From Occultella kanbiaonis (lineage in GTDB: Bacteria; Actinomycetota; Actinomycetes; Actinomycetales; Beutenbergiaceae), in assembly GCF_009708215.1 (NCBI RefSeq), contig NZ_CP046175.1, positions 1 through 64,000 of the forward strand: a stretch of DNA of 64,000 nucleotides, given 5' to 3'. Below, piece after piece: positions 1 to 64,000 of the stretch. The stretch's first letter is position 1. Every line of letters begins with the position of its first letter. The notes beneath the pieces were generated by a model, which was not told where the DNA came from, did no database searches, and saw nothing but the letters and a program-made list of their open reading frames with translations. The translations under genes were made by a program, and so were the position numbers.

Positions 1-37
1 TCGCGCGTTCTCGAACCGAGACCGGTTGCACACAGAC

Positions 38-58
38 TGTGGATAGAGTTGTGGACGA
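38..58. promoter_or_regulatory. two DnaA boxes upstream of dnaA
   Basis: TGTGGATAG (38-46) and TGTGGACGA (50-58) are reverse-complement forms of the actinobacterial DnaA box TTRTCCACA, each with one or two mismatches. They lie 40-60 nt before the dnaA GTG, where DnaA autoregulation of its own promoter is usual. The rest of the promoter region lies to the left of the window or is not recognisable. Confidence 0.6.
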
Positions 59-100
59 CACCACCGTCGATGCTGTCATCATCTTGCTGCAGGGGGTCAT

Positions 101-1543
101 GTGTCCGAATCACCAGTCGATGCCGCGGCGCTCGGTCCTGCCTGGACCAGGGCCATCGAGATCCTCACCGACCGAGGCGAGCTGAGCGGACCGCACCTGG
201 GGTTCATCCGGCTCACCAAGCCCCTCGGCGTCATCGACGACACAATCCTGCTCGCCGTCTCCAACGACTTCGCCAAGGAGTTCATCGAGACCCGAGCCCG
301 CGAGTCGATCACGGCGGCTCTGTCGGCAGCCCTCACGCACAACGTCAAGGTCGCGGTCACGGTCGACCCGTCCCTCGAGGAGACCCTGACGATCGACGAA
401 CCTCCAAGGCGAGCCGAACCGGTCCAGGACCGCGAGCAACGACCTGCACCGAGGCAGGCGCCCAGGCCGGTACCGCAACCTGACCACTACGCGACCGGCG
501 TCGACCCGAACGCCCGCCTGAACCCGAACTATTCGTTCGACACGTTCGTGATCGGATCCAGCAACCGATTCGCGCACGCCGCGGCGACCGCCGTCGCCGA
601 GGCACCGGCCAAGGCCTACAACCCGCTCTTCATCTACGGACAGTCCGGGCTCGGCAAGACCCACCTGCTCCACGCGATCGGGCACTACGCGAAGAGTCTC
701 TACCCGGGGATCCGGGTGCGGTACGTGAACTCCGAGGAGTTCACCAACGACTTCATCAACTCGATCCGTGATGACAAGGCCGAGGCGTTCCAACGGCGGT
801 ACCGCGAGGTCGAGGTGCTCCTCATCGATGACATCCAGTTCCTGCAGGGCAAGGAACAGACGATGGAGGAGTTCTTCCACACGTTCAACACCCTGCACAA
901 CGACAACAAGCAGGTCGTCATCACCTCAGACCTGCCACCGAAGCTCCTCAACGGCTTCGAGGACCGGATGCGATCGCGCTTCGAATGGGGCCTGATCACC
1001 GACGTGCAGCCGCCGGACCTCGAGACTCGCATCGCGATCCTGCGCAAGAAGGCCGGCAGCGAGAGCCTCCAGGCACCGAACGACGTCCTGGAGTACATCG
1101 CGTCGAAGATCTCCTCCAACATCCGTGAGCTCGAGGGCGCGCTCATCCGGGTCACGGCGTTCGCGAACCTCAACCGGCAGTCCGTCGACCTCTCGCTCGC
1201 CGAGATGGTCCTCAAGGATCTCATCACCGACAACGACGGGGCCGAGATCACGCCGTCGTCGATCATGGCGCAGACGGCCACCTATTTCGGTGTGACCATC
1301 GAGGCCCTCTGCAGCGCGGACCGTTCGCGGGTGCTCGTGAACGCACGTCAGATCGCGATGTACCTGTGCCGGGAACTCACGGACCTCTCGCTGCCGAAGA
1401 TCGGCCAGCTCTTCGGAGGTCGCGACCACACCACGGTGATGCACGCGAACCGCAAGATCCGTCAACAGATGGCCGAGCGTCGGTCCACCTTCAACCAGGT
1501 CACCGAGCTGACGAACCGGATCAAGCAGCAGCAACGAGGCTGA
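101..1543 (+). CDS. dnaA: chromosomal replication initiator protein DnaA
   Basis: AAA+ ATPase that binds DnaA boxes, melts oriC and helps load the replicative helicase. The 480-residue protein has the full domain set: domain I (about 10-90), a proline/arginine-rich linker (about 100-130), the ATPase with Walker [10 protein letters not shown] (180-188) and Walker B LLIDDIQF (240-247), and a C-terminal DNA-binding domain with the signature [15 protein letters not shown] near residue 440. The GTG at 101 is preceded by AGGGGG (91-96). It is followed by the origin and dnaN, the standard actinobacterial order. Length and motifs are ordinary for the family. Confidence 0.98.
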
Positions 1544-2149
1544 CCGCACCACCGCCAGGCGGCCGGTCCGTGAATCGCTGACCGCTCGATGCGGCGTTGG
1601 CTCGACCCGAACCGTTCACCCGTTTCAACCAATTCACAGTTGTGGATGAACCTGTGGACACCCGTGGACACACGCCATGATCCCGTGGACGCAGCCCCGG
1701 CGATCGGTGGACGGGCCAGCGCAGGACTTTGTGATTACACAGGTTCCACAGGGCCCTGTGAACCGCCGTCGCACCCCCGGTCCACAACCAGGTCGACCCG
1801 CTGACCTGCACGGACGTCACTTGTCCACAGGATCCACAACTCCTATGACGATGACTACATATCTCTATGGGATCCAGGTGTGAACAACCAACATCTGCCC
1901 GAACGCTGCTCCCGTGCCCCAGCATCGAGCTCGAGGGCACCGACCTGCCCAAGCGGCTCCGCCCTCGACTAGTCTCGGCAGGGCGACCCACACGAGCACA
2001 CCGATGGGCGACCAACGGCTGCGATCGTGGTTCGAGCGCTCGAACCTTGTCACTATGCTCTGAGGACCCACGAGAGTTCCGACGCCGGGCCGCGCCGAGA
2101 GCCGAGCAGCACAGCCGAGCACCACCAGATCAGGAGAGAGGCCGACATC
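1544..2149. other. dnaA-dnaN intergenic region, probable oriC
   Basis: This 606-bp non-coding region carries a dispersed set of DnaA-box-like 9-mers. The best is TTGTCCACA at 1821-1829, with weaker TGTGGATGA (1641-1649), TGTGGACAC (1653-1661), CGTGGACAC (1663-1671) and GGATCCACA (1830-1838). An imperfect inverted repeat around 1742-1764 centres on CAGGGCCCTG. The stretch about 1840-1870, just right of the best box, is clearly more AT-rich than its surroundings and is a candidate unwinding element. Position between dnaA and dnaN is the usual site of oriC in Actinobacteria; that this is the origin is inferred from context and boxes. Confidence 0.85.
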
Positions 2150-3277
2150 GTGAAGTTCAGGGTTGAGCGAGATGTGCTGGCGGAAGCTGTGACCTGGACG
2201 GCACGAACGCTGCCCAGCCGTCCGTCGGTACCCGTGCTGGCTGGAGTCCTCCTCGAGGCCAACTCCGACGGCACTCTCGTGCTCTCGACCTTCGACTACG
2301 AGGTGTCCGCCCGCTCGAGCGTTGCAGCCGAGGTCGACGAGCCGGGTTCCGCCCTGGTCTCCGGACGCTTGCTCGCCGAGATCTCGCGGGCCCTGCCGAA
2401 CAAGCCCGTCGAGGTCAGCGTCGACGGCTCGAAGGTCGTCGTGGTCTGCGGCGCATCCCGGTTCACCCTGCTGACGATGCCCGTCGAGGACTACCCCGCG
2501 CTCCCCGACCTCCCGGACACCACCGGCTCCATCTCCGGAGACGCATTCGCCCAGGCGATCTCCCAGGTGACCATCGCGGCCGGCCGCGACGAGACCCTGC
2601 CGCTCCTGACCGGGGTCCGTGTGGAGATCGATGGCGACAAGGTCACCCTCCTGGCCACGGACCGTTACCGGCTCGCCATGCGCGAGGTCTCCTGGACACC
2701 GGCGTCGCCGTCGGTCAGCCGGGTGGCCCTGATCCGGGCCCGGACACTCTCCGACGTCGCCAAGAACCTCAGCAACGCCGGCTCCATCGACGTCGCACTG
2801 GTGGAGAACGGCGACATCGTCGGCTTCGAGGCAGGCGGCCGCCGAACCACCTCGCTCCTGGTCGACGGTGAGTACCCGCCGGTCCGACGGCTGTTCCCGG
2901 AGCAGACCACCACGCACACCGTCACGAGCACGGCCGAGCTGGTCGAGGCCGCCAAGCGCGTCGCGCTGGTGGCCGAACGGAACACCCCGATCCGTCTCTC
3001 GTTCAGCGAGGGCCAGGTCGTCCTCGAGGCCGGCCAGGGCGACGACGCGCAGGCATCCGAGGTCCTCGAGTCCACGCTCGTGGGCGAGGACATCTCGACG
3101 GCGTTCAATCCGCAGTACCTGCTCGACGGCCTCGGCGCGCTGGACACCCCGTTCGTCCGGCTGTCGTTCACGCACTCCTCCAAGCCGGCGGTCATGACCG
3201 GCCAGGACAGCATCGACGGCGCAGACCACGCGGAGGAGTTCCGGTATCTGCTGATGCCGATTCGATTCGCGAGCTGA
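2150..3277 (+). CDS. dnaN: DNA polymerase III beta subunit (sliding clamp)
   Basis: Processivity clamp that encircles DNA and tethers DNA polymerase III. The 375-residue product begins VKFRVERDVLAEAV and shows the three-fold repeated clamp architecture, ending with the typical LLMPIRF segment. The frame is open upstream to 2027, but the GTG at 2150 is chosen because it gives the family's usual N-terminus and follows GGAGAG (2133-2138). It lies directly after oriC and before gnd and recF, in the same direction. Confidence 0.97.
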   Translation: MKFRVERDVLAEAVTWTARTLPSRPSVPVLAGVLLEANSDGTLVLSTFDYEVSARSSVAAEVDEPGSALVSGRLLAEISRALPNKPVEVSVDGSKVVVVCGASRFTLLTMPVEDYPALPDLPDTTGSISGDAFAQAISQVTIAAGRDETLPLLTGVRVEIDGDKVTLLATDRYRLAMREVSWTPASPSVSRVALIRARTLSDVAKNLSNAGSIDVALVENGDIVGFEAGGRRTTSLLVDGEYPPVRRLFPEQTTTHTVTSTAELVEAAKRVALVAERNTPIRLSFSEGQVVLEAGQGDDAQASEVLESTLVGEDISTAFNPQYLLDGLGALDTPFVRLSFTHSSKPAVMTGQDSIDGADHAEEFRYLLMPIRFAS

Positions 3278-3328
3278 GCGACCGGACTCCAGACTGGTCA
3301 CCATCACCGCAGGCAAGGGAGATCGCGC

Positions 3329-4225
3329 ATGCACATCGGACTGATCGGGCTCGGTCGCATGGGCGGCAACATGCGCGACCGCATCCGCAATGCGGGTCAC
3401 GAGGTGACGGGATACGACCAGAACCAGGAGATCTCCGACGTCGCAACGGTGGGGGACCTGGTCGCAGCGCTCCCGGAGGCCCAGCGGATCGTCTGGGTGA
3501 TGGTCCCGGCCGGCGAGATCACCGATTCCGTCGTGACGCAGGTCGCGGCGCAGATGCATGCCGGCGACATCATCATCGACGGCGGCAACTCCAAGTTCAG
3601 TGATGACACCCGCCGCGCAGCCGAGCTCGCCGAGCGCGGCATCGGCTACGTCGACGCCGGTGTCTCCGGCGGCATCTGGGGTCGCGAGAACGGCTACGGC
3701 CTGATGGTCGGCGGCCCGGACGACACGATCGCGACGCTCATGCCGATCTTCGACGCACTCCGCCCGGAGGGCCCGGCCGAGGAGGGCTTCGTCCACGCCG
3801 GCCCGGTCGGCGCCGGCCACTACGCGAAGATGGTGCACAACGGCATCGAGTACGGCGTCATGCAGGCCTATGCCGAGGGTTACGAGATCCTGGCCGCGCG
3901 TGATGACCTGATCGACGACGTCGGCGCCATCTTCACCGCCTGGCAGCGTGGCACGGTGGTTCGCTCCTGGCTCCTGGAACTGCTGGTCAAGGCGCTCAAC
4001 GAGGATCCTGACCTGGACGAGATCCGTGGATTCGTCGCGGACTCCGGCGAGGGACGCTGGACCGTGCAGGAGGCGGTGGAACGTGCGGTGCCCGCGCCCG
4101 TCATCAGCGCCGCCCTGTTCGCCCGGTTCGACTCCCGTCAGGACGACTCGCCGGCCATGAAAGCCGTCGCGGCGCTGCGCCAGCAGTTCGGTGGACACGC
4201 CACGAAGGCCGCGGCGGACGGCTGA
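3329..4225 (+). CDS. gnd: 6-phosphogluconate dehydrogenase, short (decarboxylating) form
   Basis: Oxidises and decarboxylates 6-phosphogluconate to ribulose 5-phosphate in the oxidative pentose phosphate pathway. The N-terminus [15 protein letters not shown] is a Rossmann NAD(P) motif; the substrate-binding run [17 protein letters not shown] and catalytic-region motif [18 protein letters not shown] are present. At 298 residues it belongs to the short class (about 300 residues) rather than the 470-residue class. AAGGGAG (3315-3321) precedes the ATG. Its place between dnaN and recF is typical of many Actinobacteria, so it is a hitch-hiker in the replication cluster with a metabolic role. Confidence 0.95.
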
Positions 4226-4238
4226 GCACGACCACTCG

Positions 4239-5426
4239 ATGCATGTCTCCGATCTCGCGCTGACCGACTTCCGGTCCTACACCCAGGTCGTCGTCGCCTT
4301 CGAACCAGGGATTACAGCCCTCGTCGGCCCGAACGGTCAGGGCAAGACCAATCTGGTGGAGTCACTCGGCTACCTGGCCACGTTCTCCTCGCACCGGGTG
4401 GCCTCCGATGCCGCGCTGGTGCGTCGTGGCGCCGGGCGCGCGGTGATCCAGGCGAAGGTCGTTCGCTCGGGGCGACCCGCAACGCTCGAGCTGGAGCTCG
4501 TGGCCGGGAAGGCGAACCGTGCCCGCGTCAATAGGTCCCCGCTGCCCCGCGCACGGGACCTGCTCGGCCGGCTCCGAACCGTGTTGTTCGCCCCCGAGGA
4601 CCTGGCCCTGATCAAGGGTGACCCGGACGGGCGGCGCCGGTTCCTCGACGAGCTGCTGGTGCTGCTCAGCCCGAAGCTCGCGGGCGTGCGCTCCGACTAC
4701 GAACGCGTGATCAAGCAGCGCAACGCCCTGCTGAAGTCGGCCGGGATGAGCCGCCGGTCGGGTTCCGGGCCCGACCTGCGCACCCTGGACGTCTGGGACG
4801 AGAAGGCTGCCACCGCGGGCGCCCAGCTCATCGCCGCGCGCGTCACGGCCGTCCGTAACCTGCGCCCGCACGTCGAGAGCGCCTACGAGCGGGTCAGTTC
4901 CGCACAGAGCGCTGCCGAGATCGGGTACCGGTCGAGCCTTGAGCAGGCCATGTCCGACGGCGAGCGGCCCGCGGATACGGGGGTGGCAGCCGAGGAGTCG
5001 CTCACCAATGCGGACCTGGTCCAGGCGCGGTTGCTGGATGCGATGTCGCGGCTGAGGTCGCGGGAGATCGAACGCGGGGTGTCGCTGGTCGGACCGCACC
5101 GTGACGACCTGGAGCTGCAGCTGGGTGGTCTTCCGGCCCGCGGCTACGCCAGCCATGGTGAGTCCTGGTCGCTCGCGCTGGCGCTGCGGCTGGCGTCCTA
5201 CGAACTCCTCCGCGCCGACACCGACTTCGAGAGCGACGGCGAGCCCGTGCTGATCCTGGACGACGTCTTCGCGGAGCTGGACAACCGCCGTCGGGCTCGC
5301 CTGGCCGAGCTCGTCGCAGGCGCGGAACAGGTGCTGATCACCTCCGCCGTCGCCGAGGACGTTCCGGACGGCCTCGACGGCGCACGGTACGACGTGATGG
5401 ACGGTGCGGTCACCCGTGTCCGCTGA
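4239..5426 (+). CDS. recF: DNA replication and repair protein RecF
   Basis: SMC-like ATPase that helps load RecA at single-strand gaps. The 395-residue protein has Walker [10 protein letters not shown] (about 30-38), an ABC-type signature [18 protein letters not shown] and Walker [14 protein letters not shown]. The ATG at 4239, 13 nt after the gnd stop, gives the family N-terminus [14 protein letters not shown]; an in-frame upstream ATG inside gnd is ignored. Its 3' end overlaps the next gene, consistent with one transcript. Confidence 0.96.
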
Positions 5427-6075
5427 CCGGCCCGACGGCGCAGGTCCCGCCCCCGGGGGCGGCTCCCCCGAGGCGGGGGCCAGGTCGGTGCGGTCGGCCG
5501 GCTCGTCCGCGCCGACGGACCGGGATACGGCGACGGACCGCGCCACGCCGTCCGCCCCAGCGGAACCGGACGTGGACGCGGCGGCGCGGCACGCGCTCGC
5601 GCGGGCCCGGGACGCGGCTCGGTCGAAGGGACTGGCGCCCGGCGGGGTCGGCAGGGCGGGTCGGCGCGGCCCTGGGCGGGGCCCCGAGGCCGCGGCGCCC
5701 GCGCCGGGTCACGGGACGGGCCGCGATCCGCGCTCGATCGGTGCGGCCATGGACTCCTTGCGCGGGCAGCTCGGGTGGAACCAGCCCTTGTCCATCGGCG
5801 GGGTGATCGGCCGCTGGCGGGAGGTGGTCGGAGACCAGATCGCCGACCACTGCGCGCCCGAGACGTTCGACGAGGGCGCGCTGGTGGTGCGCGCGGACTC
5901 CACCGCGTGGGCGACGCAGATCCGCCTGCTGCTGCCCCAGCTGGAACGCCGGCTCGTGGAGGAGGTCGGCGAGGGTGTCGTCACCTCGATCCAGGTCCTC
6001 GGACCGGGCGGACCGTCGTGGCGCAAGGGGCCACGGTCGGTGCGCGGCCGGGGCCCGCGCGACACCTACGGCTGA
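5416..6075 (+). CDS. DUF721 (DciA-like) domain protein
   Basis: The C-terminal part (about residues 105-200; [20 protein letters not shown], then the [15 protein letters not shown] and [17 protein letters not shown] motifs) is a DUF721 domain, the family that includes the helicase-recruiting protein DciA. The first 100 residues are low-complexity, rich in Gly, Ala, Pro and Arg. The gene sits between recF and gyrB, its conserved place in Actinobacteria. The start is uncertain: GTG 5416 (MSADRPDG...) or GTG 5404; neither has a clear ribosome site and both overlap recF, suggesting translational coupling. A role in helicase loading is inferred from the family only. Confidence 0.85.
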
Positions 6076-6131
6076 GATCCGGCCACCGCGCCACCGGCTC
6101 CGACCGGCTTCGTCCACAGGTCGCGACACGC

Positions 6132-6153
6132 TGTGGATAACTTCTGTGGATAT
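6132..6153. promoter_or_regulatory. DnaA boxes upstream of gyrB
   Basis: TGTGGATAA (6132-6140) is a perfect reverse-complement DnaA box (TTATCCACA) and TGTGGATAT (6145-6153) has one mismatch; CGTCCACAG at 6111-6119 is a weaker third. They lie in the 230-bp gap before gyrB, just upstream of a candidate -10 hexamer TAGAAT at 6177-6182. This arrangement could let DnaA influence gyrase transcription; that role is inferred. Confidence 0.6.
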
Positions 6154-6305
6154 TCGGAGTTTGCGCGGTTTCGGAGTAGAATTGAGCGACCGTCCGGGGG
6201 CAAGTGGTTCATCTGCCTGTGGTCCTGGGCCGGCACGCAGGCACCTCACTCAACCGAGCGGTGCCGCGCGCGTGCCTCGATGACGATGAGGAGAGCCAGA
6301 ACAAC

Positions 6306-8348
6306 GTGGCTGACGACAAGACTGAGCCGGCAACCGAAGCACAGACCTCGGGCCCCACAAGCTACGACGCCAGCAACATCACGGTCCTCGAGGGACTCGA
6401 GGCAGTTCGCAAGCGTCCGGGCATGTACATCGGCTCCACCGGTGAACGAGGCCTGCACCACCTGGTCTACGAGGTCGTCGACAACTCCGTCGACGAGGCG
6501 CTTGCCGGTTACTGCGACCACATCGACGTGACCCTGCTGGCCGATGGTGGCCTTCGGGTCCGTGACAACGGCCGCGGCATCCCGGTGGACGTGGTCGCGT
6601 CCGAGGGCAAGCCGGCCGTCGAGGTGGTGCTCACGGTCCTGCACGCCGGCGGGAAGTTCGGCGGCGGCGGGTACGCCGTCTCCGGTGGCCTCCACGGCGT
6701 CGGTGTCTCCGTGGTGAACGCGCTGTCACGCCGCCTCGAGGTGGAGGTGCGGCTCCAGGGCAGCGTGTGGCGGCAGAGCTACGCCGACGGCGTCCCGATG
6801 GCCCCGCTCTCCCGCGAGGAGGACACGGACGAGACCGGCACCACGGTGACGTTCTGGCCGAATGCCGACATCTTCGAGACGACCGTCTTCGACTACGAGA
6901 CGCTACGGGCCCGGTTCCAGCAGTACGCGTTCCTGAACAAGGGCCTTGGCATCTCGCTGACCGACGAGCGGGTCATCGCCGAGGACACCGACGACGAGGT
7001 CGCCGGCCCCGAGGTCGCGAGGGCGGAGCCGATCGGGGAGCACTCGCGGTCGGTCACCTACCGCTACGACGGTGGTCTGGTCGACTATGTGAAGCACCTC
7101 AACGCCGCCAAGCGCGCCGAGATGGTCCACCCGGAGATCATCGACTTCGAGTCCGAGGACACCGAGCGCAAGATCTCCCTCGAGATCGCGATGCAGTGGA
7201 CCGGCGCGTACTCCGAGAGCGTGCACACCTACGCGAACACGATCAACACGTCCGAGGGCGGCACCCACGAGGAGGGCTTCCGGTCGGCGTTGACCACGCT
7301 GATCAACCGGTACGCCCGCGAGAAGAACCTGCTCAAGGAGAAGGACGAGAACCTCACCGGGGAGGACATCCGCGAAGGGCTCACCGCCGTCATCTCCATC
7401 AAGCTCGGTGAGCCGCAGTTCGAGGGCCAGACGAAGACGAAGCTCGGCAACACCGAGGCGCGCACGTTCACCCAGAAGGTTGTGTTCGACCAGCTCGGCG
7501 GCTGGCTCGAGTCGCACCCGGCGGAGGCCCGGGACGTGATCCGCAAGTCCATCCAGGCCTCCGCGGCCAGGATGGCGGCCCGCAAGGCCCGTGAGGCGAC
7601 CCGCCGCAAGGGCCTGCTCGAGGGTGGTGGCATGCCCGGCAAGCTGCGCGACTGCTCCAGCCGGGACGCCTCGATCTCCGAGGTGTTCATCGTCGAGGGG
7701 GACTCGGCCGGCGGCTCGGCCGTGCAGGGTCGCAACCCCGAGACGCAGGCGATCCTGCCGATCCGCGGGAAGATCCTGAACGTCGAGAAGGCGCGGATCG
7801 ACAAGGCCCTCGCGAACATGGAGGTGCAGGCGCTGATCACGGCGTTCGGCACCGGATTCGGCGAGGACTTCGACATCACGAAGCTGCGCTATCACAAGAT
7901 CGTGCTGATGGCCGACGCGGACGTCGACGGCCAGCACATCGCCACGCTGCTCCTGACGCTCCTTTTCCGGTACATGCGCCCGCTCATCGAGCGTGGCCAC
8001 GTGTATCTCGCGATGCCGCCGCTGTACCGGCTGAAGTGGACGAACGCGCCGCACCAGTACGTGTACTCGGACCGTGAGCGCGACGCGTTCGTGGCCGAAG
8101 GGCTGGCGAAGAACCACCGACTGCCCAAGGACGGCGGTATCCAGCGGTACAAGGGTCTCGGCGAGATGGACTACCGGGAACTGTGGGAGACCACGATGGA
8201 CCCGGCCACCCGCACCCTGCGTCAAGTCACCATCGGTGAGGCGGCGGGAGCCGACGAGATCTTCTCCATCCTGATGGGCGAGGACGTCGAATCACGCCGG
8301 TCCTTCATCCAGCGCAATGCCCGCGACGTGCGCTTCCTGGACGTCTGA
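6306..8348 (+). CDS. gyrB: DNA gyrase subunit B
   Basis: ATPase subunit of the type II topoisomerase that introduces negative supercoils. The 680-residue protein has the GHKL ATPase ([30 protein letters not shown]) and the TOPRIM region ([41 protein letters not shown]). The reading frame is open back to 6204, but the GTG at 6306 ([10 protein letters not shown]...) follows GAGGAGAG (6288-6295) with 10 nt spacing and is preferred. gyrA follows 16 nt downstream. Confidence 0.97.
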
Positions 8349-8364
8349 GTAAGGAATCGAACAC

Positions 8365-11022
8365 GTGAGCGAACAGCCACCCATGCCCCCGACCGGCCCC
8401 AGCGACGACGACCAGCCCGTCGACGCCGTCGTCACCCACGACCGCATCGAGCAGGTCGACCTCCAGCTCGAGATGCAACGGTCCTACCTCGACTACGCCA
8501 TGAGCGTGATCGTCGGCCGTGCCCTGCCGGAGGTCCGCGACGGCCTCAAGCCGGTGCACCGGCGCATCATCTACGCGATGTTCGACGGCGGGTACCGCCC
8601 CGACTCGGCATTCTCCAAGTGCTCGCGCGTGGTCGGCGACGTGATGGGCCAGTTCCACCCGCACGGCGACACCGCGATCTATGACGCGATGGTCCGCCTG
8701 GTGCAGCCGTGGTCGTTGCGCTACCCGCTCATCAACGGGCAGGGCAACTTCGGATCCCCGGGCAACGACCCGGCCGCCGCGCCGCGGTACACCGAGTGCA
8801 AGATGGCACCGCTGGCCATGGAGATGGTCCGTGACATCGAGAAGGACACGGTCGACTTCGGGGACAACTACGACGGCCGCACCCGAGAGCCGCTCGTGCT
8901 CCCGGCGCGATTCCCGAACCTGCTCGTCAACGGCTCCTCCGGGATCGCCGTCGGGATGGCCACGAACATCCCCTCGCACAACCTCCGCGAGGTCGCAGAG
9001 GGCGTGCGGTGGCTCCTTGCGAACCCGGGCGCGAGCGCCGAGGAACTCCTCGAGGCGCTGCTGGTGCGGATCAAGGGTCCCGACTTCCCGACCGGTGCCC
9101 AGATCCTGGGTCACCGGGGCATCGAGGACGCCTACCGGACCGGCCGCGGCTCCATCACGATGCGCGCGGTCGTCGAGGTCGAGGAACTCCAGGGCCGTAC
9201 CTGCCTCGTGGTCTCCGAGCTGCCGTACCAGGTGAACCCGGACAACCTCGCCGCGAAGATCGCCGATCTGGTCCGCGACGGCCGGATCCAGGGCATCGCC
9301 GACATCCGTGACGAGACGTCCGGGCGGGCCGGGCAGCGCCTCGTGATCGTCCTGAAGCGGGATGCGATCGCGAAGGTCGTCCTGAACAACCTGTACAAGC
9401 ACACCCAACTGCAGGACACCTTCGGCGCGAACATGCTCGCGCTCGTGGACGGGGTGCCGCGCACCCTCAGCCTCGACGCGTTCATCCGGCACTGGGTGCA
9501 CCACCAGGTCGACGTGGTCGTGCGGCGGACCCAGTGGTTGCTGCGCCGGGCCGAGGACCGCATCCACATCCTGCGCGGCCTCATCAAGGCACTGGACGCG
9601 CTCGACGAGGTCATCGCGCTGATCCGCGCCTCGCGCACCGTCGAGGTGGCCCGCACCGGGCTGATGGAGATGCTGGAGATCGACGAGATCCAGGCGAACG
9701 CCATCCTCGAGATGCAGCTGCGTCGGCTCGCCGCCCTCGAGCGGCAGAAGATCCTCGACGAGTTCGCCGCGATCGAGGCGGAGATCGCCGACTACAAGGA
9801 CATCATCGGCTCCGAGGAACGCCAGCGCGAGATCGTCGGCAACGAGCTCAACGAGATCGTCGACCGCTACGGCGATGAGCGACGCACGACGATCCTGCCG
9901 TTCAACGGTGAGATGTCCATGGAGGATCTGATCCCCGAAGAGGACGTCGTCGTCACGATCACCCGGGGCGGCTACGCGAAGCGCACCCGAACGGACAACT
10001 ACCGCCAGCAGCACCGGGGCGGCAAGGGGGTGCGCGGGGCGCAGCTGCGTGGCGACGACATCGTGGACCACTTCGGTGTCACAACGACGCACCAGTGGTT
10101 GTTGTTCTTCACGAACTTCGGGCGGGTCTACCGCGCCAAGGCCTACGAGCTGCCCGAGGGTGGCCGGGACGCGAAGGGCCAGCACGTCGCGAACCTGTTG
10201 GCGTTCCAGCCGGACGAGCGGATCGCCCAGGTCCTGGCCATCCGCGACTACGAGCAGGCCGAGTACCTCGTGCTCGCCACGCGCAGCGGCCTGGTCAAGA
10301 AGACCCGGCTCAGCGAGTACGACTCCACCCGCACCGGTGGCGTGATCGCGATCAACCTGCGCACCGATGACGAGGGCAACCCGGACGAGGTGGTCTCCGC
10401 CCGGCTGGTCGACTCGAACGACGACCTGCTGCTGGTCTCCCGCAAGGGGCAGTCGCTCCGGTTCACCGCCAGCGACGAGGCGCTCCGTCCGCTCGGCCGG
10501 GCGACGTCCGGCGTCACCGGCATGAAGTTCCGCGACGGCGACTCGCTGCTCTCGCTGGACGTGGTCCAGCCCGGCAACGACCTGTTCGTGGTCACCGAGG
10601 GTGGCTTCGGCAAGCGGACCCGTGTCGACGAGTACCGGGTACAGGGCCGTGGCGGCCTCGGAATCAAGGTCGCGAACCTCGTCGAGGCACGGGGAGACCT
10701 GGTCGGTGCCCTCATCACCGGTCCCGACGACGAGGTGCTGGTCATCATGGAGCGCGGCAAGATCGTGCGGGTGCCGGTCTCCGAGGTGAATCTCACCGGC
10801 CGGAACACCCAGGGTGTGACCTTCGCCAAGCCGGACGCCGGCGACCGGATCATCGCGATCGCCCGGAATGTCGAGGCCGTCGTCGAGGAGGCGACAGCCG
10901 AATCCGGCGACGCCGACGGGGCTGCAGCAGCGGTGGAGTCCTCCGATGGCGTACCGTCTTCGGGTGAGCAAGGCGGCGCGAACACCGCGGACGCCGACGC
11001 CGAGCAGCAGGAAGGCAACTGA
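8365..11022 (+). CDS. gyrA: DNA gyrase subunit A
   Basis: DNA breakage-reunion subunit of gyrase. The 885-residue protein carries the active-site tyrosine in APRYTECKM, the quinolone-determining loop [10 protein letters not shown] and the GyrA-box region [11 protein letters not shown] at the start of the C-terminal DNA-wrapping beta-pinwheel. At the position equivalent to E. coli Ser83 it has Thr; Asp87 is kept. The last 45 or so residues are an acidic Glu/Ala/Asp tail. The GTG at 8365 follows AAGGAA (8351-8356). The stop overlaps the next ATG by one base. Confidence 0.97.
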
Positions 11023-11636
11023 TGACCGAGAACACCCAGGGGCACTCCACGGGTGCGCCGGTGCGCACCTCGACCCGGACGACCTTGGGTGGCCAGGCCC
11101 CAGGGCAGCGGCCGCCGAGCATCAAGCCTGCGGGCGAGGCGAGGCCCGGCGCGGTCAAGCTCGAGGTCGGCACCGAGGGTGCCGGCTCGGGGACCCAGCG
11201 GCCGGCCGCCCCGCAGGCCCGGACCGCAGGAAGGACCGCCGGGGCGAGTCAGCCGTCCGGCAAGGCCACCCCGGGCGCGCGCCGGGTCAGGCTTGCGATC
11301 TCCCGGATCGACCCCTGGTCGGCCATGAAGATCTCGTTCCTGCTCTCGATCGCGATCGGCATCGCGATCGTGGTCGCCACGGCCGTCGTGTGGGGCGTGC
11401 TGAACGAGATGGGCGTCTTCGCCAGCATCCAGGGCATCATCGCGGACGCCGAGGCGATGGCCCAGTTCGGCAACCTCCTGGAGTACTTCGAATTCTCCCG
11501 GGTGATCTCGGTGGCGACGGTGGTCGCGATCGTCGATGTGGTTCTGCTCACAGCGCTGAGCACCCTCGGGGCCTTCGTGTACAACATTGTCGCGGCAATG
11601 GTGGGCGGACTGCACCTCACCCTCACCGACGACTGA
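11022..11636 (+). CDS. DUF3566 membrane protein
   Basis: A 204-residue protein whose first 90 residues are disordered (Pro, Ala, Gly, Thr-rich), followed by the DUF3566 domain: VRLAISRIDPWSAMKISFLL, then a transmembrane segment (about 105-130), an extracytoplasmic loop and a second segment (about 160-185). It is translationally coupled to gyrA (TGATG overlap at 11020-11024), an arrangement conserved in Actinobacteria; mycobacterial relatives are called CwsA-region or gyrA-linked membrane proteins. The function is unknown. Confidence 0.88.
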   Translation: MTENTQGHSTGAPVRTSTRTTLGGQAPGQRPPSIKPAGEARPGAVKLEVGTEGAGSGTQRPAAPQARTAGRTAGASQPSGKATPGARRVRLAISRIDPWSAMKISFLLSIAIGIAIVVATAVVWGVLNEMGVFASIQGIIADAEAMAQFGNLLEYFEFSRVISVATVVAIVDVVLLTALSTLGAFVYNIVAAMVGGLHLTLTDD

Positions 11637-11647
11637 CCGAATCGGTT

Positions 11648-11676
11648 TTGGCGCAGCCGTGCGCCTGAGGTAGTCT
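11648..11676 (+). promoter_or_regulatory. candidate sigma-70-type promoter for tRNA-Ile
   Basis: TTGGCG (11648-11653) and TAGTCT (11671-11676) are separated by 17 bp, an ideal spacing, and lie 35 nt before the tRNA. Predicted from sequence only. Confidence 0.55.
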
Positions 11677-11711
11677 CACTCCGGCGCCCCCGCGCGAATA
11701 CGCGGGGATCC

Positions 11712-11785
11712 GGGCCTATAGCTCAGTCGGTTAGAGCGCTTCCCTGATAAGGAAGAGGTCGCTGGTTCGAGTCCAGCTAGGCCCA
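11712..11785 (+). tRNA. tRNA-Ile (GAT anticodon)
   Basis: A 74-nt cloverleaf: acceptor GGGCCTA (11712-11718) pairs with TAGGCCC (11778-11784), D-arm AGCTCAGTCGGTTAGAGC, anticodon GAT at 11746-11748, T-arm GGTTCGAGTCC. The 3' CCA is not encoded. The position after gyrA is the usual one in Actinobacteria. Confidence 0.97.
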
Positions 11786-11817
11786 CGTCTCGCAGATCAG
11801 GAAGGTGGCGGGTGGCG

Positions 11818-11937
11818 ATGAAGAAGCTCCTCACACTCCTGGCGGTGGCCGCCGCCGGGTACTTCGTCTGGCGGAAGTTCGCCGCGGACCGCGACGAGCG
11901 GGATCTGTGGGCAGAGGTCACCGACCCGCTGCCCTGA
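11818..11937 (+). CDS. DLW-39 family small protein
   Basis: A 39-residue protein, MKKLLTLLAVAAAGYFVW..., with a single N-terminal hydrophobic helix (about 4-18), a short basic/acidic stretch and the motif RDLWAEVTDPLP at the C-terminus. The length of exactly 39 and the central Asp-Leu-Trp identify the actinobacterial DLW-39 family, whose function is unknown. It sits between tRNA-Ile and tRNA-Ala, the family's usual position. AGGAAGG lies about 11 nt before the ATG. It is probably a membrane-anchored microprotein. Confidence 0.85.
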   Translation: MKKLLTLLAVAAAGYFVWRKFAADRDERDLWAEVTDPLP

Positions 11938-11975
11938 ACCGAACAGGTCCCGGGCGAACCTCACAAACTACACAC

Positions 11976-12048
11976 GGGGCCATGGCGCAATTGGTAGCGC
12001 ACCTGCTTTGCAAGCAGGGGGTTGCGGGTTCGAGTCCCGCTGGCTCCA
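11976..12048 (+). tRNA. tRNA-Ala (TGC anticodon)
   Basis: A 73-nt cloverleaf: acceptor GGGGCCA (11976-11982) pairs with TGGCTCC (12041-12047, one G-U pair), anticodon stem CCTGC/GCAGG, anticodon TGC at 12009-12011, T-arm GGTTCGAGTCC. Unlike the neighbouring tRNA-Ile the CCA tail is encoded (12049-12051). Confidence 0.97.
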
Positions 12049-12119
12049 CCATCGTGGTGCTCCCCCGGGCGCGGGGTGAGCACTGGACCGGCGTCGGCGG
12101 CGCGTGGCACCATCGAAGC

Positions 12120-12413
12120 ATGTGCCGAAACATACGCCCACTGCACAACTTCGAGCCGCACGCAACGTCCGGCGAGGTCCACGACGCCGCGTTGCAGTTC
12201 GTTCGCAAGATCAGCGGAATGAACAAGCCGTCCCAGGCGAACGCCGAGGCGTTCGACCGTGCCGTCGCCGAGATCACCCACATCACCGAGCACCTGCTCG
12301 ACGACCTGGTCACCACGGCCCCGCCGAAGAACCGCGACGAGGAGGCCGCCAAGGCCAAGGCCCGCTCGGAGAAGCGGTTCCCTCGGACCGAGCCGGCCGC
12401 CGTCGCCTCCTAG
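12120..12413 (+). CDS. DUF2277 family protein
   Basis: A 97-residue soluble protein that matches the DUF2277 family by its N-terminus MCRNIRPLHNFEPHAT, followed by DAALQFVRKISGMNKPSQAN and a helical stretch ending in charged residues (KNRDEEAAKAKARSEKRF). The ATG at 12120 is chosen because MCRNI is the conserved family start; no ribosome site is visible and the transcript may have a very short leader. The role of the family is not known. It is convergent with the NUDIX gene, 60 bp apart. Confidence 0.88.
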   Translation: MCRNIRPLHNFEPHATSGEVHDAALQFVRKISGMNKPSQANAEAFDRAVAEITHITEHLLDDLVTTAPPKNRDEEAAKAKARSEKRFPRTEPAAVAS

Positions 12414-12473
12414 GCCCGGGTCCGCCGAAGCCGGTCGGTACCGGCAGTCGCTGTCCGGTCCGCCCGGCCGCGC

Positions 12474-12917
12474 CTAGGGGCGCGGCGGTATCACGCCGGC
12501 GATGCCGGCCCGCACGAGCCTGCCGACATCCTCACCGATCGGGGTTGGCAACGCATCCAGCGGCCACCAGCGCACGTCGTCGGACTCGTCGCTGACCACG
12601 GGCTCGGTGCGGCCCGACGGGTCGACTCCCACGAACCTGAGATCCAGGTGCTCGGTGCAGTGGGAGTAGGCGCTCGCGGGCAACGCATGGCGGTCCAGAT
12701 CCACCAGCTCACCGAGCTGCACGCCCGACAGTCCTGACTCCTCCCGGGTCTCCCGCTCGGCGGCGTCACGGATCGAGGCGTCCTCGGGCTCGAAGTGCCC
12801 GCCGAAGGGGAGCCAGATGCCGATCTTCGCGTGCAGCGTCAGTAGGACGTGGGTGCGGTCGGCGTCGAGCACGATGCAGCTCGCGGTCAGGTGGGCCGGC
12901 GTGCCGTGTCGCCACAT
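12474..12917 (-). CDS. NUDIX hydrolase
   Basis: Probably hydrolyses a nucleoside diphosphate linked to another moiety. The Nudix box appears as GGHFEPEDASIRDAAERETR followed by EESG, with the REUxEExG core intact and one extra residue in the first spacer. The ATG at 12917 gives 147 residues, but the same frame stays open and coding-like upstream (SRQEDLRREFLALLSAEPRA immediately precedes it) to about 13055, and relatives usually carry this helical N-terminus. No ATG, GTG or TTG exists in that extension; a CTG at 13053-13055 behind GGGAG would give 193 residues. The true start is therefore open. Confidence 0.85.
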   Translation of the reverse strand: MWRHGTPAHLTASCIVLDADRTHVLLTLHAKIGIWLPFGGHFEPEDASIRDAAERETREESGLSGVQLGELVDLDRHALPASAYSHCTEHLDLRFVGVDPSGRTEPVVSDESDDVRWWPLDALPTPIGEDVGRLVRAGIAGVIPPRP

Positions 12918-13224
12918 GGCGCGTGGCTCCGCGCTCAGGAGTGCCAGGAACTCGCGGCGGAGGTCCTCCTGACGCGAGCCCGGCGCGGTCCAACTCGTCA
13001 GGAGGGCCGTGGCGTCGTCGTGCAGCCGGGCATAGGGGGCGGGAACGGTGGTCAGGGGAATCTCCCGGTGCTGTCACGGTCGGTGCTCGCCGCCCTGCGG
13101 CGAACGACCACTCCTGGCGTGGTCCGCGGTACACCGTAGCGGTCATCCCCGGGTGGAGCGGCTCACGCGCTCCGAACGGGCGCCGCCGACCTCGCGCGCG
13201 GCGGAGCGCGGGTCCACGCCCGAG

Positions 13225-13230
13225 TAGCAT
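13225..13230 (+). promoter_or_regulatory. -10 element, leaderless start of the FUSC gene
   Basis: TAGCAT lies 8 nt before the GTG at 13239, so transcription should begin at or next to the start codon. No convincing -35 is seen. GGGAGG lies only 1-2 nt from the GTG, too close for a normal ribosome site. Confidence 0.5.
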
Positions 13231-13238
13231 CGGGAGGC

Positions 13239-14948
13239 GTGCCGGAACCCGATCGAGAACGCCGCCCACGCCCGTTGGGCGGCCTCCGTTGGACCATCCG
13301 GCCCCCGGTGCGGTGGCCCGTCGCGGCCCGAGCAGCGGTGGCACTGGGGATCCCGCTGACCGTGACCACACTCCTGGGTGAGCAGACCTTCGGCCTGCTG
13401 ATCGGAACCGGAGTGTTCACGGTGCTCTACGGTGCCGGCAGGCCGCTGCGGACCCGGCTCGTGCTCCTGCTGACCGTGGGGCTCGCCATGGTTGCGTCGG
13501 TGTTCGTCGGCACGCTCACCACCGGCAACCCCCTCGTGTCGATCGTCGTCGTGGCGGCGATCGGGATGGTTGCGACCCAGATCTCCCACGCGCTCCGGCT
13601 CGGCGCTCCCGGAGCGTTCTTCTTCGTGCTCCTGGCCGGCGTCGGTGGCTATCTGCCTGCTCACGGGGTGCACCCCGGCACTCTCGTGGCCGCGACGGCG
13701 ATCGGGGCGGCCGTTGCCGTTGTGGTCGCCATGTCCGACCTGGTTCTGCGTCCGCGAGGACCGCAGGAGGATGCGGTGGCCGCGGCCCGCACCGCCGTGG
13801 AGGTGTTCGTGACGGCCGGTTCCGCGGCGCCGTTTGCCGAACAACGCAGCGCCGCGGCCACGGACGCCCTGCACGACGCCTGGACCACGCTGGCCGACGG
13901 CGGTGACCCCGTTTCGCGAGATGCTCGTGCCCGGGCGCTGGTCGCCGACCTGCACCGCATCCAGCACACCTACTCCAGCTACCAGCTGCCCGGTGACGTG
14001 CCGGACCCCGAGCTCCGTGCGGAGGTGACCGAGAGCCCGCTGGGCCAGCCGTCCGTCCAGCACATGCTGCGGCGGTCGCTGCGGTGGCCCACCACCGCGC
14101 TGCAGTCCGCACTGCGTGTCGGTGCCGGCGTCGCCATCGCCGGGCTGATCGCGTGGACCGCCGGTACCGAGCACGTGTACTGGGCGATGGCGGCCACGAT
14201 GCTGGTGCTGCACAACGGGCTGGACCGGAAGAACACCATGATCCGGTCGGTGCACCGGCTGGTCGGGACCGTGCTCGGCCTTGGGGTGTTCCTCGCCGTC
14301 CATGCGCTCGTGGACCTCGGCGGCCCCTGGGTCCTGGTCATCACTCTCGTCGTGTTGCAGGGCGCCGTGGAGCTGTTGGTGGTGCGCAACTACGCGGCCG
14401 CGGTCCTGTTCATCACCCCGCTGGCGCTGACGATCGGGACCGCGGGCACCGGTGCCGCCGTCGGGGACGTAGCGCTTGAGCGGCTGCTCGACACCGCGAT
14501 CGGGATCACGGTTGCGGTGGCGGTCCCCTGGCTGGTCTTCCGGCGCGGCACCCCGGGTCTCGTCCGCGCACACCTCGCCCGGGTCCTGACCTCGGCGGCG
14601 GCGGTGCTCGACCATCTCGGCGCCGGCGCCCAGCGCCGCCCGGCGGGACAGGCGGCGCTGCGGGACCTCGCGGTCGACATGCAGGAGCTCTCGGGGGTCG
14701 TCCGCCGAGGACTGCAGGACGACCCGGACGGGATCGCCGACCTGCTCGAGGTCCGGGAGGCGACCGCGTGGTTGGGGTTCACCGTGCTGGCACGTGGCTG
14801 CACGCAGGTCGAGCCCGCCTCCCGCGTGGAGGGCGCCGCGTGGGCCTGCCGTCGGATGGCCGCACAGCTGCGGCAGGGGGTGGTGCCGGCCGCCGAGGAG
14901 GTCCGCGCCGTTCGCGCCGCGGCGGGAGCGCTCGGCGAGGACGACTGA
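13239..14948 (+). CDS. FUSC family membrane protein
   Basis: A 569-residue membrane protein of the fusaric-acid-resistance/aromatic-acid-efflux-like (FUSC) family. There is an N-terminal bundle of about six transmembrane helices (about 28-165), a cytoplasmic helical domain (about 170-280), a second bundle (about 290-430) that begins with the family motif RKNTMIRSVHRLVGTVLG, and a C-terminal cytoplasmic helical domain. The substrate is unknown. The stop codon abuts the stop of the convergent GH35 gene with no space between. It is probably translated from a leaderless mRNA. Confidence 0.85.
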   Translation: MPEPDRERRPRPLGGLRWTIRPPVRWPVAARAAVALGIPLTVTTLLGEQTFGLLIGTGVFTVLYGAGRPLRTRLVLLLTVGLAMVASVFVGTLTTGNPLVSIVVVAAIGMVATQISHALRLGAPGAFFFVLLAGVGGYLPAHGVHPGTLVAATAIGAAVAVVVAMSDLVLRPRGPQEDAVAAARTAVEVFVTAGSAAPFAEQRSAAATDALHDAWTTLADGGDPVSRDARARALVADLHRIQHTYSSYQLPGDVPDPELRAEVTESPLGQPSVQHMLRRSLRWPTTALQSALRVGAGVAIAGLIAWTAGTEHVYWAMAATMLVLHNGLDRKNTMIRSVHRLVGTVLGLGVFLAVHALVDLGGPWVLVITLVVLQGAVELLVVRNYAAAVLFITPLALTIGTAGTGAAVGDVALERLLDTAIGITVAVAVPWLVFRRGTPGLVRAHLARVLTSAAAVLDHLGAGAQRRPAGQAALRDLAVDMQELSGVVRRGLQDDPDGIADLLEVREATAWLGFTVLARGCTQVEPASRVEGAAWACRRMAAQLRQGVVPAAEEVRAVRAAAGALGEDD

Positions 14949-17324
14949 TCAGGCCGGTCCCGGGTGCCAGCGGGCGGACCGGATCCGGGCCCGGAACCGT
15001 TCGGCGGCGAGCGCTGCCCGAGCCCGGGGGTCGAGCCAGATGGCGGCGTGCGGCGGGAACGGGAGGATCTCGAGCGTCACCGACAGGGCGGCCCGCGCGG
15101 GCAGGCCCGCACGCTCGCGCAGATCGGCGCCGGTGATCTCCCACGCCGCGCCGGAGAAGAACTGATCGGCGAGCGGGCGGCGCTCACCCTCGTCACCGAC
15201 CCGTGCGCGCAGCACGTCCCCGGTCCACTCCACGCGCAGGAGTCCCTCCTGCGCGGGCACGTCGACCTCGAACCGTCCCGCGCCGGCGAAGTCCGCGTCC
15301 AACGGCGCGCTGAGCCGCCCGTTGCTCGCCGACCGGGCCGCCGGCGGCACGCCCGACGGCGTCAGCTCGCGCACTCCTAGCTCGGCGCCCTCCGCGTCGG
15401 CCGGGTCCGCAACGTACGCGTCCGCGGGCGTCCGGCGCTGGACGGACCCTCCCGTGCCGGATCCGGCGTCGCCGGCTCGCTCAGGCGCCGCCTTCTCCCG
15501 CCCTACCCAGACCGGGCTCGTGACCCGCCCCACCGGATCCTCGGCGTCCAGCAAGGCGTCGAGAGCGCCGGCGTCGAGCACAAGCAGCTCGACCGTGGCG
15601 CTCCCGGTTGAGATCACGACGGGCTCCCGGCCGACCGTCACCACGACGTCACGGCTCTCCGTCGTCACGACGTCGCTGGCCTCGGACGACCCGCCGGCCC
15701 GCTCGCCGTCGAGGGCCGCGGCGGTCAGACTCGCCCCCGCGGGAAGCCGCAGCGCGAACCGCGTCTCGATACCGGGGGTGCGCAGGAACACCAGACCCAC
15801 TGTGCTGACTGTGCTGCCCGCACCGCCTGCGCCGACTGCACCTGCCGACACCCCACCGACGATCCGGGCGACCGGCTGCGCCGTCGCCCACCTGACCCGC
15901 ACGCCCGACTCGTCGAGGTTGAACGGCCAGGCGAAGTACGCGCCGACACCCACGTCGACCGCCGGCCAGGCCACGGTGCCGGACTCGGTCTCGACGCTGA
16001 GCGCCACCTGCGGGTGCGCGGGCAACGGTTCGTGCGGCCGGTGGTTCGTGACGAACACGAACCCGCTCTCGCCGTCGGTGCGCACCGCCCACTGCAGCCT
16101 CGGCGCCGGCCCGCCTTCGCCGTCGGGCGTGGGCAGTACTGACGCCATCGGGGCCAGCCGCGCGCCGAAGTCGGCCAGGAACCGATGCTGGCGCCGCAGC
16201 AGGACCAGGGACGGCCGTACCTGCCCGGCCGCACCGATCGGTGCGCCGAAGTCGTAGTCGAACTCGGGGAGGTCGTTCGGGTAGCCGGTCGCGTGGGACT
16301 CCTGCAGACCGCGGCTGGGCGGGTTCAGTCCGCCGTGGAACATGTAGTAGCCCTGCCACACCGAACCGGAGCCGAGCTTCGTGAGCGCGAGGGCGGCGAC
16401 GTCGTCGGGGTCCACGAGAGGGCGGCGGTGATAGGCGGTCGCCATCCCCGAACCCAGCTCGCACGTGACGACGGGGTAGGGATCGGGCGTCGGGAACCGG
16501 CGGTGCGTCGAGGTGGACTCCGGCCGCGCCGTCGGCATCACGTCGGCGCCGATCGAGGTGTCGTCGAACAGGTGCGTGTAGGTGAACTGGGACCGGCAGC
16601 CCGCGCTCCATGGCTCGTCGGCGTCCGTCCAGAACGACTCCGTGTAACCGCCGTAGAGGGGCAGGAACCCCTGACTCGGAAGCACGGCGGTGTTCCACGC
16701 CGTCATCGTCCACAGCGGCGCGCGCAGCCCGGCCTCGAGGGCGATCCCGCGGAGGGTGATCAGGTGCTCGGGAGCGTCGGCGAGCTCGTTCTCCACCTGG
16801 ATCCCGATGATCGGCCCGCCGGAGGCGGCGTCCAGGCCGTCCAGTTGGCCGGCGATCGACGTGTACCAGCGGCGCACCTGTTCGAGGTAGCCCGGGTCAT
16901 CGGTGCGGATCTGCCACGGCCCGTGCTGGACCCAGTCCGGCAGCCCACCGTTGCGCGCCTCGCCGTGCGCCCACGGACCGATCCGGACGAGCACGTCGAG
17001 CCCGGCCTCGGCGGCCAGCGTGACGAAGTGGCGGATGTCGAGGATCCCGGTGAAGTCCGGGGTGCCACGGTCCGGCTCGTGGTGCAACCAGAACAGGTAG
17101 GTGGCAACGGTGTTCAGGCCGGCGGCCCGCAGCTTGGCCAGTTCAGCCGCCCAGGTGGCCCGCGGCGACCGGGTGAAGTGGAACTCGCCGGAGACTCCGA
17201 TCCACGGCACGCCGTCGCGCTCCAGGTGCGAGCCGTAGACCTCGATGCCGGCACCGCCGGGCAACACGGGCGCACCGCGTTCGGATCGCCGGGCGGGGCG
17301 GGCATCGATGCGGTAGCGGCTCAC
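14949..17324 (-). CDS. glycoside hydrolase family 35 beta-galactosidase
   Basis: Cleaves terminal beta-galactosides. The 791-residue protein has the GH35 signature GGPIIGIQVENE, where Glu180 is the expected acid/base, and VTCELGSGM with Glu289 the likely nucleophile; the barrel occupies about residues 30-390 and beta-sandwich domains follow. There is no signal peptide, so it should act in the cytoplasm on imported oligosaccharides. No sugar transporter is adjacent. The start is GTG 17324, 8 nt after TAGGGT (leaderless). It is convergent with the FUSC gene and downstream of argS on the same strand. Confidence 0.93.
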   Translation of the reverse strand: MSRYRIDARPARRSERGAPVLPGGAGIEVYGSHLERDGVPWIGVSGEFHFTRSPRATWAAELAKLRAAGLNTVATYLFWLHHEPDRGTPDFTGILDIRHFVTLAAEAGLDVLVRIGPWAHGEARNGGLPDWVQHGPWQIRTDDPGYLEQVRRWYTSIAGQLDGLDAASGGPIIGIQVENELADAPEHLITLRGIALEAGLRAPLWTMTAWNTAVLPSQGFLPLYGGYTESFWTDADEPWSAGCRSQFTYTHLFDDTSIGADVMPTARPESTSTHRRFPTPDPYPVVTCELGSGMATAYHRRPLVDPDDVAALALTKLGSGSVWQGYYMFHGGLNPPSRGLQESHATGYPNDLPEFDYDFGAPIGAAGQVRPSLVLLRRQHRFLADFGARLAPMASVLPTPDGEGGPAPRLQWAVRTDGESGFVFVTNHRPHEPLPAHPQVALSVETESGTVAWPAVDVGVGAYFAWPFNLDESGVRVRWATAQPVARIVGGVSAGAVGAGGAGSTVSTVGLVFLRTPGIETRFALRLPAGASLTAAALDGERAGGSSEASDVVTTESRDVVVTVGREPVVISTGSATVELLVLDAGALDALLDAEDPVGRVTSPVWVGREKAAPERAGDAGSGTGGSVQRRTPADAYVADPADAEGAELGVRELTPSGVPPAARSASNGRLSAPLDADFAGAGRFEVDVPAQEGLLRVEWTGDVLRARVGDEGERRPLADQFFSGAAWEITGADLRERAGLPARAALSVTLEILPFPPHAAIWLDPRARAALAAERFRARIRSARWHPGPA

Positions 17325-17332
17325 GGGAGGCG

Positions 17333-17338
17333 ACCCTA
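17333..17338 (-). promoter_or_regulatory. -10 element, leaderless start of the GH35 gene
   Basis: On the minus strand TAGGGT lies 8 nt before the GTG at 17324. No -35 match is evident. Confidence 0.45.
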
Positions 17339-17391
17339 CCTGCGGACCCCCACGCGAGGCTGGTGCCCGGCGGCGAGTTCCGCGGACGCGT

Positions 17392-19233
17392 TCACATCCG
17401 TTCCGGTGCGGCGATCCCGAGGAGGTCGAGACCCGTGGCGAGGGTGCGCCGAGTCAGGTCAACGATCGCGAGCCGACGGTCGCGGACCGCACCCTCGGAG
17501 GCGAGCACGGGGCAGGCCTCGTAGAAGTCGGTGAACGCCCGGGAGAGCTCGTACAGGTACCCGGCGAGCCGGTGCGGCTCGAGGTCGACGGCCACCTCGG
17601 CGAGGACGTCCGCGAACGAGTCCAGGGTCAGGATCAGCTCGCGCTCGGCGCTCTCCAACGGCGAGTCGACGGCGGCCGGCACCTGCTCCGGAACGGTCAG
17701 GCCACGCTCGGCGGCCCGGCGCAGGATCGAGACCATCCGGGTGTGCGCGTACTGCAGGTAGACACCGGTGTTGCCGTTGAACGCCGTCATCCGGGCGACG
17801 TCGAAGACGTAGTCCTTGACCCGGGAGCCGGACAGGTCCGCGTATTTCACGGCACCGATCCCGGCCTGCTCGGCGATCAGGGTGAGCGTCTCGTCGTCGA
17901 CCTCGGTGCCCTTGGCCTCGGCGCCCTCGCGGACCACCGTGAGGGCCGCGGCCACGGCGTCGTCGAGGAGGTTCATCAGGCGCACGGTGCCGCCGGAGCG
18001 GGTCTTGAACGGCTTGCCGTCCGGGCCGAGAACGCTGCCGAACGGCACGTGCAGCGCCTGCACCTGCTCCGGGTCCAGCCAGCCCGCCCGGCGCGCGGTC
18101 TCGAACACCAGCCGGAAGTGCAGGGCCTGACGCGAGTCCACCAGATACAGGATCCGGTCGGCACCGAGGTCGCGGATCCGGTACCGGATCGTGGCGAGGT
18201 CAGTGGTGTCGTAGCCGTACCCGCCGTCGCGCTTGCGGACCATGAGCGCCACCGGCTCGTCGTCCGGGCCGGTCACCTCCTCGGAGAGGACCACGAGCGC
18301 GCCATCGCTCACGACCGCGATCCCGGCTGCCTCGAGCTCGGCCGCGACGCCGTCGAGCATGTCGTTGTAGAAGGACTCACCCGCGGAGTCCGCCTCGGTC
18401 AGCTGGACCCCGAGGCGCGCGTAGACCTCGTCGAACGCGTACTGGGACTCCTTGACGATCTCGCGCCAGGTGGCCAGCGTCGCCTCGTCGCCGGCCTGGA
18501 GCGCGACCACGCGCGCGCGGGCCCGGTCCGCGAACTCGGGGTCGGTGTCGAAGACGGCGCGGGCCGCCTTGTAGAGGCCGTCAAGGGCGGACACGGTGGA
18601 GGCGTTCTCGCCGTCGGCGTCGGTGTCGGTGATCTCCGTGTGCCGCCACGGCTTCTCGGGGTGCTCGTCGATGTACTGGATCAGCATGCCGAACTGGGTG
18701 CCCCAGTCCCCCAGGTGGTTCTGGCGTACCACATCCGAGCCGAGGAAGGTCAGGATCCGGGCCAGCGCGTCGCCGATCACGGACGAGCGAAGGTGCCCGA
18801 CGTGCATCTCCTTGGCGATGTTGGGGCCGGAGTAGTCGATGACGGTGCGCACACCCGTGGCGACGGGCGGCACGCCCAACCGGTCGCCGATGCGGCGCGC
18901 CTCGACCTGCCGCCACAGGGCGGCATCGGTCAGGGTGAGGTTCAGGAAGCCCGGGCCGGAGATCTCCACCTGCCCGACGACGTCCCCCACGGCGATCTGT
19001 TCGGTCACCCTCGTGGCGACCTCACGCGGGTTCGCGCCCACCTTCTTCGCCAGTGCGAGCGCAGCGTTCGCCTGGCGGTCGGCGTGGTCGCTCGGGCGGA
19101 TCAGCGGATCGGCGCCGCTCTGGGCGGGGTAGGCCGCCGTGATGGCATCACCGAGTGCGTCGGTGAGCTGGGTCTGCAGGGAGGCGACGGCGGTCGCGCC
19201 GGGTTCAGTCGAGGTCTCGGACACGGGTGCCAT
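17392..19233 (-). CDS. argS: arginyl-tRNA synthetase
   Basis: Class I synthetase that charges tRNA-Arg. The 613-residue product has the N-terminal Arg-tRNA-binding domain, the HIGH-type motif HVGHLRSS in SGPNIAKEMHVGHLRSS, the family segment GPDGKPFKTRSGG in place of a canonical KMSKS, and the C-terminal anticodon-binding DALR domain, ending LLGIAAPERM. The chosen start is the ATG at 19233 behind GGTGG; the frame is open farther upstream through low-complexity sequence that belongs to the opposite reading of the next gene. A GTG nine bases in is an alternative. Confidence 0.96.
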   Translation of the reverse strand: MAPVSETSTEPGATAVASLQTQLTDALGDAITAAYPAQSGADPLIRPSDHADRQANAALALAKKVGANPREVATRVTEQIAVGDVVGQVEISGPGFLNLTLTDAALWRQVEARRIGDRLGVPPVATGVRTVIDYSGPNIAKEMHVGHLRSSVIGDALARILTFLGSDVVRQNHLGDWGTQFGMLIQYIDEHPEKPWRHTEITDTDADGENASTVSALDGLYKAARAVFDTDPEFADRARARVVALQAGDEATLATWREIVKESQYAFDEVYARLGVQLTEADSAGESFYNDMLDGVAAELEAAGIAVVSDGALVVLSEEVTGPDDEPVALMVRKRDGGYGYDTTDLATIRYRIRDLGADRILYLVDSRQALHFRLVFETARRAGWLDPEQVQALHVPFGSVLGPDGKPFKTRSGGTVRLMNLLDDAVAAALTVVREGAEAKGTEVDDETLTLIAEQAGIGAVKYADLSGSRVKDYVFDVARMTAFNGNTGVYLQYAHTRMVSILRRAAERGLTVPEQVPAAVDSPLESAERELILTLDSFADVLAEVAVDLEPHRLAGYLYELSRAFTDFYEACPVLASEGAVRDRRLAIVDLTRRTLATGLDLLGIAAPERM

Positions 19234-19298
19234 TGTTCCACCCGCACGCGCCGGGTCCTGCAGCGAGGGTGTGGCCGGGTGCACTCCAGACGGCGAGA

Positions 19299-19323
19299 CC
19301 CCGCACCCAACGGGGGTGCGGGG
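19299..19323 (-). terminator. hairpin terminator downstream of the Ala/Lys-rich membrane protein gene
   Basis: A perfect 10-bp stem, CCCCGCACCC / GGGTGCGGGG, with a 5-nt loop begins 23 nt after the stop of the leftward gene at 19346. There is no U-run, as is common in high-GC Actinobacteria. Confidence 0.7.
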
Positions 19324-19345
19324 CCTGGTCCGGGCAGGGCGAGCG

Positions 19346-20188
19346 TCAGCCGTTCTTGGCGTCGTCCGCCTTGTCCTGGGCATCGTTGGCCGCGTCCTGC
19401 GCGGCGTCCTTGGCCTGCTCGGCCTTGTCCGCCACCGCGTCCTTGGCGTCGCCGGCCTTCTCCGCAGCCTTGTCCGCGGCGGCGTTCGCCTTGTCCGCGA
19501 CCTGGTTCTTGGCCCGCGTGGCCTTCTCGGCGACCTGGTCCTTGACCTCCCCGGCCTTCTCCGCCGCCTGCGCGGTGGCGGCCTTGGCGCCCTCGGCGAC
19601 GTGCTTCGCCTTGTCCGCGACGGTCGCGGCGGCACTCTCGCCGGCCGCGGCAGGGGTGGCGACGGCGTCGTCCCAGTACTCCTCGGCCCACGGGTCGTCG
19701 ACGGGCTGGGTGCGGCGCCAGATCAGCACACCGGCACCGGCGACCGCACCGGCCACCAGGACCCAGCCGATCGTCCTGCCGACCTTGCTGCCACCCTTGG
19801 CCTTCTTCTCCTGCTCAGCGACAGCCGCGGCGGCCGCGTCGAGGGCGGCGTTCGCCTTGTCCTGCAGATTGTCCGAACCGGACTGGGCGGCCCTGGCGGC
19901 CTCCTCCATCGCGGCGATGACGCGTGGGATGACGTCGTCGACGACCTTGTCATGGGCGCTGTCCACGACATCCTTGGACCGCTCGGCGTAGTCGGCGATC
20001 ACGGGCGCGGCCGCGGTCACGCCGGTGCGCCACGCCTTGTCGACGCGGGGACCAGCCCACTCGAGCGCGGCCTCCACCTTCGGTGCCGCCCAGTCCTTGC
20101 CGTGGTCGGCGAGCTGGCGCGCCGCCTTGCCGGCCTCCTCGGCCTGCTCGCGGAGCTGCTCGGTGTTGATCTTGTCCTTGCGCGACAT
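19346..20188 (-). CDS. Ala/Lys/Asp-rich repeat protein with one transmembrane segment
   Basis: A 280-residue protein of unknown function. The N-terminal half is amphipathic and helical (EEAGKAARQLADHGKDWAAP), then a basic spacer, one transmembrane helix (about 143-160, GWVLVAGAVAGAGVLIW) and a cytosolic or surface tail (about 195-280) made of degenerate 11-residue-like repeats of the type AADKAAEKAGDAKDAVADK. The tail resembles late-embryogenesis-abundant or apolipoprotein-like amphipathic repeats; a structural or stress role is only inferred. Proteins of this kind are common beside argS in Micrococcales. GGGGAG precedes the ATG. Codon use in the tail is strongly biased to GCC, GAC and AAG. 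Confidence 0.75.
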   Translation of the reverse strand: MSRKDKINTEQLREQAEEAGKAARQLADHGKDWAAPKVEAALEWAGPRVDKAWRTGVTAAAPVIADYAERSKDVVDSAHDKVVDDVIPRVIAAMEEAARAAQSGSDNLQDKANAALDAAAAAVAEQEKKAKGGSKVGRTIGWVLVAGAVAGAGVLIWRRTQPVDDPWAEEYWDDAVATPAAAGESAAATVADKAKHVAEGAKAATAQAAEKAGEVKDQVAEKATRAKNQVADKANAAADKAAEKAGDAKDAVADKAEQAKDAAQDAANDAQDKADDAKNG

Positions 20189-20360
20189 GTGTCTCCCCTA
20201 GTTCCCTTCCCGCGGGTATCCACGGAAGATCGGATTCGGATCGTCTGCGTTGATGCCTCTATCGTGCCACCCGCGTGGGTGATGTGCATACGGCCTTGGT
20301 CCCACCCTCGCCGAGGCCGGCCAGTAACGCACTCCGAGCCAAGGGTGCGAGGATGGTGGC

Positions 20361-20885
20361 ATGGACGCCATTCTGCACACGACCGCCGGCGACATCGTCG
20401 TCGAACTCCTGCCCAACCACGCGCCGAAGACGGTGAAGAACTTCACCGACCTGGCCACCGGTGCGGGCACCTGGACGCACCCGGAGACCGGGGAGTCCAG
20501 CAACGAGCCGCTGTACAACGGCACGATCTTCCACCGCGTCATCCCGAACTTCATGATCCAGGGCGGTGACCCGCTCGGCACCGGCCGCGGTGGCCCCGGG
20601 TACGCCTTCGACGACGAGATCCACCCCGAGCTGCACTTCCGCGAGCCGTACGTGCTTGCCATGGCGAACGCCGGGATCCAGATGGGCCGCGGCACCAACG
20701 GTTCGCAGTTCTTCATCACCACGGCGCCGACCACCTGGCTGCAGGGCAAGCACACCATCTTCGGCAAGGTGAAGGACCCGGCCTCCACCGCCGTCGTCGA
20801 CGCCGTCAACGTCGTGTCCACCGACCCGCGCAACGACCGTCCGGTCGAGGACATCGTGATCACCTCGATCGAGATCGTCGACTGA
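20361..20885 (+). CDS. peptidyl-prolyl cis-trans isomerase, cyclophilin type
   Basis: Catalyses proline isomerisation during protein folding. The 174-residue protein is a single cyclophilin domain with the active-site run FHRVIPNFMIQGGD and GTNGSQFFITTAPT. No signal peptide is present, so it is cytoplasmic. A weak GAGG precedes the ATG. The gene lies 7 nt before the rhomboid gene, probably in one transcript, matching the mycobacterial ppiA position near the origin. Confidence 0.95.
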   Translation: MDAILHTTAGDIVVELLPNHAPKTVKNFTDLATGAGTWTHPETGESSNEPLYNGTIFHRVIPNFMIQGGDPLGTGRGGPGYAFDDEIHPELHFREPYVLAMANAGIQMGRGTNGSQFFITTAPTTWLQGKHTIFGKVKDPASTAVVDAVNVVSTDPRNDRPVEDIVITSIEIVD

Positions 20886-20892
20886 CCGCTCG

Positions 20893-21747
20893 ATGAGCGC
20901 TTACCCGCCCGCGCCGCCGCCGGGGCAGCCCGGAGCGGGAGGCGCACCGCCGGTGTGTCCGCGCCACCCCGATCGTGTCTCCTACGTTCGGTGCCAACGG
21001 TGCGGGCGCCCGGCGTGCCCGGAGTGCCAGCGGCCCGCCGCCGTCGGCGTGCACTGCGTCGACTGCGTGCGTGAGGAAGCCCGTACGGTCCGGCCGAGGA
21101 CCAGCGTGCTCGGCGCCAGGCTGAGCCCGGACAACCGCCCGGTCGTCACGATCACGTTCATCGCGATCTGCGTGCTGCTGTTCGTTGCGGACTACGTGAG
21201 CCCGACGCTGCGGATGCGCCTGATCTTCGCGCCGGTCCTCGGGCAGGTCGAGCCGTACCGGATGATCACCACGGCGTTCCTGCACGCCGGCATCGTGCAC
21301 CTGCTGTTCAACATGTACGCGCTGTGGATCGTGGGACCGTTCCTGGAGCAGATGCTCGGCCGGTGGCGCTACATCGCCCTCTACCTGCTCAGCGCGCTCG
21401 GTGGCAGTGTGGCGGTGCTCGCCCTGGCCGGCGACGACGTGTGGAACGTGGCCACCGTCGGCGCGTCCGGTGCCGTGTTCGGACTCTTCGCGGCGATCGC
21501 CGTGGTGCTGCGGCGGACCGGGCGCGAGGCGCGGCAGATCCTCATCGTGATCGGGATCAACGTGGTCCTCGGGTTCGTGATCCCGGGCATCTCCTGGCAG
21601 GCGCACCTCGGCGGGCTGGTCACCGGCGCCGCCCTCGGCGCCCTGTTCGCCTATCTGCCGAAGAAGGAACGCACGCGCGGCGCCATCGCGGGTGTCGCCC
21701 TCGTCGCGGCGATCCTCGTCGGGATCACGGTGGGCGTCTACTCCTGA
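20893..21747 (+). CDS. rhomboid family intramembrane serine protease with N-terminal zinc-binding motif
   Basis: Intramembrane protease of 284 residues. The N-terminal 60 residues contain a B-box-like cysteine/histidine cluster (CPRHPDRVSYVRCQRCGRPA and CPEC, HCVDC) likely to bind zinc. Six hydrophobic segments follow. Catalytic Ser192 lies in GASGAVFG and His238 in WQAHLGG, with HLLFNMYALW upstream, so the protease should be active. The substrate is unknown. The stop codon falls inside the first unit of a 22-bp tandem repeat. Confidence 0.92.
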   Translation: MSAYPPAPPPGQPGAGGAPPVCPRHPDRVSYVRCQRCGRPACPECQRPAAVGVHCVDCVREEARTVRPRTSVLGARLSPDNRPVVTITFIAICVLLFVADYVSPTLRMRLIFAPVLGQVEPYRMITTAFLHAGIVHLLFNMYALWIVGPFLEQMLGRWRYIALYLLSALGGSVAVLALAGDDVWNVATVGASGAVFGLFAAIAVVLRRTGREARQILIVIGINVVLGFVIPGISWQAHLGGLVTGAALGALFAYLPKKERTRGAIAGVALVAAILVGITVGVYS

Positions 21748-21943
21748 CGCCTGCGGCCCCACGCACTGACGTTGCGGCCATCTCGATCTCACGCCGCGGC
21801 CGCCTCCGTCTCACGCTGCGGCCAACGACGGCTGACGCTGCGGCCGCCTACGTCTGATGTCCGCGGCCACCTACGGCTGGCACTGCGGCCGCCTGCGCCT
21901 GACGTCCGCGGCAGGCTGCGCCTCGTGTCGTGGCCGGCTCCGC
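21744..21943. repeat. nine tandem 22-23 bp repeats
   Basis: Nine head-to-tail degenerate units with approximate consensus CTSACGYTGCGGCCGCCTMC plus two more bases start at 21744, 21766, 21788, 21810, 21832, 21854, 21877, 21899 and 21922. The core TGCGGCC is kept in most. Unit length is not a multiple of three and the frames give arginine/alanine nonsense, so it is not coding. The array begins within the rhomboid stop codon. No function is evident; a transcription end, a protein-binding array or slipped-strand expansion are possible. Confidence 0.8.
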
Positions 21944-22020
21944 GCCGAGGTTCCCGGATCCAGCCCTTGGCCATGGGTACGGCGGGTCCGCGAGCCGACC
22001 GATCAGACCGTCGAACGCCT

Positions 22021-22110
22021 GTCCACAGGGTTGTTCACACCTGTGGAACTACATCCGTGTAGTTCTCCACAGGTGACTCCACAGCTGTGGAAATCACACG
22101 CATGTAGTTC
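22021..22110. repeat. cluster of inverted and direct repeats with DnaA-box-like cores
   Basis: A near-perfect inverted repeat (arms 22038-22053 and 22058-22075, 4-nt loop, two-base bulge) is followed by a perfect 14-bp palindrome TCCACAGCTGTGGA (22078-22091) and by a second copy of the right arm (22093-22110, TGTAGTTCTCCACATGTG, 17 of 18 identical to 22058-22075). Every element contains TCCACA or TGTGGA, the core of DnaA boxes. The rest of the 21748-22229 gap holds the 22-bp repeats, a bland stretch 21944-22020 and the terminator of crgA. Confidence 0.8.
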
Positions 22111-22168
22111 TCCACATGTGTGCACAGACCTGGGGACGAACCGGGGACCCGACGGTCGTGAGAACGGC

Positions 22169-22206
22169 GAAGGGCCGCGTCATCCGTGTGGATGAGGCGG
22201 CCCTTC
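22169..22206 (-). terminator. hairpin terminator of crgA
   Basis: A 17-bp stem with one mismatch (GAAGGGCCGC... pairs with ...GCGGCCCTTC) and a 4-nt GTGT loop ends 24 nt beyond the crgA stop. Transcription of crgA runs leftward into it. Confidence 0.75.
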
Positions 22207-22229
22207 GGGGAGCGCTGCGGAGCGCCGGC

Positions 22230-22475
22230 TCAGCGCCAGCGCATCGTCATGACGAAGCCGACCATCATGACCGCGAAGCCGATGCCGAGGTTCCAGGCTC
22301 CGATGCCAGGAACCGGGCCGGCGGACTCCATCAGGTAGGTGACGACGACGTACACGAGCCCGACGATCAGCAGGGTCACCATCGTGGGTGCCCACCAGCG
22401 CGGGTTCGGCTTGACCGCGCTCGACGCCGGCGGCGGGGTGTAGGCCGGCTTCTTGCGGGACCTGGACTCGGGCAT
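22230..22475 (-). CDS. crgA: cell division protein CrgA
   Basis: Small divisome membrane protein that interacts with FtsZ, FtsI and other division proteins in Actinobacteria. The 81-residue protein has a basic N-terminus (MPESRSRKKPAYTPP), the conserved NPRWWAP before the first transmembrane helix (about 31-48), a short loop with the family PVPGIGAWN motif and a second helix (about 62-78). It lies divergent from the DUF881 gene, the same neighbour as in mycobacteria. Confidence 0.95.
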   Translation of the reverse strand: MPESRSRKKPAYTPPPASSAVKPNPRWWAPTMVTLLIVGLVYVVVTYLMESAGPVPGIGAWNLGIGFAVMMVGFVMTMRWR

Positions 22476-22526
22476 GGTGACTCCTCAGGTGGTGAACTGC
22501 CCCCAATCCTAATGGGGAGGGCAACC

Positions 22527-22532
22527 TACACT
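22527..22532 (+). promoter_or_regulatory. -10 element, leaderless start of the DUF881 gene
   Basis: TACACT lies 7 nt before the ATG at 22540. A -35 match is not evident. The mRNA is probably leaderless. Confidence 0.5.
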
Positions 22533-22539
22533 GGGACAC

Positions 22540-23325
22540 ATGAGGACTCCCGGGCTGCCGTCGCGGCCGCCGCGCGTGCGTGGCCGGTCGATCGGCGTCG
22601 CAATGGTGGGGGTCCTCGCCGGTCTGATGTTCGCCACCAGCGCCTCGGTGTTCGCCGAGGACACCGAGCGCCAGCCGCAGAACCTCCCGGAGCTGGTCGA
22701 GGCCGAGGAGGCTCGGCTGCAGGAGACCAACGCCGAGGTTTCGCAGTTGCGTGCGGAGGTGGACGCGCTGCTGGGCGAGCAGTCGGCGGAGGTGCCGGAG
22801 GCGGCCGCGAGCGACGCGTTGGCGCTCGCGGCGGGCCGGCTGGCCGTCACCGGGCCCGGGGTGGAGGTCTCCCTCTGGGACTCACCGCTCGTCCAGGACG
22901 TCCCGGAGGGGTTCAGCCCCGATGACCTCGTGGTGCACCAGCAGGACCTGGAGGCCGTGATCAACGCGCTCTGGGCGGGCGGCGCCGAGGCGATGACGGT
23001 GCAGGGGCACCGGGTCACCGCGACCACCTTGATCCGGTGTGTGGGGAACGTGCTGCTGCTTGACGGCGACACCTACTCCCCGCCGTACCGGATCGCCGCG
23101 ATCGGGGACGCTGACGCCCTCGAGGACGCCCTCGACGACTCCTCCGCGGTCCGGATCTACCGCCAGTACGTGGACGCCGTCGGGCTGGGGTTCTCCGTGA
23201 CCACCGAGGATGAGATCGAGGCACCCGGGGACGACGGCAATCTCAGCACCAGGTATGCCAGGATCCCCGGTGGGGACCCGATCACGCTCGAGGGGCCCAC
23301 CACCGATCCGAACGGACCACAATGA
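22540..23325 (+). CDS. DUF881 family protein
   Basis: A 261-residue membrane-anchored protein: an N-terminal hydrophobic helix (about 18-40), a coiled coil (about 45-88, LVEAEEARLQETNAEVSQLR) and a compact extracytoplasmic domain with the family motifs TGPGVEVSLWD, QDLEAVINALWAGGAEAM and PPYRIAAIGD. DUF881 proteins accompany crgA and the sortase gene in Actinobacteria; the coiled coil and location suggest an envelope or division role, which is unproven. It overlaps the sortase gene by 4 nt (ATGA). Confidence 0.92.
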   Translation: MRTPGLPSRPPRVRGRSIGVAMVGVLAGLMFATSASVFAEDTERQPQNLPELVEAEEARLQETNAEVSQLRAEVDALLGEQSAEVPEAAASDALALAAGRLAVTGPGVEVSLWDSPLVQDVPEGFSPDDLVVHQQDLEAVINALWAGGAEAMTVQGHRVTATTLIRCVGNVLLLDGDTYSPPYRIAAIGDADALEDALDDSSAVRIYRQYVDAVGLGFSVTTEDEIEAPGDDGNLSTRYARIPGGDPITLEGPTTDPNGPQ

Positions 23326-24095
23326 CCAACGCAGCGCCGCCGTCGACCGCGGCGGTGGACGAGGCCGAGCAGCCGGCCGTGCGTCGACGGCGTCCCTCGA
23401 TCGGTTCCCGCATCCTCGGCGGGGTCGGGGAGCTCCTGATCACGGCAGGGGTCCTGCTCGGGCTGTTCGTCGTGTGGCAGCTGTGGTGGACCGACGTCGA
23501 GGGCGAGCAGCAGGCGGCCAGCGCCGTCGCCGAGCTCGAGGAGACGCTCCCACCGGTACCCCAGGTCGCCGGCACGCCGCGCACGGACACCCCTCCTGTC
23601 GAGGAGGCCGCCGCCGAGGGCGAGGTGTTCGCGACGCTGTTCGTGCCGGACTGGGGGATCGACTACGCCCAGCCGATCGCCGAGGGTGTCGATCGCCCCA
23701 CCGTGCTGGACGCGGGCCGGGTGGGTCACTACTCGGAGACCGCGCAGGCCGGTCAGATCGGCAACTTCTCCGTTGCCGGGCACCGACAGACCTACGGCAA
23801 GCCGTTCTATTCGATCGACACCCTTGAGGCCGGCGACCAGATCATCGTGCGAACCGCGCAGGCCTGGTACGTCTACGCCGTCACCACCAGCGACATCGTC
23901 CGGCCGGACCAGGTCGAGGTGATCGCGCCGGTCCCCGGGGATCCGGCAGCGGTCGCCACCGACGCGATGCTCACCCTGACCACCTGCCACCCGTTGTGGT
24001 CGACCCGGGAGCGGTACATCGTGCACGCGCAACTGGATCACTGGATCCCGCTCACCGACGGCATGCCCGCCGCCCTGCTACCGGAAGGGTCCTGA
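23322..24095 (+). CDS. class E sortase
   Basis: Transpeptidase that anchors surface proteins, class E preferring LAXTG-type signals. The 257-residue protein has a basic N-terminus, one transmembrane helix (about 31-55) and a sortase domain (about 100-255) with catalytic His154 (AGHRQTYG), Cys222 (LTLTTCHP) and Arg229 (STRERYI). It lies in a tight DUF881 - sortase - small membrane protein - pabA transcription unit. No substrate with a sorting signal is seen in the window. Confidence 0.95.
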   Translation: MTNAAPPSTAAVDEAEQPAVRRRRPSIGSRILGGVGELLITAGVLLGLFVVWQLWWTDVEGEQQAASAVAELEETLPPVPQVAGTPRTDTPPVEEAAAEGEVFATLFVPDWGIDYAQPIAEGVDRPTVLDAGRVGHYSETAQAGQIGNFSVAGHRQTYGKPFYSIDTLEAGDQIIVRTAQAWYVYAVTTSDIVRPDQVEVIAPVPGDPAAVATDAMLTLTTCHPLWSTRERYIVHAQLDHWIPLTDGMPAALLPEGS

Positions 24096-24256
24096 TGTAC
24101 GGCTGGATCTTCACCCACCTGCCAGGCCCTGCGTGGGCGCGCGTCGTCCAGTCGGCGGTCCTCGTCGTGGCCGTCGTGGCCGCGCTGTTCCTGTGGGTCT
24201 TCCCAGCCGTGGCCCCGTACATGCCGTTCAACGACCAGACCGTGGGAGAGGGCTGA
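24095..24256 (+). CDS. small single-pass membrane protein
   Basis: A 53-residue protein, MYGWIFTHLPGPAWARVVQS..., with one central transmembrane helix (about 20-40) and the conserved-looking end VAPYMPFNDQTVGEG. The start ATG overlaps the sortase stop (TGATG) and its stop overlaps the pabA start in the same way, so it must be translated with both. Similar short proteins occur between sortase and pabA in other Micrococcales. The function is unknown. Confidence 0.85.
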   Translation: MYGWIFTHLPGPAWARVVQSAVLVVAVVAALFLWVFPAVAPYMPFNDQTVGEG

Positions 24257-24891
24257 TGCGCCGCATCCTCGTCATCGACAACTACGACAGCTTCGTCTAC
24301 ACGATCGTCGGCTACCTGCAGCAGCTCGGTGCGCAGACCACCGTGGTGCGCAACGACGGCGAGTCCCTCACCGGGGCGGACCCGCTCGCCGGCTACGACG
24401 GCGTGCTCGTCTCGCCCGGACCGGGCACCCCGAAGGAGGCCGGCGAGAGCATGGCGATCATCGAGCGGTGCGCAGCCGAGGAGGTCCCGATGCTCGGCGT
24501 GTGCCTCGGCCATCAGGCACTCGGCGAGGTGTTCGGCGGGGTGGTCAACCACTCACCGGAACTCATGCACGGCAAGACCTCCGAGGTGGAGCACGACGGG
24601 ACGGGGGTCTTCGAATCCCTGCCGTCCCCGTTCACCGCGACCCGCTACCACTCCCTCGCGGTCCAGGCGGACACCGTGCCCGCCGACCTCCGGGTCACCG
24701 GGCACACCGCGAACGGCATCGTGATGGGGCTGGTGCACCGCACCCTGCCGCTGCACGGGGTGCAGTTCCACCCGGAGTCCGTGCTCACCGAGGGTGGGCA
24801 CCGGCTCCTGGCGAACTGGCTCGCGCTCGCGGGCGACGGCGAGGCGGTCGACCTCAGCGCGGGCCTGGCCCCGCTGGTCACGCAGCACTGA
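24256..24891 (+). CDS. pabA: aminodeoxychorismate/anthranilate synthase glutamine amidotransferase subunit
   Basis: Supplies ammonia from glutamine to a chorismate-using partner for folate or tryptophan synthesis. The 211-residue class I amidotransferase has nucleophile Cys83 (GVCLGHQALG) and the His172/Glu174 pair in GVQFHPES. The partner PabB/TrpE is not in the window. The location before convergent pknB matches the mycobacterial trpG/pabA gene near the origin, so pabA is chosen but trpG cannot be excluded. The ATG at 24256 overlaps the previous stop. Confidence 0.92.
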   Translation: MRRILVIDNYDSFVYTIVGYLQQLGAQTTVVRNDGESLTGADPLAGYDGVLVSPGPGTPKEAGESMAIIERCAAEEVPMLGVCLGHQALGEVFGGVVNHSPELMHGKTSEVEHDGTGVFESLPSPFTATRYHSLAVQADTVPADLRVTGHTANGIVMGLVHRTLPLHGVQFHPESVLTEGGHRLLANWLALAGDGEAVDLSAGLAPLVTQH

Positions 24892-24911
24892 CACCAGATC
24901 CCCCACGGGGC

Positions 24912-25041
24912 TGAGATCGCACCTCCCAGGGCGAGATCGCACCTCCCGGGTGAGATCGCACTTCACCGGGTCAGATCGCACCTCACCGGGTGAGATCGCA
25001 CCTGTAGCAGGTGCGATCTCAACGGCGCAGGTGCGATCTCA
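24912..25041. repeat. tandem 19-20 bp repeats ending in a perfect inverted repeat
   Basis: Five direct units of the type TGAGATCGCACCTCACCGGG start at 24912, 24932, 24951, 24971 and 24991; the same core then appears inverted twice as AGGTGCGATCTCA (25009-25021 and 25029-25041). Unit five and the first inverted copy form a perfect 13-bp hairpin (24991-25003 / 25009-25021). The array fills the gap between convergent pabA and pknB and could be a bidirectional terminator, but the repeated units go beyond what that needs. Confidence 0.85.
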
Positions 25042-25052
25042 GCGCTCAGGGC

Positions 25053-26879
25053 CTACTGGTCGCCCTCTGCCGGGTCCGTGGTCGGGTCGGTGGCCGGCGG
25101 GTCCGTGGTCGGGTCGGTCGTTGGGTCCGTCGTGGGCGGGTCGGTCGTCGGCTCCTGCGTCGGTTCCGGGATCGAGACGATGAGCTCCACCACGGTGCCC
25201 TGCGGCACCGAGCCCTCCCGGTCCTGGTTGAGGACCACGCCGACCGGGCCCGGGTCCTCCTGGTTCGTCACGCGAGAGCTCAGGCCGAGTTCGGTGATGG
25301 TGTTCTGCGCCGCCTCGAGCTCCTGGCCGACGAGCGAGGGCAGGTCCACGTTCCCGGTGGCGAGGACGATCGTGATCGCATCCTCCGGGTTGGCCATGGT
25401 GCCGGCCTCCGGATCGGTGCGGATCGCCTCGTCCTGACCGAAGTCGGGACTGTTCTCGGTGGTGGTGCGGATGTTCGCGCCGCTGAAGCCGGCGTCGATG
25501 AGTTCCTGACGGGCCCGGTCCTGGCTCAGCCCGGAGACGTCCGGGATCTCGATCTCCCCGGGTCCGGAGGAGAACACCACGGTGACGTCGCTGCCCTCGT
25601 CGACGTCCTCGCCGGTGTCCGGCGTCCAGGACACCGCCTCGCCCTCGGGAATCTCCGGGTCGGTGACCGGCTCGCCGACCACGAGTTGCAGGCCAGTCCC
25701 ATCCTCGGTGGCCACGGTCGCCGCGAGCGCCTCGCGCGCCTGCTCCTGCGTCATCGACGTCAGGTCCGGCACTTGCACGGTTGTGGGCTCGGTCGGTTCC
25801 TCGGGACGGTTCAGGGCGAGCAGGATGATGCCGATGATGGCGGCGACACCCACGATCGAGAGGATCCAGATCAGCGTCTTGTTGTTCTTGGGCTTCTCGT
25901 CCGGCTCTTCCTCCGGCTCGGCCACCGGCACGGGATCGGCGATCGCCGCGGCACCGAGGACCTGCGTGGCACCCGCTGCCGCCATCGGCACCGCGCCGAG
26001 CGGCGGCGCGCTGATGGCCTCCTGGCGTGCGGCGGCCTCGAGGTCGGCCCGGAACTGTGCCGCGGTCGAGTAGCGCTGCTCCCGGTCCTTGGTGAGCGCC
26101 AGCATGGTGATCCGGTCGAGCGACTCGGGCACGTCCGGCGCGAACGTGCTCGGCGTCGGGGGCTCCTCGCTGACGTGCTGGTAGGCGACCGCCACGGCGG
26201 AGTCGCCGATGAACGGCGGCCTGCCGGTGAGGAGCTCGAACAGCAGGCACCCGGTCGAGTACAGGTCCGAGCGGGCGTCGACGACCTCGCCGCGGGCCTG
26301 CTCCGGGGAGAGGTACTGCGCGGTGCCCACGACGGCGTGGGTCTGGGTCATCGTGGCGGCCGAGTCGGCCATGGCGCGGGCGATGCCGAAGTCCATCACC
26401 TTCACGGCGCCGGTCGGCGTCAGCATCACGTTCGCGGGCTTGATGTCGCGGTGCACGATGCCGGCGTGGTGGGAGTACTCGAGCGCGGCCAGGACGCCCT
26501 GGGTGATCTCGATGGCCTCGTCGATGGGTAGCGCGGAGCCGTCCCGCAGGAGGTCACGGACCGTGTGGCCCTCGACGTACTCCATCACGATGAACGGGAT
26601 CCGCACCTCCGCGCCGTCGATCCCGGTGCTGAGGTCCTCACCGGTGTCGTACACGGAGACGATCGCCGGGTGGTTGAGCGAGGCGGCGGCCTGGGCCTCG
26701 CGGCGGAACCGGGCGTGGAAACTGGGGTCGCGGGCTAGGTCCGGTCGGAGCATCTTGATCGCGACCGAGCGCCCGAGGCGGTTGTCCCGCCCGATGTGCA
26801 CCTCGGCCATGCCGCCGCGACCGATCAGCTCGCCGACCTCGTAGCGACCGGCCAGCACTCGGGGAACGTCGTCTACCAC
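25053..26879 (-). CDS. pknB: Ser/Thr protein kinase PknB with PASTA domains
   Basis: Membrane receptor kinase that senses peptidoglycan fragments and controls cell-wall growth. In 608 residues: kinase (about 12-275) with GRGGMAEV, Lys42, HRDIKPAN (Asp145), DFG 163-165 and an activation loop rich in Thr; a juxtamembrane linker; one transmembrane helix (about 335-356); three PASTA repeats (about 369-570, starting VQVPDLTSM, IEIPDVSGL and VDLPSLVGQ); and a C-terminal tail of Thr-Asp-Pro repeats. Mycobacterial PknB has four PASTA repeats. The GTG start abuts the pknA stop codon. Confidence 0.96.
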   Translation of the reverse strand: MVDDVPRVLAGRYEVGELIGRGGMAEVHIGRDNRLGRSVAIKMLRPDLARDPSFHARFRREAQAAASLNHPAIVSVYDTGEDLSTGIDGAEVRIPFIVMEYVEGHTVRDLLRDGSALPIDEAIEITQGVLAALEYSHHAGIVHRDIKPANVMLTPTGAVKVMDFGIARAMADSAATMTQTHAVVGTAQYLSPEQARGEVVDARSDLYSTGCLLFELLTGRPPFIGDSAVAVAYQHVSEEPPTPSTFAPDVPESLDRITMLALTKDREQRYSTAAQFRADLEAAARQEAISAPPLGAVPMAAAGATQVLGAAAIADPVPVAEPEEEPDEKPKNNKTLIWILSIVGVAAIIGIILLALNRPEEPTEPTTVQVPDLTSMTQEQAREALAATVATEDGTGLQLVVGEPVTDPEIPEGEAVSWTPDTGEDVDEGSDVTVVFSSGPGEIEIPDVSGLSQDRARQELIDAGFSGANIRTTTENSPDFGQDEAIRTDPEAGTMANPEDAITIVLATGNVDLPSLVGQELEAAQNTITELGLSSRVTNQEDPGPVGVVLNQDREGSVPQGTVVELIVSIPEPTQEPTTDPPTTDPTTDPTTDPPATDPTTDPAEGDQ

Positions 26880-28403
26880 TTAGCGTTCCTTCACTCTCTG
26901 GGATGGTCGATGCATTGCGGCTGCGAGCAGGGGCGACGCGATCGCCATGGACGCGTCAGCCTCCCATAGCCTACCGAGCCACAGCGCCACCACGGTCAGC
27001 ACCGCAGCCATGGCCACGATTCCGGCGGCCCACCACCATCCGGAGCGGACCCACGCGATGAAGCCACCCGCGGCGTGTGCCGCGCCCAGGCGCTCGCGGT
27101 GGACGCCGACCGCGGGCCGGTTCGCGGCGGTCTGCCCGGTGCGGAGCGTGCGCCGGGTCGGCACCGGGCCGGCGACGGCGGCCGGTCCGGTTGCGGAGAT
27201 CGCAGGCACCGGGATGGGGGGCGTGGTGGGAGCGGCCGGGTCGACCTGGGACAGGGGCCGCCACCGCGGCCGGGCCGGCGGCTCGTCGGTGTCGTCGCCG
27301 TCCCAGTCCTCGTCGTCGTCCCGGTCCTCGTCGGTGTCGTCGCCGTGGTCGGTCCGGGCGGTGTTGTCGAGGTCGGTGTGACTGTCACCGTCGGCCTGGG
27401 CGGCTGTGCCCGCCTCGACGGCTGTGCCCGCAGCCACGGCCCCGCCCGCAGCCACGGCTCCGGCGTCGGGCCGGGGCTCCTCGGCGAACCAGACCTGGGT
27501 GAGGGCACCGGACCGGGGCGAGGAGTCGCCGTCGGGCTCGGTGATCAACGCGGCCGGCCGCTCGGCCGGTTCGATGATGACGTCCAGGTGGCCGGCGAGC
27601 TCCTCGAGCGAGCGGGCCAGCGAGGCGGCGCTGCGGGGCCGTTGCTCGGGGTCCTTCTCGAGCATCGCCATGACGACGTCGCGCACGCGGGCGTCGACCG
27701 TGTCCGGCAGCGCCGGTACCGGCTGGTTCACGTGTGCGAACGCGATGTCCACCTGCGAGCCACCGGTGAACGGCCGCTTTCCGACGAGCGCCTCGTAGGC
27801 GACCACGCCGAGCGCGTAGATGTCGCCGGCGCCGGTGGCGGCGCGGCCCATCGCCTGCTCCGGGGGCAGGTACTGGGCGGTGCCCATCACCATCCCGGCC
27901 GCGGTCATCGGGGCCTGGTTCGACCCGAGCGAGATCCCGAAGTCCGTGATCTTCACGTACCCGTCGGGGGTGATCAGGATGTTGGACGGTTTCACGTCCC
28001 GGTGCACCACCCCGGCCATGTGGGCGGTGTGCAGCGCCCGCGCGGTCTGGGCCAGGACCGGCAGCAGCTGGGCCGGCTCGAGGGTGCGCTCGCGCTCCAA
28101 CAGGTCCGCGAGCGGCTCGCCCTGCACGAGTTCCATGATCAGGTAGCCGGAGCCGCTCTGCTCCCCGTAGTCGTACATCGCGGCGATGTTCTGGTGGGAC
28201 AGGGCCGCCGAGTTCCGGGCCTCGGCCCGCAGGCGGTCCAGGAACGTCTTCTCCCCGGCGAACTCGGCCCGCAGGACCTTCGCGGCCACGCGGCGGCGCA
28301 GGTGCCGGTCGAGGGCGACCCACACCTCGCCCATGCCGCCGATGGCGATCCGGGACTGCAGCTCGTAGCGGTCGCCGAGGACCAGGCCGGCCGTCGGGAT
28401 CAT
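26880..28403 (-). CDS. pknA: Ser/Thr protein kinase PknA-like
   Basis: Partner kinase of PknB in cell-shape and division control. The 507-residue protein has a kinase domain (about 12-275; IGGMGEVWV, Lys42, HRDVKPSN with Asp136, TDFGISLG), a long disordered linker rich in Asp, Thr and Ala, one transmembrane helix (about 455-478) and a short C-terminal tail with no PASTA domains. It overlaps pbpA by 4 nt and is followed directly by pknB, the conserved order in Actinobacteria. Confidence 0.94.
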   Translation of the reverse strand: MIPTAGLVLGDRYELQSRIAIGGMGEVWVALDRHLRRRVAAKVLRAEFAGEKTFLDRLRAEARNSAALSHQNIAAMYDYGEQSGSGYLIMELVQGEPLADLLERERTLEPAQLLPVLAQTARALHTAHMAGVVHRDVKPSNILITPDGYVKITDFGISLGSNQAPMTAAGMVMGTAQYLPPEQAMGRAATGAGDIYALGVVAYEALVGKRPFTGGSQVDIAFAHVNQPVPALPDTVDARVRDVVMAMLEKDPEQRPRSAASLARSLEELAGHLDVIIEPAERPAALITEPDGDSSPRSGALTQVWFAEEPRPDAGAVAAGGAVAAGTAVEAGTAAQADGDSHTDLDNTARTDHGDDTDEDRDDDEDWDGDDTDEPPARPRWRPLSQVDPAAPTTPPIPVPAISATGPAAVAGPVPTRRTLRTGQTAANRPAVGVHRERLGAAHAAGGFIAWVRSGWWWAAGIVAMAAVLTVVALWLGRLWEADASMAIASPLLAAAMHRPSQRVKER

Positions 28404-29860
28404 TCCGCCAGCACCGCCTGGATCACGGCGCGGGCGATCGGCGCCGCCACCTGGGCTCCGGTGGCCTCGTCACCGAGCTGGCCGCCGTCCTCGACCACGA
28501 CGGCCACGGCCACCTCCGGCGCATCCGCCGGCGCGAACGACGTGAACCACGCGTCCGGGGCGACGTCGTCGGCCAGCCCGGTCTCGGCGGTCCCGGTCTT
28601 GCCAGCTACCTGGACTCCGGAGATCTGCGCCGGGTGCCCGGTGCCGTTCTCGACGACGTTGACCATCATGTCGGTCATCTGCGCGGCGGTCGTGGCGGAC
28701 ATCGGGGTGGCCCACTCCCGCGGCGACGCGCTGTAGGTCAGCTGCAGGTTCGGCCCGCGCTCGGCTGCCACCAGATACGGCTCCATGATCACGCCGTCGT
28801 TCGCGACCGCGGCCGAGACCATGGCCATCTGCAGCGGGGTGACCCGGGTGTCGAACTGGCCGATCGCCGTCATCGCGGTCTGCGCCGGGTCCAGGTCCTC
28901 ACCGATGGTCGACGGCGTGACGCTCAGCGGGATCTCGAGGTCACGTCCGAACCCGAACGCCTCCGTCTGGGCGGTGAGTGCGTCCGCGCCGAACTCCACC
29001 CCGAGGGCCGCGAACGGTGTGTTGCAGGAGACCTGGAGCGCGTAGGTGAGCGTCACCGTGTCCTCGGCCGTGCACGGTCCGCCGCCCGGGTTGCGGATGT
29101 AGGTGTCCTGCGTGCCAGGCAGCAGGAACTCGGTCGGTGCCGGCACCTGGGAGTCGGGCGTGTACTCGCCGGACTCGAGGGCCATCGCCACGTCGATGAG
29201 CTTGAAGGTGGACCCGGCGGGGTAGAGGTCGCCCCCGATTGTCCGGTTGAACAGCGGATCCGACGGATCTGCGAGGAGCGCCTGGTACGCCGCGGTCACC
29301 TCGGCCGAGGTGTGCCCGGCGAGGACGTTCGGGTCGAACGTCGGCTTGGACACCATGGCCAGGATCGCACCCGTGTTCGGGTCGAGCGCCACGATCGCAC
29401 CGTTGTTGTCTCCAAGGGCGTCCCACGCGGCCTGCTGCACCACCGGGTCGAGCGTCAGCTCCACCGTGCCGCCCTGCTGCTCGGCACCGGTGAACAGGGC
29501 CCGGATCCGGGCCAGCAGCAGCGAGTCGTCGGTGCCGTTCAGGACCGTGTTCGCGGCCTGTTCGATGCCGCTCAGGCTGTACATGCCGTAGTAGCCGGTG
29601 ACCGGTGCGTACAGCGGGCCGTTCGCGTAGGTGCGCTGGAACCCGAAGGCGTCGTCGACCGGCACCGAGTAGGCGACGGACGTGCCGTCGACCACGATCG
29701 GGCCGCGGTCGTGCCCGTAGTCGCGATAGAGGGTGCGCACGTTGCGGGCGTCGTTGTTCAGTGAGTTCGCCTGGAAGAACTGGACCCAGGTAGCGCCGCC
29801 CATGAGGGCGAAGAACATGACCACGATCACGATGCTGAGCTTGCGCAGGGGTGAGTTCAT
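28400..29860 (-). CDS. pbpA: penicillin-binding protein PbpA (class B transpeptidase)
   Basis: Peptidoglycan transpeptidase partner of RodA. The 486-residue protein has an N-terminal membrane anchor (about 8-26), a dimerisation region with RGPIVVDGT, and the transpeptidase domain with Ser217-Thr-Phe-Lys220 (SxxK), Ser278-Cys-Asn280 (SxN) and Lys421-Thr-Gly (KTG). The frame is open far upstream inside rodA, but the ATG at 29860 gives the normal N-terminus and a 4-nt overlap with rodA. Confidence 0.95.
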   Translation of the reverse strand: MNSPLRKLSIVIVVMFFALMGGATWVQFFQANSLNNDARNVRTLYRDYGHDRGPIVVDGTSVAYSVPVDDAFGFQRTYANGPLYAPVTGYYGMYSLSGIEQAANTVLNGTDDSLLLARIRALFTGAEQQGGTVELTLDPVVQQAAWDALGDNNGAIVALDPNTGAILAMVSKPTFDPNVLAGHTSAEVTAAYQALLADPSDPLFNRTIGGDLYPAGSTFKLIDVAMALESGEYTPDSQVPAPTEFLLPGTQDTYIRNPGGGPCTAEDTVTLTYALQVSCNTPFAALGVEFGADALTAQTEAFGFGRDLEIPLSVTPSTIGEDLDPAQTAMTAIGQFDTRVTPLQMAMVSAAVANDGVIMEPYLVAAERGPNLQLTYSASPREWATPMSATTAAQMTDMMVNVVENGTGHPAQISGVQVAGKTGTAETGLADDVAPDAWFTSFAPADAPEVAVAVVVEDGGQLGDEATGAQVAAPIARAVIQAVLAE

Positions 29861-31341
29861 GGGCGTTCCACCACCTCGGTGTGCTGATCGTCGGAGGCGA
29901 ACTGGCCGGTGTCGGTGACGTCGCGGTCCCGGGCCCGAGGCTCGGCGTCCCCGGGCACGACCTCGAGGGAGGTCTCGGTCGACACCAGACCGCCGCCACC
30001 CTCGCCGGCGGGGCGACGGGCGCCGTCGGACATTCGCAGCAGCAGGCCGACCACTATCCAGTTCGCCACCAGTGACGAGCCACCGCTGGCCAGGAACGGC
30101 ATGGTCAGACCGGTGAGTGGGATGAGCCGGGTCACGCCGCCCACCACGACGAAGCACTGCAGGGCCACGACGAAGGACAGGCCGGAGGCGAGCAGCTTGC
30201 CGAACCCGTCCCGCAGGCCGATGCTCGTGCGGATGCCGCGCTGGATGAGGATCAGGTAGAGCATCAGGATCGCCATCACGCCGGTCAGGCCGAGTTCCTC
30301 GCCGAGCGAGGCCATGATGAAGTCGGAGTTCGCGTACGGCACCAGGTCCGGGAAGCCCTCGCCCCAGCCGGTCCCGAACAGGCCGCCGCTGGCCATCCCG
30401 AACAGGCCGCGGACGAGTTGACCCGAGCCGCCGGGGTCCCGGTTGTAGATCTCCGGGTCGAGGGCGTTCAGCCAGACGTCGACGCGCGCCCCGACGTGTC
30501 CGAAGACGTTGGCCGCGAGGACCGCACCGGCCGCGAACATGAGCAGCCCGATCAGGATCCAGCTCCACCGCTCGGTGGCCACGTAGAGCATCGCGACGAA
30601 CAGCCCGAAGAACAGCAGCGAGCTCCCGAGGTCGGTCTGGCGCACCAGCACGAGGATGCTGACCGCCCACGCGAGCACGATCGGCCCGAAGTCACGCAGC
30701 CGCGGCAGTTGCAGCCCAAGGATCTTCGGCCCGGCCAGGGTGAGCACGTCCCGATGGGTGACCAGGTAGCCGGCGAAGAACACGGCGAGGGCGATCTTGG
30801 CGAACTCGGCCGGCTGCACCGAGAACGGCCCGACCCGGATCCAGACCTGGGCGCCGTTGATGTTCACGCCGAGGCCGGGGAGCATCGGCAGCACCAGCAG
30901 GACCAGACCGACGATCATCGCGGTGTAGGTGTAGCGGCGCAGGGTGCGGTGATCGCGGAGCAGGATCAGGACGGCGGCCGCACAGGCGGCGCCGATGATC
31001 GTCCAGAGTTCCTGGCGGTCGCCGAAGCCGGCGGTCAGGCCGCGGGCGTCCAGGCGCAGGTCGATCCGGTGGATCATCGCAAGCCCGATGCCGTTCAGGG
31101 CCATCACGATCGGCAGGATGAGCGGATCCGCATAGGGCGCGCGCCAGCGCAGGATCAGGTGGAGCCCGACGGCGATGACGGCGAGCGTTGCCGCGTAGCC
31201 CCCGAAGCCGGCCGGCAGGGCGCCGCCGGTGGCCAGGCCGACCAGTGCGTAGCCGCCGATGCCCAGCGTCAGGGCGAGGAGCAGCAGAGGGATCTCCACG
31301 CCGCGCCCGGTGCGGACCCTGCTCGGGGCGACGGTAGCCAT
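29857..31341 (-). CDS. rodA: SEDS-family peptidoglycan polymerase RodA/FtsW-like
   Basis: Integral membrane glycosyltransferase that polymerises lipid II. The 494-residue protein has about ten to twelve transmembrane helices and SEDS hallmarks such as VGPFSVQPAEFAKIALAVF, RQTDLGSSLLF and GLTMPFLASGGSSLVANW. It lies between pstP and pbpA with 1-nt and 4-nt overlaps, which fits RodA rather than FtsW. Confidence 0.95.
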   Translation of the reverse strand: MATVAPSRVRTGRGVEIPLLLLALTLGIGGYALVGLATGGALPAGFGGYAATLAVIAVGLHLILRWRAPYADPLILPIVMALNGIGLAMIHRIDLRLDARGLTAGFGDRQELWTIIGAACAAAVLILLRDHRTLRRYTYTAMIVGLVLLVLPMLPGLGVNINGAQVWIRVGPFSVQPAEFAKIALAVFFAGYLVTHRDVLTLAGPKILGLQLPRLRDFGPIVLAWAVSILVLVRQTDLGSSLLFFGLFVAMLYVATERWSWILIGLLMFAAGAVLAANVFGHVGARVDVWLNALDPEIYNRDPGGSGQLVRGLFGMASGGLFGTGWGEGFPDLVPYANSDFIMASLGEELGLTGVMAILMLYLILIQRGIRTSIGLRDGFGKLLASGLSFVVALQCFVVVGGVTRLIPLTGLTMPFLASGGSSLVANWIVVGLLLRMSDGARRPAGEGGGGLVSTETSLEVVPGDAEPRARDRDVTDTGQFASDDQHTEVVERP

Positions 31342-32624
31342 CAGGGTTCCTCGGTCGTCTGCGCCCGGAGGTCCTCGACGATCGTCTCGGCGTCGGCCAG
31401 GGAGGTCGCCGCGATCACGTCCTCGACCCGGGTCCGGGCGAACGCGGGCAGGTCGTCCAGAGCGATCGTCGTCGTCTCGTGCACGTGGGACAGTTCGAGC
31501 GGGCCGAGGGACTGCGGGATGCCCTGGTAGATCGCGACCTGATCGGCGTTCGGCGCCACGAAGTACTGGGTCTGCGCCCAGCGATAGCCGAGGGTGAGCG
31601 CACCTGCGACCAGGGCGAGCGCGACGAGGACCCAGATGCCCACCCGAAGGGCGCGCCGGCGCGGCGGCTCGAGGGCGAGCACGGCCTCCTCGGCCGCACG
31701 TTCGTCCTCTGCGTCGTCGTCGAGGTAGCGCTCGCCGTCCGCCGCGGAGTCGGGGCCGTCGCCCACCCGGGCGGGACGGCCGGTGGAGCGGGTGAGCGCG
31801 GCGGCCCGGGCCGCCGCGCTGTCGCCGCCGCGGGTCGGCTTGGACCGGTCGACGGCGGCCGCCCCCACGATCATCGGCGTGTTCTCGGGCAGTTCGTCCG
31901 TCTCGACGACGTCGGCGAGCACGATCGTGATGTTGTCCTGGCCGCCGGCGCGCAGGGCCAGGTCGATCAGGGCGTCGGCGCAGTCGCCGAGATCGGTGAT
32001 GGACCGCACGGTCTCGGCGATCGTCTCCGCGGAGACGTAGGACGAGAGGCCGTCGGAGCAGAGCAGCCAGCGGTCCCCGGCGCGGGCCTCCCGCACCGAC
32101 TCGTCCAGCTCCGGCTCGGCGGCGTCGTCACCCAGGACGCGCAGCAGCACCGAACGGTGCGGGTGCTGCTCCGCCTCCTCCGGGGTGAGCTGTCCGAGAT
32201 CCACCAGGTGCTGCACGAACGTGTGGTCGGCGGTGACCTGGACGAGTTCGTCGTCGCGCAGCAGGTAGGCGCGCGAGTCGCCGACGTGCACCATGCCGAG
32301 CTTGCGCCCGGAGCGCAGCAGGGCGATCACGGTGGTGCCGAGGCCGGCGAGCTCCGGCTTGGCGTCGGAGTACTCGACGAGGTCGGTGTGCGCGGCGCTG
32401 ACCGCCCGGCGCAACTGATCCACGAGGTCGTCGCCGCCGTGGGCCTCCCCGTCCAGCGGCGCCAGGTGCGCCACGGCCACGGAGGAGGCGATGTCACCGC
32501 CGGCCGGTCCACCCATGCCGTCGGCGAGCACCAGCAGGTGCGGGCCGGCGTATCCGGAGTCCTGGTTCACGGAGCGGACCAGACCCACATCGGAGCGGGC
32601 GACGTATCTGAGGGTGAGGGTCAC
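31341..32624 (-). CDS. pstP: PP2C-family Ser/Thr phosphatase PstP
   Basis: Removes phosphates placed by PknA/PknB. The 427-residue protein has a PPM phosphatase domain (about 1-235; SVNQDSGY, LVLADGMGG with metal ligand Asp35, HVGDSRAYLLRD, LLCSDGLSSY, GGQDNITIVLADV), a linker, a transmembrane helix (about 300-322) and a 100-residue extracytoplasmic tail. The GTG at 32624, 5 nt after fhaB, gives the family N-terminus MTLTLRYVARSDVG; the frame is open much farther upstream but those residues are not protein-like. Confidence 0.94.
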   Translation of the reverse strand: MTLTLRYVARSDVGLVRSVNQDSGYAGPHLLVLADGMGGPAGGDIASSVAVAHLAPLDGEAHGGDDLVDQLRRAVSAAHTDLVEYSDAKPELAGLGTTVIALLRSGRKLGMVHVGDSRAYLLRDDELVQVTADHTFVQHLVDLGQLTPEEAEQHPHRSVLLRVLGDDAAEPELDESVREARAGDRWLLCSDGLSSYVSAETIAETVRSITDLGDCADALIDLALRAGGQDNITIVLADVVETDELPENTPMIVGAAAVDRSKPTRGGDSAAARAAALTRSTGRPARVGDGPDSAADGERYLDDDAEDERAAEEAVLALEPPRRRALRVGIWVLVALALVAGALTLGYRWAQTQYFVAPNADQVAIYQGIPQSLGPLELSHVHETTTIALDDLPAFARTRVEDVIAATSLADAETIVEDLRAQTTEEP

Positions 32625-32629
32625 GTGGC

Positions 32630-33118
32630 CTACCGGTGCAGTTCGATGACGGTCTGGCCGATCCGGATCGGCGTTCCGATCGTCACCGGTATCGGACCGT
32701 GGACGCGGTGCGCGCCGAGGTACGTGCCGTTCCGGGACTCGAGGTCCTCGACGAACCACTGACCGTCCTCGGGGAAGATCCGGGCGTGCCGGTTCGAGGC
32801 GTAGTCGTCGTCGAGGACGAGGGTGGACGACGGCGCGCGGCCGATCAGGACCGACGACTGGCCGAGCTTGAGCGTGGTGCCGCTGAGCGGGCCCGCGGTC
32901 ACGCGGATCGTCGACGGAGCCCCACGAGAGGCGCGCGAGGAGCGTTGGTTCGCTCCGCCGTCGGGCGCCGGCCGGCGCGAGCCGGTGAGCACCGAGCCAC
33001 GCGCGATGACGCGGGTCCCGAAGATGTCCCGGCGCAGCACGGACACCGCGGAGAGCACCAGCAGCCAGAGCACCACCAGGTAGCCCACCCGCAACAGGGT
33101 GACGATCAGTTCGCTCAC
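32630..33118 (-). CDS. fhaB: FHA-domain membrane protein FhaB/FipA-like
   Basis: Phosphothreonine-binding adaptor of the kinase operon. The 162-residue protein has an N-terminal transmembrane helix (about 8-28), a basic Ser/Arg linker and an FHA domain (about 75-160) with IGRAPSSTLVLDDDYASNRH and LESRNGTYLGAHRV. In mycobacteria the equivalent protein (FipA) links FtsZ to the divisome; that role is transferred by position and domain only. Confidence 0.92.
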   Translation of the reverse strand: MSELIVTLLRVGYLVVLWLLVLSAVSVLRRDIFGTRVIARGSVLTGSRRPAPDGGANQRSSRASRGAPSTIRVTAGPLSGTTLKLGQSSVLIGRAPSSTLVLDDDYASNRHARIFPEDGQWFVEDLESRNGTYLGAHRVHGPIPVTIGTPIRIGQTVIELHR

Positions 33119-33127
33119 GAGGGGCCC

Positions 33128-33832
33128 TCAGCGGCCGTCGCCGTCGTCGGCGCCGGTCCAGAAGAGGATGCGGGTCCGTCCGATGGTGAGGGTGTTGCCG
33201 TCGACGAGCGTGGCGGCCGCGACCTGGTGCCCCTCGACGAATGTGCCGTTGGTGGACCCGAGGTCGCTCGCGATCACGCCGTCCGAGGTGATCCGGATCT
33301 CCAGGTGCCGCCGTGAGACGCCGGAGTCGTCGACGATGATGTCCGCCTCCGAGCCGCGGCCGATCACGGTCACCGGGCCGGTGAGGAGGTAGCGCTGGCC
33401 GTCGATGTCTACGATCGGGTGGCGTGTCGTGGCGGTCGAGGTGGCCGGCGCGACGGCGCCCCGTCGGGAGCTGGAGCGGACCTTGAAGCGGCCCGGCTCC
33501 AGGTCCTCGGACTGGTCGAACTCGACCTCCACCGGTCCCACGAACACGTAGTTCTGGCTCGTTGCGTGGTCCGTGGCGGCGGCGATCATCTCGTCCGCCA
33601 TCGCGTCCTCGCCCCAGTCCAGGACCTGGTCGTAGTCCTTCGGCGAGAGTTCCACCACGAACGTGTTCGGGACCACGGTGCGGCCGCGGGACAGCGCGGC
33701 GGTGCGATCGTCCATGTCCCGGCGGATGGCGCTGGCGATCTCCACCGGCTTCAGCTCGGACCGGAACGCCTTCGCGAACGCGTTGTTGACGACTCGTTCG
33801 ACACCCTTCTCGAAACGGTCCAGCACTCCCAT
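33128..33832 (-). CDS. fhaA: FhaA-like protein (DUF3662 plus FHA domain)
   Basis: First gene of the leftward envelope-kinase operon. The 234-residue protein has the DUF3662 N-terminal domain (about 1-115, MGVLDRFEKGVERVVNNAFA) and a C-terminal FHA domain (about 145-225; IGRGSEADIIVDDSGVSRRH, DLGSTNGTFVEGH). It is much shorter than M. tuberculosis FhaA because the central disordered linker is only about 25 residues. GGAGGAGG lies just before the ATG. Confidence 0.93.
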   Translation of the reverse strand: MGVLDRFEKGVERVVNNAFAKAFRSELKPVEIASAIRRDMDDRTAALSRGRTVVPNTFVVELSPKDYDQVLDWGEDAMADEMIAAATDHATSQNYVFVGPVEVEFDQSEDLEPGRFKVRSSSRRGAVAPATSTATTRHPIVDIDGQRYLLTGPVTVIGRGSEADIIVDDSGVSRRHLEIRITSDGVIASDLGSTNGTFVEGHQVAAATLVDGNTLTIGRTRILFWTGADDGDGR

Positions 33833-34033
33833 GGCGCACCTCCTCCCTAGTGTCGGTGGGCCGGCGGCCCACTGTGTGGTTGCTCACTGGCACCCGCTGC
33901 GCACCTCGGCGGGCACACGGCGATTGCAGGCGAACGCCCACTCGTTACACCAGATCGTAAACGTCGCAGGGCCATGGCGGGGTGAGGCGGGCCCGGACGG
34001 CGTCCACGCATGGCCGAGTCGGCGCGTGTGCCG

Positions 34034-34042
34034 TGATAATCT
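34034..34042 (+). promoter_or_regulatory. candidate extended -10 for tRNA-Leu
   Basis: TGATAATCT holds a near-consensus -10 about 45 nt before the tRNA. No good -35 is seen. The rest of the 254-bp gap after fhaA holds no recognisable gene. Confidence 0.35.
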
Positions 34043-34086
34043 ACGGAACGCTGATCGAGGTGGCGTGCCACCGAGTGACGCGGCGC

Positions 34087-34170
34087 GCGCGAGTGGCGGA
34101 ATAGGCAGACGCGCACGGTTCAGGTCCGTGTGCCCGAAAGGGCGTGGGGGTTCAACTCCCCCCTCGCGCA
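34087..34170 (+). tRNA. tRNA-Leu (CAG anticodon)
   Basis: An 84-nt class II tRNA: acceptor GCGCGAG (34087-34093) pairs with CTCGCGC (34163-34169), anticodon CAG at 34121-34123 in the stem CACGG/CCGTG, long variable arm TGCCCGAAAGGGCG, T-arm GGGGGTTCAACTCCCCC. The CCA tail is not encoded. Confidence 0.96.
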
Positions 34171-34173
34171 CAA

Positions 34174-34223
34174 GAAGAAGCCGCAGAATCCCAACAGTTC
34201 CACGGGGATGCTGCGGCTTCCTT
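34174..34223 (+). terminator. hairpin terminator of tRNA-Leu
   Basis: AAGAAGCCGCAG pairs with CTGCGGCTTCCTT 24 nt later, and ATCCC/GGGAT extends the stem across single mismatches. The hairpin starts 4 nt after the tRNA 3' end. Confidence 0.75.
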
Positions 34224-34305
34224 CATGTGCGGGCAGCGCCAGAGGCGTCGCTCTCGTGGAGTGCTCGCCACGAGAACGACGCCGGGAACGTCGGGGTCGG
34301 GCGAG

Positions 34306-36675
34306 TCAGTTGCTCAACCTGACGTTGTGGAACGTGGCCGTCGCGTAGTTGGCGATCGCGTTGTCCTGCTGGTTGGCGTCGATCACCATGCCCACGAAGA
34401 TCCGGTCCTGCATCGGGATCCGTTCGTAGCCGATCCTGGTCCACTGCAGCGAGTCCGGGCTCAGGTGCGCCTCGAACTCCGTGCCGCGCTTGACCAGACG
34501 GATCCACTGGGGCTCGAGGTCGAGCACCTCGTCCTCCTCGTAGGGGTAGGACCCGATGCTTGGCCCGGGCCCGTGGGACTGGATCCGCGTGACGTGTCCC
34601 TTGAGCCCGTCGCGAGCGACCTGAAGCCCGCCGGCGAAGTAGCGCGAGTTCTCATCGAGCGACTCGCGGAAGATGAACCCGGCGAAGACGCCGTCCCACG
34701 GACGGCTGACCGAGTCGATCCGACCCATGATCTCGACGGTGTCGTCGCTGCCCGCCGCGATCTCCTGGTACAGGAACTGGAAGGCGTCGGTCCGGCCGCG
34801 CACCTTGCCCGAACCCGTGATCGTGACGTCACCGGAGGTGGGGTCCTGGTACGCCGAGCCTGCCAACGGCACGGCACCGACGTCCCGCGAGGTCCACGAG
34901 CCGGTCCGGGAGGTGAGGTTGACGTGGATCGGCACCGCGGTCGAGTGCACCTGGACGCCCCGGCTGTCGATCACCCGCGCCGACAGGTACCAGGTGCCGA
35001 CCGGGGCGTCCCAGGTCACCCGGAAGGGCGACCTCAACGCTTCGCCGATCTTGACCTCGTTGGAGTAGAACTCCACGGCGGTGATCCTCGCGCCCTCCAC
35101 ACCGGTCGCCTCGGCGACCACGGTGACCGCCTGGGTGGCGGTCTCGGCCGACGTGACGAGGTCGTACTCGGGCCTGGTGAGGACCACCGACGGGTACTCG
35201 TGGACCGCGCCGGTGATGGCGTTCAGGTACTGCTCGAGGTTGCTGTAGCCGTCGCTGCCGATCGCGGTGCCGTCGGCCGGGTCCGCGGGATCGAGTCCGT
35301 GCTCGTTCTCCCAGTCGTCCGGGATGCCGTCGCCGTCGCCGTCGACCGGCGGGTCGCCGTCGGCCAGCACCGGGTAGCCTCCCACCTCGTTCTGGGAGTT
35401 GATCAACCGGCCGGTACCCGAGCGGACCTCGTTCAGGAGACGGGCGTCGACAGCGTCGTAGTAGGGCAGGCTCGCGCCGACACCTGCGAGCACGGCCTCG
35501 TAGGCGTCCTCGGCCGAGAGCGTCTCCGAGAGCGGGTGGGTGATCGTCGCGGGCGCGTCGAGCAGGTTGATCCCGCCACCCGGGACGTTCACGATCCCGC
35601 TCAGCTGCGGGGTCAGCGACGGGTCGGCCGCCTGACCCACGACCTGGTAGGAGATGCCGAGGGTGTTGTCATCGGTGACGTCGGGGTGACCCTCGACCGC
35701 GTTGCCCGACACGTACCAGTTGCCGCCCCGGTACGGCTCGATGATGTGTCGCTCGACCCCGCCCAGGGTGTCGGGACCCGGCTTGTAGTAGTTCCCGACG
35801 ACGTTGATCCCCTCACACCACTCGGCGCCGTAGAGCGAGGTGAAGCCGTGGTTGTAGACCACGTTGTTGCGGTGGTCGACCCGCATCTCCATGTCCTCGG
35901 TGAAGCTGAAGCGCGGGTTGCGGCCGCCCTGGTGGACGAGGAGGTTGTGGTGGTAGGTGACGTTCTGGCCACCCCAGAGTCCGCCGTACCCGTGCAGCCC
36001 CTTGAGGTGCGCGGACATGGCCAGGCCCTCGTGGATGATGCAGTTGCTCACGGTGACGTCGTAGTTGCCGTACAACGACAGGCACTCGTCGATGCCCCAA
36101 CCGATCGAGCAGTGATCGACGACGATGTTGCGGTGCCCGCGTCCGTTGAAGGTGTCGATGCCGCCGGGGTTGGCGCCGTCGCCGGCCCGCACGCGCAGGT
36201 ACCGGACGATGACGTTGTCCGCGTCGATCTGGAACTCGTTGCCGATGATCGCGATCCCACCGCCCGGTGCGGTCTGCCCCGCGATCGTGGTGTTGTCGCC
36301 GGTCACGGTCAGCCCGGACTCCAGCGAGATCGTGCCGCCGACGTGGAAGACGATCGTGCGATTGCCCGCCGACAACGCCTCGCGCAGGCTCCCCTCGCCC
36401 GAGTCCTCGAGCGAGGTCACGGCGACGACCTCATGGCCGCGACCGCCCGTGGTGAACTTGCCTGCGCCCTCGCAGCCGGGGAACGCGGGAACCGTGTTGC
36501 CCACGACCGCGTCGGGCTGCGGCGGCATCGCGGCCCGTGGTCCGGGCTGCGGTGTGGCGGCAGCTGCGCGCACCGCACGCAGGCCGATGAGTGCCGTTCC
36601 CGTCAGGGCAACGCCTCCGAGAACGAAGTTGCGACGGTTCAGACCGTCCTGGGCGTGATCGGATCGTGCGGACAT
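34306..36675 (-). CDS. Tat-exported pectate-lyase-like polysaccharide-degrading protein
   Basis: A 789-residue secreted protein. A Tat signal (NRRNFVLGG, 13-21, then a hydrophobic stretch and ARAA-like end) is followed by a parallel beta-helix (about 60-400) with pectate-lyase-like features: FPGCEGAGKFTTGGRG, NTTIAGQTAPGGG, VDHCSIGWGIDECLS and repeated Asn ladders. Then come a calcium-binding-type repeat DGDGDGIPDDWENEHG (about 445-465), an Ig-like region (about 505-600) and a C-terminal laminin-G-like or DUF1349-like sandwich. Start ATG 36675 follows AGGAGGA. The exact substrate is not determinable; pectin or a related uronate polymer is likeliest. Confidence 0.82.
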   Translation of the reverse strand: MSARSDHAQDGLNRRNFVLGGVALTGTALIGLRAVRAAAATPQPGPRAAMPPQPDAVVGNTVPAFPGCEGAGKFTTGGRGHEVVAVTSLEDSGEGSLREALSAGNRTIVFHVGGTISLESGLTVTGDNTTIAGQTAPGGGIAIIGNEFQIDADNVIVRYLRVRAGDGANPGGIDTFNGRGHRNIVVDHCSIGWGIDECLSLYGNYDVTVSNCIIHEGLAMSAHLKGLHGYGGLWGGQNVTYHHNLLVHQGGRNPRFSFTEDMEMRVDHRNNVVYNHGFTSLYGAEWCEGINVVGNYYKPGPDTLGGVERHIIEPYRGGNWYVSGNAVEGHPDVTDDNTLGISYQVVGQAADPSLTPQLSGIVNVPGGGINLLDAPATITHPLSETLSAEDAYEAVLAGVGASLPYYDAVDARLLNEVRSGTGRLINSQNEVGGYPVLADGDPPVDGDGDGIPDDWENEHGLDPADPADGTAIGSDGYSNLEQYLNAITGAVHEYPSVVLTRPEYDLVTSAETATQAVTVVAEATGVEGARITAVEFYSNEVKIGEALRSPFRVTWDAPVGTWYLSARVIDSRGVQVHSTAVPIHVNLTSRTGSWTSRDVGAVPLAGSAYQDPTSGDVTITGSGKVRGRTDAFQFLYQEIAAGSDDTVEIMGRIDSVSRPWDGVFAGFIFRESLDENSRYFAGGLQVARDGLKGHVTRIQSHGPGPSIGSYPYEEDEVLDLEPQWIRLVKRGTEFEAHLSPDSLQWTRIGYERIPMQDRIFVGMVIDANQQDNAIANYATATFHNVRLSN

Positions 36676-37108
36676 TCGTCCTCCTGTGCGCGGCATCGCG
36701 CGGGTGACTGTGCTCTGGCCGACGACGGCGCACCGGTCGGGCGCCCCGTCGCCTGTCGATCTTCGGTGAATAGAAAGTTAATGCTGCATGGTTATGAAGG
36801 CAACGAAAGGCTCGAATCCTCCCAGCATGTGGGACGGCTCCCCGCGAATGGCGCACACCGCGAAGGGCGCACACCGCGAGTGGCGCTCACCCCGGGTTGC
36901 CGTCACCGCGGTGATCGCGGTGCGGACTCGGAGGCGGCCGGGGCGCCGGTGGGTCCGCTCGCCGCGTCGGGACGGCGCCGCCTCGTTGCCGGCCGCCGAG
37001 GCCACCAGGGTCGGCGGCCTCGTCTACGCTGGCTTTAGCCTTTTTGACGCGTCAATTGGCGACATGATGACCTCAGTTCGTTCGTGACGGTCCAGCGGGA
37101 GGTGGCAG
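36676..37108. other. divergent intergenic region between the lyase and regulator genes
   Basis: This 433-bp region has no gene. It includes a moderately AT-rich patch (about 36764-36815), a 14-bp direct repeat GGCGCACACCGCGA at 36850-36863 and 36866-36879, the palindrome CACCGCGGTG (36904-36913) and the 12-bp palindrome at 37044-37055 described separately. It should hold both divergent promoters, but no convincing -35/-10 pair was found. Confidence 0.6.
37044..37055. promoter_or_regulatory. candidate operator, perfect palindrome TTGACGCGTCAA
   Basis: A 12-bp perfect palindrome 53 nt upstream of the GntR-LacI regulator ATG. A near-identical site (TTGACACGTTAA, 38365-38376) lies before the large hydrolase gene. 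It is a probable autoregulatory site for the adjacent regulator (inference). Confidence 0.55.
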
Positions 37109-38260
37109 ATGAGTGAACGGGATGGGGATCCGCGGGTCCCGCTGTATCAGAACGTGAAGTCCGAGCTGCTCCGCGCCATCGCTGCGGGCGAGTACACGCC
37201 GGGGGAGCCGTTCATCACGCAGCGCGAGATTCGCGAGCGGTTCGGCGTCAGCAACACGACCGCCGTCAAGGCGTTGAACGATCTCGTCGTCGACGGACTG
37301 CTGGTGCGCCGTCGCGGCAAGGGGACGTTCGTCGCCGAAGGCCCGCGGACGACGCGGCCAGCCGAGGACGGTGCCGACGCCTCGATCATGTGCGTGCTGT
37401 CGCTGCTGCACGACCGGAGCCCACATGCCGCACGCTTGATCCGCGGTGTGGAGGCGGTCTGCGCGGAGCTCGGCTACCGGATGTTCCTGTCCGACACGAA
37501 GGGGGATCCCGATCTCGAGGAGCGGGCGCTGCTGCGGGCCGCCCGCGGCGGCGCTTCCGGGGTGGTGCTGTACCCCGTGGAGGGCCGCGCGCCGCTGCCG
37601 GCCCTGGAGGGGATGCGCCGCCGAGGCGTCCCGATGGTGATGGTCGACCGATACCGGCAGGACGTGGTCGCCGACGCGGTGGTGGCGGATAACTTCGCCG
37701 TCGGCTTCCAGCTCACCGAGCACCTCATCGCCGCCGGCCACACGCGCATCGCGGTCCTGTGGGAGGAGACGGACTCCACGAGCGTCCGGGATCGCCTCGC
37801 CGGCCACCTCCAGGCGTTGCAACAGCACGGGATCCGGCAACGCCGCGAGCTCACGGTCCTGCGGCCCTACCTCGGTCCGCCCGCAGCCTCCCGGATCGAG
37901 ACGGTCCGGGAGTTGCTGGCCCTGGCCGAACCACCCTCGGCGATCATGTGCGCGAACGGGTACGTGCTCGCCGGCGCGGTGCACGATCTCACCTCGCTCG
38001 GCGTGCAGATCCCCGACGAGATCGAGCTGGCCGGCATGGATGACGGCGGACCGCTGGAGCTGCCGCCCCTGACGCTCGTCTCGGCGATCCTGCCGTCGGA
38101 GGAGATCGGCCGCCGGGCCATGACGATCCTCGCGCGCCGCCTCGCGGAGCCGGACGCCGGGGACGTGGAGCACGTCGTGCTGCCGATCGGCGTCCGGATC
38201 CGGGACTCCTCGACCGGCCATCTCCGGGTGGTTCGTACGCAGGCACCGGGTCCGGCCTGA
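37109..38260 (+). CDS. GntR-type HTH / LacI-type sensor hybrid transcriptional regulator
   Basis: A 383-residue AraR-like regulator. The N-terminal winged helix is GntR type (about 10-75; QNVKSELLRAIAAGEYTPGE, FITQREIRERFGVSNTTAVK), and the remainder is a periplasmic-binding-protein-like effector domain of the LacI/GalR class (about 90-370; ASGVVLYPVE, HTRIAVLWEETD, IELAGMDDG). The effector is probably a plant-derived sugar. GGGAGG precedes the ATG. It lies between the lyase-like gene and the large hydrolase gene, both good candidates for its regulon. Confidence 0.9.
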   Translation: MSERDGDPRVPLYQNVKSELLRAIAAGEYTPGEPFITQREIRERFGVSNTTAVKALNDLVVDGLLVRRRGKGTFVAEGPRTTRPAEDGADASIMCVLSLLHDRSPHAARLIRGVEAVCAELGYRMFLSDTKGDPDLEERALLRAARGGASGVVLYPVEGRAPLPALEGMRRRGVPMVMVDRYRQDVVADAVVADNFAVGFQLTEHLIAAGHTRIAVLWEETDSTSVRDRLAGHLQALQQHGIRQRRELTVLRPYLGPPAASRIETVRELLALAEPPSAIMCANGYVLAGAVHDLTSLGVQIPDEIELAGMDDGGPLELPPLTLVSAILPSEEIGRRAMTILARRLAEPDAGDVEHVVLPIGVRIRDSSTGHLRVVRTQAPGPA

Positions 38261-38364
38261 CGGACCCGCACGGACGCCGCGACCCGCGGTCCCGCTGCCC
38301 GGACCGAACGATGTTCCGCGAGCTCGTGCGTGGGGCCGCTCGGGGCGCGGCGGTCGATCAACGA

Positions 38365-38393
38365 TTGACACGTTAATAGGTCATGGGCAGGAT
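38365..38393 (+). promoter_or_regulatory. promoter with overlapping candidate operator
   Basis: TTGACA (38365-38370) and CAGGAT (38388-38393) are spaced 17 bp. The -35 lies inside TTGACACGTTAA (38365-38376), a two-mismatch version of the palindrome before the regulator gene. Binding there would block polymerase. It lies about 135 nt before the hydrolase ATG. The rest of the 268-bp gap shows nothing recognisable. Confidence 0.55.
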
Positions 38394-38528
38394 GGGCGTT
38401 GCCGTCCGATCAGCGTTGTCCCTCGGTTGCACGCGTCACCGCCGGCAGTTGGACACCGTCGCGGCACGGCCACAGCCCGGCGCCTGCCGGAGCTGCCTGA
38501 CCGCAAGGTTTCGCGAAGGAGCAACCGC

Positions 38529-41500
38529 ATGAAACCGTCGAGACCACCCGGGATCACCCAAGGGGTGAGACGCCCACTGGCCATCGCGGCCGCCGCCGCG
38601 GTGGGCGCGGCCGTCCTGGTCGCCCCCGCCGTGCCCGCCGCGGCCGATGACGCCGTCGTCACCGCCTCGATCACGTTCGACGACCCGCCGGTCGACGAGG
38701 GGATCACCGCCTGGACCGGCGACGCCGGCCGAGGAACGTGGCTCGAGGTCGGTGGCCTACCAGCGCTGCAGACCAACCCCTCGATCGGCAACACCTACAT
38801 CTACAACGACGTCGACGACGCCCTGACCAACGGTGGCACCAACACCGTCCGGATCACGGTGGAGTACTACGACGCGGCCATCTCCGGCGGATCCTGGGAC
38901 GTGACCTACGACTCGGCGACCAACCCATGGCGGGCGCTGCCCGCGGTCCCGCTCACCGGAAGCAACACCTGGCGGACCGAGGAGTTCACGGTCACCGACG
39001 CCCGGCTGTCGAACCGTGAGAACGGGGCGGACCTGCGGATCGGGACCGGCACGTCGGCGATCGCGTTCCGCAGCGTGACCGTCGAGCGGCTCGTCGACGC
39101 CCCGGCCCTGAGCCTGCGCACGCCCGGCAACATCTTCGTCACCGGCACCCCGCCGAAGGTCGACTTCACCGCCGCCCCCGACGCCCGCGTCGACTACCGC
39201 GTCTACGACGTCGACAACAACCATGTGACCCAGGGGGTCGCCACCAACACCGACGGCGCCGGGACGATCCAGATCGGCACGCTGCCCGAGGGGTACTACC
39301 GGCTCCGGGCCACGGCGACCATCAACGGTCAGGCGTCCCTGCCGGCCGAGACGACGCTGGCCGTCGTCGCTCCGCAGCCGGACGCCGCGAACTCCCCGTT
39401 CGCCGCTGCCGTGTCGCACCGCCAACTGCCGCCCGGCAGCGCCCCGCTGGCGGCGCTGGCCGGTGACTCCTACTACCGGCCCTCGCTGACGTGGACGGCC
39501 ATGGAGCGCACCGCCGGCGTCTACACCTACCCGACGGCGTGGCAGCAGCAGACCATCGAGGCGCGCGACGCCGGCCTGGCGCCGATGCCGATCTGCGCCT
39601 ACACCAACCCGATGTACGACAACGACGCCACCCCGTACACGGACGCCGGACGGGCGGCGTTCGCCGACTACTGCGTCGCGCTGCTCGACGGGTACGTCGA
39701 CCTCGGCAACCCGGCCCCCGCCGTCGAGGTCTACAACGAGTTCAACGCCGGATTCGGCGACCGTGGCGACGGGCCCGCGAACTCCCTGCCGGAGTACTAC
39801 TTCCCGCTGCTGCAGGCGACCTATCAGGCCGTGAAGGCGGCGCACCCGGACACGCTCGTGGTGGGCCCGGCCACGAGCTGGCCGGACCTGGGCTGGCTCG
39901 AGACCCTGTTCGCGCTCGGCGCCCTCGACTACATGGATGTCGTGTCCGTCCACTACCCGGGCGACCCACCGGAGGCGGCCGTCGCGAACCTCGAGGCCGT
40001 CGACGCGCTCGTCCGCGAGTACAACAACGGCGAGAGCAAGCCGATCTGGGTCTCGGAGTGGGGCTGGTCGAGCCGGACCGGCAGCGTCGACGAGCACACC
40101 CAGGCGTCCTACGCCGCGCGGGCCGGGGTCATCGGGCTGACCCAGGGAGTCGAACGGAACTTCTGGTACGACTTCAACAACGACGGTCTCGACCCGGCCG
40201 ACCACGAGAGCAACTTCGGTCTGCTGCGCAACGCCGCCGACCCGTTGGGAGCCCTGACGCCCAAGCCGTCCTACGCCGCTCACGCCACGATGAGCAGGCT
40301 GCTCACCGGCGCGACGTTCGAGGGTGCCCAGGAGGTCGCCGACGGGGTCACCGCGTACGGGTTCGGCACCGCCGGTGACGACAACCTCCTCGCGCTGTGG
40401 TCCACCTCCGGACCGCGGACCGTCACCATCGAGACCCGCGTGCCGGTCACCGTCGTCGAGATGTCCGGCCGGTCGCGCACGCTCACCCCGTATCTGCACG
40501 GTGTGGAACTGACGCTCACGGAGGATCCGGTGTACGTGATCGGCTCCGCGGACGCTTCCGACGTGACCGACGGCGGTCGGTTCGCCCTGACCGCGGCCGG
40601 CCCGACGCTCGCCGGCGACGACATCCAGCTGACCCTGGACGTGGACAAGGTCGGCGGCCCGCGCATGGACCTGGCCGTCACGGTCAACGAGCGCACCGTC
40701 CCGGTGCAGGTCGCCTCCGGCCAGGCGAGCGTGCAGATCCCGATCAGCATCCGGGACACCGGTCTGCTGGGCGCCCGGGGCCTGGTCGCCCTCGTGACGA
40801 ACAACGGGACGCCGTTCGCCAGGCTGACCGCCGAGATCGACGTGCTCTCCACGCCGATCACCGTCAGTGCCGCACACACGCTGCGTGAGGACGCGGACGT
40901 GCTGTCGGTCTCGGTCACCAACGAGGTCGCGACCGACCAACCGGTCGGGGACCTGGCCTGGCAGCTCGGTGCCACCAACGGAACGGAGACGATCGGGATG
41001 CTGCCCGCCGGGCAGACCGTCACGCTCGACATCCCGACCACCGGGCTCACCTCGCCCGGCAGCCACCCGTGGTCGCTGAACCTGGCCATGCCGGACGCGG
41101 ACACGATCACCGAGAACGGGTCGCTGGTCCTGGTCGACCCGGCCACCGTGACCGGACTGTCCCAGCGGACGATCACCGTCGACGGCGTCCCCGACGACCT
41201 GAGCGGGATCACACCGATCGATCTGGACGTCGACGGTGAGGTGCGACAGATCCCCGACTGGGGTGGTGCCACCGACCTTGGCGGCGACGTCTGGTGGACC
41301 TGGGACGAGGACAACCTCTACCTGACCGCGGCGATCACCGACAACGTGCACGCCCAGCCAGGGCTCAACGACACCATCTGGACCGGTGACAGCATCCAGT
41401 TCGGCGCCGTCGCCGGTGCGCCCGGGGAGGACCTGACCGGCTACTACGAGTACGGCCTCGCGCTGACCTCGCAGGGCCCGCAGGTGTTCCGGTGGAACGG

Positions 41501-41765
41501 CGGCGGCGGCATCCTGCCCAACGGGCCGGTCGACGCGGTCGACCTCGCGGTCACCCGCGACGAGGCCACGCGGACCACGGTCTACGAGATGGCGATGCCG
41601 TGGAGCGAACTCGCACCGTTCGACCCCGCCGACCGGCTGCTGGCTCTGTCGTTCCTCGTCAACGAGAACGACGGTGCCATTCGCCGAGGATGGTTGGAAT
41701 GGGGCTCGGGGATCGGGACGGGGAAGAACCCCGCACTGTTCCCGAGCACCCGGCTCGACCCGTGA
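38529..41765 (+). CDS. large secreted multidomain glycoside hydrolase (clan GH-A-like) with C-terminal CBM9-like domain
   Basis: A 1078-residue exported protein. A signal peptide (about 1-39, ends VPAAADD) is followed by a beta-sandwich (about 45-190), a short Ig-like domain (about 195-282), a TIM-barrel hydrolase (about 290-620) with VEVYNEFNAGF (Glu404, likely acid/base) and KPIWVSEWGWS (Glu510, likely nucleophile), beta-sandwich linkers, and a C-terminal domain (about 910-1078; DVWWTWDEDNLYLTAAITD, WTGDSIQFG) resembling CBM9 or DOMON sugar-binding modules. The family within clan A (GH39/GH5-like) is uncertain. AAGGAG precedes the ATG 38529. The neighbouring acetyl esterase suggests a hemicellulose substrate. 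Confidence 0.85.
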   Translation: MKPSRPPGITQGVRRPLAIAAAAAVGAAVLVAPAVPAAADDAVVTASITFDDPPVDEGITAWTGDAGRGTWLEVGGLPALQTNPSIGNTYIYNDVDDALTNGGTNTVRITVEYYDAAISGGSWDVTYDSATNPWRALPAVPLTGSNTWRTEEFTVTDARLSNRENGADLRIGTGTSAIAFRSVTVERLVDAPALSLRTPGNIFVTGTPPKVDFTAAPDARVDYRVYDVDNNHVTQGVATNTDGAGTIQIGTLPEGYYRLRATATINGQASLPAETTLAVVAPQPDAANSPFAAAVSHRQLPPGSAPLAALAGDSYYRPSLTWTAMERTAGVYTYPTAWQQQTIEARDAGLAPMPICAYTNPMYDNDATPYTDAGRAAFADYCVALLDGYVDLGNPAPAVEVYNEFNAGFGDRGDGPANSLPEYYFPLLQATYQAVKAAHPDTLVVGPATSWPDLGWLETLFALGALDYMDVVSVHYPGDPPEAAVANLEAVDALVREYNNGESKPIWVSEWGWSSRTGSVDEHTQASYAARAGVIGLTQGVERNFWYDFNNDGLDPADHESNFGLLRNAADPLGALTPKPSYAAHATMSRLLTGATFEGAQEVADGVTAYGFGTAGDDNLLALWSTSGPRTVTIETRVPVTVVEMSGRSRTLTPYLHGVELTLTEDPVYVIGSADASDVTDGGRFALTAAGPTLAGDDIQLTLDVDKVGGPRMDLAVTVNERTVPVQVASGQASVQIPISIRDTGLLGARGLVALVTNNGTPFARLTAEIDVLSTPITVSAAHTLREDADVLSVSVTNEVATDQPVGDLAWQLGATNGTETIGMLPAGQTVTLDIPTTGLTSPGSHPWSLNLAMPDADTITENGSLVLVDPATVTGLSQRTITVDGVPDDLSGITPIDLDVDGEVRQIPDWGGATDLGGDVWWTWDEDNLYLTAAITDNVHAQPGLNDTIWTGDSIQFGAVAGAPGEDLTGYYEYGLALTSQGPQVFRWNGGGGILPNGPVDAVDLAVTRDEATRTTVYEMAMPWSELAPFDPADRLLALSFLVNENDGAIRRGWLEWGSGIGTGKNPALFPSTRLDP

Positions 41766-41774
41766 CAGCGACGT

Positions 41775-41810
41775 GACGGGTGGGGCATCCGGAGTGTTGC
41801 CCCACCCGTC
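41775..41810 (+). terminator. perfect 13-bp hairpin after the large hydrolase gene
   Basis: GACGGGTGGGGCA (41775-41787) pairs perfectly with TGCCCCACCCGTC (41798-41810) across a 10-nt loop, 10 nt after the stop codon. No U-run follows. It may partly separate the hydrolase and esterase transcripts. Confidence 0.7.
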
Positions 41811-41859
41811 GCGTGCCGGCCCTGGCATCCTCGCTCCGACATCCTTCGAAGGAGAACAC

Positions 41860-42825
41860 GTGCTCGTCGACATGCCGCTGGACCGCCTGCGTGCCTACCG
41901 GCCCGATCGCGACGAGCCCAGCGACTTCGACGCGTTCTGGGATGCGACCCTGACGCAGGCCCGGGCCGCCGCGACCGAGCCGACCTTCGCCCTGCTCGAC
42001 TCCGAGCTGGTCACCGTCGACGTCTTCGACGTGACCTTCAGCGGATACGCCGGCCAACCGGTCAAGGGCTGGCTGCTCGTCCCGCGCCACCTCGACGGTC
42101 CGCTGCCGTGCGTCGTCGACCACATCGGCTACAACGGCGGACGGAGCCTGCCCCACGACTGGCTGGCCTGGAGTGCCGCCGGCTACGCCAACCTGGTCAT
42201 GGACGTGCGCGGCCAGGGCAGCAAGTCCGGGCTCGTCGGCGCCACGGCGGACCCCGACCCGGTCGGCGCCCCGCAGGTGGGCGGGTTCCTGACCCGCGGC
42301 ATCACCGAACCGGCCACCTACTACTACCGGCGGCTGTACGCCGACGCGGTGCGTGCGGTGGACGTCATGCGCGCCCACTCCCGCATCGACCCGGACCGGA
42401 TCTTCGTGGCCGGCGGCAGCCAGGGCGGCGGCGTCGCGCTCGCCGTCGCGGGCCTCGAGCCCGGGCTGGCCGGGGTCATGATCAACGTGCCGTTCCTGTG
42501 CCACATCCGGCGCGCCACCGAGATCACCGTCGCCTCGCCCTACTCGGAGATCACGTCCTACCTCCAGACGCACCGCGCCGACGTCGAGCAGGTCTTCCAC
42601 ACGCTGAGCTACTTCGACGGCGTCAATCTGGCCGCGCGGGCGACCGCACCCGCGCTCTTCTCGGTCGGGCTCATGGACTCGACCTGTCCGCCGTCGACCG
42701 TGTTCGCCGCCTACAACCACTACGGCGCACAGGACAAGGAGATGGTCGTCTGGGCCTACAGCGGGCACGAGGGCGGGCAGGCCCAGCAACGGGCCGAGAT
42801 GTACCGGTTCGCCCGGGAGCACTGA
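41860..42825 (+). CDS. acetylxylan esterase / cephalosporin-C deacetylase family (CE7)
   Basis: Removes acetyl groups from xylo-oligosaccharides or similar esters. The 321-residue alpha/beta hydrolase has Ser187 in AGGSQGGG, Asp273 in LMDSTCPPS and His303 in SGHEGG, the CE7 triad, plus the family motif RGQGSKSG. There is no signal peptide, so it would act in the cytoplasm on imported oligosaccharides. GTG 41860 follows GAAGGAG; the frame is open upstream through the terminator but that part is not coding. Confidence 0.92.
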   Translation: MLVDMPLDRLRAYRPDRDEPSDFDAFWDATLTQARAAATEPTFALLDSELVTVDVFDVTFSGYAGQPVKGWLLVPRHLDGPLPCVVDHIGYNGGRSLPHDWLAWSAAGYANLVMDVRGQGSKSGLVGATADPDPVGAPQVGGFLTRGITEPATYYYRRLYADAVRAVDVMRAHSRIDPDRIFVAGGSQGGGVALAVAGLEPGLAGVMINVPFLCHIRRATEITVASPYSEITSYLQTHRADVEQVFHTLSYFDGVNLAARATAPALFSVGLMDSTCPPSTVFAAYNHYGAQDKEMVVWAYSGHEGGQAQQRAEMYRFAREH

Positions 42826-42838
42826 GCCGCGCGCCGCC

Positions 42839-43255
42839 TCAGAAGAAGCTGCCGAGACCCCACACGAGCGTCGTGGACAGGATCCCGACCAGGTAGCTCG
42901 CGCCGATGCCCGTGCCGGCGCCGGCCGCTCCCTTCGGACCGGGGCTGCGCAGCCCGATGACCCCGACGATGACCGCACCGACGGCGACGGCGACGCCCAC
43001 GAGGGAGGCGATGCCGCTCACGAGGCCGTAGGTGGCGGGGCCCCAGCCCTGGCGGAGGAGGGTCGCCTGGATGATCGAGCTCACGATCGAGACCGCCACG
43101 GCCACGACACCGAGGATCAGCGAGATCCGGCCCTGCGGGTTGGTCGTCGAGCCAGGGCTGAGGATCGAGTCCGGGGCGTACGGCGATCCGGCGGCCGGGT
43201 AGTCGCCGGGCCGCCAGTTCCCGGGTGGGGTGGGGCCGGGTGCGTTCGTGCTCAT
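42839..43255 (-). CDS. small proline-rich membrane protein (DUF4190-like)
   Basis: A 138-residue protein with a Pro/Gly-rich N-terminus (PPGNWRPGDYPAAGSPYAP, about 8-26) and three hydrophobic segments (about 45-65, 78-105 and 115-135). ATG 43255 is chosen because AAGGAA lies in front and the first residues then match the paralog next door. The function is unknown; such proteins are frequent in Actinobacteria. It is convergent with the CE7 esterase gene (13 bp gap). Confidence 0.75.
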   Translation of the reverse strand: MSTNAPGPTPPGNWRPGDYPAAGSPYAPDSILSPGSTTNPQGRISLILGVVAVAVSIVSSIIQATLLRQGWGPATYGLVSGIASLVGVAVAVGAVIVGVIGLRSPGPKGAAGAGTGIGASYLVGILSTTLVWGLGSFF

Positions 43256-43340
43256 GCGGGGATTCCTTCGTCGTCGATGGGCAAGCGGATCGGTCGACCC
43301 TGCCGGTCGTGCCGGGTCCAACGGGGCCGCCGGACGTTCG

Positions 43341-43778
43341 TCACAGGTACGCCGCCAGCGAGCCGACCACGCGTGGGACCAGCCAGAGGGCCACGAGGGT
43401 CAGCCCGATCCCGGCGCCGACGCCGGCCGCGCCTCGCGGGCCGCTCTGACGCAGTCCGTGGATCCCGGCACCCAGAGCGCCGAACGCAAGGATCAGCTGG
43501 ACCCAGCCGCCCACTCGCAGCACCTGGAAGAAGGTCCGGCTGTAGGCGCCGGTGGTGAAGGCGATGTTCTCAGCGGCCTCGTAGGCGATCCAGCCGACCA
43601 GCGCCACGATCCCGAGCACGAGGGCGGTCCGCCCGGCGGAGTTCGCGGTGGACGCCGAGCCGCCGAGGGTCGCCGGGGCGTACGGGGAAACAGCCGGGCC
43701 ATACGGGGACGCGGGATCCGGAGGTGGGTCGCCGGGCCGCCAGTCCCCTGGCCGTGCAGAACCTGTCGGGTCACTCAC
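43341..43778 (-). CDS. small proline-rich membrane protein, paralog of the downstream gene
   Basis: A 145-residue protein that shares with its neighbour the start PGDWRPGD, an SPYAP motif, GRTALVLGIVALV before the first membrane segment and the ending GAAGVGAGIG. Three hydrophobic segments are visible. GTG 43778 follows AAGGAG. The pair looks like a tandem duplication. The function is unknown. Confidence 0.75.
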   Translation of the reverse strand: MSDPTGSARPGDWRPGDPPPDPASPYGPAVSPYAPATLGGSASTANSAGRTALVLGIVALVGWIAYEAAENIAFTTGAYSRTFFQVLRVGGWVQLILAFGALGAGIHGLRQSGPRGAAGVGAGIGLTLVALWLVPRVVGSLAAYL

Positions 43779-43934
43779 GTGGACTCCTTCGTCGTCGGCC
43801 GGTCCCGGACAGGGAACCAACCCACCGCCGATCTGTCGAGGACCGCCGTGGGCAGGAGTGCCCATCGCCGGCGAGGAGCCCCGCCCGGCTGTGGTTGTCG
43901 GTGCCGCGAGCCGCCCTGGTCAGGCGCGATCGCG

Positions 43935-43940
43935 TACCGT
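43935..43940 (+). promoter_or_regulatory. -10 element, leaderless start of the exporter gene
   Basis: TACCGT lies 6 nt before the GTG at 43947. No ribosome site is present in the short gap. Confidence 0.45.
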
Positions 43941-43946
43941 CGGGTC

Positions 43947-45485
43947 GTGGCCGATCAGACCCCTGGAGACGACGCGTCGCCGACGCCGACCGGTGCGCTC
44001 GGCGAGCCGCTGACGGGACAGATCCCAGCCGTTGGTCCCGCGACCGGTCCGGTGCGCCGGTCGGCCCGCACCCCCGCCGTGTGGAGCGTGCCGCAGCGCA
44101 CCCTGCGGGCGCGGGCTCGCCGGGCCATGGCCGGGGACGGCCCACCGACCGTGACGTTCGCGATGGTCCGCAAGGAGTCGGGCCTGACGGCGGAGGTGGA
44201 GCGGTCCGTCCTCGACCTGGTGCTGCGCACCGGCGAGGTGATGATCGCCACCGGGGCGCCGGTCGCGGACACGACGGCGGTGATGCTGCGGCTGGCCGCG
44301 GCGTACGGCGTCACGAACTGCCAGGTGGACATCACCTTCATCTCGATCACGGCCTCGATCGACCGGGACGACGACCCGGTCACGAAGGTCCGCGTCATCA
44401 ACGTGCGAACGTCCGACTACAGCCGGCTCACCGACGTGACCCAGCTCGTCGACGAGGCCGGCGCCGGCGACCTGTCCCTCGAGGCCGCGCACGAGCGCAT
44501 GAACGTCATCCTGACCTCGCCGCACCCCTACCGGCGCTCGGTGGTCACGGTCGCCCTCGGCATGATGGCGGCCGGTGTTGCCGTGCTCCTCGGCGGCGGG
44601 CTCGCGGTGGCGGTGGTCGCCGCGGCCACCACGATGGTCATCGACCGGTCCCTGCGGTTCCTGCGCAACCGCGGACTGCCGTACTTGTTCCAGCAGGCGC
44701 TCGGCGCGGGCATCGCGACGCTGGTGGCGCTGCTCATGCTGTGGGGCAAGCCCTATCTCGACATCCCCGATCAGGTGCTGCCGCCGTCCCTCGTCGTGGC
44801 GTCCGGGATCGTGGTGCTGCTGGCCGGGCTGTCGCTCGTCGGGGCGGCACAGGACGCGATCTCCGGGTTCCCGCTCACGGCCGCCGCCCGCTCCTACGAG
44901 GTGGTGCTCTACACGGTCGGGATCGTCATCGGCATCGGGTTCGTCCTGGACGTGGGACGACGGTTCGGGGTGCCCCTGAGCATCAGCGACGTGACCGGCG
45001 TCGCCACCGCGCTGCCCCTGCAGATCGCGTGTGGCGCGGTGATCGCCGGAGCATGGTCGGTCGCCTCGTACACGCGGATGCGCACCGTGCCGGTGGTGAT
45101 GGGCGTCGGCGCACTGGCATCGGCCTCCTACGCGGGGTTCCTCGCCCTCGGCATGGGGCCGGCCGGCAGCTCCTTCGGCGCCGCCCTGGTGGTCGGGCTG
45201 CTCTCCGCCCTGGTCCAGCGCGGCATGCGGACGCCGTCCATGGTGATCGCCGTCTGCGGTATCACCCCGCTGCTGCCCGGCCTGGCGATCTATGCGGCGA
45301 TGTTCGAGTTCGTCGATTCCGGGGACGTCATCACCGGCGCGGTGCGGCTGATCGCGGCCCTCTCGATCGGGCTCGCGCTCGCGGCCGGGGTCACCCTCGG
45401 GGAGTTCATCGGCACCCCGCTCGGTCGCAACGCCGACCGTTGGCAGCGCAAGGTGCAGGCGAGGGCTCGCGGCACCCGGATCTGA
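43947..45485 (+). CDS. threonine/serine exporter family membrane protein (ThrE-like)
   Basis: Probable amino-acid exporter. The 512-residue protein carries a soluble N-terminal DUF1212-type domain (about 75-205; RTGEVMIATGAPVADTTAVM, VDITFISITAS) followed by about ten transmembrane helices (about 205-485) comprising the membrane part of DUF1212 and a DUF3815-like half. Corynebacterial ThrE has the same fused order. The frame is open far upstream through the divergent genes, but the first convincing protein sequence starts at the GTG 43947. The substrate is inferred from the family. Confidence 0.88.
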   Translation: MADQTPGDDASPTPTGALGEPLTGQIPAVGPATGPVRRSARTPAVWSVPQRTLRARARRAMAGDGPPTVTFAMVRKESGLTAEVERSVLDLVLRTGEVMIATGAPVADTTAVMLRLAAAYGVTNCQVDITFISITASIDRDDDPVTKVRVINVRTSDYSRLTDVTQLVDEAGAGDLSLEAAHERMNVILTSPHPYRRSVVTVALGMMAAGVAVLLGGGLAVAVVAAATTMVIDRSLRFLRNRGLPYLFQQALGAGIATLVALLMLWGKPYLDIPDQVLPPSLVVASGIVVLLAGLSLVGAAQDAISGFPLTAAARSYEVVLYTVGIVIGIGFVLDVGRRFGVPLSISDVTGVATALPLQIACGAVIAGAWSVASYTRMRTVPVVMGVGALASASYAGFLALGMGPAGSSFGAALVVGLLSALVQRGMRTPSMVIAVCGITPLLPGLAIYAAMFEFVDSGDVITGAVRLIAALSIGLALAAGVTLGEFIGTPLGRNADRWQRKVQARARGTRI

Positions 45486-45576
45486 CACCGGACCGTGACC
45501 TTCGCGGACCGCGTGTGCGGTGGCGAGGAGCGCGGGACACGCCCATCATGGTTGGAGGCGACCAGGGAGGGCAGCA

Positions 45577-46338
45577 ATGCGGATCGTCGTCACGGGGGCC
45601 TCGGGGGTGCTCGGCACACAGGTGGTCCACCGCGCCCGCGAACTCGGGCATCACGTGGTTCCTGCGAGCCGGCGCTGGGGCGTCGACCTGTCCACGGGCG
45701 AGGGGCTCGCGGCGGTGCTGACCGGCGCCGACGCCGTGGTCCACACCGCCTGCAATCCGCGCCGCGCCCGGCTGGTCGACGTCGATGGCACCGTTCAGCT
45801 GCTCGCCGCGATCGCGACCATGGCCAGCCCGCCGCACCTGGTCTATGCCTCCCTCGTGGGCTGCTCGACCTCCACCGCGCCCTACGCCCGCACGAAGCGC
45901 GCCGTCGAGACCCTCATCGAGGACAGCGGCCTGCCGGCGACGATCGTCCGGTCCACCAGGTTCCACCCCTCGGCTGCGTTCCTGGCTCGGGCCACGGCCC
46001 GGGCGCACCGCGAGTCGGCACCGGCACCCGCACCCGCCCGTCCGGTCGACCCAGCCTGGGTCGCGGCCGAGCTCGTGGAATACGTTCTCGGCGGGCGCCC
46101 GGACCGCTGCGTGCACGCGCCGGACCTCGCCGGGCCGGAGATGCTGACGACCGACCAGCTGGCCGACGCGGTGCTCGCCCACGACGGTCGGTCGCACCGG
46201 TACCTGCGGCTGCCAGGTCTCGGCGGGCCGGCCCGGGCCTTCGCCACCGTCGCGGACCTGCCGGGTCCCGGCGCCCTGCTCGGCGGGACCTCGTTCCGCG
46301 ACTGGCTCGGACAGCAACCGCTGCCGATCCGGCGCTGA
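45577..46338 (+). CDS. NAD(P)-dependent epimerase/reductase-like protein
   Basis: A 253-residue extended-SDR-like protein with Rossmann motif VVTGASGVLGTQVV at the N-terminus, VVHTACNPR after beta-4 and YARTKRAVE supplying a Tyr-x-x-x-Lys-like pair (YARTK). It resembles NmrA or short atypical SDR proteins. Substrate unknown. GGGAGG (45565-45570) precedes the ATG. Confidence 0.82.
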   Translation: MRIVVTGASGVLGTQVVHRARELGHHVVPASRRWGVDLSTGEGLAAVLTGADAVVHTACNPRRARLVDVDGTVQLLAAIATMASPPHLVYASLVGCSTSTAPYARTKRAVETLIEDSGLPATIVRSTRFHPSAAFLARATARAHRESAPAPAPARPVDPAWVAAELVEYVLGGRPDRCVHAPDLAGPEMLTTDQLADAVLAHDGRSHRYLRLPGLGGPARAFATVADLPGPGALLGGTSFRDWLGQQPLPIRR

Positions 46339-46362
46339 CCCTCCGCCGATCCGGGCGGGTCA
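46336..46362. terminator. possible bidirectional hairpin between convergent genes
   Basis: TGACCC...GGGTCA spans both stop codons of the convergent pair, with partial additional pairing (CCG/CGG) inside. Weak; it may simply be coincidence. Confidence 0.3.
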
Positions 46363-46827
46363 CCGGCCGGCGATGAGGTCTCCCCGCTGCACCTGGTTCT
46401 TGCCGAGCCCACCCATGAGCAGACCGACCTGGTCGCCCGGGCCGGCCTCCCGGCGCAGGCGCCGTGCGGACTCGACGCCGGTGATCTCGCTGGAGGCGAT
46501 GTGGACGCCGTCGCGGATGATCGCGACCTGCTGCCCGGTCCGAGCCACACCGTCGGCCAACGTTCCGGTCACGACCGTGCCGCGGCCGGTGACGGTGAAG
46601 ACATCCTCCGCGACCAGACTGAAGACACCCGGGACCGCCTGGACCGCCGTCGCCGCCACCGGCGGACCGAAGTCCGACGGCGGAGCAACGGCGGGTGGGC
46701 CCGTCGCCGGTGCCGGGGGTCCGTTCACCCCGCGCAGGTAGGAGTCGACGGTCGGGGCGCCGTCGCGGTCCTTCTTCTTCTTCCAGAACACCTGCTCGAG
46801 GCTAACAACCGACGCCGCATCCGCCAC
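46360..46827 (-). CDS. orphan EF-Tu domain-2-like protein
   Basis: A 155-residue protein. Residues about 68-153 (VFSLVAEDVFTVTGRGTVVT through GLLMGGLGKNQVQRGDLIAG) match the beta-barrel domain 2 of translational GTPases, including the EF-Tu-type VTGRGTVVTG and the VGLLxGG...RGD segments. No GTPase domain precedes it; instead there is a Lys-rich stretch (KKKKDRDG) and a Pro/Ala linker. The function is unknown; binding of RNA or protein is possible. The start abuts the APH-like gene stop. Confidence 0.78.
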   Translation of the reverse strand: MADAASVVSLEQVFWKKKKDRDGAPTVDSYLRGVNGPPAPATGPPAVAPPSDFGPPVAATAVQAVPGVFSLVAEDVFTVTGRGTVVTGTLADGVARTGQQVAIIRDGVHIASSEITGVESARRLRREAGPGDQVGLLMGGLGKNQVQRGDLIAGR

Positions 46828-47733
46828 TCACCGGGCGAGATTGGCGTCCGGGGCGTCGAGCAGTTCGGTGATGGCGTGCGTTCCGATCGCCGCGAGCTCG
46901 GCGTTGTCGTCGGAGTGTTCCGCGAGGGCAGTGGCGAGCACCAGCGCCCACCCGCGGGCCCGGGCCCAGACGGCGTCGTCGACGCCGGTGCGCAGCGAGT
47001 ACCGCACCACGAACTCGGCCCGGCCGGCGCCGTCGAAGGTGAGCCACGCCGTCGCCAGGTCCGTGGCCGGGTCACCGGAGGTGACGTCGCCGAAGTCGAC
47101 GACGGCGCTCAGCCGGCCACGCTCCACGAGCAGGTTCAGCGGATGGAGGTCGCCGTGCAGCCACACCGGCGGCCCCGCGTGCACGGGGGCCGCCAGCAGC
47201 GCGCGCCACAGCGCCGAGAGCTCGTCGCTGCGCGGTACGTGGCCGGACGCGAGCCGTCGGGTGACCTGGGCGTCCCTGGCCGCCAGCGGCACGCCCCGCA
47301 CGGGATTGGGCGGCGCCCAGTCCGGTGCGGGCACGTGCAGGTCCGCGAGGAAGTCGGCGAGACCGGCGGCCCAGAACGAGCGGGCGGCGACCGCCTGGCC
47401 GGTGGCCGGGTGGCCCGGCAGCCAGCGCAGCACGGACCAGGGCCAGGGGTAGTAGTCGGTCGGTTCGCCGGCCAGCCGTGGGTTCGGGACGGGCACCCGG
47501 ACCAGCCGGCGGATCGTCGGCAGGCTCAGCTGCTCGTGTCGCACCAGGTCGACGGCGGCCGCGCGTCGCGGCAGGCGCAGCACGAAGTGCTCGCCCGCTC
47601 GGATCATGACGTTGTCCCAGCCGTTCGCGACCGTGTGCAGGAACGCCGTCGCGAGCTCGGGGAACTGGTCGGTGAGGAGCCGGCGGGCGAGGTCGGTGGT
47701 GATCTCCACCTCCGCCGGAGGCATGTTCGGCAT
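46828..47733 (-). CDS. aminoglycoside phosphotransferase (APH) family kinase-like protein
   Basis: A 301-residue small-molecule kinase-like protein with the Brenner motif WLHGDLHPLNLLV and the metal-binding VVDFGDVTSGDPATDLA. The N-lobe (VMIRAGEHFVLRLPRR) supports a kinase fold. APH-family genes in this context are usually metabolic or antibiotic kinases of unknown substrate, and resistance cannot be inferred. It lies between the phosphoribosyltransferase and the EF-Tu-like gene in one leftward group. Confidence 0.87.
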   Translation of the reverse strand: MPNMPPAEVEITTDLARRLLTDQFPELATAFLHTVANGWDNVMIRAGEHFVLRLPRRAAAVDLVRHEQLSLPTIRRLVRVPVPNPRLAGEPTDYYPWPWSVLRWLPGHPATGQAVAARSFWAAGLADFLADLHVPAPDWAPPNPVRGVPLAARDAQVTRRLASGHVPRSDELSALWRALLAAPVHAGPPVWLHGDLHPLNLLVERGRLSAVVDFGDVTSGDPATDLATAWLTFDGAGRAEFVVRYSLRTGVDDAVWARARGWALVLATALAEHSDDNAELAAIGTHAITELLDAPDANLAR

Positions 47734-47742
47734 CGGCGGAGC

Positions 47743-48309
47743 TCAGCCGTTCTCGCCGGGTGCGTCGGAGGGGCCGGTGACCGGCGGCAGGGCGGACCAC
47801 GGGAACGAGATCCACCGGTCGGTCCGCCGCCACGTGTAGTCCGGCTCGATCACCGACCGCGGCTTCGTGTACAGCACGGCGCTGCGGGCTTCCACGGGCA
47901 GATGCTCGCCGGCCTCGATCCGGCCGTCGCCGTCGAGGTCGATCGGCAGGCCGCGCTGGAGCAGGTCCATGACCACCCGGAGCGTGTGCCCGGAGTCCGC
48001 GACGTCGTCGACCACGAGGACCTTGGCGTCGGCGAGCACCGTGGTGTCGAGCAGCGGGGGCAGCACCACCGGCTCGGGCAGCGTCTCGGCGACGTCCGTG
48101 TAGAACTCGACGTTCATCGTGCCCATCGCCTTCACCCCGAGCGCGTACGCGATCGCGCCCGCGGGCACCAGCCCGCCGCGGGCCACCGCGATCACCAGGT
48201 CCGGCATCCATCCGCTCGCGACCACCTCGCGGGCCAGTTCGCGGGCCGCCTCGCCGAACCTGTTCCAGGGCAGGACTTCGAGGGCCGGGGTGCGCGGGGA
48301 ATCGGGCAT
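47743..48309 (-). CDS. phosphoribosyltransferase
   Basis: A type I PRTase of 188 residues with the PRPP-binding motif KVLVVDDVADSGHTLR and a GGLVPAGAIAYALGV loop. It resembles purine PRTases (hypoxanthine/xanthine type) of Actinobacteria; the base cannot be fixed. A segment DLDGDGRIEAGEH resembles an EF-hand insert. The ATG at 48309 follows TACATT by 6 nt (leaderless). Confidence 0.88.
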   Translation of the reverse strand: MPDSPRTPALEVLPWNRFGEAARELAREVVASGWMPDLVIAVARGGLVPAGAIAYALGVKAMGTMNVEFYTDVAETLPEPVVLPPLLDTTVLADAKVLVVDDVADSGHTLRVVMDLLQRGLPIDLDGDGRIEAGEHLPVEARSAVLYTKPRSVIEPDYTWRRTDRWISFPWSALPPVTGPSDAPGENG

Positions 48310-48315
48310 GGAGTC

Positions 48316-48321
48316 AATGTA
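48316..48321 (-). promoter_or_regulatory. -10 element, leaderless start of the phosphoribosyltransferase gene
   Basis: On the minus strand TACATT lies 6 nt before the ATG at 48309. The remaining 48322-48531 gap is relatively AT-rich, with a short GC hairpin at 48446-48463 that may end the lacI-type transcript. Confidence 0.45.
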
Positions 48322-48531
48322 GCGGCTGCTGTGACCGGCCAGATCGGCGGCAGAACTCGCACCGTGTGCTCCTGTTAGCGTTCTCAAAATGTGACCGAAG
48401 AGGCTTGACGTCCGATTCGAGATCCGCGATTGTATCGATAAAGAACCGGGCGTCGAGGCCCGGCAGGAGCCCCGGAACACTCGTCGTGGAGGATCAGGAT
48501 GGGCAGGCGTCGTGGTGGTGGTGCGGTGCGG

Positions 48532-49530
48532 TCAGCGCACGGAGGACTCCCGCACCTCCAGGTGCGCCACCGCCGTGACCAGCTCGCGTGGCGAGTCGTC
48601 GCCGGCGATCCGGCGCAGCAGGAGCCGCGAGACCGCATCAACCATCCCGGCGTGATCGGGATGCACCGAGCTGAGCCGAGGCAGGTGGTGGGCCGCGGCG
48701 GGAACGTCGTCGAAGCCGACCACCAGCACGTCCCCCGGCACGGTGACACCGCGATCGGCGAGGCCCCGGATCAAGCCCATCGCGACCTGGTCGGTGTAGG
48801 CGAACACACCGTCGAAGGGCGTGCCCCGGTCGAGGAGCTCGTGTGCGGTCCGTTCACCGCCCTCGAGGGTCTGCGCCGTGCCGATGACGAGGTCGGCCGG
48901 CATCGGGATCCCGGCCGCGGCGTGCGCGTCCCGGTAGCCGTCGGTGCGCAGGGTGGACATGGAGGTCTCACCGTGCAGCGTGCCACCAAGGGCGACGACC
49001 CGGCGGCAGCCTCGCTCCAGGAGGTGCGCCACCGCGAGCCGCGAGCCCTCCCGGTTCGCCATCATCACGTGGTCGAACCGCTGGTCGAGGGCACGCTCGC
49101 CGAGGAGCACAGTCGGAAAGGTCGTGGGCAGCTGGGCGACGTCCTCGGCGCCGAGACCCACCGCGCTCAGGACCAGACCGTCGTACATGCGCAACCGGGA
49201 GAAGCTGGCCGCCTCGAGCTCTCCGGCCCTGCTCGCACCCGTGCGCTCCACGACCACGCGCACGCCCTCGTCCTCGAACCTGGTCATGAACAGCTCGCTG
49301 AGGTGCGAGAAGTACGGGCTGCCCAGATCCGGAACGGCGAGCCCGATCACGCCGGTCCGGCCGGCCCGCAGGTTTCGTGCGGCGAGGTTCATCCGGTAGC
49401 CGAGCGCGTCGATGGCCTCGACCACACGCGCCCGCGTCTCCTCGCGCACGTGCGGCCGACCGTTGACGACGTTCGAGACCGTCATCGTCGACACCCCGGC
49501 CGCCCGCGCGACGTCGCTCATGGTCACCAC
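48532..49530 (-). CDS. LacI-family transcriptional regulator
   Basis: A 332-residue repressor with a classical LacI helix-turn-helix (about 4-50; MSDVARAAGVSTMTVSNVVN, hinge ALGYRMNLAARNL) and a sugar-binding effector domain (about 60-325; GVIGLAVPDLGSPYFSHL, VVGFDDVPAAAHHLPRL). It is divergent from the ABC transporter operon, 76 bp apart, and is the obvious regulator of it. The start may be the GTG at 49530 or the ATG three codons later. No convincing LacI-type operator was found in the gap. Confidence 0.92.
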   Translation of the reverse strand: MVTMSDVARAAGVSTMTVSNVVNGRPHVREETRARVVEAIDALGYRMNLAARNLRAGRTGVIGLAVPDLGSPYFSHLSELFMTRFEDEGVRVVVERTGASRAGELEAASFSRLRMYDGLVLSAVGLGAEDVAQLPTTFPTVLLGERALDQRFDHVMMANREGSRLAVAHLLERGCRRVVALGGTLHGETSMSTLRTDGYRDAHAAAGIPMPADLVIGTAQTLEGGERTAHELLDRGTPFDGVFAYTDQVAMGLIRGLADRGVTVPGDVLVVGFDDVPAAAHHLPRLSSVHPDHAGMVDAVSRLLLRRIAGDDSPRELVTAVAHLEVRESSVR

Positions 49531-49606
49531 GCTCCCGATCCTGCCGTACCCGCGTGTCGCACACCCACCTCACACCAACCCCGCATGACAACGAAGGAGT
49601 AGTCAG

Positions 49607-50842
49607 ATGAGAGCACGTCCCCTGATCGCCGCGGCGGCGGTCCTCGCCACGGCCGCCCTCGGCCTGGCCGGCTGCAGCGGAGAGACCGATGACCGCACGG
49701 CGCTGTCGTTCTTCTCCTGGGACAACGAGGAGACGATGGCTCCGATCATCGCCGCCTTCGAGGAGGAGAACCCGGACGTCCGGATCGAGTTCTCCAACGC
49801 CCCACCGGTCGCGGAGTACATCTCGACGCTGCAGACGCGGATCCTGTCCGGGACGGCCGCCGACGTGTTCGTGATCGCCGCCGAGAACAAGACCAACCTG
49901 ATCGAGGGCCAGTACGTCCTGGACCTCACCGACGAGCCCTTCATGGAGAACGCCGCGGAGTTCAACACGCGGACCTACTCGGCGGACGGTCGGGCCTACG
50001 GACTGTCGCTCGCCTCCTGGGGCAGCGGCATCCTGTACAACGAGGATCTGCTGGCTGAGGTCGGTGCGGACAGCCCGCCGCAGACCTGGGACGAGTTCCT
50101 CGCCCTGTGCGCGGATCTGCAGGCGGCGGGCATCGCTCCGTACCTGCAGTCCGTCACGCAGATGACCACCACGATCTCCGCCTTCATCGGGGCGCAGGAC
50201 GCCGCCATGGACAACACGCTCGACGCCGGGATCTTCGACGGCACCAGCTCGTTCGCCGAGACCTGGACGGAGCCGCTCACCGAGTACAACCGGCTCTGGA
50301 CGGAGGGTCTGGTGACCACGGACGTGGTGGGCCTGACCGGGGAACAGGTCCGCGATGAGTTCATCAACGGGCGGGTCGCCATGATCGACGCCGGGCCGTG
50401 GGACCTGAACCCGATCCGGGAGGCGGCCCCGGACCTGCAGATGTCGATGGTGCCCGTGCCGGCGCTGCCAGGCAGTGAGCCGTTCCTCTCGGGTGCGGCC
50501 TCGCCGGGGTACGCCATCAACAGCGCCTCGGAGAACCTCGATGAGGCCAAGGCGTTCCTCGCGTTCCTTGGTCGAGCCGACATCGTCGAGATGTACAACA
50601 CGGCGACGGCGGCCATCACGACCACCAGCGACTTCGAGCCGGTCATCGATCCCGCGCTGGCACCGATCGTGGAGGCCGTGCGCGCCGGTCAGGTCTACCT
50701 CCCGCAGATCGCCTGGACCCGCAACGAGGACATCCTCAACACCGAGGCCGTGGCTCAGCTCCAGCTGATGGTGCAGGGCCAGGTGACGCCGGAGCAGGTG
50801 GCGCAGGCGCTGGACCAGAAGCTCGCGGACAGCGACGGCTAG
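49607..50842 (+). CDS. ABC transporter substrate-binding lipoprotein (carbohydrate type)
   Basis: Extracytoplasmic sugar-binding protein of 411 residues. The signal peptide ends with the lipobox LAGC (Cys23). The mature part has the CUT1-type fold: LSFFSWDNEETMAPIIAAFE, GTAADVFVI, LYNEDLLAEVG and WTEGLVTTD. GAAGGAG precedes the ATG. It is followed by two permease genes; no ATPase gene is in the operon, so a shared MsiK-like ATPase encoded elsewhere is likely. Confidence 0.94.
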   Translation: MRARPLIAAAAVLATAALGLAGCSGETDDRTALSFFSWDNEETMAPIIAAFEEENPDVRIEFSNAPPVAEYISTLQTRILSGTAADVFVIAAENKTNLIEGQYVLDLTDEPFMENAAEFNTRTYSADGRAYGLSLASWGSGILYNEDLLAEVGADSPPQTWDEFLALCADLQAAGIAPYLQSVTQMTTTISAFIGAQDAAMDNTLDAGIFDGTSSFAETWTEPLTEYNRLWTEGLVTTDVVGLTGEQVRDEFINGRVAMIDAGPWDLNPIREAAPDLQMSMVPVPALPGSEPFLSGAASPGYAINSASENLDEAKAFLAFLGRADIVEMYNTATAAITTTSDFEPVIDPALAPIVEAVRAGQVYLPQIAWTRNEDILNTEAVAQLQLMVQGQVTPEQVAQALDQKLADSDG

Positions 50843-50913
50843 CGCGAACCGGCGGGAGCGGGCCGTGTCCGCTCCCGCCTACCCGGCCGTCCTACTCGTT
50901 CGGAAAGGCAACC

Positions 50914-51873
50914 ATGGTCAGCACCGCACCGCCCCTGGTCCAGGGCCGGCGCTCCAGCCTCCAAGGCCGGTCGCGCCGCGGGGCCTCGCGCGGCAGGTGG
51001 CGAGAGGTCACCGCCAACCAGCTCTTCCTGGTCCCGATCGGGATCGTGTTCCTCTGGCTCTTCGTGATTCCGCTGGGCCAGACGTTCTACTACAGCTTCA
51101 CGGACTTCACGGGCTACTCCACCGACGTCGCCTGGGTCGGAGGTTCGAACTACGCGAAGATCTTCAACGACTCGTCCATGCTCGCCGGGCTCGCGTTCAC
51201 GCTGCTCTTCGCCGTGGGCACGACGGTGATCATCACCGCCTTCGCGATCCCGCTCGCCGTGATCCTGAACCGCAGGTTCATCGGGCGCAACTTCGTGCGC
51301 TCGGTGTTCTTCTTCCCGGCGATCCCCAGCATCGCGATCCTCGGCCTCGTGTGGGGCTACATCCTGTCCCCGCTGGGCAGCGGCGTGCTCAACAGCGTGC
51401 TGGACGCGCTCTTCTCCGTTGGCCCGTTCCCATGGTTGTCCGACTCGACGCTCGCTCGGATCTCGGTGATCGTCGTCGCGGTCTGGGCCGGCACCGGGTG
51501 GCACGCGGTGCTCTACCTGGCCTACCTCCAGTCGATCCCGGCCGACTACTACGAGGTGGCCACCATCGACGGAGCGTCCGCCCGGCAGCGGTTCCAGTAC
51601 ATCACCCTGCCCCTGCTCACCCCGGCGATCGTGATCAGCCAGTTCCTGCTCATGACCGGCGGCCTCAAGGTCTACGACCTGCCGTTCACGCTCACCAGCG
51701 GCGGCCCGGGATACGCGACGTACACGCTGACACAGGCGATCATCACCAGCGGCGTGGCACAGGGACGCTACGGCCTGGCCTCGGCCCTCGCCGTCCTGTT
51801 CACGATCGCGGTCGCCGTGCTGGTGCTCGCCCAACTGGGGCTCTCCCGGCTCCTCGAGAGGAGGATCTCGTGA
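50914..51873 (+). CDS. sugar ABC transporter permease (MalF-like)
   Basis: A 319-residue membrane protein with six predicted transmembrane helices and the EAA-like loop YYEVATIDGASARQRFQYI that contacts the ATPase. A basic N-terminus of about 35 residues precedes the first helix. It overlaps the next permease gene by 4 nt. Confidence 0.94.
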   Translation: MVSTAPPLVQGRRSSLQGRSRRGASRGRWREVTANQLFLVPIGIVFLWLFVIPLGQTFYYSFTDFTGYSTDVAWVGGSNYAKIFNDSSMLAGLAFTLLFAVGTTVIITAFAIPLAVILNRRFIGRNFVRSVFFFPAIPSIAILGLVWGYILSPLGSGVLNSVLDALFSVGPFPWLSDSTLARISVIVVAVWAGTGWHAVLYLAYLQSIPADYYEVATIDGASARQRFQYITLPLLTPAIVISQFLLMTGGLKVYDLPFTLTSGGPGYATYTLTQAIITSGVAQGRYGLASALAVLFTIAVAVLVLAQLGLSRLLERRIS

Positions 51874-52688
51874 ACCGCAAGGCGTCACCGCTGACGAGCG
51901 TGATCATGATCCCGGTGGCACTCCTGGTGGGACTGCCGCTCTACTACATCGTGGTCAACACGTTCAAGACCCAGGGCGAGATGAGCACGTCGCCGCTCGC
52001 GCTGCCCCAGCAGCTCTACCTGGAGAACTACCGCACGGTGTTCGAGTCGGTGCCGCTGGCCTCGAGCTTCACGAACACCCTGTATGTGACCGCGCTGTCG
52101 ATCCTGCTGATGCTGTTGATCGGCTCGACGGCGGCGTACGGGATGATCATGCGCAACTCCGTGTTCAACCGGTGGTTCGGCGTCGCGCTGCTCCTCGGCT
52201 TCATCATCCCCGGGCAATCGACGCTGATCCCGCTCTATCGGCTCCTCGTGGACATCCACCTCGTGAACACCCTCACCGGTCTGGTCCTGCTCTACAGCGC
52301 GGGCTCGATCTTCTGCTACTTCCTGATCCAGGGATATATGCGCACCGTGCCGTTCGAGATCATCGAGGCGGCCCGGATCGACGGCGCCGGCGTGTTCGGC
52401 ATCTACTGGAGGATCGTGCTGCCGCTGATCCGCCCGATCCTCGTCACGGTCGGGGTGTTCCAGACGATGTGGGTCTGGAACGACTTCATCACCCCGAACG
52501 TCTTCCTCAGCTCGCCCGAGAAGAAGACCCTGGTGCTGCAGGTGTACACCGCGGTCGGCCAGTTCTCCACGAACTGGCCGTCGTTCATGACCCTGAGCGT
52601 GATCGTGCTGATCCCGATGGTCGTCTTCTTCATCCTCACCCAACGACACATCGTCAACGGCCTGCTGGCCGGTGGCGTGAAAGGCTGA
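51870..52688 (+). CDS. sugar ABC transporter permease (MalG-like)
   Basis: A 272-residue membrane protein with six predicted transmembrane helices and the EAA motif FEIIEAARIDGAGVFGIYW. The GTG at 51870 lies inside the end of the first permease gene, translational coupling. The frame is open upstream, but only from this GTG is the sequence permease-like. Confidence 0.94.
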   Translation: MNRKASPLTSVIMIPVALLVGLPLYYIVVNTFKTQGEMSTSPLALPQQLYLENYRTVFESVPLASSFTNTLYVTALSILLMLLIGSTAAYGMIMRNSVFNRWFGVALLLGFIIPGQSTLIPLYRLLVDIHLVNTLTGLVLLYSAGSIFCYFLIQGYMRTVPFEIIEAARIDGAGVFGIYWRIVLPLIRPILVTVGVFQTMWVWNDFITPNVFLSSPEKKTLVLQVYTAVGQFSTNWPSFMTLSVIVLIPMVVFFILTQRHIVNGLLAGGVKG

Positions 52689-52690
52689 AC

Positions 52691-53713
52691 GTGCCCCATC
52701 CGGCAACCACCGCGCGGACCGCGCCCGCGCCGCTGTTCACCGACCCGGTCCATCACGCCCCGACCGACCCGACGGTGGTCGCCGGGCCGGCCGGCCCCAC
52801 GGGCCGGTGGTTCATGTTCTACACACAGCGCCGGGCCGAGGCGGACGGTCCGGGCGTGACCTGGGTGCACGGGACCGACATCGCGGTGGCGACCTCCGAT
52901 GACGGCGGGCTGACCTGGGCCTATCGCGGCGCGGTCGAGGGCCTCGATCCGCATGCCGGGCGGAACACGCTCTGGGCCCCCGAGGTGACCTTCGCCGAGG
53001 GTCGCTTCCACATGTTCCTCAGCTACATCACCGGGGTCCCGGACCGCTGGGCCGGGCACGCCCGCCGGATCCTGCACCACGTCTCCGACGATCTGGAGCA
53101 CTGGGAGTATCGCGGCGAGGTGCCGCTGTCCTCCGACCGGGTCATCGACGCCTGCACCTACCCGCTGCCCGGTGGCGGCCACCGGATCTGGTTCAAGGAC
53201 GAGGCCGCGGGATCGGCCACCTGGTGCGCGGACAGCGTGCCCGGCAGCAGCCTGGAGCGGTGGGGGCCGGCACGGCCGGTGATCACCGGGGATCCGCACG
53301 AGGGCCCGAACGTGTTCGCCCTCGGCGGTGCGTACTGGATGATCGTCGACGAGTGGCACGGCCAGGCCGTGTACCGCTCGGCCGATCTGGAGGACTGGAC
53401 CCGCGACGGCCTCATCCTGGACGCCCCCGGCCGCCGCGACCGGGACGCGACGTTCGGCCATCACGCCGACGTGGTGGTGGGCACGGATCCGGACGGCGTC
53501 GAGGCGGCCTGGATCTTCTACTTCACCCACGACGTGCAACCGCACGGGGCGCAGGGCAGGGCCCTCGAGGCCGAGCGTGAGCGCGGTGGCGGGGTGCCCG
53601 CGACCCGGTACACCGCGGTGCAGGTGGCGACCGCGACGGTCGTCGACGGGCACCTGGTCTGTGACCGCGACGAACCGGTCGCCCTCGACCTGCGCCGGGC
53701 GCTCGTCGGCTGA
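52691..53713 (+). CDS. beta-propeller glycosidase-like protein
   Basis: A 340-residue soluble protein with repeated blade motifs of the GH43/GH32/sialidase superfamilies: FTDPVHHAPTDPTVV, VATSDDGGLTW (an Asp-box, SxDxGxxW), LWAPEVTFAEGRFHMF, VSDDLEHWEYRG and RSADLEDWTRDG. WAPEV and DPT resemble GH43 active-site surroundings, so a glycosidase is likeliest, but the family and substrate are not certain. No signal peptide, so the enzyme would act after import. It is 2 nt after the permease stop. Confidence 0.78.
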   Translation: MPHPATTARTAPAPLFTDPVHHAPTDPTVVAGPAGPTGRWFMFYTQRRAEADGPGVTWVHGTDIAVATSDDGGLTWAYRGAVEGLDPHAGRNTLWAPEVTFAEGRFHMFLSYITGVPDRWAGHARRILHHVSDDLEHWEYRGEVPLSSDRVIDACTYPLPGGGHRIWFKDEAAGSATWCADSVPGSSLERWGPARPVITGDPHEGPNVFALGGAYWMIVDEWHGQAVYRSADLEDWTRDGLILDAPGRRDRDATFGHHADVVVGTDPDGVEAAWIFYFTHDVQPHGAQGRALEAERERGGGVPATRYTAVQVATATVVDGHLVCDRDEPVALDLRRALVG

Positions 53714-53804
53714 GGGTCCGGCGGCACCGGGCGTGTGCTCGGACCTCGCCCCGGCCGTGGTGGAATTGGGCCGGATCTTTCCGACCCTGAACGGAGCAGA
53801 CCGG

Positions 53805-54785
53805 ATGAACACTGTCATCGGCGTCGACCTCGGTGGCACCAAGACGGCCGCCGCGCTCGTCGACGCCGACGGCACCCTGCGCGGGCTGCGCGAGGTGGCC
53901 ACGCCCGCGAAGGCCGGCCCGGACGCGGTGCTCGACGCCGTGGCCGGCGTGGTGCGGCAGGTCGCCGCCGAGCTGGGCACGGAAGCCCGCGACGGCGGAC
54001 CTCGGGTCGGTCTCGGCGTCGCCAGCGCCGGGGTGGTCGAGGCCCGGACCGGCCGGATCATCTCGGCGACCGACGCGATCACGGCCTGGGCCGGCACGGA
54101 CGTCGCCGGTGGCCTGCGGGCCCGGCTCGCCGACGTGCTCGCCCCGGACCTGGAGGTCGGGGTGCTCAACGACGTGGACGCGCACGCCGTGGGGGAGGCG
54201 TGGATCGGGGCCGGCGCGGGGCGTGAGGTCGTCCTCATGGTGGCCGCGGGAACCGGCATCGGTGCCGGCCTGGTCGCCGCTGGTCTGCCGTGGCGCGGAG
54301 CCCACCACAGCGCGGGCGAGCTCGGTCACCTGCCGTCCGGTGACGCCGTCGGGCTCACCTGCACCTGCGGGCGCGACGGCCACCTGGAGGCGATCGCCGC
54401 CGGACCGGCGATCCACCGGCGGTACCTCGCCCTCGGGGGCGACCCCGCGAGCGCGGACACGCGCGACGTGGCCCGCCGCGCCGCCGCCGGGGAGGAGCTG
54501 GCCGTCCGGGCCCTGACGGACACCGGCCGCGCGCTCGGCCGGGGCATCGCCGGGATCGTGACGATGCTCGACCCGGACGTCGTGGTCGTCGGCGGTGGCG
54601 CCGCCGGTGCCGGCGATCTCTGGTGGCGGCCCATGGAGGAGGAACTGCGCCGCGAACTCATCCCGCCGCTGGCCGGCATCGAGCTGCGGCCGGCCCGGCT
54701 CGGTCCCGGTGCGGCGATCGCCGGCGCGGCGCGGTGGCTGCGCCTCGGCCGTCCCTGGACCGGCGCCGCGGAAGCGGACGCGTGA
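53805..54785 (+). CDS. ROK-family sugar kinase
   Basis: Phosphorylates a sugar or amino sugar. The 326-residue protein has the ATP-binding VIGVDLGGTKTAAAL, the catalytic Asp in VLNDVDAHAVGE (Asp123), GAGTGIG-like AAGTGIGAGL and a zinc-site variant LTCTCGRDGHLEA in which the usual third cysteine is His. GGAG precedes the ATG 53805. Overlap with the epimerase-like gene points to N-acetylmannosamine kinase activity (inference). Confidence 0.9.
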   Translation: MNTVIGVDLGGTKTAAALVDADGTLRGLREVATPAKAGPDAVLDAVAGVVRQVAAELGTEARDGGPRVGLGVASAGVVEARTGRIISATDAITAWAGTDVAGGLRARLADVLAPDLEVGVLNDVDAHAVGEAWIGAGAGREVVLMVAAGTGIGAGLVAAGLPWRGAHHSAGELGHLPSGDAVGLTCTCGRDGHLEAIAAGPAIHRRYLALGGDPASADTRDVARRAAAGEELAVRALTDTGRALGRGIAGIVTMLDPDVVVVGGGAAGAGDLWWRPMEEELRRELIPPLAGIELRPARLGPGAAIAGAARWLRLGRPWTGAAEADA

Positions 54786-55486
54786 CGAGCGGAGCCGGGA
54801 CGGACCTCGGCGGCCTGGTCGAGTCCCTGCGCGACACCCTCATCGTGTCCTGCCAGGCCTACCCCGGGGAGCCGATGCGGGACCCTGAGGTCATGGCAAG
54901 GGTCGCCCGGGCCGCCGTGATCGGCGGGGCCGCCGCGGTGCGGGTGCAAGGGCTCGCGGACATCCGCGCGACCGTCGACGCCGTCGACGTCCCGGTGGTC
55001 GGCCTGTGGAAGGACGGCTCGGACGGTGTGTTCATCACCCCGACCCTCGAGCACGCTCGGGCCGTGGCGGACGCCGGCGCGCAGATCGTCGCCGTGGACG
55101 GCACCCGTCGCCCGCGGCCGGACGGGCGCACGCTCGCGCAGACCATCGCGGGCCTGCGGGACACCCACGACGTGCTCGTGATGGCCGACTGCGGCTCCCT
55201 CGAGGACGCCCTGGCTGCGCAGGGGGCGGGGGCGGACCTGCTCGGGACCACCTTGGCCGGGTACACCGGCGAACGGCCGAGGACGGACGGCCCGGACCTC
55301 GACCTGATCACCATGACCGCCGCCGCGTGCGAGGCGCCGGTGATCGCCGAGGGCCGCATCCACACGCCCGCAGCGGCGGCGCAGGCGCGCCGGGCCGGGG
55401 CGTTCGCCGTCTGCGTCGGCACCGCGATCACGCACCCGAGCACCATCACCGGCTGGTTCGTCGACGCCATCACCGCCGACGGGTAG
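54782..55486 (+). CDS. nanE: N-acetylmannosamine-6-phosphate 2-epimerase-like protein
   Basis: A 234-residue TIM barrel of the NanE type, which converts ManNAc-6-P to GlcNAc-6-P. Motifs: LIVSCQAYPGEPMRDPEVMA, GGAAAVRVQG, VVGLWKDG (conserved Lys), VMADCGSLEDA, GADLLGTTLAGYT and PVIAEGRIHTP (conserved Glu). The GTG 54782 overlaps the ROK stop. A sialic-acid lyase gene (NanA) is absent, so the pathway seems to enter at ManNAc. Confidence 0.88.
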   Translation: MTSGAGTDLGGLVESLRDTLIVSCQAYPGEPMRDPEVMARVARAAVIGGAAAVRVQGLADIRATVDAVDVPVVGLWKDGSDGVFITPTLEHARAVADAGAQIVAVDGTRRPRPDGRTLAQTIAGLRDTHDVLVMADCGSLEDALAAQGAGADLLGTTLAGYTGERPRTDGPDLDLITMTAAACEAPVIAEGRIHTPAAAAQARRAGAFAVCVGTAITHPSTITGWFVDAITADG

Positions 55487-55489
55487 CGT
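55484..55489 (+). promoter_or_regulatory. -10 element, leaderless start of the PHP gene
   Basis: TAGCGT lies 6 nt before the GTG at 55496, with TCGACG at 55461-55466 as a one-mismatch -35 at 17-bp spacing. It overlaps the nanE stop codon. Confidence 0.5.
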
Positions 55490-55495
55490 CGAGGC

Positions 55496-56512
55496 GTGGA
55501 TCCGATCGACGCGCTGGAACGGGTGGCGTTCCTGCTCGAGCGCGACCTCGCGGACCCCCACCGGATCCAGGCGTTCCGCCGGGCCGCGCGCCGGCTGCGT
55601 GGGCTCGAGCCGGACGAGCTCGCGACTCGGCTTGCCGCCGGCACCCTCACAGAACTGCCCGACGTCGGACCCCGCACCGCGGGCGTCGCCATGGCGGTCG
55701 CCCGCGGCGAGACGCCGGACTACCTGGCGGATCTGGAGTCCGCCGCCGGCCCGCTGGTCGACGGCGCCGCCGAGGTGCGCGGCTGGCTGCGCGGCGACCT
55801 GCACACCCACTCGGACGCCTCCGACGGGGGCAGCCCGGTCACCGAGATGGCCGTGACCGCGATCGACCTCGGGCACTCCTACTTCGCCCTGACCGACCAC
55901 TCGCCGCGCCTGACCGTGGCGCGCGGGCTGTCCCCGGACCGGCTGCGCGCCCAGATCGCGCAGGTCGCCGCGCTGAACGCCGAGCTCGCGCCGTTCCGGA
56001 TCTTCACCGGGGTGGAGGTGGACATCCTTGAGAACGGCGCGCTCGACGGCGAGCCCGACCTTCTCGACGAGGTCGACATCGTGGTCGCGAGCGTCCACTC
56101 GGCCCTGCGGATGCCGGCCGAGCAGATGACGCTGCGGATGGTCAGGGCGATCGCGAACCCGCGCGTGGACGTGCTCGGACACTGCACCGGCCGCCGGGTC
56201 ATGGGCGGGCGCGGCACCCGGCCGGAGTCCGAGTTCGATGCGGAGATCGTCTTCGAGGCGTGCCGCCGGTTCGGCGTCGCCGTGGAGATCAACTCACGCC
56301 CCGAGCGCCGGGACCCACCCACCCGGTTGCTCCGCCTCGCCGTCGAGATGGACTGCGTGTTCGCGATCGACTCCGACGCGCACGCCCCCGGCCAGCTCGA
56401 CCTGCTCGATCACGGGTGCGCCCGCGCCGCTGCCGCCGGCCTCACGCCGGACCGGATCGTGAACTCCTGGGCCGCCCCGACGCTGCTCGAATGGACCCGC
56501 GTGAACGGGTAG
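55496..56512 (+). CDS. PHP-domain phosphoesterase with helix-hairpin-helix N-terminus (PolX C-terminal-like)
   Basis: A 338-residue protein. The first 80 residues are a helical, HhH-like region (LPDVGPRTAGVAMAVARGE) like the start of DNA polymerase X, but the nucleotidyltransferase domain is missing. The PHP domain follows (about 95-320) with metal ligands in GDLHTHSDASDGG, ALTDHSP, GVEVDIL, ASVHS, LGHCTGR and IDSDAHAPG. Such proteins hydrolyse phosphoesters or DNA ends; the substrate is unknown. Confidence 0.87.
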   Translation: MDPIDALERVAFLLERDLADPHRIQAFRRAARRLRGLEPDELATRLAAGTLTELPDVGPRTAGVAMAVARGETPDYLADLESAAGPLVDGAAEVRGWLRGDLHTHSDASDGGSPVTEMAVTAIDLGHSYFALTDHSPRLTVARGLSPDRLRAQIAQVAALNAELAPFRIFTGVEVDILENGALDGEPDLLDEVDIVVASVHSALRMPAEQMTLRMVRAIANPRVDVLGHCTGRRVMGGRGTRPESEFDAEIVFEACRRFGVAVEINSRPERRDPPTRLLRLAVEMDCVFAIDSDAHAPGQLDLLDHGCARAAAAGLTPDRIVNSWAAPTLLEWTRVNG

Positions 56513-56552
56513 ATTGGGGACTTGAAGACCGACCACCACGAAGGATCCGACG

Positions 56553-56819
56553 ATGGCTGAGCGCACGGCGACGATTGGCTCGCCGGTGGGGTTGCACGCC
56601 CGCCCGGCGGCGATCTTCACCCGCGCCGCCGAGGACTCCGGCATCCAGGTGCGGATCTCCAAGAACGGATCGGTGCCCCAGGATGCGGCGAGCATCCTCG
56701 GCGTGATGACGATCGGCGCGAAGTACGGGGACACCGTCACCCTGCACGCCGAGGGTGCGCGGGCCGAACGGGTCCTCGAGGAACTGGCCGAACTCCTCTC
56801 CCGCGACCTCGACGCCTGA
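56553..56819 (+). CDS. ptsH: phosphocarrier protein HPr
   Basis: An 88-residue HPr with phospho-accepting His15 in GLHARPAA and a regulatory-type Ser47 in AASILGVMTIG. GAAGGA precedes the ATG. Either a sugar PTS or a regulatory (nitrogen-type) role is possible; no Enzyme I or EII gene lies in the window. The gene is 6 nt before the TetR gene. Confidence 0.94.
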   Translation: MAERTATIGSPVGLHARPAAIFTRAAEDSGIQVRISKNGSVPQDAASILGVMTIGAKYGDTVTLHAEGARAERVLEELAELLSRDLDA

Positions 56820-56825
56820 CCGCGG

Positions 56826-57395
56826 ATGGCGCGCCGCGAGGACGTCGACCGCCGCATCTACGCGGCGGCGATGAACCTGCTCCGCACCCATGGCCCGCTG
56901 GCCGTGACGGTCGAGGCGGTCGCCGCCGAGTCCGGCGTCGCCCGGACCACGATCTACCGGCGCCACAAGGACCGGGACGCGGTCCTCGCCGCAGCGCTCG
57001 GCGACCACATGGCGAGCCGGGTCGTCGAGCCGGGCGACGACGTCTGGCGGGACATGCGCGCCGCGGTCGAGTCCCTGATCGCCACCCTGGAGGGCGGCCC
57101 CGGCTCCGGCGTGTTCCTCGGCCTGGTGCAGAGCGGGGACCGGGACCAGGTGGAGCTCATCCGGGACAAGCTGCTGCGGCCGCGGATCGCGCTCGCGGTG
57201 GAGCGGCTGCGGGACGGCGTCGCGACCGGGCAGGTGCGCCCCGATGCGGACATCGAGGTCGCCGTCGACCTGCTCCTCGGCGCCGTGGCGGCCCGGTTCG
57301 CCCACTCGGGAACGTTTCCGCCGGGCTGGGCCGGCTCGGTCGTGTCCACCCTGCGGGTCGCGTTGCAGGCGGACCGCGACCCATCCGAAGGATGA
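56826..57395 (+). CDS. TetR-family transcriptional regulator
   Basis: A 189-residue regulator with a TetR helix-turn-helix (about 10-55; VTVEAVAAESGVARTTIYRR) and an all-helical ligand-binding domain. It directly precedes the ether-lipid-type operon, and a perfect palindrome lies between them, so it is the probable local regulator, perhaps of acyl-CoA-type ligands (inference). Confidence 0.9.
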   Translation: MARREDVDRRIYAAAMNLLRTHGPLAVTVEAVAAESGVARTTIYRRHKDRDAVLAAALGDHMASRVVEPGDDVWRDMRAAVESLIATLEGGPGSGVFLGLVQSGDRDQVELIRDKLLRPRIALAVERLRDGVATGQVRPDADIEVAVDLLLGAVAARFAHSGTFPPGWAGSVVSTLRVALQADRDPSEG

Positions 57396-57439
57396 TGTGG
57401 CACGAACTCCGGGTAAGGCCGTAGGCTCGGACCGTTAGG

Positions 57440-57458
57440 CGCTACACGGTGTGTAGCG
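57440..57458. promoter_or_regulatory. candidate TetR operator, CGCTACAC-GGT-GTGTAGCG
   Basis: Two perfect 8-bp arms separated by 3 bp, 66 nt upstream of the first operon ATG. A possible -10 TAGGCT (57422-57427) with TGGCAC (57398-57403) lies just before it, so binding would block elongation or initiation. Confidence 0.65.
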
Positions 57459-57523
57459 TTCACCCGCCCCGGGCCGACGGCGCCTGGCCGCCAGCGCAGC
57501 ACCGGGAGTGAAGGGCACACCTC

Positions 57524-58318
57524 ATGGCATTCGATATCGAACGGTTCACCCAGGACTCGATGAGGGTCAACTGGGAGGACCTCGACCTCGACAACTTCCG
57601 CGAGAACCCGCTGCCGCCGGAATCGGTGCGGACGTTGCGGTACATGTGTGACGTCGAGTACCACACGGTGTGTTACCTGCGGGACATGCTGGTCACCCGC
57701 TCCCACGGGGAGGGCGAGGTGAACGCCTTCATGACGATGTGGAACCGTGAGGAGTTCTGGCACGGGGAGGCGCTCGCGCACGTCCTCTCGCTGCATGGCG
57801 TGACGGTCAACTACGACCAGCTCAAGGACCGCCGCAAGAAGCTGGGCTGGCGGGACCGCCTCGCCCCGGTGAAGCAGTCCCTGCTCAGCAACATCGTCGG
57901 CAAGGACTTCGTGGCCGTGCACATGCTCTGGGGCGCCGCCAACGAGTGGTCCGCCGCTGCCGCGTACAAGCGCCTCGGCGTGCTCGAAGGGCACCCGTCA
58001 CTGGCCGAGCTGCTCCGGCGGATCGCCGCCCAGGAGTCGAAGCACGTTGCCTTCTACGCGACGCAGGCGAAGACCCGGCTCGCCGGCAACCCCAAGGCGC
58101 AGAAGCTGGCCCGGTTCGCCCTGAAGAACGCCTGGGCGCCGGTGGGCTCGGGAATCATGTCCGACGACGAGGTGACCCATGTGATGGGTCACCTGTTCGG
58201 TGGTACGGAGGGTCGCAAGGAGATCAACGCGATCGACCGCCACATCGGCCGACTGCCCGGCATGGAGGGCCTGACCATCTTCGCGGACGCCCTCGACGCG
58301 CGCGGCGTCGCGGCGTGA
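57524..58318 (+). CDS. ferritin-like diiron protein (acyl-ACP-desaturase-like ligand pattern)
   Basis: A 264-residue all-helical protein. Predicted diiron ligands fit the order E - ExxH - E - ExxH: Glu45 (CDVEYHTV), Glu77-x-x-His80 (REEFWHGEA), Glu141 (AANEWSAA) and Glu171-x-x-His174 (AQESKHVAFY). The same pattern is used by soluble acyl-ACP desaturases and other ferritin-like oxidases, but the helix spacing is not identical. As first gene of an ether-lipid-like operon it is a candidate oxygen-dependent desaturase or hydroxylase of a lipid intermediate. Cytoplasmic, no membrane segments. The reaction is inferred. Confidence 0.75.
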   Translation: MAFDIERFTQDSMRVNWEDLDLDNFRENPLPPESVRTLRYMCDVEYHTVCYLRDMLVTRSHGEGEVNAFMTMWNREEFWHGEALAHVLSLHGVTVNYDQLKDRRKKLGWRDRLAPVKQSLLSNIVGKDFVAVHMLWGAANEWSAAAAYKRLGVLEGHPSLAELLRRIAAQESKHVAFYATQAKTRLAGNPKAQKLARFALKNAWAPVGSGIMSDDEVTHVMGHLFGGTEGRKEINAIDRHIGRLPGMEGLTIFADALDARGVAA

Positions 58319-59235
58319 GCGGCGAGACCCGCAGGACAGGAGGCCGGGGACGCCAGGCGGGTCCGGACCACCGGGCTCGACCGGGGGCCCCCGAGGCACC
58401 GGGCGCGACCGACGACGGCGCGCGGTTGCCGTTCATGTCCGACTCGGACGGCTTCGACGTGCGCGCCTACACCCGCGATCCGCGGTCGCTGCGCCGCGGC
58501 GACCTCGACCTGGTTGCCATGCAGGGACTGCCCACGAACACCCTGCTCACCCTGCGGCACCTGCAGCAGGTGGAGCGCGGCACCCTGCGGCTGATGCGGG
58601 ACCTGCTGGTCACACCGACCCATGCCGAGTCCCGGGTCACGGCGTTCCTGACCACCTGGGCGTACGAGGAGTACTGGATCGCCGACGCCCTCGAGGCGGT
58701 GCTGGAGGGCAACAACCACACGGAGGTCGCGCACAGCACCAAGCTCGGGCGGATGCGCCGCGGCTGGGACGACCGGATCATCCCCACCGTGGACGCGATC
58801 CGGACGAACCTGCTCGGCAGCGACATCGTCGCCGGTCACATGGCCGTCGGCCTCCTGGACAGCCTCGTGGCCCGCGAGAGCTACGCCCGGGTCGGGGTGC
58901 TGGAGCCCCGCCTGGCGAGCCTGATCGACCCGATCGTGACGATCAAGGACCGGCACGTCGAGTTCTACACCGACGAGGCAGCGGACCGGCTCGCCGCCTC
59001 CGCGGGGGCGCGCCGCCTCGGCCAGCAGGCCGTGCGGTCGTGGCGCTGGCCCGGATCGCGCTACGGCGACCCCGGCTACGTCCAGCCGGTGCTGCGCTAC
59101 CTCTTCGCGGATCCGTCCGTTCGTGCGGACATCGACGCCGCCGACGCCCAGGTCGCCGCCCTGCCCGGGATGGCCGAAACGCACCCGATCCGGCGGGCCC
59201 TCGGGCGGTTCGCGTCCCGGGGAGCACGGCAGTGA
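58315..59235 (+). CDS. diverged paralog of the ferritin-like diiron protein, lacking several ligands
   Basis: Aligns over its length with the preceding protein (DLLVT, the EEYW and VGVLE regions match). Numbered from the ATG at 58435, Glu47, Glu79 and His174 are kept, but His80 is Ile82, Glu141 is Ser143 and Glu171 is Lys171. It is unlikely to bind a normal diiron centre and may be a regulatory or partner subunit. The GTG 58315 overlaps the previous stop and adds a 40-residue Arg/Gly/Pro-rich leader; the ATG at 58435 matches the paralog's N-terminus and is equally possible. Confidence 0.75.
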   Translation: MSGETRRTGGRGRQAGPDHRARPGAPEAPGATDDGARLPFMSDSDGFDVRAYTRDPRSLRRGDLDLVAMQGLPTNTLLTLRHLQQVERGTLRLMRDLLVTPTHAESRVTAFLTTWAYEEYWIADALEAVLEGNNHTEVAHSTKLGRMRRGWDDRIIPTVDAIRTNLLGSDIVAGHMAVGLLDSLVARESYARVGVLEPRLASLIDPIVTIKDRHVEFYTDEAADRLAASAGARRLGQQAVRSWRWPGSRYGDPGYVQPVLRYLFADPSVRADIDAADAQVAALPGMAETHPIRRALGRFASRGARQ

Positions 59236-59245
59236 CGACCCCGCG

Positions 59246-59251
59246 TACAGT
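59246..59251 (+). promoter_or_regulatory. -10 element, leaderless start of the acyl-CoA reductase gene
   Basis: TACAGT lies 7 nt before the GTG at 59259. A -35 is not evident. It may allow internal, additional transcription of the reductase part of the operon. Confidence 0.4.
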
Positions 59252-59258
59252 ATCCGGG

Positions 59259-61526
59259 GTGTCCGACCCTTTGAACAACGCCCACGTCCTCATCACGGGC
59301 GCCACCGGCTTCGTCGGCCAGGCCGTCCTGGAGAAGCTGCTCTCGACCTACCCCACCACCCGGATCAGCCTGCTGGTCCGGCCACGCGGCGCGCTGACCG
59401 CGCAGATGCGCGTGGACAAGCTGCTGAGGAAGCCCGTGTTCTCCGCGTGGCGCGAGCGGGTGGGGGACGACGGCGTGGCCGCCGCCGCGGGTCGTGTCAC
59501 CGTTCTGTCCGGTGACCTCGGGGACGTGCCGCCGCTCTCGGACGACATCGACGTCGTCATCCACTCCGCATCGAGCGTCTCCTTCGACATGCCGATCGAC
59601 GACGCCTTCCGCGACAACGTGGGCGGCCCGGTCTCCCTCTACACCGCGCTGCTGGAGTCCGGCTCGGACCCGCACGTGGTGCACGTCTCCACCTGCTACG
59701 TCGCCGGGCTGCGCAAGGGCGTCGCCGAGGAGCGATCCCTCGACCATGCTGTCGACCGCACCGAGGAGACGACCCGCGCGCTCGCCGCACGGGCCGAGGC
59801 CGAGGCCGCCTCGAGGCGCCCCGAGGTGCTCGGCAGGCTGCTCGAGAAGGCCCGGTCCGTACACCGCCGCGCCGGCGCCCAGGCCGTGTCCCAGGCCGCC
59901 GAGGAGGCCCGCGCCGCCTGGGTGACCGAACGGCTGCAGGACGCCGGACGTACCCGCGCCCAGTCCCTCGGCTGGCCCGACGTGTACACCTTCACCAAGG
60001 CGCTCGGGGAGCGTGTCGCGGAGGAGCTGTGGGGGCGCGAGCACCGGCTGTCCGTGGTGCGGCCCACGATCATCGAGAGCTCGCTGAGCCACCCCTACCC
60101 GGGTTGGATCGACGGCTTCAAGGTGGCCGACCCGCTGATCGCGGCGTACGGGCGCGGCATGCTGCCCGAGTTCCCCGCGCTCGCGGACACGATCCTCGAT
60201 GTCATCCCGGTCGACCACGTCGTCAACGCCATCCTGGCCGCGGCCGCCGCGCCGTCGCCGGTCGGTGAGCCGCGGTACTACCAGGTGGCCTCCGGCATCC
60301 GGAACCCGCTGCGGTTCGGCCGGATGGTCGCGATGATCCGCGAGTACTTCAGCGCCCACCCGCTGCTGGACGACGAGGGCACCACCGTGCAGGTGCCGAA
60401 CTGGACGTTCCCGAACGGGCCCGCCGTCGAGCGAAGCCTGCGCCGCCGCGAGCTCGCCGTCGACCTGGCCGACCGCGCCGTCGGCCGGCTGCCCGCGAAC
60501 GACCGCACCCGCGGCTGGATCTCCGCCGTCTTCAAGGCGAAGCGTGACCTCGGGACCCTGCGCAAGTTCACGGACCTGTACAAGCCGTACACGCAGACCG
60601 AGGTGGTCTTCGACGACGCGAACACCCGGGCGCTGCACGAGTCCCTGCCGGCGGAGCGGTGGGAGTCCCACGGCTTCGACGTCACGGCGATCGACTGGGA
60701 CTACTACATGATGGAGGTGCACGTCCCCAAGGTCCCCGGCCTGATGCGGGCCCGCGGCCGGCGCGGCGCCTCCGGGACCTCCACCAAGCGCGCCCTGCCG
60801 CAGCGCACCGACGTGCTCGCCGTGTTCGACCTGCACGGCACGGTGGCCGCGGCCAGCCTGATCGAGCACTACGTGTGGGTGGAGCTCGCCGCCAAGGGGT
60901 CCGGCCAGGCGTTGCGTGAGCTCGGTGGCATGGTGGCCAACTCCGGCACCTACCTGCAGGCCGAATGGCGAGACCGCGGCGACTTCATCCGCAGTTTCAT
61001 GCGCCGGTACGAGGGGGTCAACGAGGCCGCGCTGCGCGATGTCATCGCCCGCAAGGTGACCCCGTCCCTGCGGGCCCGCGTCCTCGCCGAGGCCACCGAA
61101 CGGATCGCGGAACACCGTGCCGCCGGCCACCGCACCGTTCTGGTCACCGGCCAGATCGACGTCTTCGTGGAACCGCTGGCGGACATGTTCGACGTGATCG
61201 TGGCCGGTCGGATGGAGAAGGACGCCGACGGACGCTGGACCGGTCACCTGGCCACGTCCCCGCTCGTGGACGAGGCCCGCGCCACGTGGCTGACCCGGTA
61301 CGCCCGGGACTCCGGCGTCGACCTCGCCGGCTCCTACGCCTACGGCGACACCTACTCGGACCGGCCCTGGCTCGAGGTGGTCGGCCACCCGAACGTCGTC
61401 AACCCCGACTCCTCGCTGTACCGGTACGCCAAGGAGAAGCGCTGGCCGGTGCACAGCTGGACCACCACCGCCGAGGGGCGGTTCTCCCCGGTCCTTCGCA
61501 GCCTCAACGGATCGGGGCGCCGGTGA
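59259..61526 (+). CDS. fatty acyl-CoA reductase fused to a C-terminal HAD-like domain
   Basis: A 755-residue two-domain protein. The N-terminal NAD(P) domain (about 8-345) has ITGATGFVG, the SDR Tyr243-x-x-x-Lys247 (VYTFTKALGE) and matches alcohol-forming fatty acyl-CoA reductases, followed by a FAR_C-like helical segment (about 350-490). Residues about 518-720 form a HAD hydrolase fold (VFDLHGTVA, VTGQI, GDTYSDRP), but the second Asp of the DxDGT nucleophile motif is His526. It supplies fatty alcohols from acyl-CoA; the HAD part may be a phosphatase or non-catalytic. GTG 59259 is preferred; the next gene overlaps its stop. Confidence 0.85.
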   Translation: MSDPLNNAHVLITGATGFVGQAVLEKLLSTYPTTRISLLVRPRGALTAQMRVDKLLRKPVFSAWRERVGDDGVAAAAGRVTVLSGDLGDVPPLSDDIDVVIHSASSVSFDMPIDDAFRDNVGGPVSLYTALLESGSDPHVVHVSTCYVAGLRKGVAEERSLDHAVDRTEETTRALAARAEAEAASRRPEVLGRLLEKARSVHRRAGAQAVSQAAEEARAAWVTERLQDAGRTRAQSLGWPDVYTFTKALGERVAEELWGREHRLSVVRPTIIESSLSHPYPGWIDGFKVADPLIAAYGRGMLPEFPALADTILDVIPVDHVVNAILAAAAAPSPVGEPRYYQVASGIRNPLRFGRMVAMIREYFSAHPLLDDEGTTVQVPNWTFPNGPAVERSLRRRELAVDLADRAVGRLPANDRTRGWISAVFKAKRDLGTLRKFTDLYKPYTQTEVVFDDANTRALHESLPAERWESHGFDVTAIDWDYYMMEVHVPKVPGLMRARGRRGASGTSTKRALPQRTDVLAVFDLHGTVAAASLIEHYVWVELAAKGSGQALRELGGMVANSGTYLQAEWRDRGDFIRSFMRRYEGVNEAALRDVIARKVTPSLRARVLAEATERIAEHRAAGHRTVLVTGQIDVFVEPLADMFDVIVAGRMEKDADGRWTGHLATSPLVDEARATWLTRYARDSGVDLAGSYAYGDTYSDRPWLEVVGHPNVVNPDSSLYRYAKEKRWPVHSWTTTAEGRFSPVLRSLNGSGRR

Positions 61527-62323
61527 CGTCCGCGGCCGGCGAACGGTCGCCGCTGACCGGGACCGCCATGGTCACCGGCGGCACGTCCGGTATCGGCCTC
61601 GCGTTCGCCCGTGGTCTCGCGGGCAGGGGACTGGACCTGGTGCTGGTCGCTCGTGACGCGGCGCGGCTCGAGTCCACGGCGGCCGACCTGCGGCACGAGT
61701 TCGGGGTCGCGGTCGAGACCCTGACGGCGGACCTCGCCGAGCCCGACGGCGTCGCGGTGGCCGTGGCCCGGCTGACCCGCCCCGAGACGCCGGTGACCGT
61801 GCTCGTCAACAACGCCGGGCACGGCGTGCACACGCCGCTGATCAGCGAGGACCCCAGCCCGCACCTGCAGGCGATCGACCTGATGGTCAGCGGGGTGCTC
61901 GTCCTCGGCGGAGCTGCCGGACGGGCCATGTCCGAGCGTGGCAGCGGCCTCATCATCAACGTGGCCTCGGTGGCCGGCCTGATCCCGATGGGCTCCTACT
62001 CGGCGATCAAGGCCTGGGTCAACGCCTACTCCGAAGGGCTCGGCATCGAGCTCTCCGGCACGGGTGTCCGGGTGATGACGCTGCTGCCCGGTTGGGTGCG
62101 CACGGAGTTCCACGAGCGCGCCGCGATCCGCACGAACTCGATCCCCTCGGTACTGTGGCTTGATGCGGATCGACTGGTCGCCGACTGCCTCGCCGACGTG
62201 GACCGCGGCCGGACCAGGTCGGTGCCGTCGCGGCGGTTCAAGGCCCTCGCCTGGGGAGCTCGGCACGCACCGCGACCGTTGGTGAACAGGGCCGCCGCCC
62301 TGATCAAGAAGGGACGCAGATGA
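61523..62323 (+). CDS. short-chain dehydrogenase/reductase
   Basis: A 266-residue classical SDR: VTGGTSGIGLAFARG, NNAGHG, INVASVAG and SYSAIKAWVN with the Ser-Tyr-x-x-x-Lys catalytic set. The final 30 residues are basic and hydrophobic (GARHAPRPLVNRAAALIKKG), as in membrane-associated lipid SDRs. Good candidate for the acyl/alkyl-DHAP reductase step (inference). The GTG start overlaps the FAR stop by 4 nt, and its own end overlaps the acyltransferase start. Confidence 0.88.
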   Translation: MTSAAGERSPLTGTAMVTGGTSGIGLAFARGLAGRGLDLVLVARDAARLESTAADLRHEFGVAVETLTADLAEPDGVAVAVARLTRPETPVTVLVNNAGHGVHTPLISEDPSPHLQAIDLMVSGVLVLGGAAGRAMSERGSGLIINVASVAGLIPMGSYSAIKAWVNAYSEGLGIELSGTGVRVMTLLPGWVRTEFHERAAIRTNSIPSVLWLDADRLVADCLADVDRGRTRSVPSRRFKALAWGARHAPRPLVNRAAALIKKGRR

Positions 62324-63072
62324 GCGCACAGCGTAGGACCGCCCGGTACCACCGCGCGTGGCACCGCTGGCTGCGTTACGTCGCCCAGCGGCTGATCATG
62401 CGGCCCGTGATCTTCGCGAACACCCGGGTGACCGTCGAGGGGGAACGGCACCTCGCCGGCATCGACGGACCGTTCATCCTGGTCGCCAACCACTCCAGCC
62501 ACCTGGACGCACCGCTGTGCATGACCGCGCTGCCGTACCGGGTCACGAAGAACCTCGCCACGGCGACGGCGGCGGACTACTTCTACAGGCAGAAGTGGCG
62601 CAGCACGCTGACCTCCTTCTTCTTCAACTCCTACCCCGTCGAACGGGGCAGCAACCGCGGCAAGGGCGCCGGGATGTCAGTGTCCCTGCTGCGCCAGGGC
62701 GTGCCGCTGTTGATCTTCCCGGAGGGCACCCGGTCCCGGACCGGCGAGATGGCCGCGTTCAAGCCCGGCGCCGCGGCGCTCGCCCGGTCCCTGCACGTGC
62801 CGCTGATCCCGGTGGCGCTGGTCGGCGCGTACGACGCGATGCCGGTGGGCGCCGCGTGGCCCAAGCCGGGCCGGATGCCCGTGAAGGTGATCGTCGGAAA
62901 GCCCGTCCGGGCCCGCGCCGGCGAGAGCCTGCCGGACCTGAACGCGCGCCTCACGGCGCGGGTGCGCGCCATGCACACCATGCAGACCTCGTACGTCCTC
63001 GTCACCGATGACGACCGAGCCACCAAAGCGCCGGAGACCGACCTCGGCCAGGCACAGGAGGATGTTTCATGA
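62320..63072 (+). CDS. 1-acyl-sn-glycerol-3-phosphate acyltransferase (PlsC-like)
   Basis: Acylates the sn-2 position of lysophosphatidic acid or its alkyl analogue. The 250-residue protein has NHSSHLD (NHx4D), PVERGSNRG, FPEGTRSRTG and VPLIPVALVG, the four PlsC motifs, and an N-terminal hydrophobic/basic region for membrane contact. The ATG overlaps the SDR stop by 4 nt and its stop overlaps the next ATG. In this operon it probably acts on alkyl-glycerol-3-phosphate. Confidence 0.92.
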   Translation: MSAQRRTARYHRAWHRWLRYVAQRLIMRPVIFANTRVTVEGERHLAGIDGPFILVANHSSHLDAPLCMTALPYRVTKNLATATAADYFYRQKWRSTLTSFFFNSYPVERGSNRGKGAGMSVSLLRQGVPLLIFPEGTRSRTGEMAAFKPGAAALARSLHVPLIPVALVGAYDAMPVGAAWPKPGRMPVKVIVGKPVRARAGESLPDLNARLTARVRAMHTMQTSYVLVTDDDRATKAPETDLGQAQEDVS

Positions 63073-64000
63073 CCGACGTCGAACACCAGAAATGGTGGGG
63101 TTGGGGCGTGGAGGGCATCGCCTTCCATCACGAGGACAAGCCGGCGTTCGCGGGCTTCGTCCTGGACAAGGTCGGTATCGACCTGACCCAGCCCGGCGGC
63201 GAACCGCCGACGTTCGACGAGATCGAGGTGCCGGCCAGCCGCCTCGGCGACGACCTCGGCGCCCGGTTGCGGGCCGCCGTCGGCGATCACCAGGTCAGTA
63301 CCGACGACATGCTGCGCGTCGTGCACACCTACGGCAAGGGCATGCGCGACCTGGTCCGGGTACGGGCCGGTGACCTGCCCCGGGTCCCGGACGCGGTGGT
63401 CTACCCGGCGAACGAGGACGAGGTGCGCGCCGTCGTCGACGCGGCCGTGGCCGCGGACGCCGTCCTGATCCCGTTCGGTGGCGGCTCGAACATCTCGGGC
63501 AGCCTGACCCCGCAGCCGCGCGAGGAGCGCACGGTCATCTCCCTCGACCTCGGCCGGATGAACCGGGTGCTCGAGATCGACGAGAGCTCCGGCCTCGCCC
63601 GGATCCAGGCCGGCGGCCTCGGGCCGGACATCGAGGAACAGCTCACCACGCGCGGGTGGACGATGGGCCACCAGCCCGACTCGTTCAAGCACTCCACGCT
63701 CGGCGGTTGGATCGCGACCCGTTCCTCGGGGATGCAGTCGGACAAGTACGGCGACATCGCCGACATCACCCGCGGGATGCGGGTCGTGCTGCCGGGCAAG
63801 GTCGTCGAGCTGCGGCCGCTCCCGTCGACCTCCACCGGGCCGAGCGTGCGCGAGATGATCATCGGCAGTGAGGGGCGCCTCGGCGTCGTCACCGAGGCCT
63901 GGGTGAACGTGCACCGGGTCCCCGAGAACCGCGACGTCATCGCGTACCTGTTCCCGAACTGGGCGGCCGGGCTCGCGGCCATGGCGGAGATCTCCACCTC
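63069..64000 (+). CDS. alkyldihydroxyacetonephosphate synthase-like FAD enzyme (partial, runs off the window)
   Basis: The first 310 residues of a FAD-binding oxidase/transferase that continue beyond the window; the family is usually about 530-560 residues. It begins MTDVEHQKWWGWGVEG; the FAD domain shows VVYPANEDEVRAVVDAA, LIPFGGGSNISGSL and the AGPS-diagnostic HQPDSFKHSTLGGWIATRSS (201-220), then GMQSDKYGDI and GSEGRLGVVTE. It exchanges the acyl group of acyl-DHAP for a fatty alcohol, forming the ether bond. The C-terminal substrate domain is outside the window. Confidence 0.87.
   Translation, partial: MTDVEHQKWWGWGVEGIAFHHEDKPAFAGFVLDKVGIDLTQPGGEPPTFDEIEVPASRLGDDLGARLRAAVGDHQVSTDDMLRVVHTYGKGMRDLVRVRAGDLPRVPDAVVYPANEDEVRAVVDAAVAADAVLIPFGGGSNISGSLTPQPREERTVISLDLGRMNRVLEIDESSGLARIQAGGLGPDIEEQLTTRGWTMGHQPDSFKHSTLGGWIATRSSGMQSDKYGDIADITRGMRVVLPGKVVELRPLPSTSTGPSVREMIIGSEGRLGVVTEAWVNVHRVPENRDVIAYLFPNWAAGLAAMAEIST

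Follow-up and report, generated by a model that had tools for sequence, protein, structure and literature searches.

Organization of the locus

The window (the whole stretch of DNA analysed, 64,000 nucleotides of the Occultella kanbiaonis contig NZ_CP046175.1) ends within a gene cluster ordered TetR, di1, di2, FAR-HAD, SDR, PlsC-type and AGPS, all on the + strand. The TetR-family regulator gene (56826..57395; TetR_N 2e-10, TetR_C_11 5e-15) lies 128 nt ahead of di1 (57524..58318), which encodes a ferritin-like diiron protein recognised by its ligand set and weak Pfam matches, a candidate for the catalytic subunit of a plasmanyl desaturase. Its paralog di2 (58435..59235; 37% identity to di1) has an incomplete metal site and is a probable partner subunit. 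These are followed by a fatty acyl-CoA reductase (NAD_binding_4 and Sterile domains) fused to a HAD domain (59259..61526; NAD_binding_4 1e-46, HAD 6e-30), a short-chain dehydrogenase/reductase (SDR) that is a candidate alkyl/acyl-DHAP reductase (61523..62323; adh_short 3e-35), a PlsC-type candidate DHAP acyltransferase (62320..63072; PF01553 4e-23) and alkylglycerone-phosphate synthase (AGPS; 63069..64000 in the window, ending at 64751 of the contig), identified by its matches to eukaryotic AGPS.

The six genes named in the earlier note were all found by coordinates and Pfam, in the order and on the strand given there, and the operon is real and complete. The 4-nt overlaps described for the whole series occur at FAR/SDR, SDR/PlsC and PlsC/AGPS, whereas di1 and di2 are separated by 116 nt and di2 and FAR by 23 nt. 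The reductase was correctly read as a fatty acyl-CoA reductase, to which the C-terminal HAD fusion has to be added; the diiron protein and its paralog are both present, but several metal ligands are gone from the paralog, which is not expected to hold a diiron site itself. When the contig was read past 64000, the end of AGPS was followed, 422 nt on, by a phosphoglycerate-mutase-like gene; the DHAP acyltransferase suspected beyond the window was not found directly after AGPS. A scan for promoters and terminators found none.

A palindrome, CGCTACA-N5-TGTAGCG (57440..57458), sits between the TetR gene and di1 as a putative operator. No other exact copy occurs in the 5.65-Mb genome, where the reversed sequence, used as a control, gave 0 matches; with up to two mismatches one site was found in the window against 0.11 expected. 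Arms and spacing were identical, by eye, in all seven upstream regions compared, and the TetR gene kept its position and strand in 7/7 loci of the collinear layout (L040-L046). Judged from these sequence features, the palindrome is probably the TetR operator and TetR probably a local repressor, which would switch the operon through this one site.

AGPS and the other core enzymes

The AGPS protein matched the solved eukaryotic enzyme, Dictyostelium ADPS, at E = 2e-113 (383 bits) and guinea-pig AGPS at E = 2e-86 (294 bits), the next-best protein after the eukaryotic AGPS enzymes scoring 81 bits. Its Y474 and H511-H513 align with guinea-pig Tyr578 and His615-617, which we take to be the catalytic residues, and these positions together with R413 were kept in 76 of 77 AGPS copies, the remaining copy being cut. 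A tree was built from 22 rows and rooted at its midpoint, with long branches flagged. One clade, supported at 100/97, contained eight rows of the operon type along with the two eukaryotic AGPS sequences; the GlcD-like rows were separate. The earlier note had named a grouping with lactate/glycolate oxidases as the outcome that would count against an ether-lipid function; the tree places the flavoprotein with AGPS instead, and scores, residues and tree together rule out a glycolate/lactate oxidase. Its membership in AGPS is well supported, and the enzyme is predicted to replace the acyl group of acyl-DHAP with an alkyl group.

Residues 5-510 of FAR-HAD matched the solved fatty acyl-CoA reductase 7eoz (E = 7e-54). 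The best NCBIfam model for the SDR was mycolate reductase; the match scored 156 bits, and the cut-off of the model is 380. The HX4D motif was present in 90/90 PlsC-type copies, and in 71 of 76 loci the PlsC-type gene immediately preceded AGPS, a position that makes it the best candidate for DHAP acylation. This step, thought to be missing, is thus probably present within the operon.

The di1/di2 pair

The di1 ligands E45, E77, H80, E141, E171 and H174 were present in all 96 copies scoring >250 bits, and their pattern, E..ExxH..E..ExxH, is that of ferritin-like diiron carboxylate proteins, to which di1 is assigned by this ligand set. Pfam matches of 17 di1 members were weak (FA_desaturase_2 in 17/17, best 5e-5; Rubrerythrin in 16; COQ7 in 10); against the acyl-ACP desaturase family PF03405, matched weakly by all 17, di1 scored 18.0 bits with a cut-off of 22.7, and a profile comparison with DesA2 gave E = 0.01. 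No member of the 17 matched Lipid_desat PF10520 (PEDS1/CarF) at E<=0.1.

The complete ligand set is absent from di2. Among 84 copies, almost all had other residues at the E77, H80 and E171 positions: E was kept at the first in five, I (60) or L (13) stood at the second, and K or R at the third in 76. E45 (81 copies), E141 (49) and H174 (58) were often retained. Since di2 lacks several metal ligands, only di1 is expected to hold a diiron site. Among neighbour families seen in at least six loci, four of which were run against Pfam, no ferredoxin-type electron donor was recognised by eye near di1.

Distant di1 relatives in other classes (29-47% identity) were solitary in 15/15 stretches, with no neighbour common to more than three of 14 loci within four genes, and a close AGPS was found in 0/22 genomes carrying such relatives or an AGPS-less di1.

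Conservation of the module

Of 80 di1 loci, 59 had AGPS, PlsC, SDR, FAR and HAD all nearby, arranged in one or other of two layouts and with one Streptomyces included; this recurrence and the strength of the eukaryotic AGPS match put the gene set above chance. In the order sample, a close AGPS was present in 37/42 genomes with di1 compared with 25/255 without it, counts that ignore relatedness. Three of the five di1 genomes lacking a close AGPS also lacked FAR-HAD, and all 62 genomes of this sample with a close AGPS had FAR-HAD, one of them broken by a contig end. A whole-genome check found a close AGPS in 38 of 41 di1 genomes, once as two pieces. Several genomes had the core without di1, and others had core and di1 at separate sites; this separability fits di1 as a late tailoring step. 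Genes for a DAG kinase (14 loci) and an acyl-CoA-synthetase-like protein (13 loci) lay near the module and were read as optional.

Proposed pathway

Plasmalogens are the probable product of the operon, in an actinobacterium of aerobic type; the route would resemble that of animals and end in a new kind of desaturase. FAR would reduce a (branched) fatty acyl-CoA to the fatty alcohol, the PlsC-like enzyme would place an acyl group on dihydroxyacetone phosphate, and AGPS would exchange this acyl group for the alcohol, forming the ether bond. Reduction of the ketone by the SDR would give 1-O-alkyl-glycerol-3-phosphate, which would enter normal phospholipid synthesis. Soluble di1, probably as a heterodimer with metal-less di2, would then use O2 to remove two hydrogens beside the ether oxygen, yielding the vinyl ether. 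This last role is plausible, and the argument for it is one of linkage and elimination. Evidence against the pathway comes from the five di1 genomes of the order sample with no close AGPS, the solitary distant relatives of di1, the resemblance of di1 to rubrerythrin and COQ7 as much as to desaturases, and the failure to recognise a ferredoxin-type donor nearby.

Dimethyl acetals and alternative explanations

Lipid data are available for other actinobacteria, carriers of the module among them. Subtercola vilae DB165 (locus L076) contained, according to the available text of PMC5945732, 22% dimethyl acetals (DMA), a plasmalogen signature, with i-16:0 DMA at 17.0%, a-15:0 DMA at 3.2% and a-17:0 DMA at 1.9% of peak area; DMA totals of the four Subtercola species tabulated there were 21-29%. 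The AGPS tree and residues, the conserved FAR/SDR/PlsC/AGPS core and this strain strongly support the ether-lipid reading of the earlier note. DMA in aerobic actinobacteria was called surprising in an excerpt of PMC7472656, and reports also exist for Kineococcus and Frigoribacterium. For three module-carrying Herbiconiux strains (L051, L058, L060), the main text, as available, of PMC10011130 mentions neither DMA nor 2-OH acids. Lacisediminihabitans profunda had no DMA and C14:0 2OH as a trace only (PMC7033078); it is another species of that genus that carries the module (L077). In S. endophyticus the '2OH-C14:0' peak was absent (PMC9287328). These three observations count against the proposed pathway, as does the possibility that DMA come from free aldehydes. 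Our search found no lipid data for Occultella, and no DMA reports for Occultella or Ruania were among the matches listed.

The DUF2229 domain, which we assume to be part of PlsA, was found in 0/41 di1 genomes, with a positive control in 4/14. The CarF family PF10520 was above the cut-off in 0/297 genomes, one stop-containing fragment falling below it and no control being positive, and in 0/46 genomes of a second search run without a positive control. As Subtercola has DMA while the PlsA domain is absent and CarF was not found, some other enzyme must make its vinyl ether, and di1 is the only oxidase of the module left without an assigned step. We lean, by a little, towards di1/di2 being a third, unrelated vinyl-ether route, in which a diiron enzyme, soluble and ferritin-like, works with a partner that has no metal site; this pair with the FAR/PlsC/AGPS/SDR core would be the missing pathway behind aerobic-actinobacterial DMA, some of it perhaps read as 'C14:0 2-OH' by the standard fatty-acid system.

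The operon might instead yield saturated alkyl ether lipids, with di1/di2 acting elsewhere, for example by desaturating an acyl or alkyl chain at a distance from the ether bond or by some other diiron oxidation. The weak kinship of di1 to broad ferritin-like families that include the acyl-ACP desaturases would suit this, as would its equally weak similarity to rubrerythrin and COQ7 and the relatives without AGPS in other classes and in 5/42 order-sample genomes; yet it leaves the DMA of Subtercola, which has neither the PlsA domain nor a detected CarF, without an enzyme when di1 is the one unassigned oxidase, and we regard it as rather unlikely. Another reading is that Subtercola forms its DMA by a route not yet recognised, such as one with an enzyme resembling PlsA or CarF that the profiles did not pick up, and that the module is there by coincidence. 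The uncontrolled CarF search leaves room for this, and no gene had been assigned to the DMA or vinyl ethers of aerobic actinobacteria among the literature matches listed; but the PlsA-domain control was positive, di1 and di2 were present in 12/12 Subtercola genomes searched, and a close AGPS in 6/6 tested, which makes such a coincidence improbable. Production of wax esters or alkanes appears more remote still: FAR would supply alcohol or aldehyde, and di1, itself ferritin-like, is similar in size to aldehyde deformylating oxygenase, but the aldehyde-decarbonylase family is absent from the nine Pfam families matched by the 17 di1 members, and neither AGPS with its catalytic residues nor the directly preceding PlsC gene would have a role. 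The identification of di1 as an aldehyde deformylating oxygenase was rejected for want of a profile match.

Comparison with known systems

Animals make plasmalogens by an O2-dependent route and anaerobes by a reductive one. The order of chemical steps proposed here is identical to that of the animal peroxisomal/ER pathway (FAR1, GNPAT, AGPS, PexRAP/DHRS7B, PEDS1/TMEM189): AGPS falls in one clade, FAR and the acyltransferase belong to shared superfamilies, and an SDR is present. The two differ in that the genes here form one bacterial operon and the candidate desaturase is a soluble ferritin-like pair, so that a soluble enzyme is offered where the animal counterpart, PEDS1, is membrane-bound. 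The pathway would probably explain lipids regarded as typical of animals and anaerobes in some air-breathing bacteria, and it is relevant to where the eukaryotic AGPS route came from. Since cultured genera carry the full set of genes, experiments can address the question directly.

Among bacteria, Myxococcus xanthus makes plasmalogens aerobically and, in MXAN_1676-1674, has an AGPS-like protein (MXAN_1676) next to a FAR-like and GNPAT-like fusion; its AGPS is, however, the minor contributor, ElbD (FAR-ACS-ACP-acyltransferase) the major one, and CarF makes the vinyl ether, according to the available text of PMC9131029, where CarF is reported among aerobic bacteria from myxobacteria and Leptospira only. 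The present operon has separate FAR-HAD, SDR, PlsC and AGPS genes plus di1/di2, with FAR-HAD and a separate PlsC in place of an ElbD-type fusion. PlsA/PlsR of anaerobes share the plasmalogen product but reduce an existing ester, as set out in the accessible part of PMC9702350, which reports plsA/plsR in Actinomycetales and other actinobacterial orders, a point against the pathway proposed here. The ferritin-like acyl-ACP desaturases (stearoyl-ACP desaturase, DesA1/DesA2) resemble di1 in ligand pattern and weak profile similarity, whereas di1 is below their Pfam cut-off, shorter, and usually accompanied by a metal-less paralog nearby.

Organization of the operon

The window opens a single contig of 5.65 Mb, and the operon in it (57524-64000) comprises genes for a ferritin-like diiron protein (di1), its paralog (di2), a fatty acyl-CoA reductase fused to a HAD domain (FAR-HAD), an SDR, a PlsC-like acyltransferase and alkylglycerone-phosphate synthase (AGPS), the same gene list as in the earlier note. 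The 4-nt overlaps described there were found at three junctions, whereas the first two junctions have no overlap. The sequence to the right of 64000, where that note had suggested looking, contains the end of AGPS at 64751; the next gene, which is phosphoglycerate-mutase-like, lies 422 nt further on, making AGPS the probable last gene of the operon. We consider it very likely that this is an ether-lipid operon, and we lean towards plasmalogens as its products, in which case di1 and di2 would make the vinyl ether. No earlier description of an ether-lipid gene set joined to a diiron pair was found among the literature matches listed.

A palindrome, CGCTACA-N5-TGTAGCG (57440-57458), is a putative operator. 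Its arms and spacing, read by eye, were identical in 7/7 collinear-type loci, and 57440-57458 is the sole exact copy in the genome, where the reversed control had none. The di1 protein is 97–99% identical in three named Occultella genomes. Downstream of the operon (L009:10622-17140) lie two large minus-strand ORFs (1043 and 795 aa), mutually similar by eye, with ABC-permease-like genes nearby.

Core enzymes

AGPS scored 383 bits against Dictyostelium ADPS and 294 bits against guinea-pig AGPS, compared with 81 bits for the best other flavoprotein. The Tyr and His-His-His residues, whose roles in AGPS we take to be catalytic, were retained in 76 of 77 copies, the remaining copy being cut. In a 22-row tree, the flavoprotein phylogeny that the earlier note had proposed as a check, the two eukaryotic enzymes fell into a single clade (100/97) with the eight operon-type rows, and the GlcD-like paralogs and a set of more distant AGPS-like sequences from the order sampled lay outside it; long branches were flagged, including the guinea-pig row. 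These more distant flavoproteins (L156-L161, L164, and L165) have 35–40% identity, and six of the eight lack the HHH motif in a simple pattern check. The Arenivirga flava AGPS (L103) is in two pieces, reflecting a frameshift or an assembly error. AGPS homologues in metagenome-derived Actinobacteria have already been noted (PMC11868695).

Residues 5–510 of FAR-HAD (59259-61526) match a solved fatty acyl-CoA reductase. At the second Asp of HAD motif I (the phosphatase position), the 77 readable copies have E (58), H (10), D (7) or Q (2); because E or H replaces this Asp in 68 of them, the C-terminal HAD domain may be a phosphatase that is altered or has lost activity. DHRS7B belongs to the SDR family. 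It is the animal alkylglycerone-phosphate reductase (PMC13200781), and by this analogy and its gene position, the operon SDR is a candidate alkyl-DHAP reductase.

The HX4D motif of the PlsC-like acyltransferase was retained in 90/90 copies, and its gene is immediately upstream of AGPS in 71 of the 76 loci with room to tell (exceptions: L121-L124 and L136). In animals, the AGPS substrate is made by GNPAT in a complex of the two enzymes; the Myxococcus AGPS has a FAR-GNPAT-like fusion as its neighbour (PMC9131029). Because of this adjacency, the GNPAT–AGPS complex and the Myxococcus fusion, DHAP acylation, a step the earlier note had regarded as missing or encoded beyond the window, is assigned to the PlsC-like enzyme as a candidate that would supply the AGPS substrate, with the sequence alone fitting an sn-2 acyltransferase equally.

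The diiron pair

The di1 ligands E45, E77, H80, E141, E171, and H174 were retained in 96/96 copies scoring >250 bits. In Pfam, di1 was above the cut-off of no family; the weak matches among 17 members were spread over FA_desaturase_2 (17), Rubrerythrin (16), COQ7 (10) and Ferritin_2 (6), a spread that points to a ferritin-like protein rather than specifically a desaturase. A profile search with di1 gave DesA2 at E = 0.01; an RNA-editing protein and a designed helix bundle ranked above it. The di2 protein is 37% identical to di1; among 84 copies, it has E at the E77 position in only five, mostly I or L at H80 and Lys/Arg at E171 in 76, and it often retains E45, E141, and H174. From these residues, we infer that di1 and di2 would pair as a heterodimer in which one subunit is active and the other metal-less.

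Conservation and co-occurrence

A named genome collection was scanned, yielding 227 encoding stretches, of which the best 80 were taken. AGPS, PlsC, SDR, FAR, and HAD were all inside the fetched stretch in 59 of these 80, with 16 having none and five a partial set. The two main layouts are collinear (Occultella and Ruania) and divergent (Microbacteriaceae, Phytoactinopolyspora, and one Streptomyces). Whole-genome searches covered 41 genomes (G000, and 40 of the best 80): a close AGPS was present in 38, one of them in two pieces, and was not found in Tamaricihabitans, Haloactinopolyspora, and one MAG. In 14 loci the module has a gene for a DAG-kinase/YegS-like lipid kinase nearby (L053:2050-3033 and 13 others), and in 13 loci a gene for an AMP-binding protein resembling acyl-CoA synthetases is a few kb away (L049:13846-15441 and 12 others); one member of each was profiled.

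The order was sampled with 297 genomes, of which 37 had di1 and a close AGPS, five di1 only, 25 AGPS only, and 230 neither (Fisher 4e-25, uncorrected for relatedness). FAR-HAD was present in 62/62 close-AGPS genomes of this sample, one cut by a contig end. Some AGPS-only genomes hold the core without di1, and others have the core and di1/di2 apart, a modularity compatible with a tailoring step added to a core pathway. Alongside this association, di1 may have a role other than the ether-lipid pathway: three of the five di1 genomes without a detected close AGPS also lacked a detected FAR-HAD, and di1 relatives in other actinobacterial classes (29–47% identity) stood alone in 15/15 fetched stretches of 10–20 kb. 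All ligands were kept in 14 of these relatives, the fifteenth being too weak for checking. Close AGPS was found in 0/22 genomes (17 distant, several of them incomplete, and the five of the order), and the di1 family is thus broader than this pathway.

Known plasmalogen routes and lipid profiles

A search of 41 genomes, including six of Subtercola, found the PlsA-type DUF2229 domain in none, and the control was positive in 4/14; plsA/plsR are, however, on record for Actinomycetales and further orders of actinobacteria (PMC9702350). CarF (PF10520), the vinyl-ether desaturase, gave no match over the cut-off in the 297 genomes of the order and none in 46 di1 genomes including 12 Subtercola, a negative weaker than that for PlsA because no CarF control gave a signal in either search.

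The module is present in the genome of Subtercola vilae DB165 (L076), in which iso-16:0, anteiso-15:0, and anteiso-17:0 dimethyl acetals (DMA, a plasmalogen signature) make up 17.0, 3.2, and 1.9% of peak area (PMC5945732). Summed DMA is 21–29% in S. boreus, S. frigoramans, and S. lobariae, ≤4% in Agreia, and reported as none in Frondihabitans in the same source. The genome paper of S. vilae (PMC6518244) gave no hit in a term search for plasmalogen, DMA or dimethyl. No DMA is listed for Lacisediminihabitans profunda (PMC7033078), and the main-text description of three module-bearing Herbiconiux strains gives neither DMA nor 2-OH acids (PMC10011130).

For Kineococcus rubinsiae, whose authors called DMA at first sight surprising in an aerobe, anteiso-15:0 DMA was reported by the MIDI system as C14:0 2OH, the library usual for aerobes being described as having no DMA name (PMC7472656). 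The 15.6% ‘2OH-C14:0’ given by MIDI for S. vilae (PMC9287328) agrees with this naming; that report describes the peak as not seen in S. endophyticus, which is perhaps outside the Subtercola genomes searched. Both di1 and di2 were found in 12/12 Subtercola genomes searched and a close AGPS in 6/6 examined for it. The Subtercola form of the module has, between its FAR-HAD and di1 genes, a further gene with a domain resembling the lactate-racemase N-terminal domain (L069:7549-9132 and nine other loci, mainly Subtercola).
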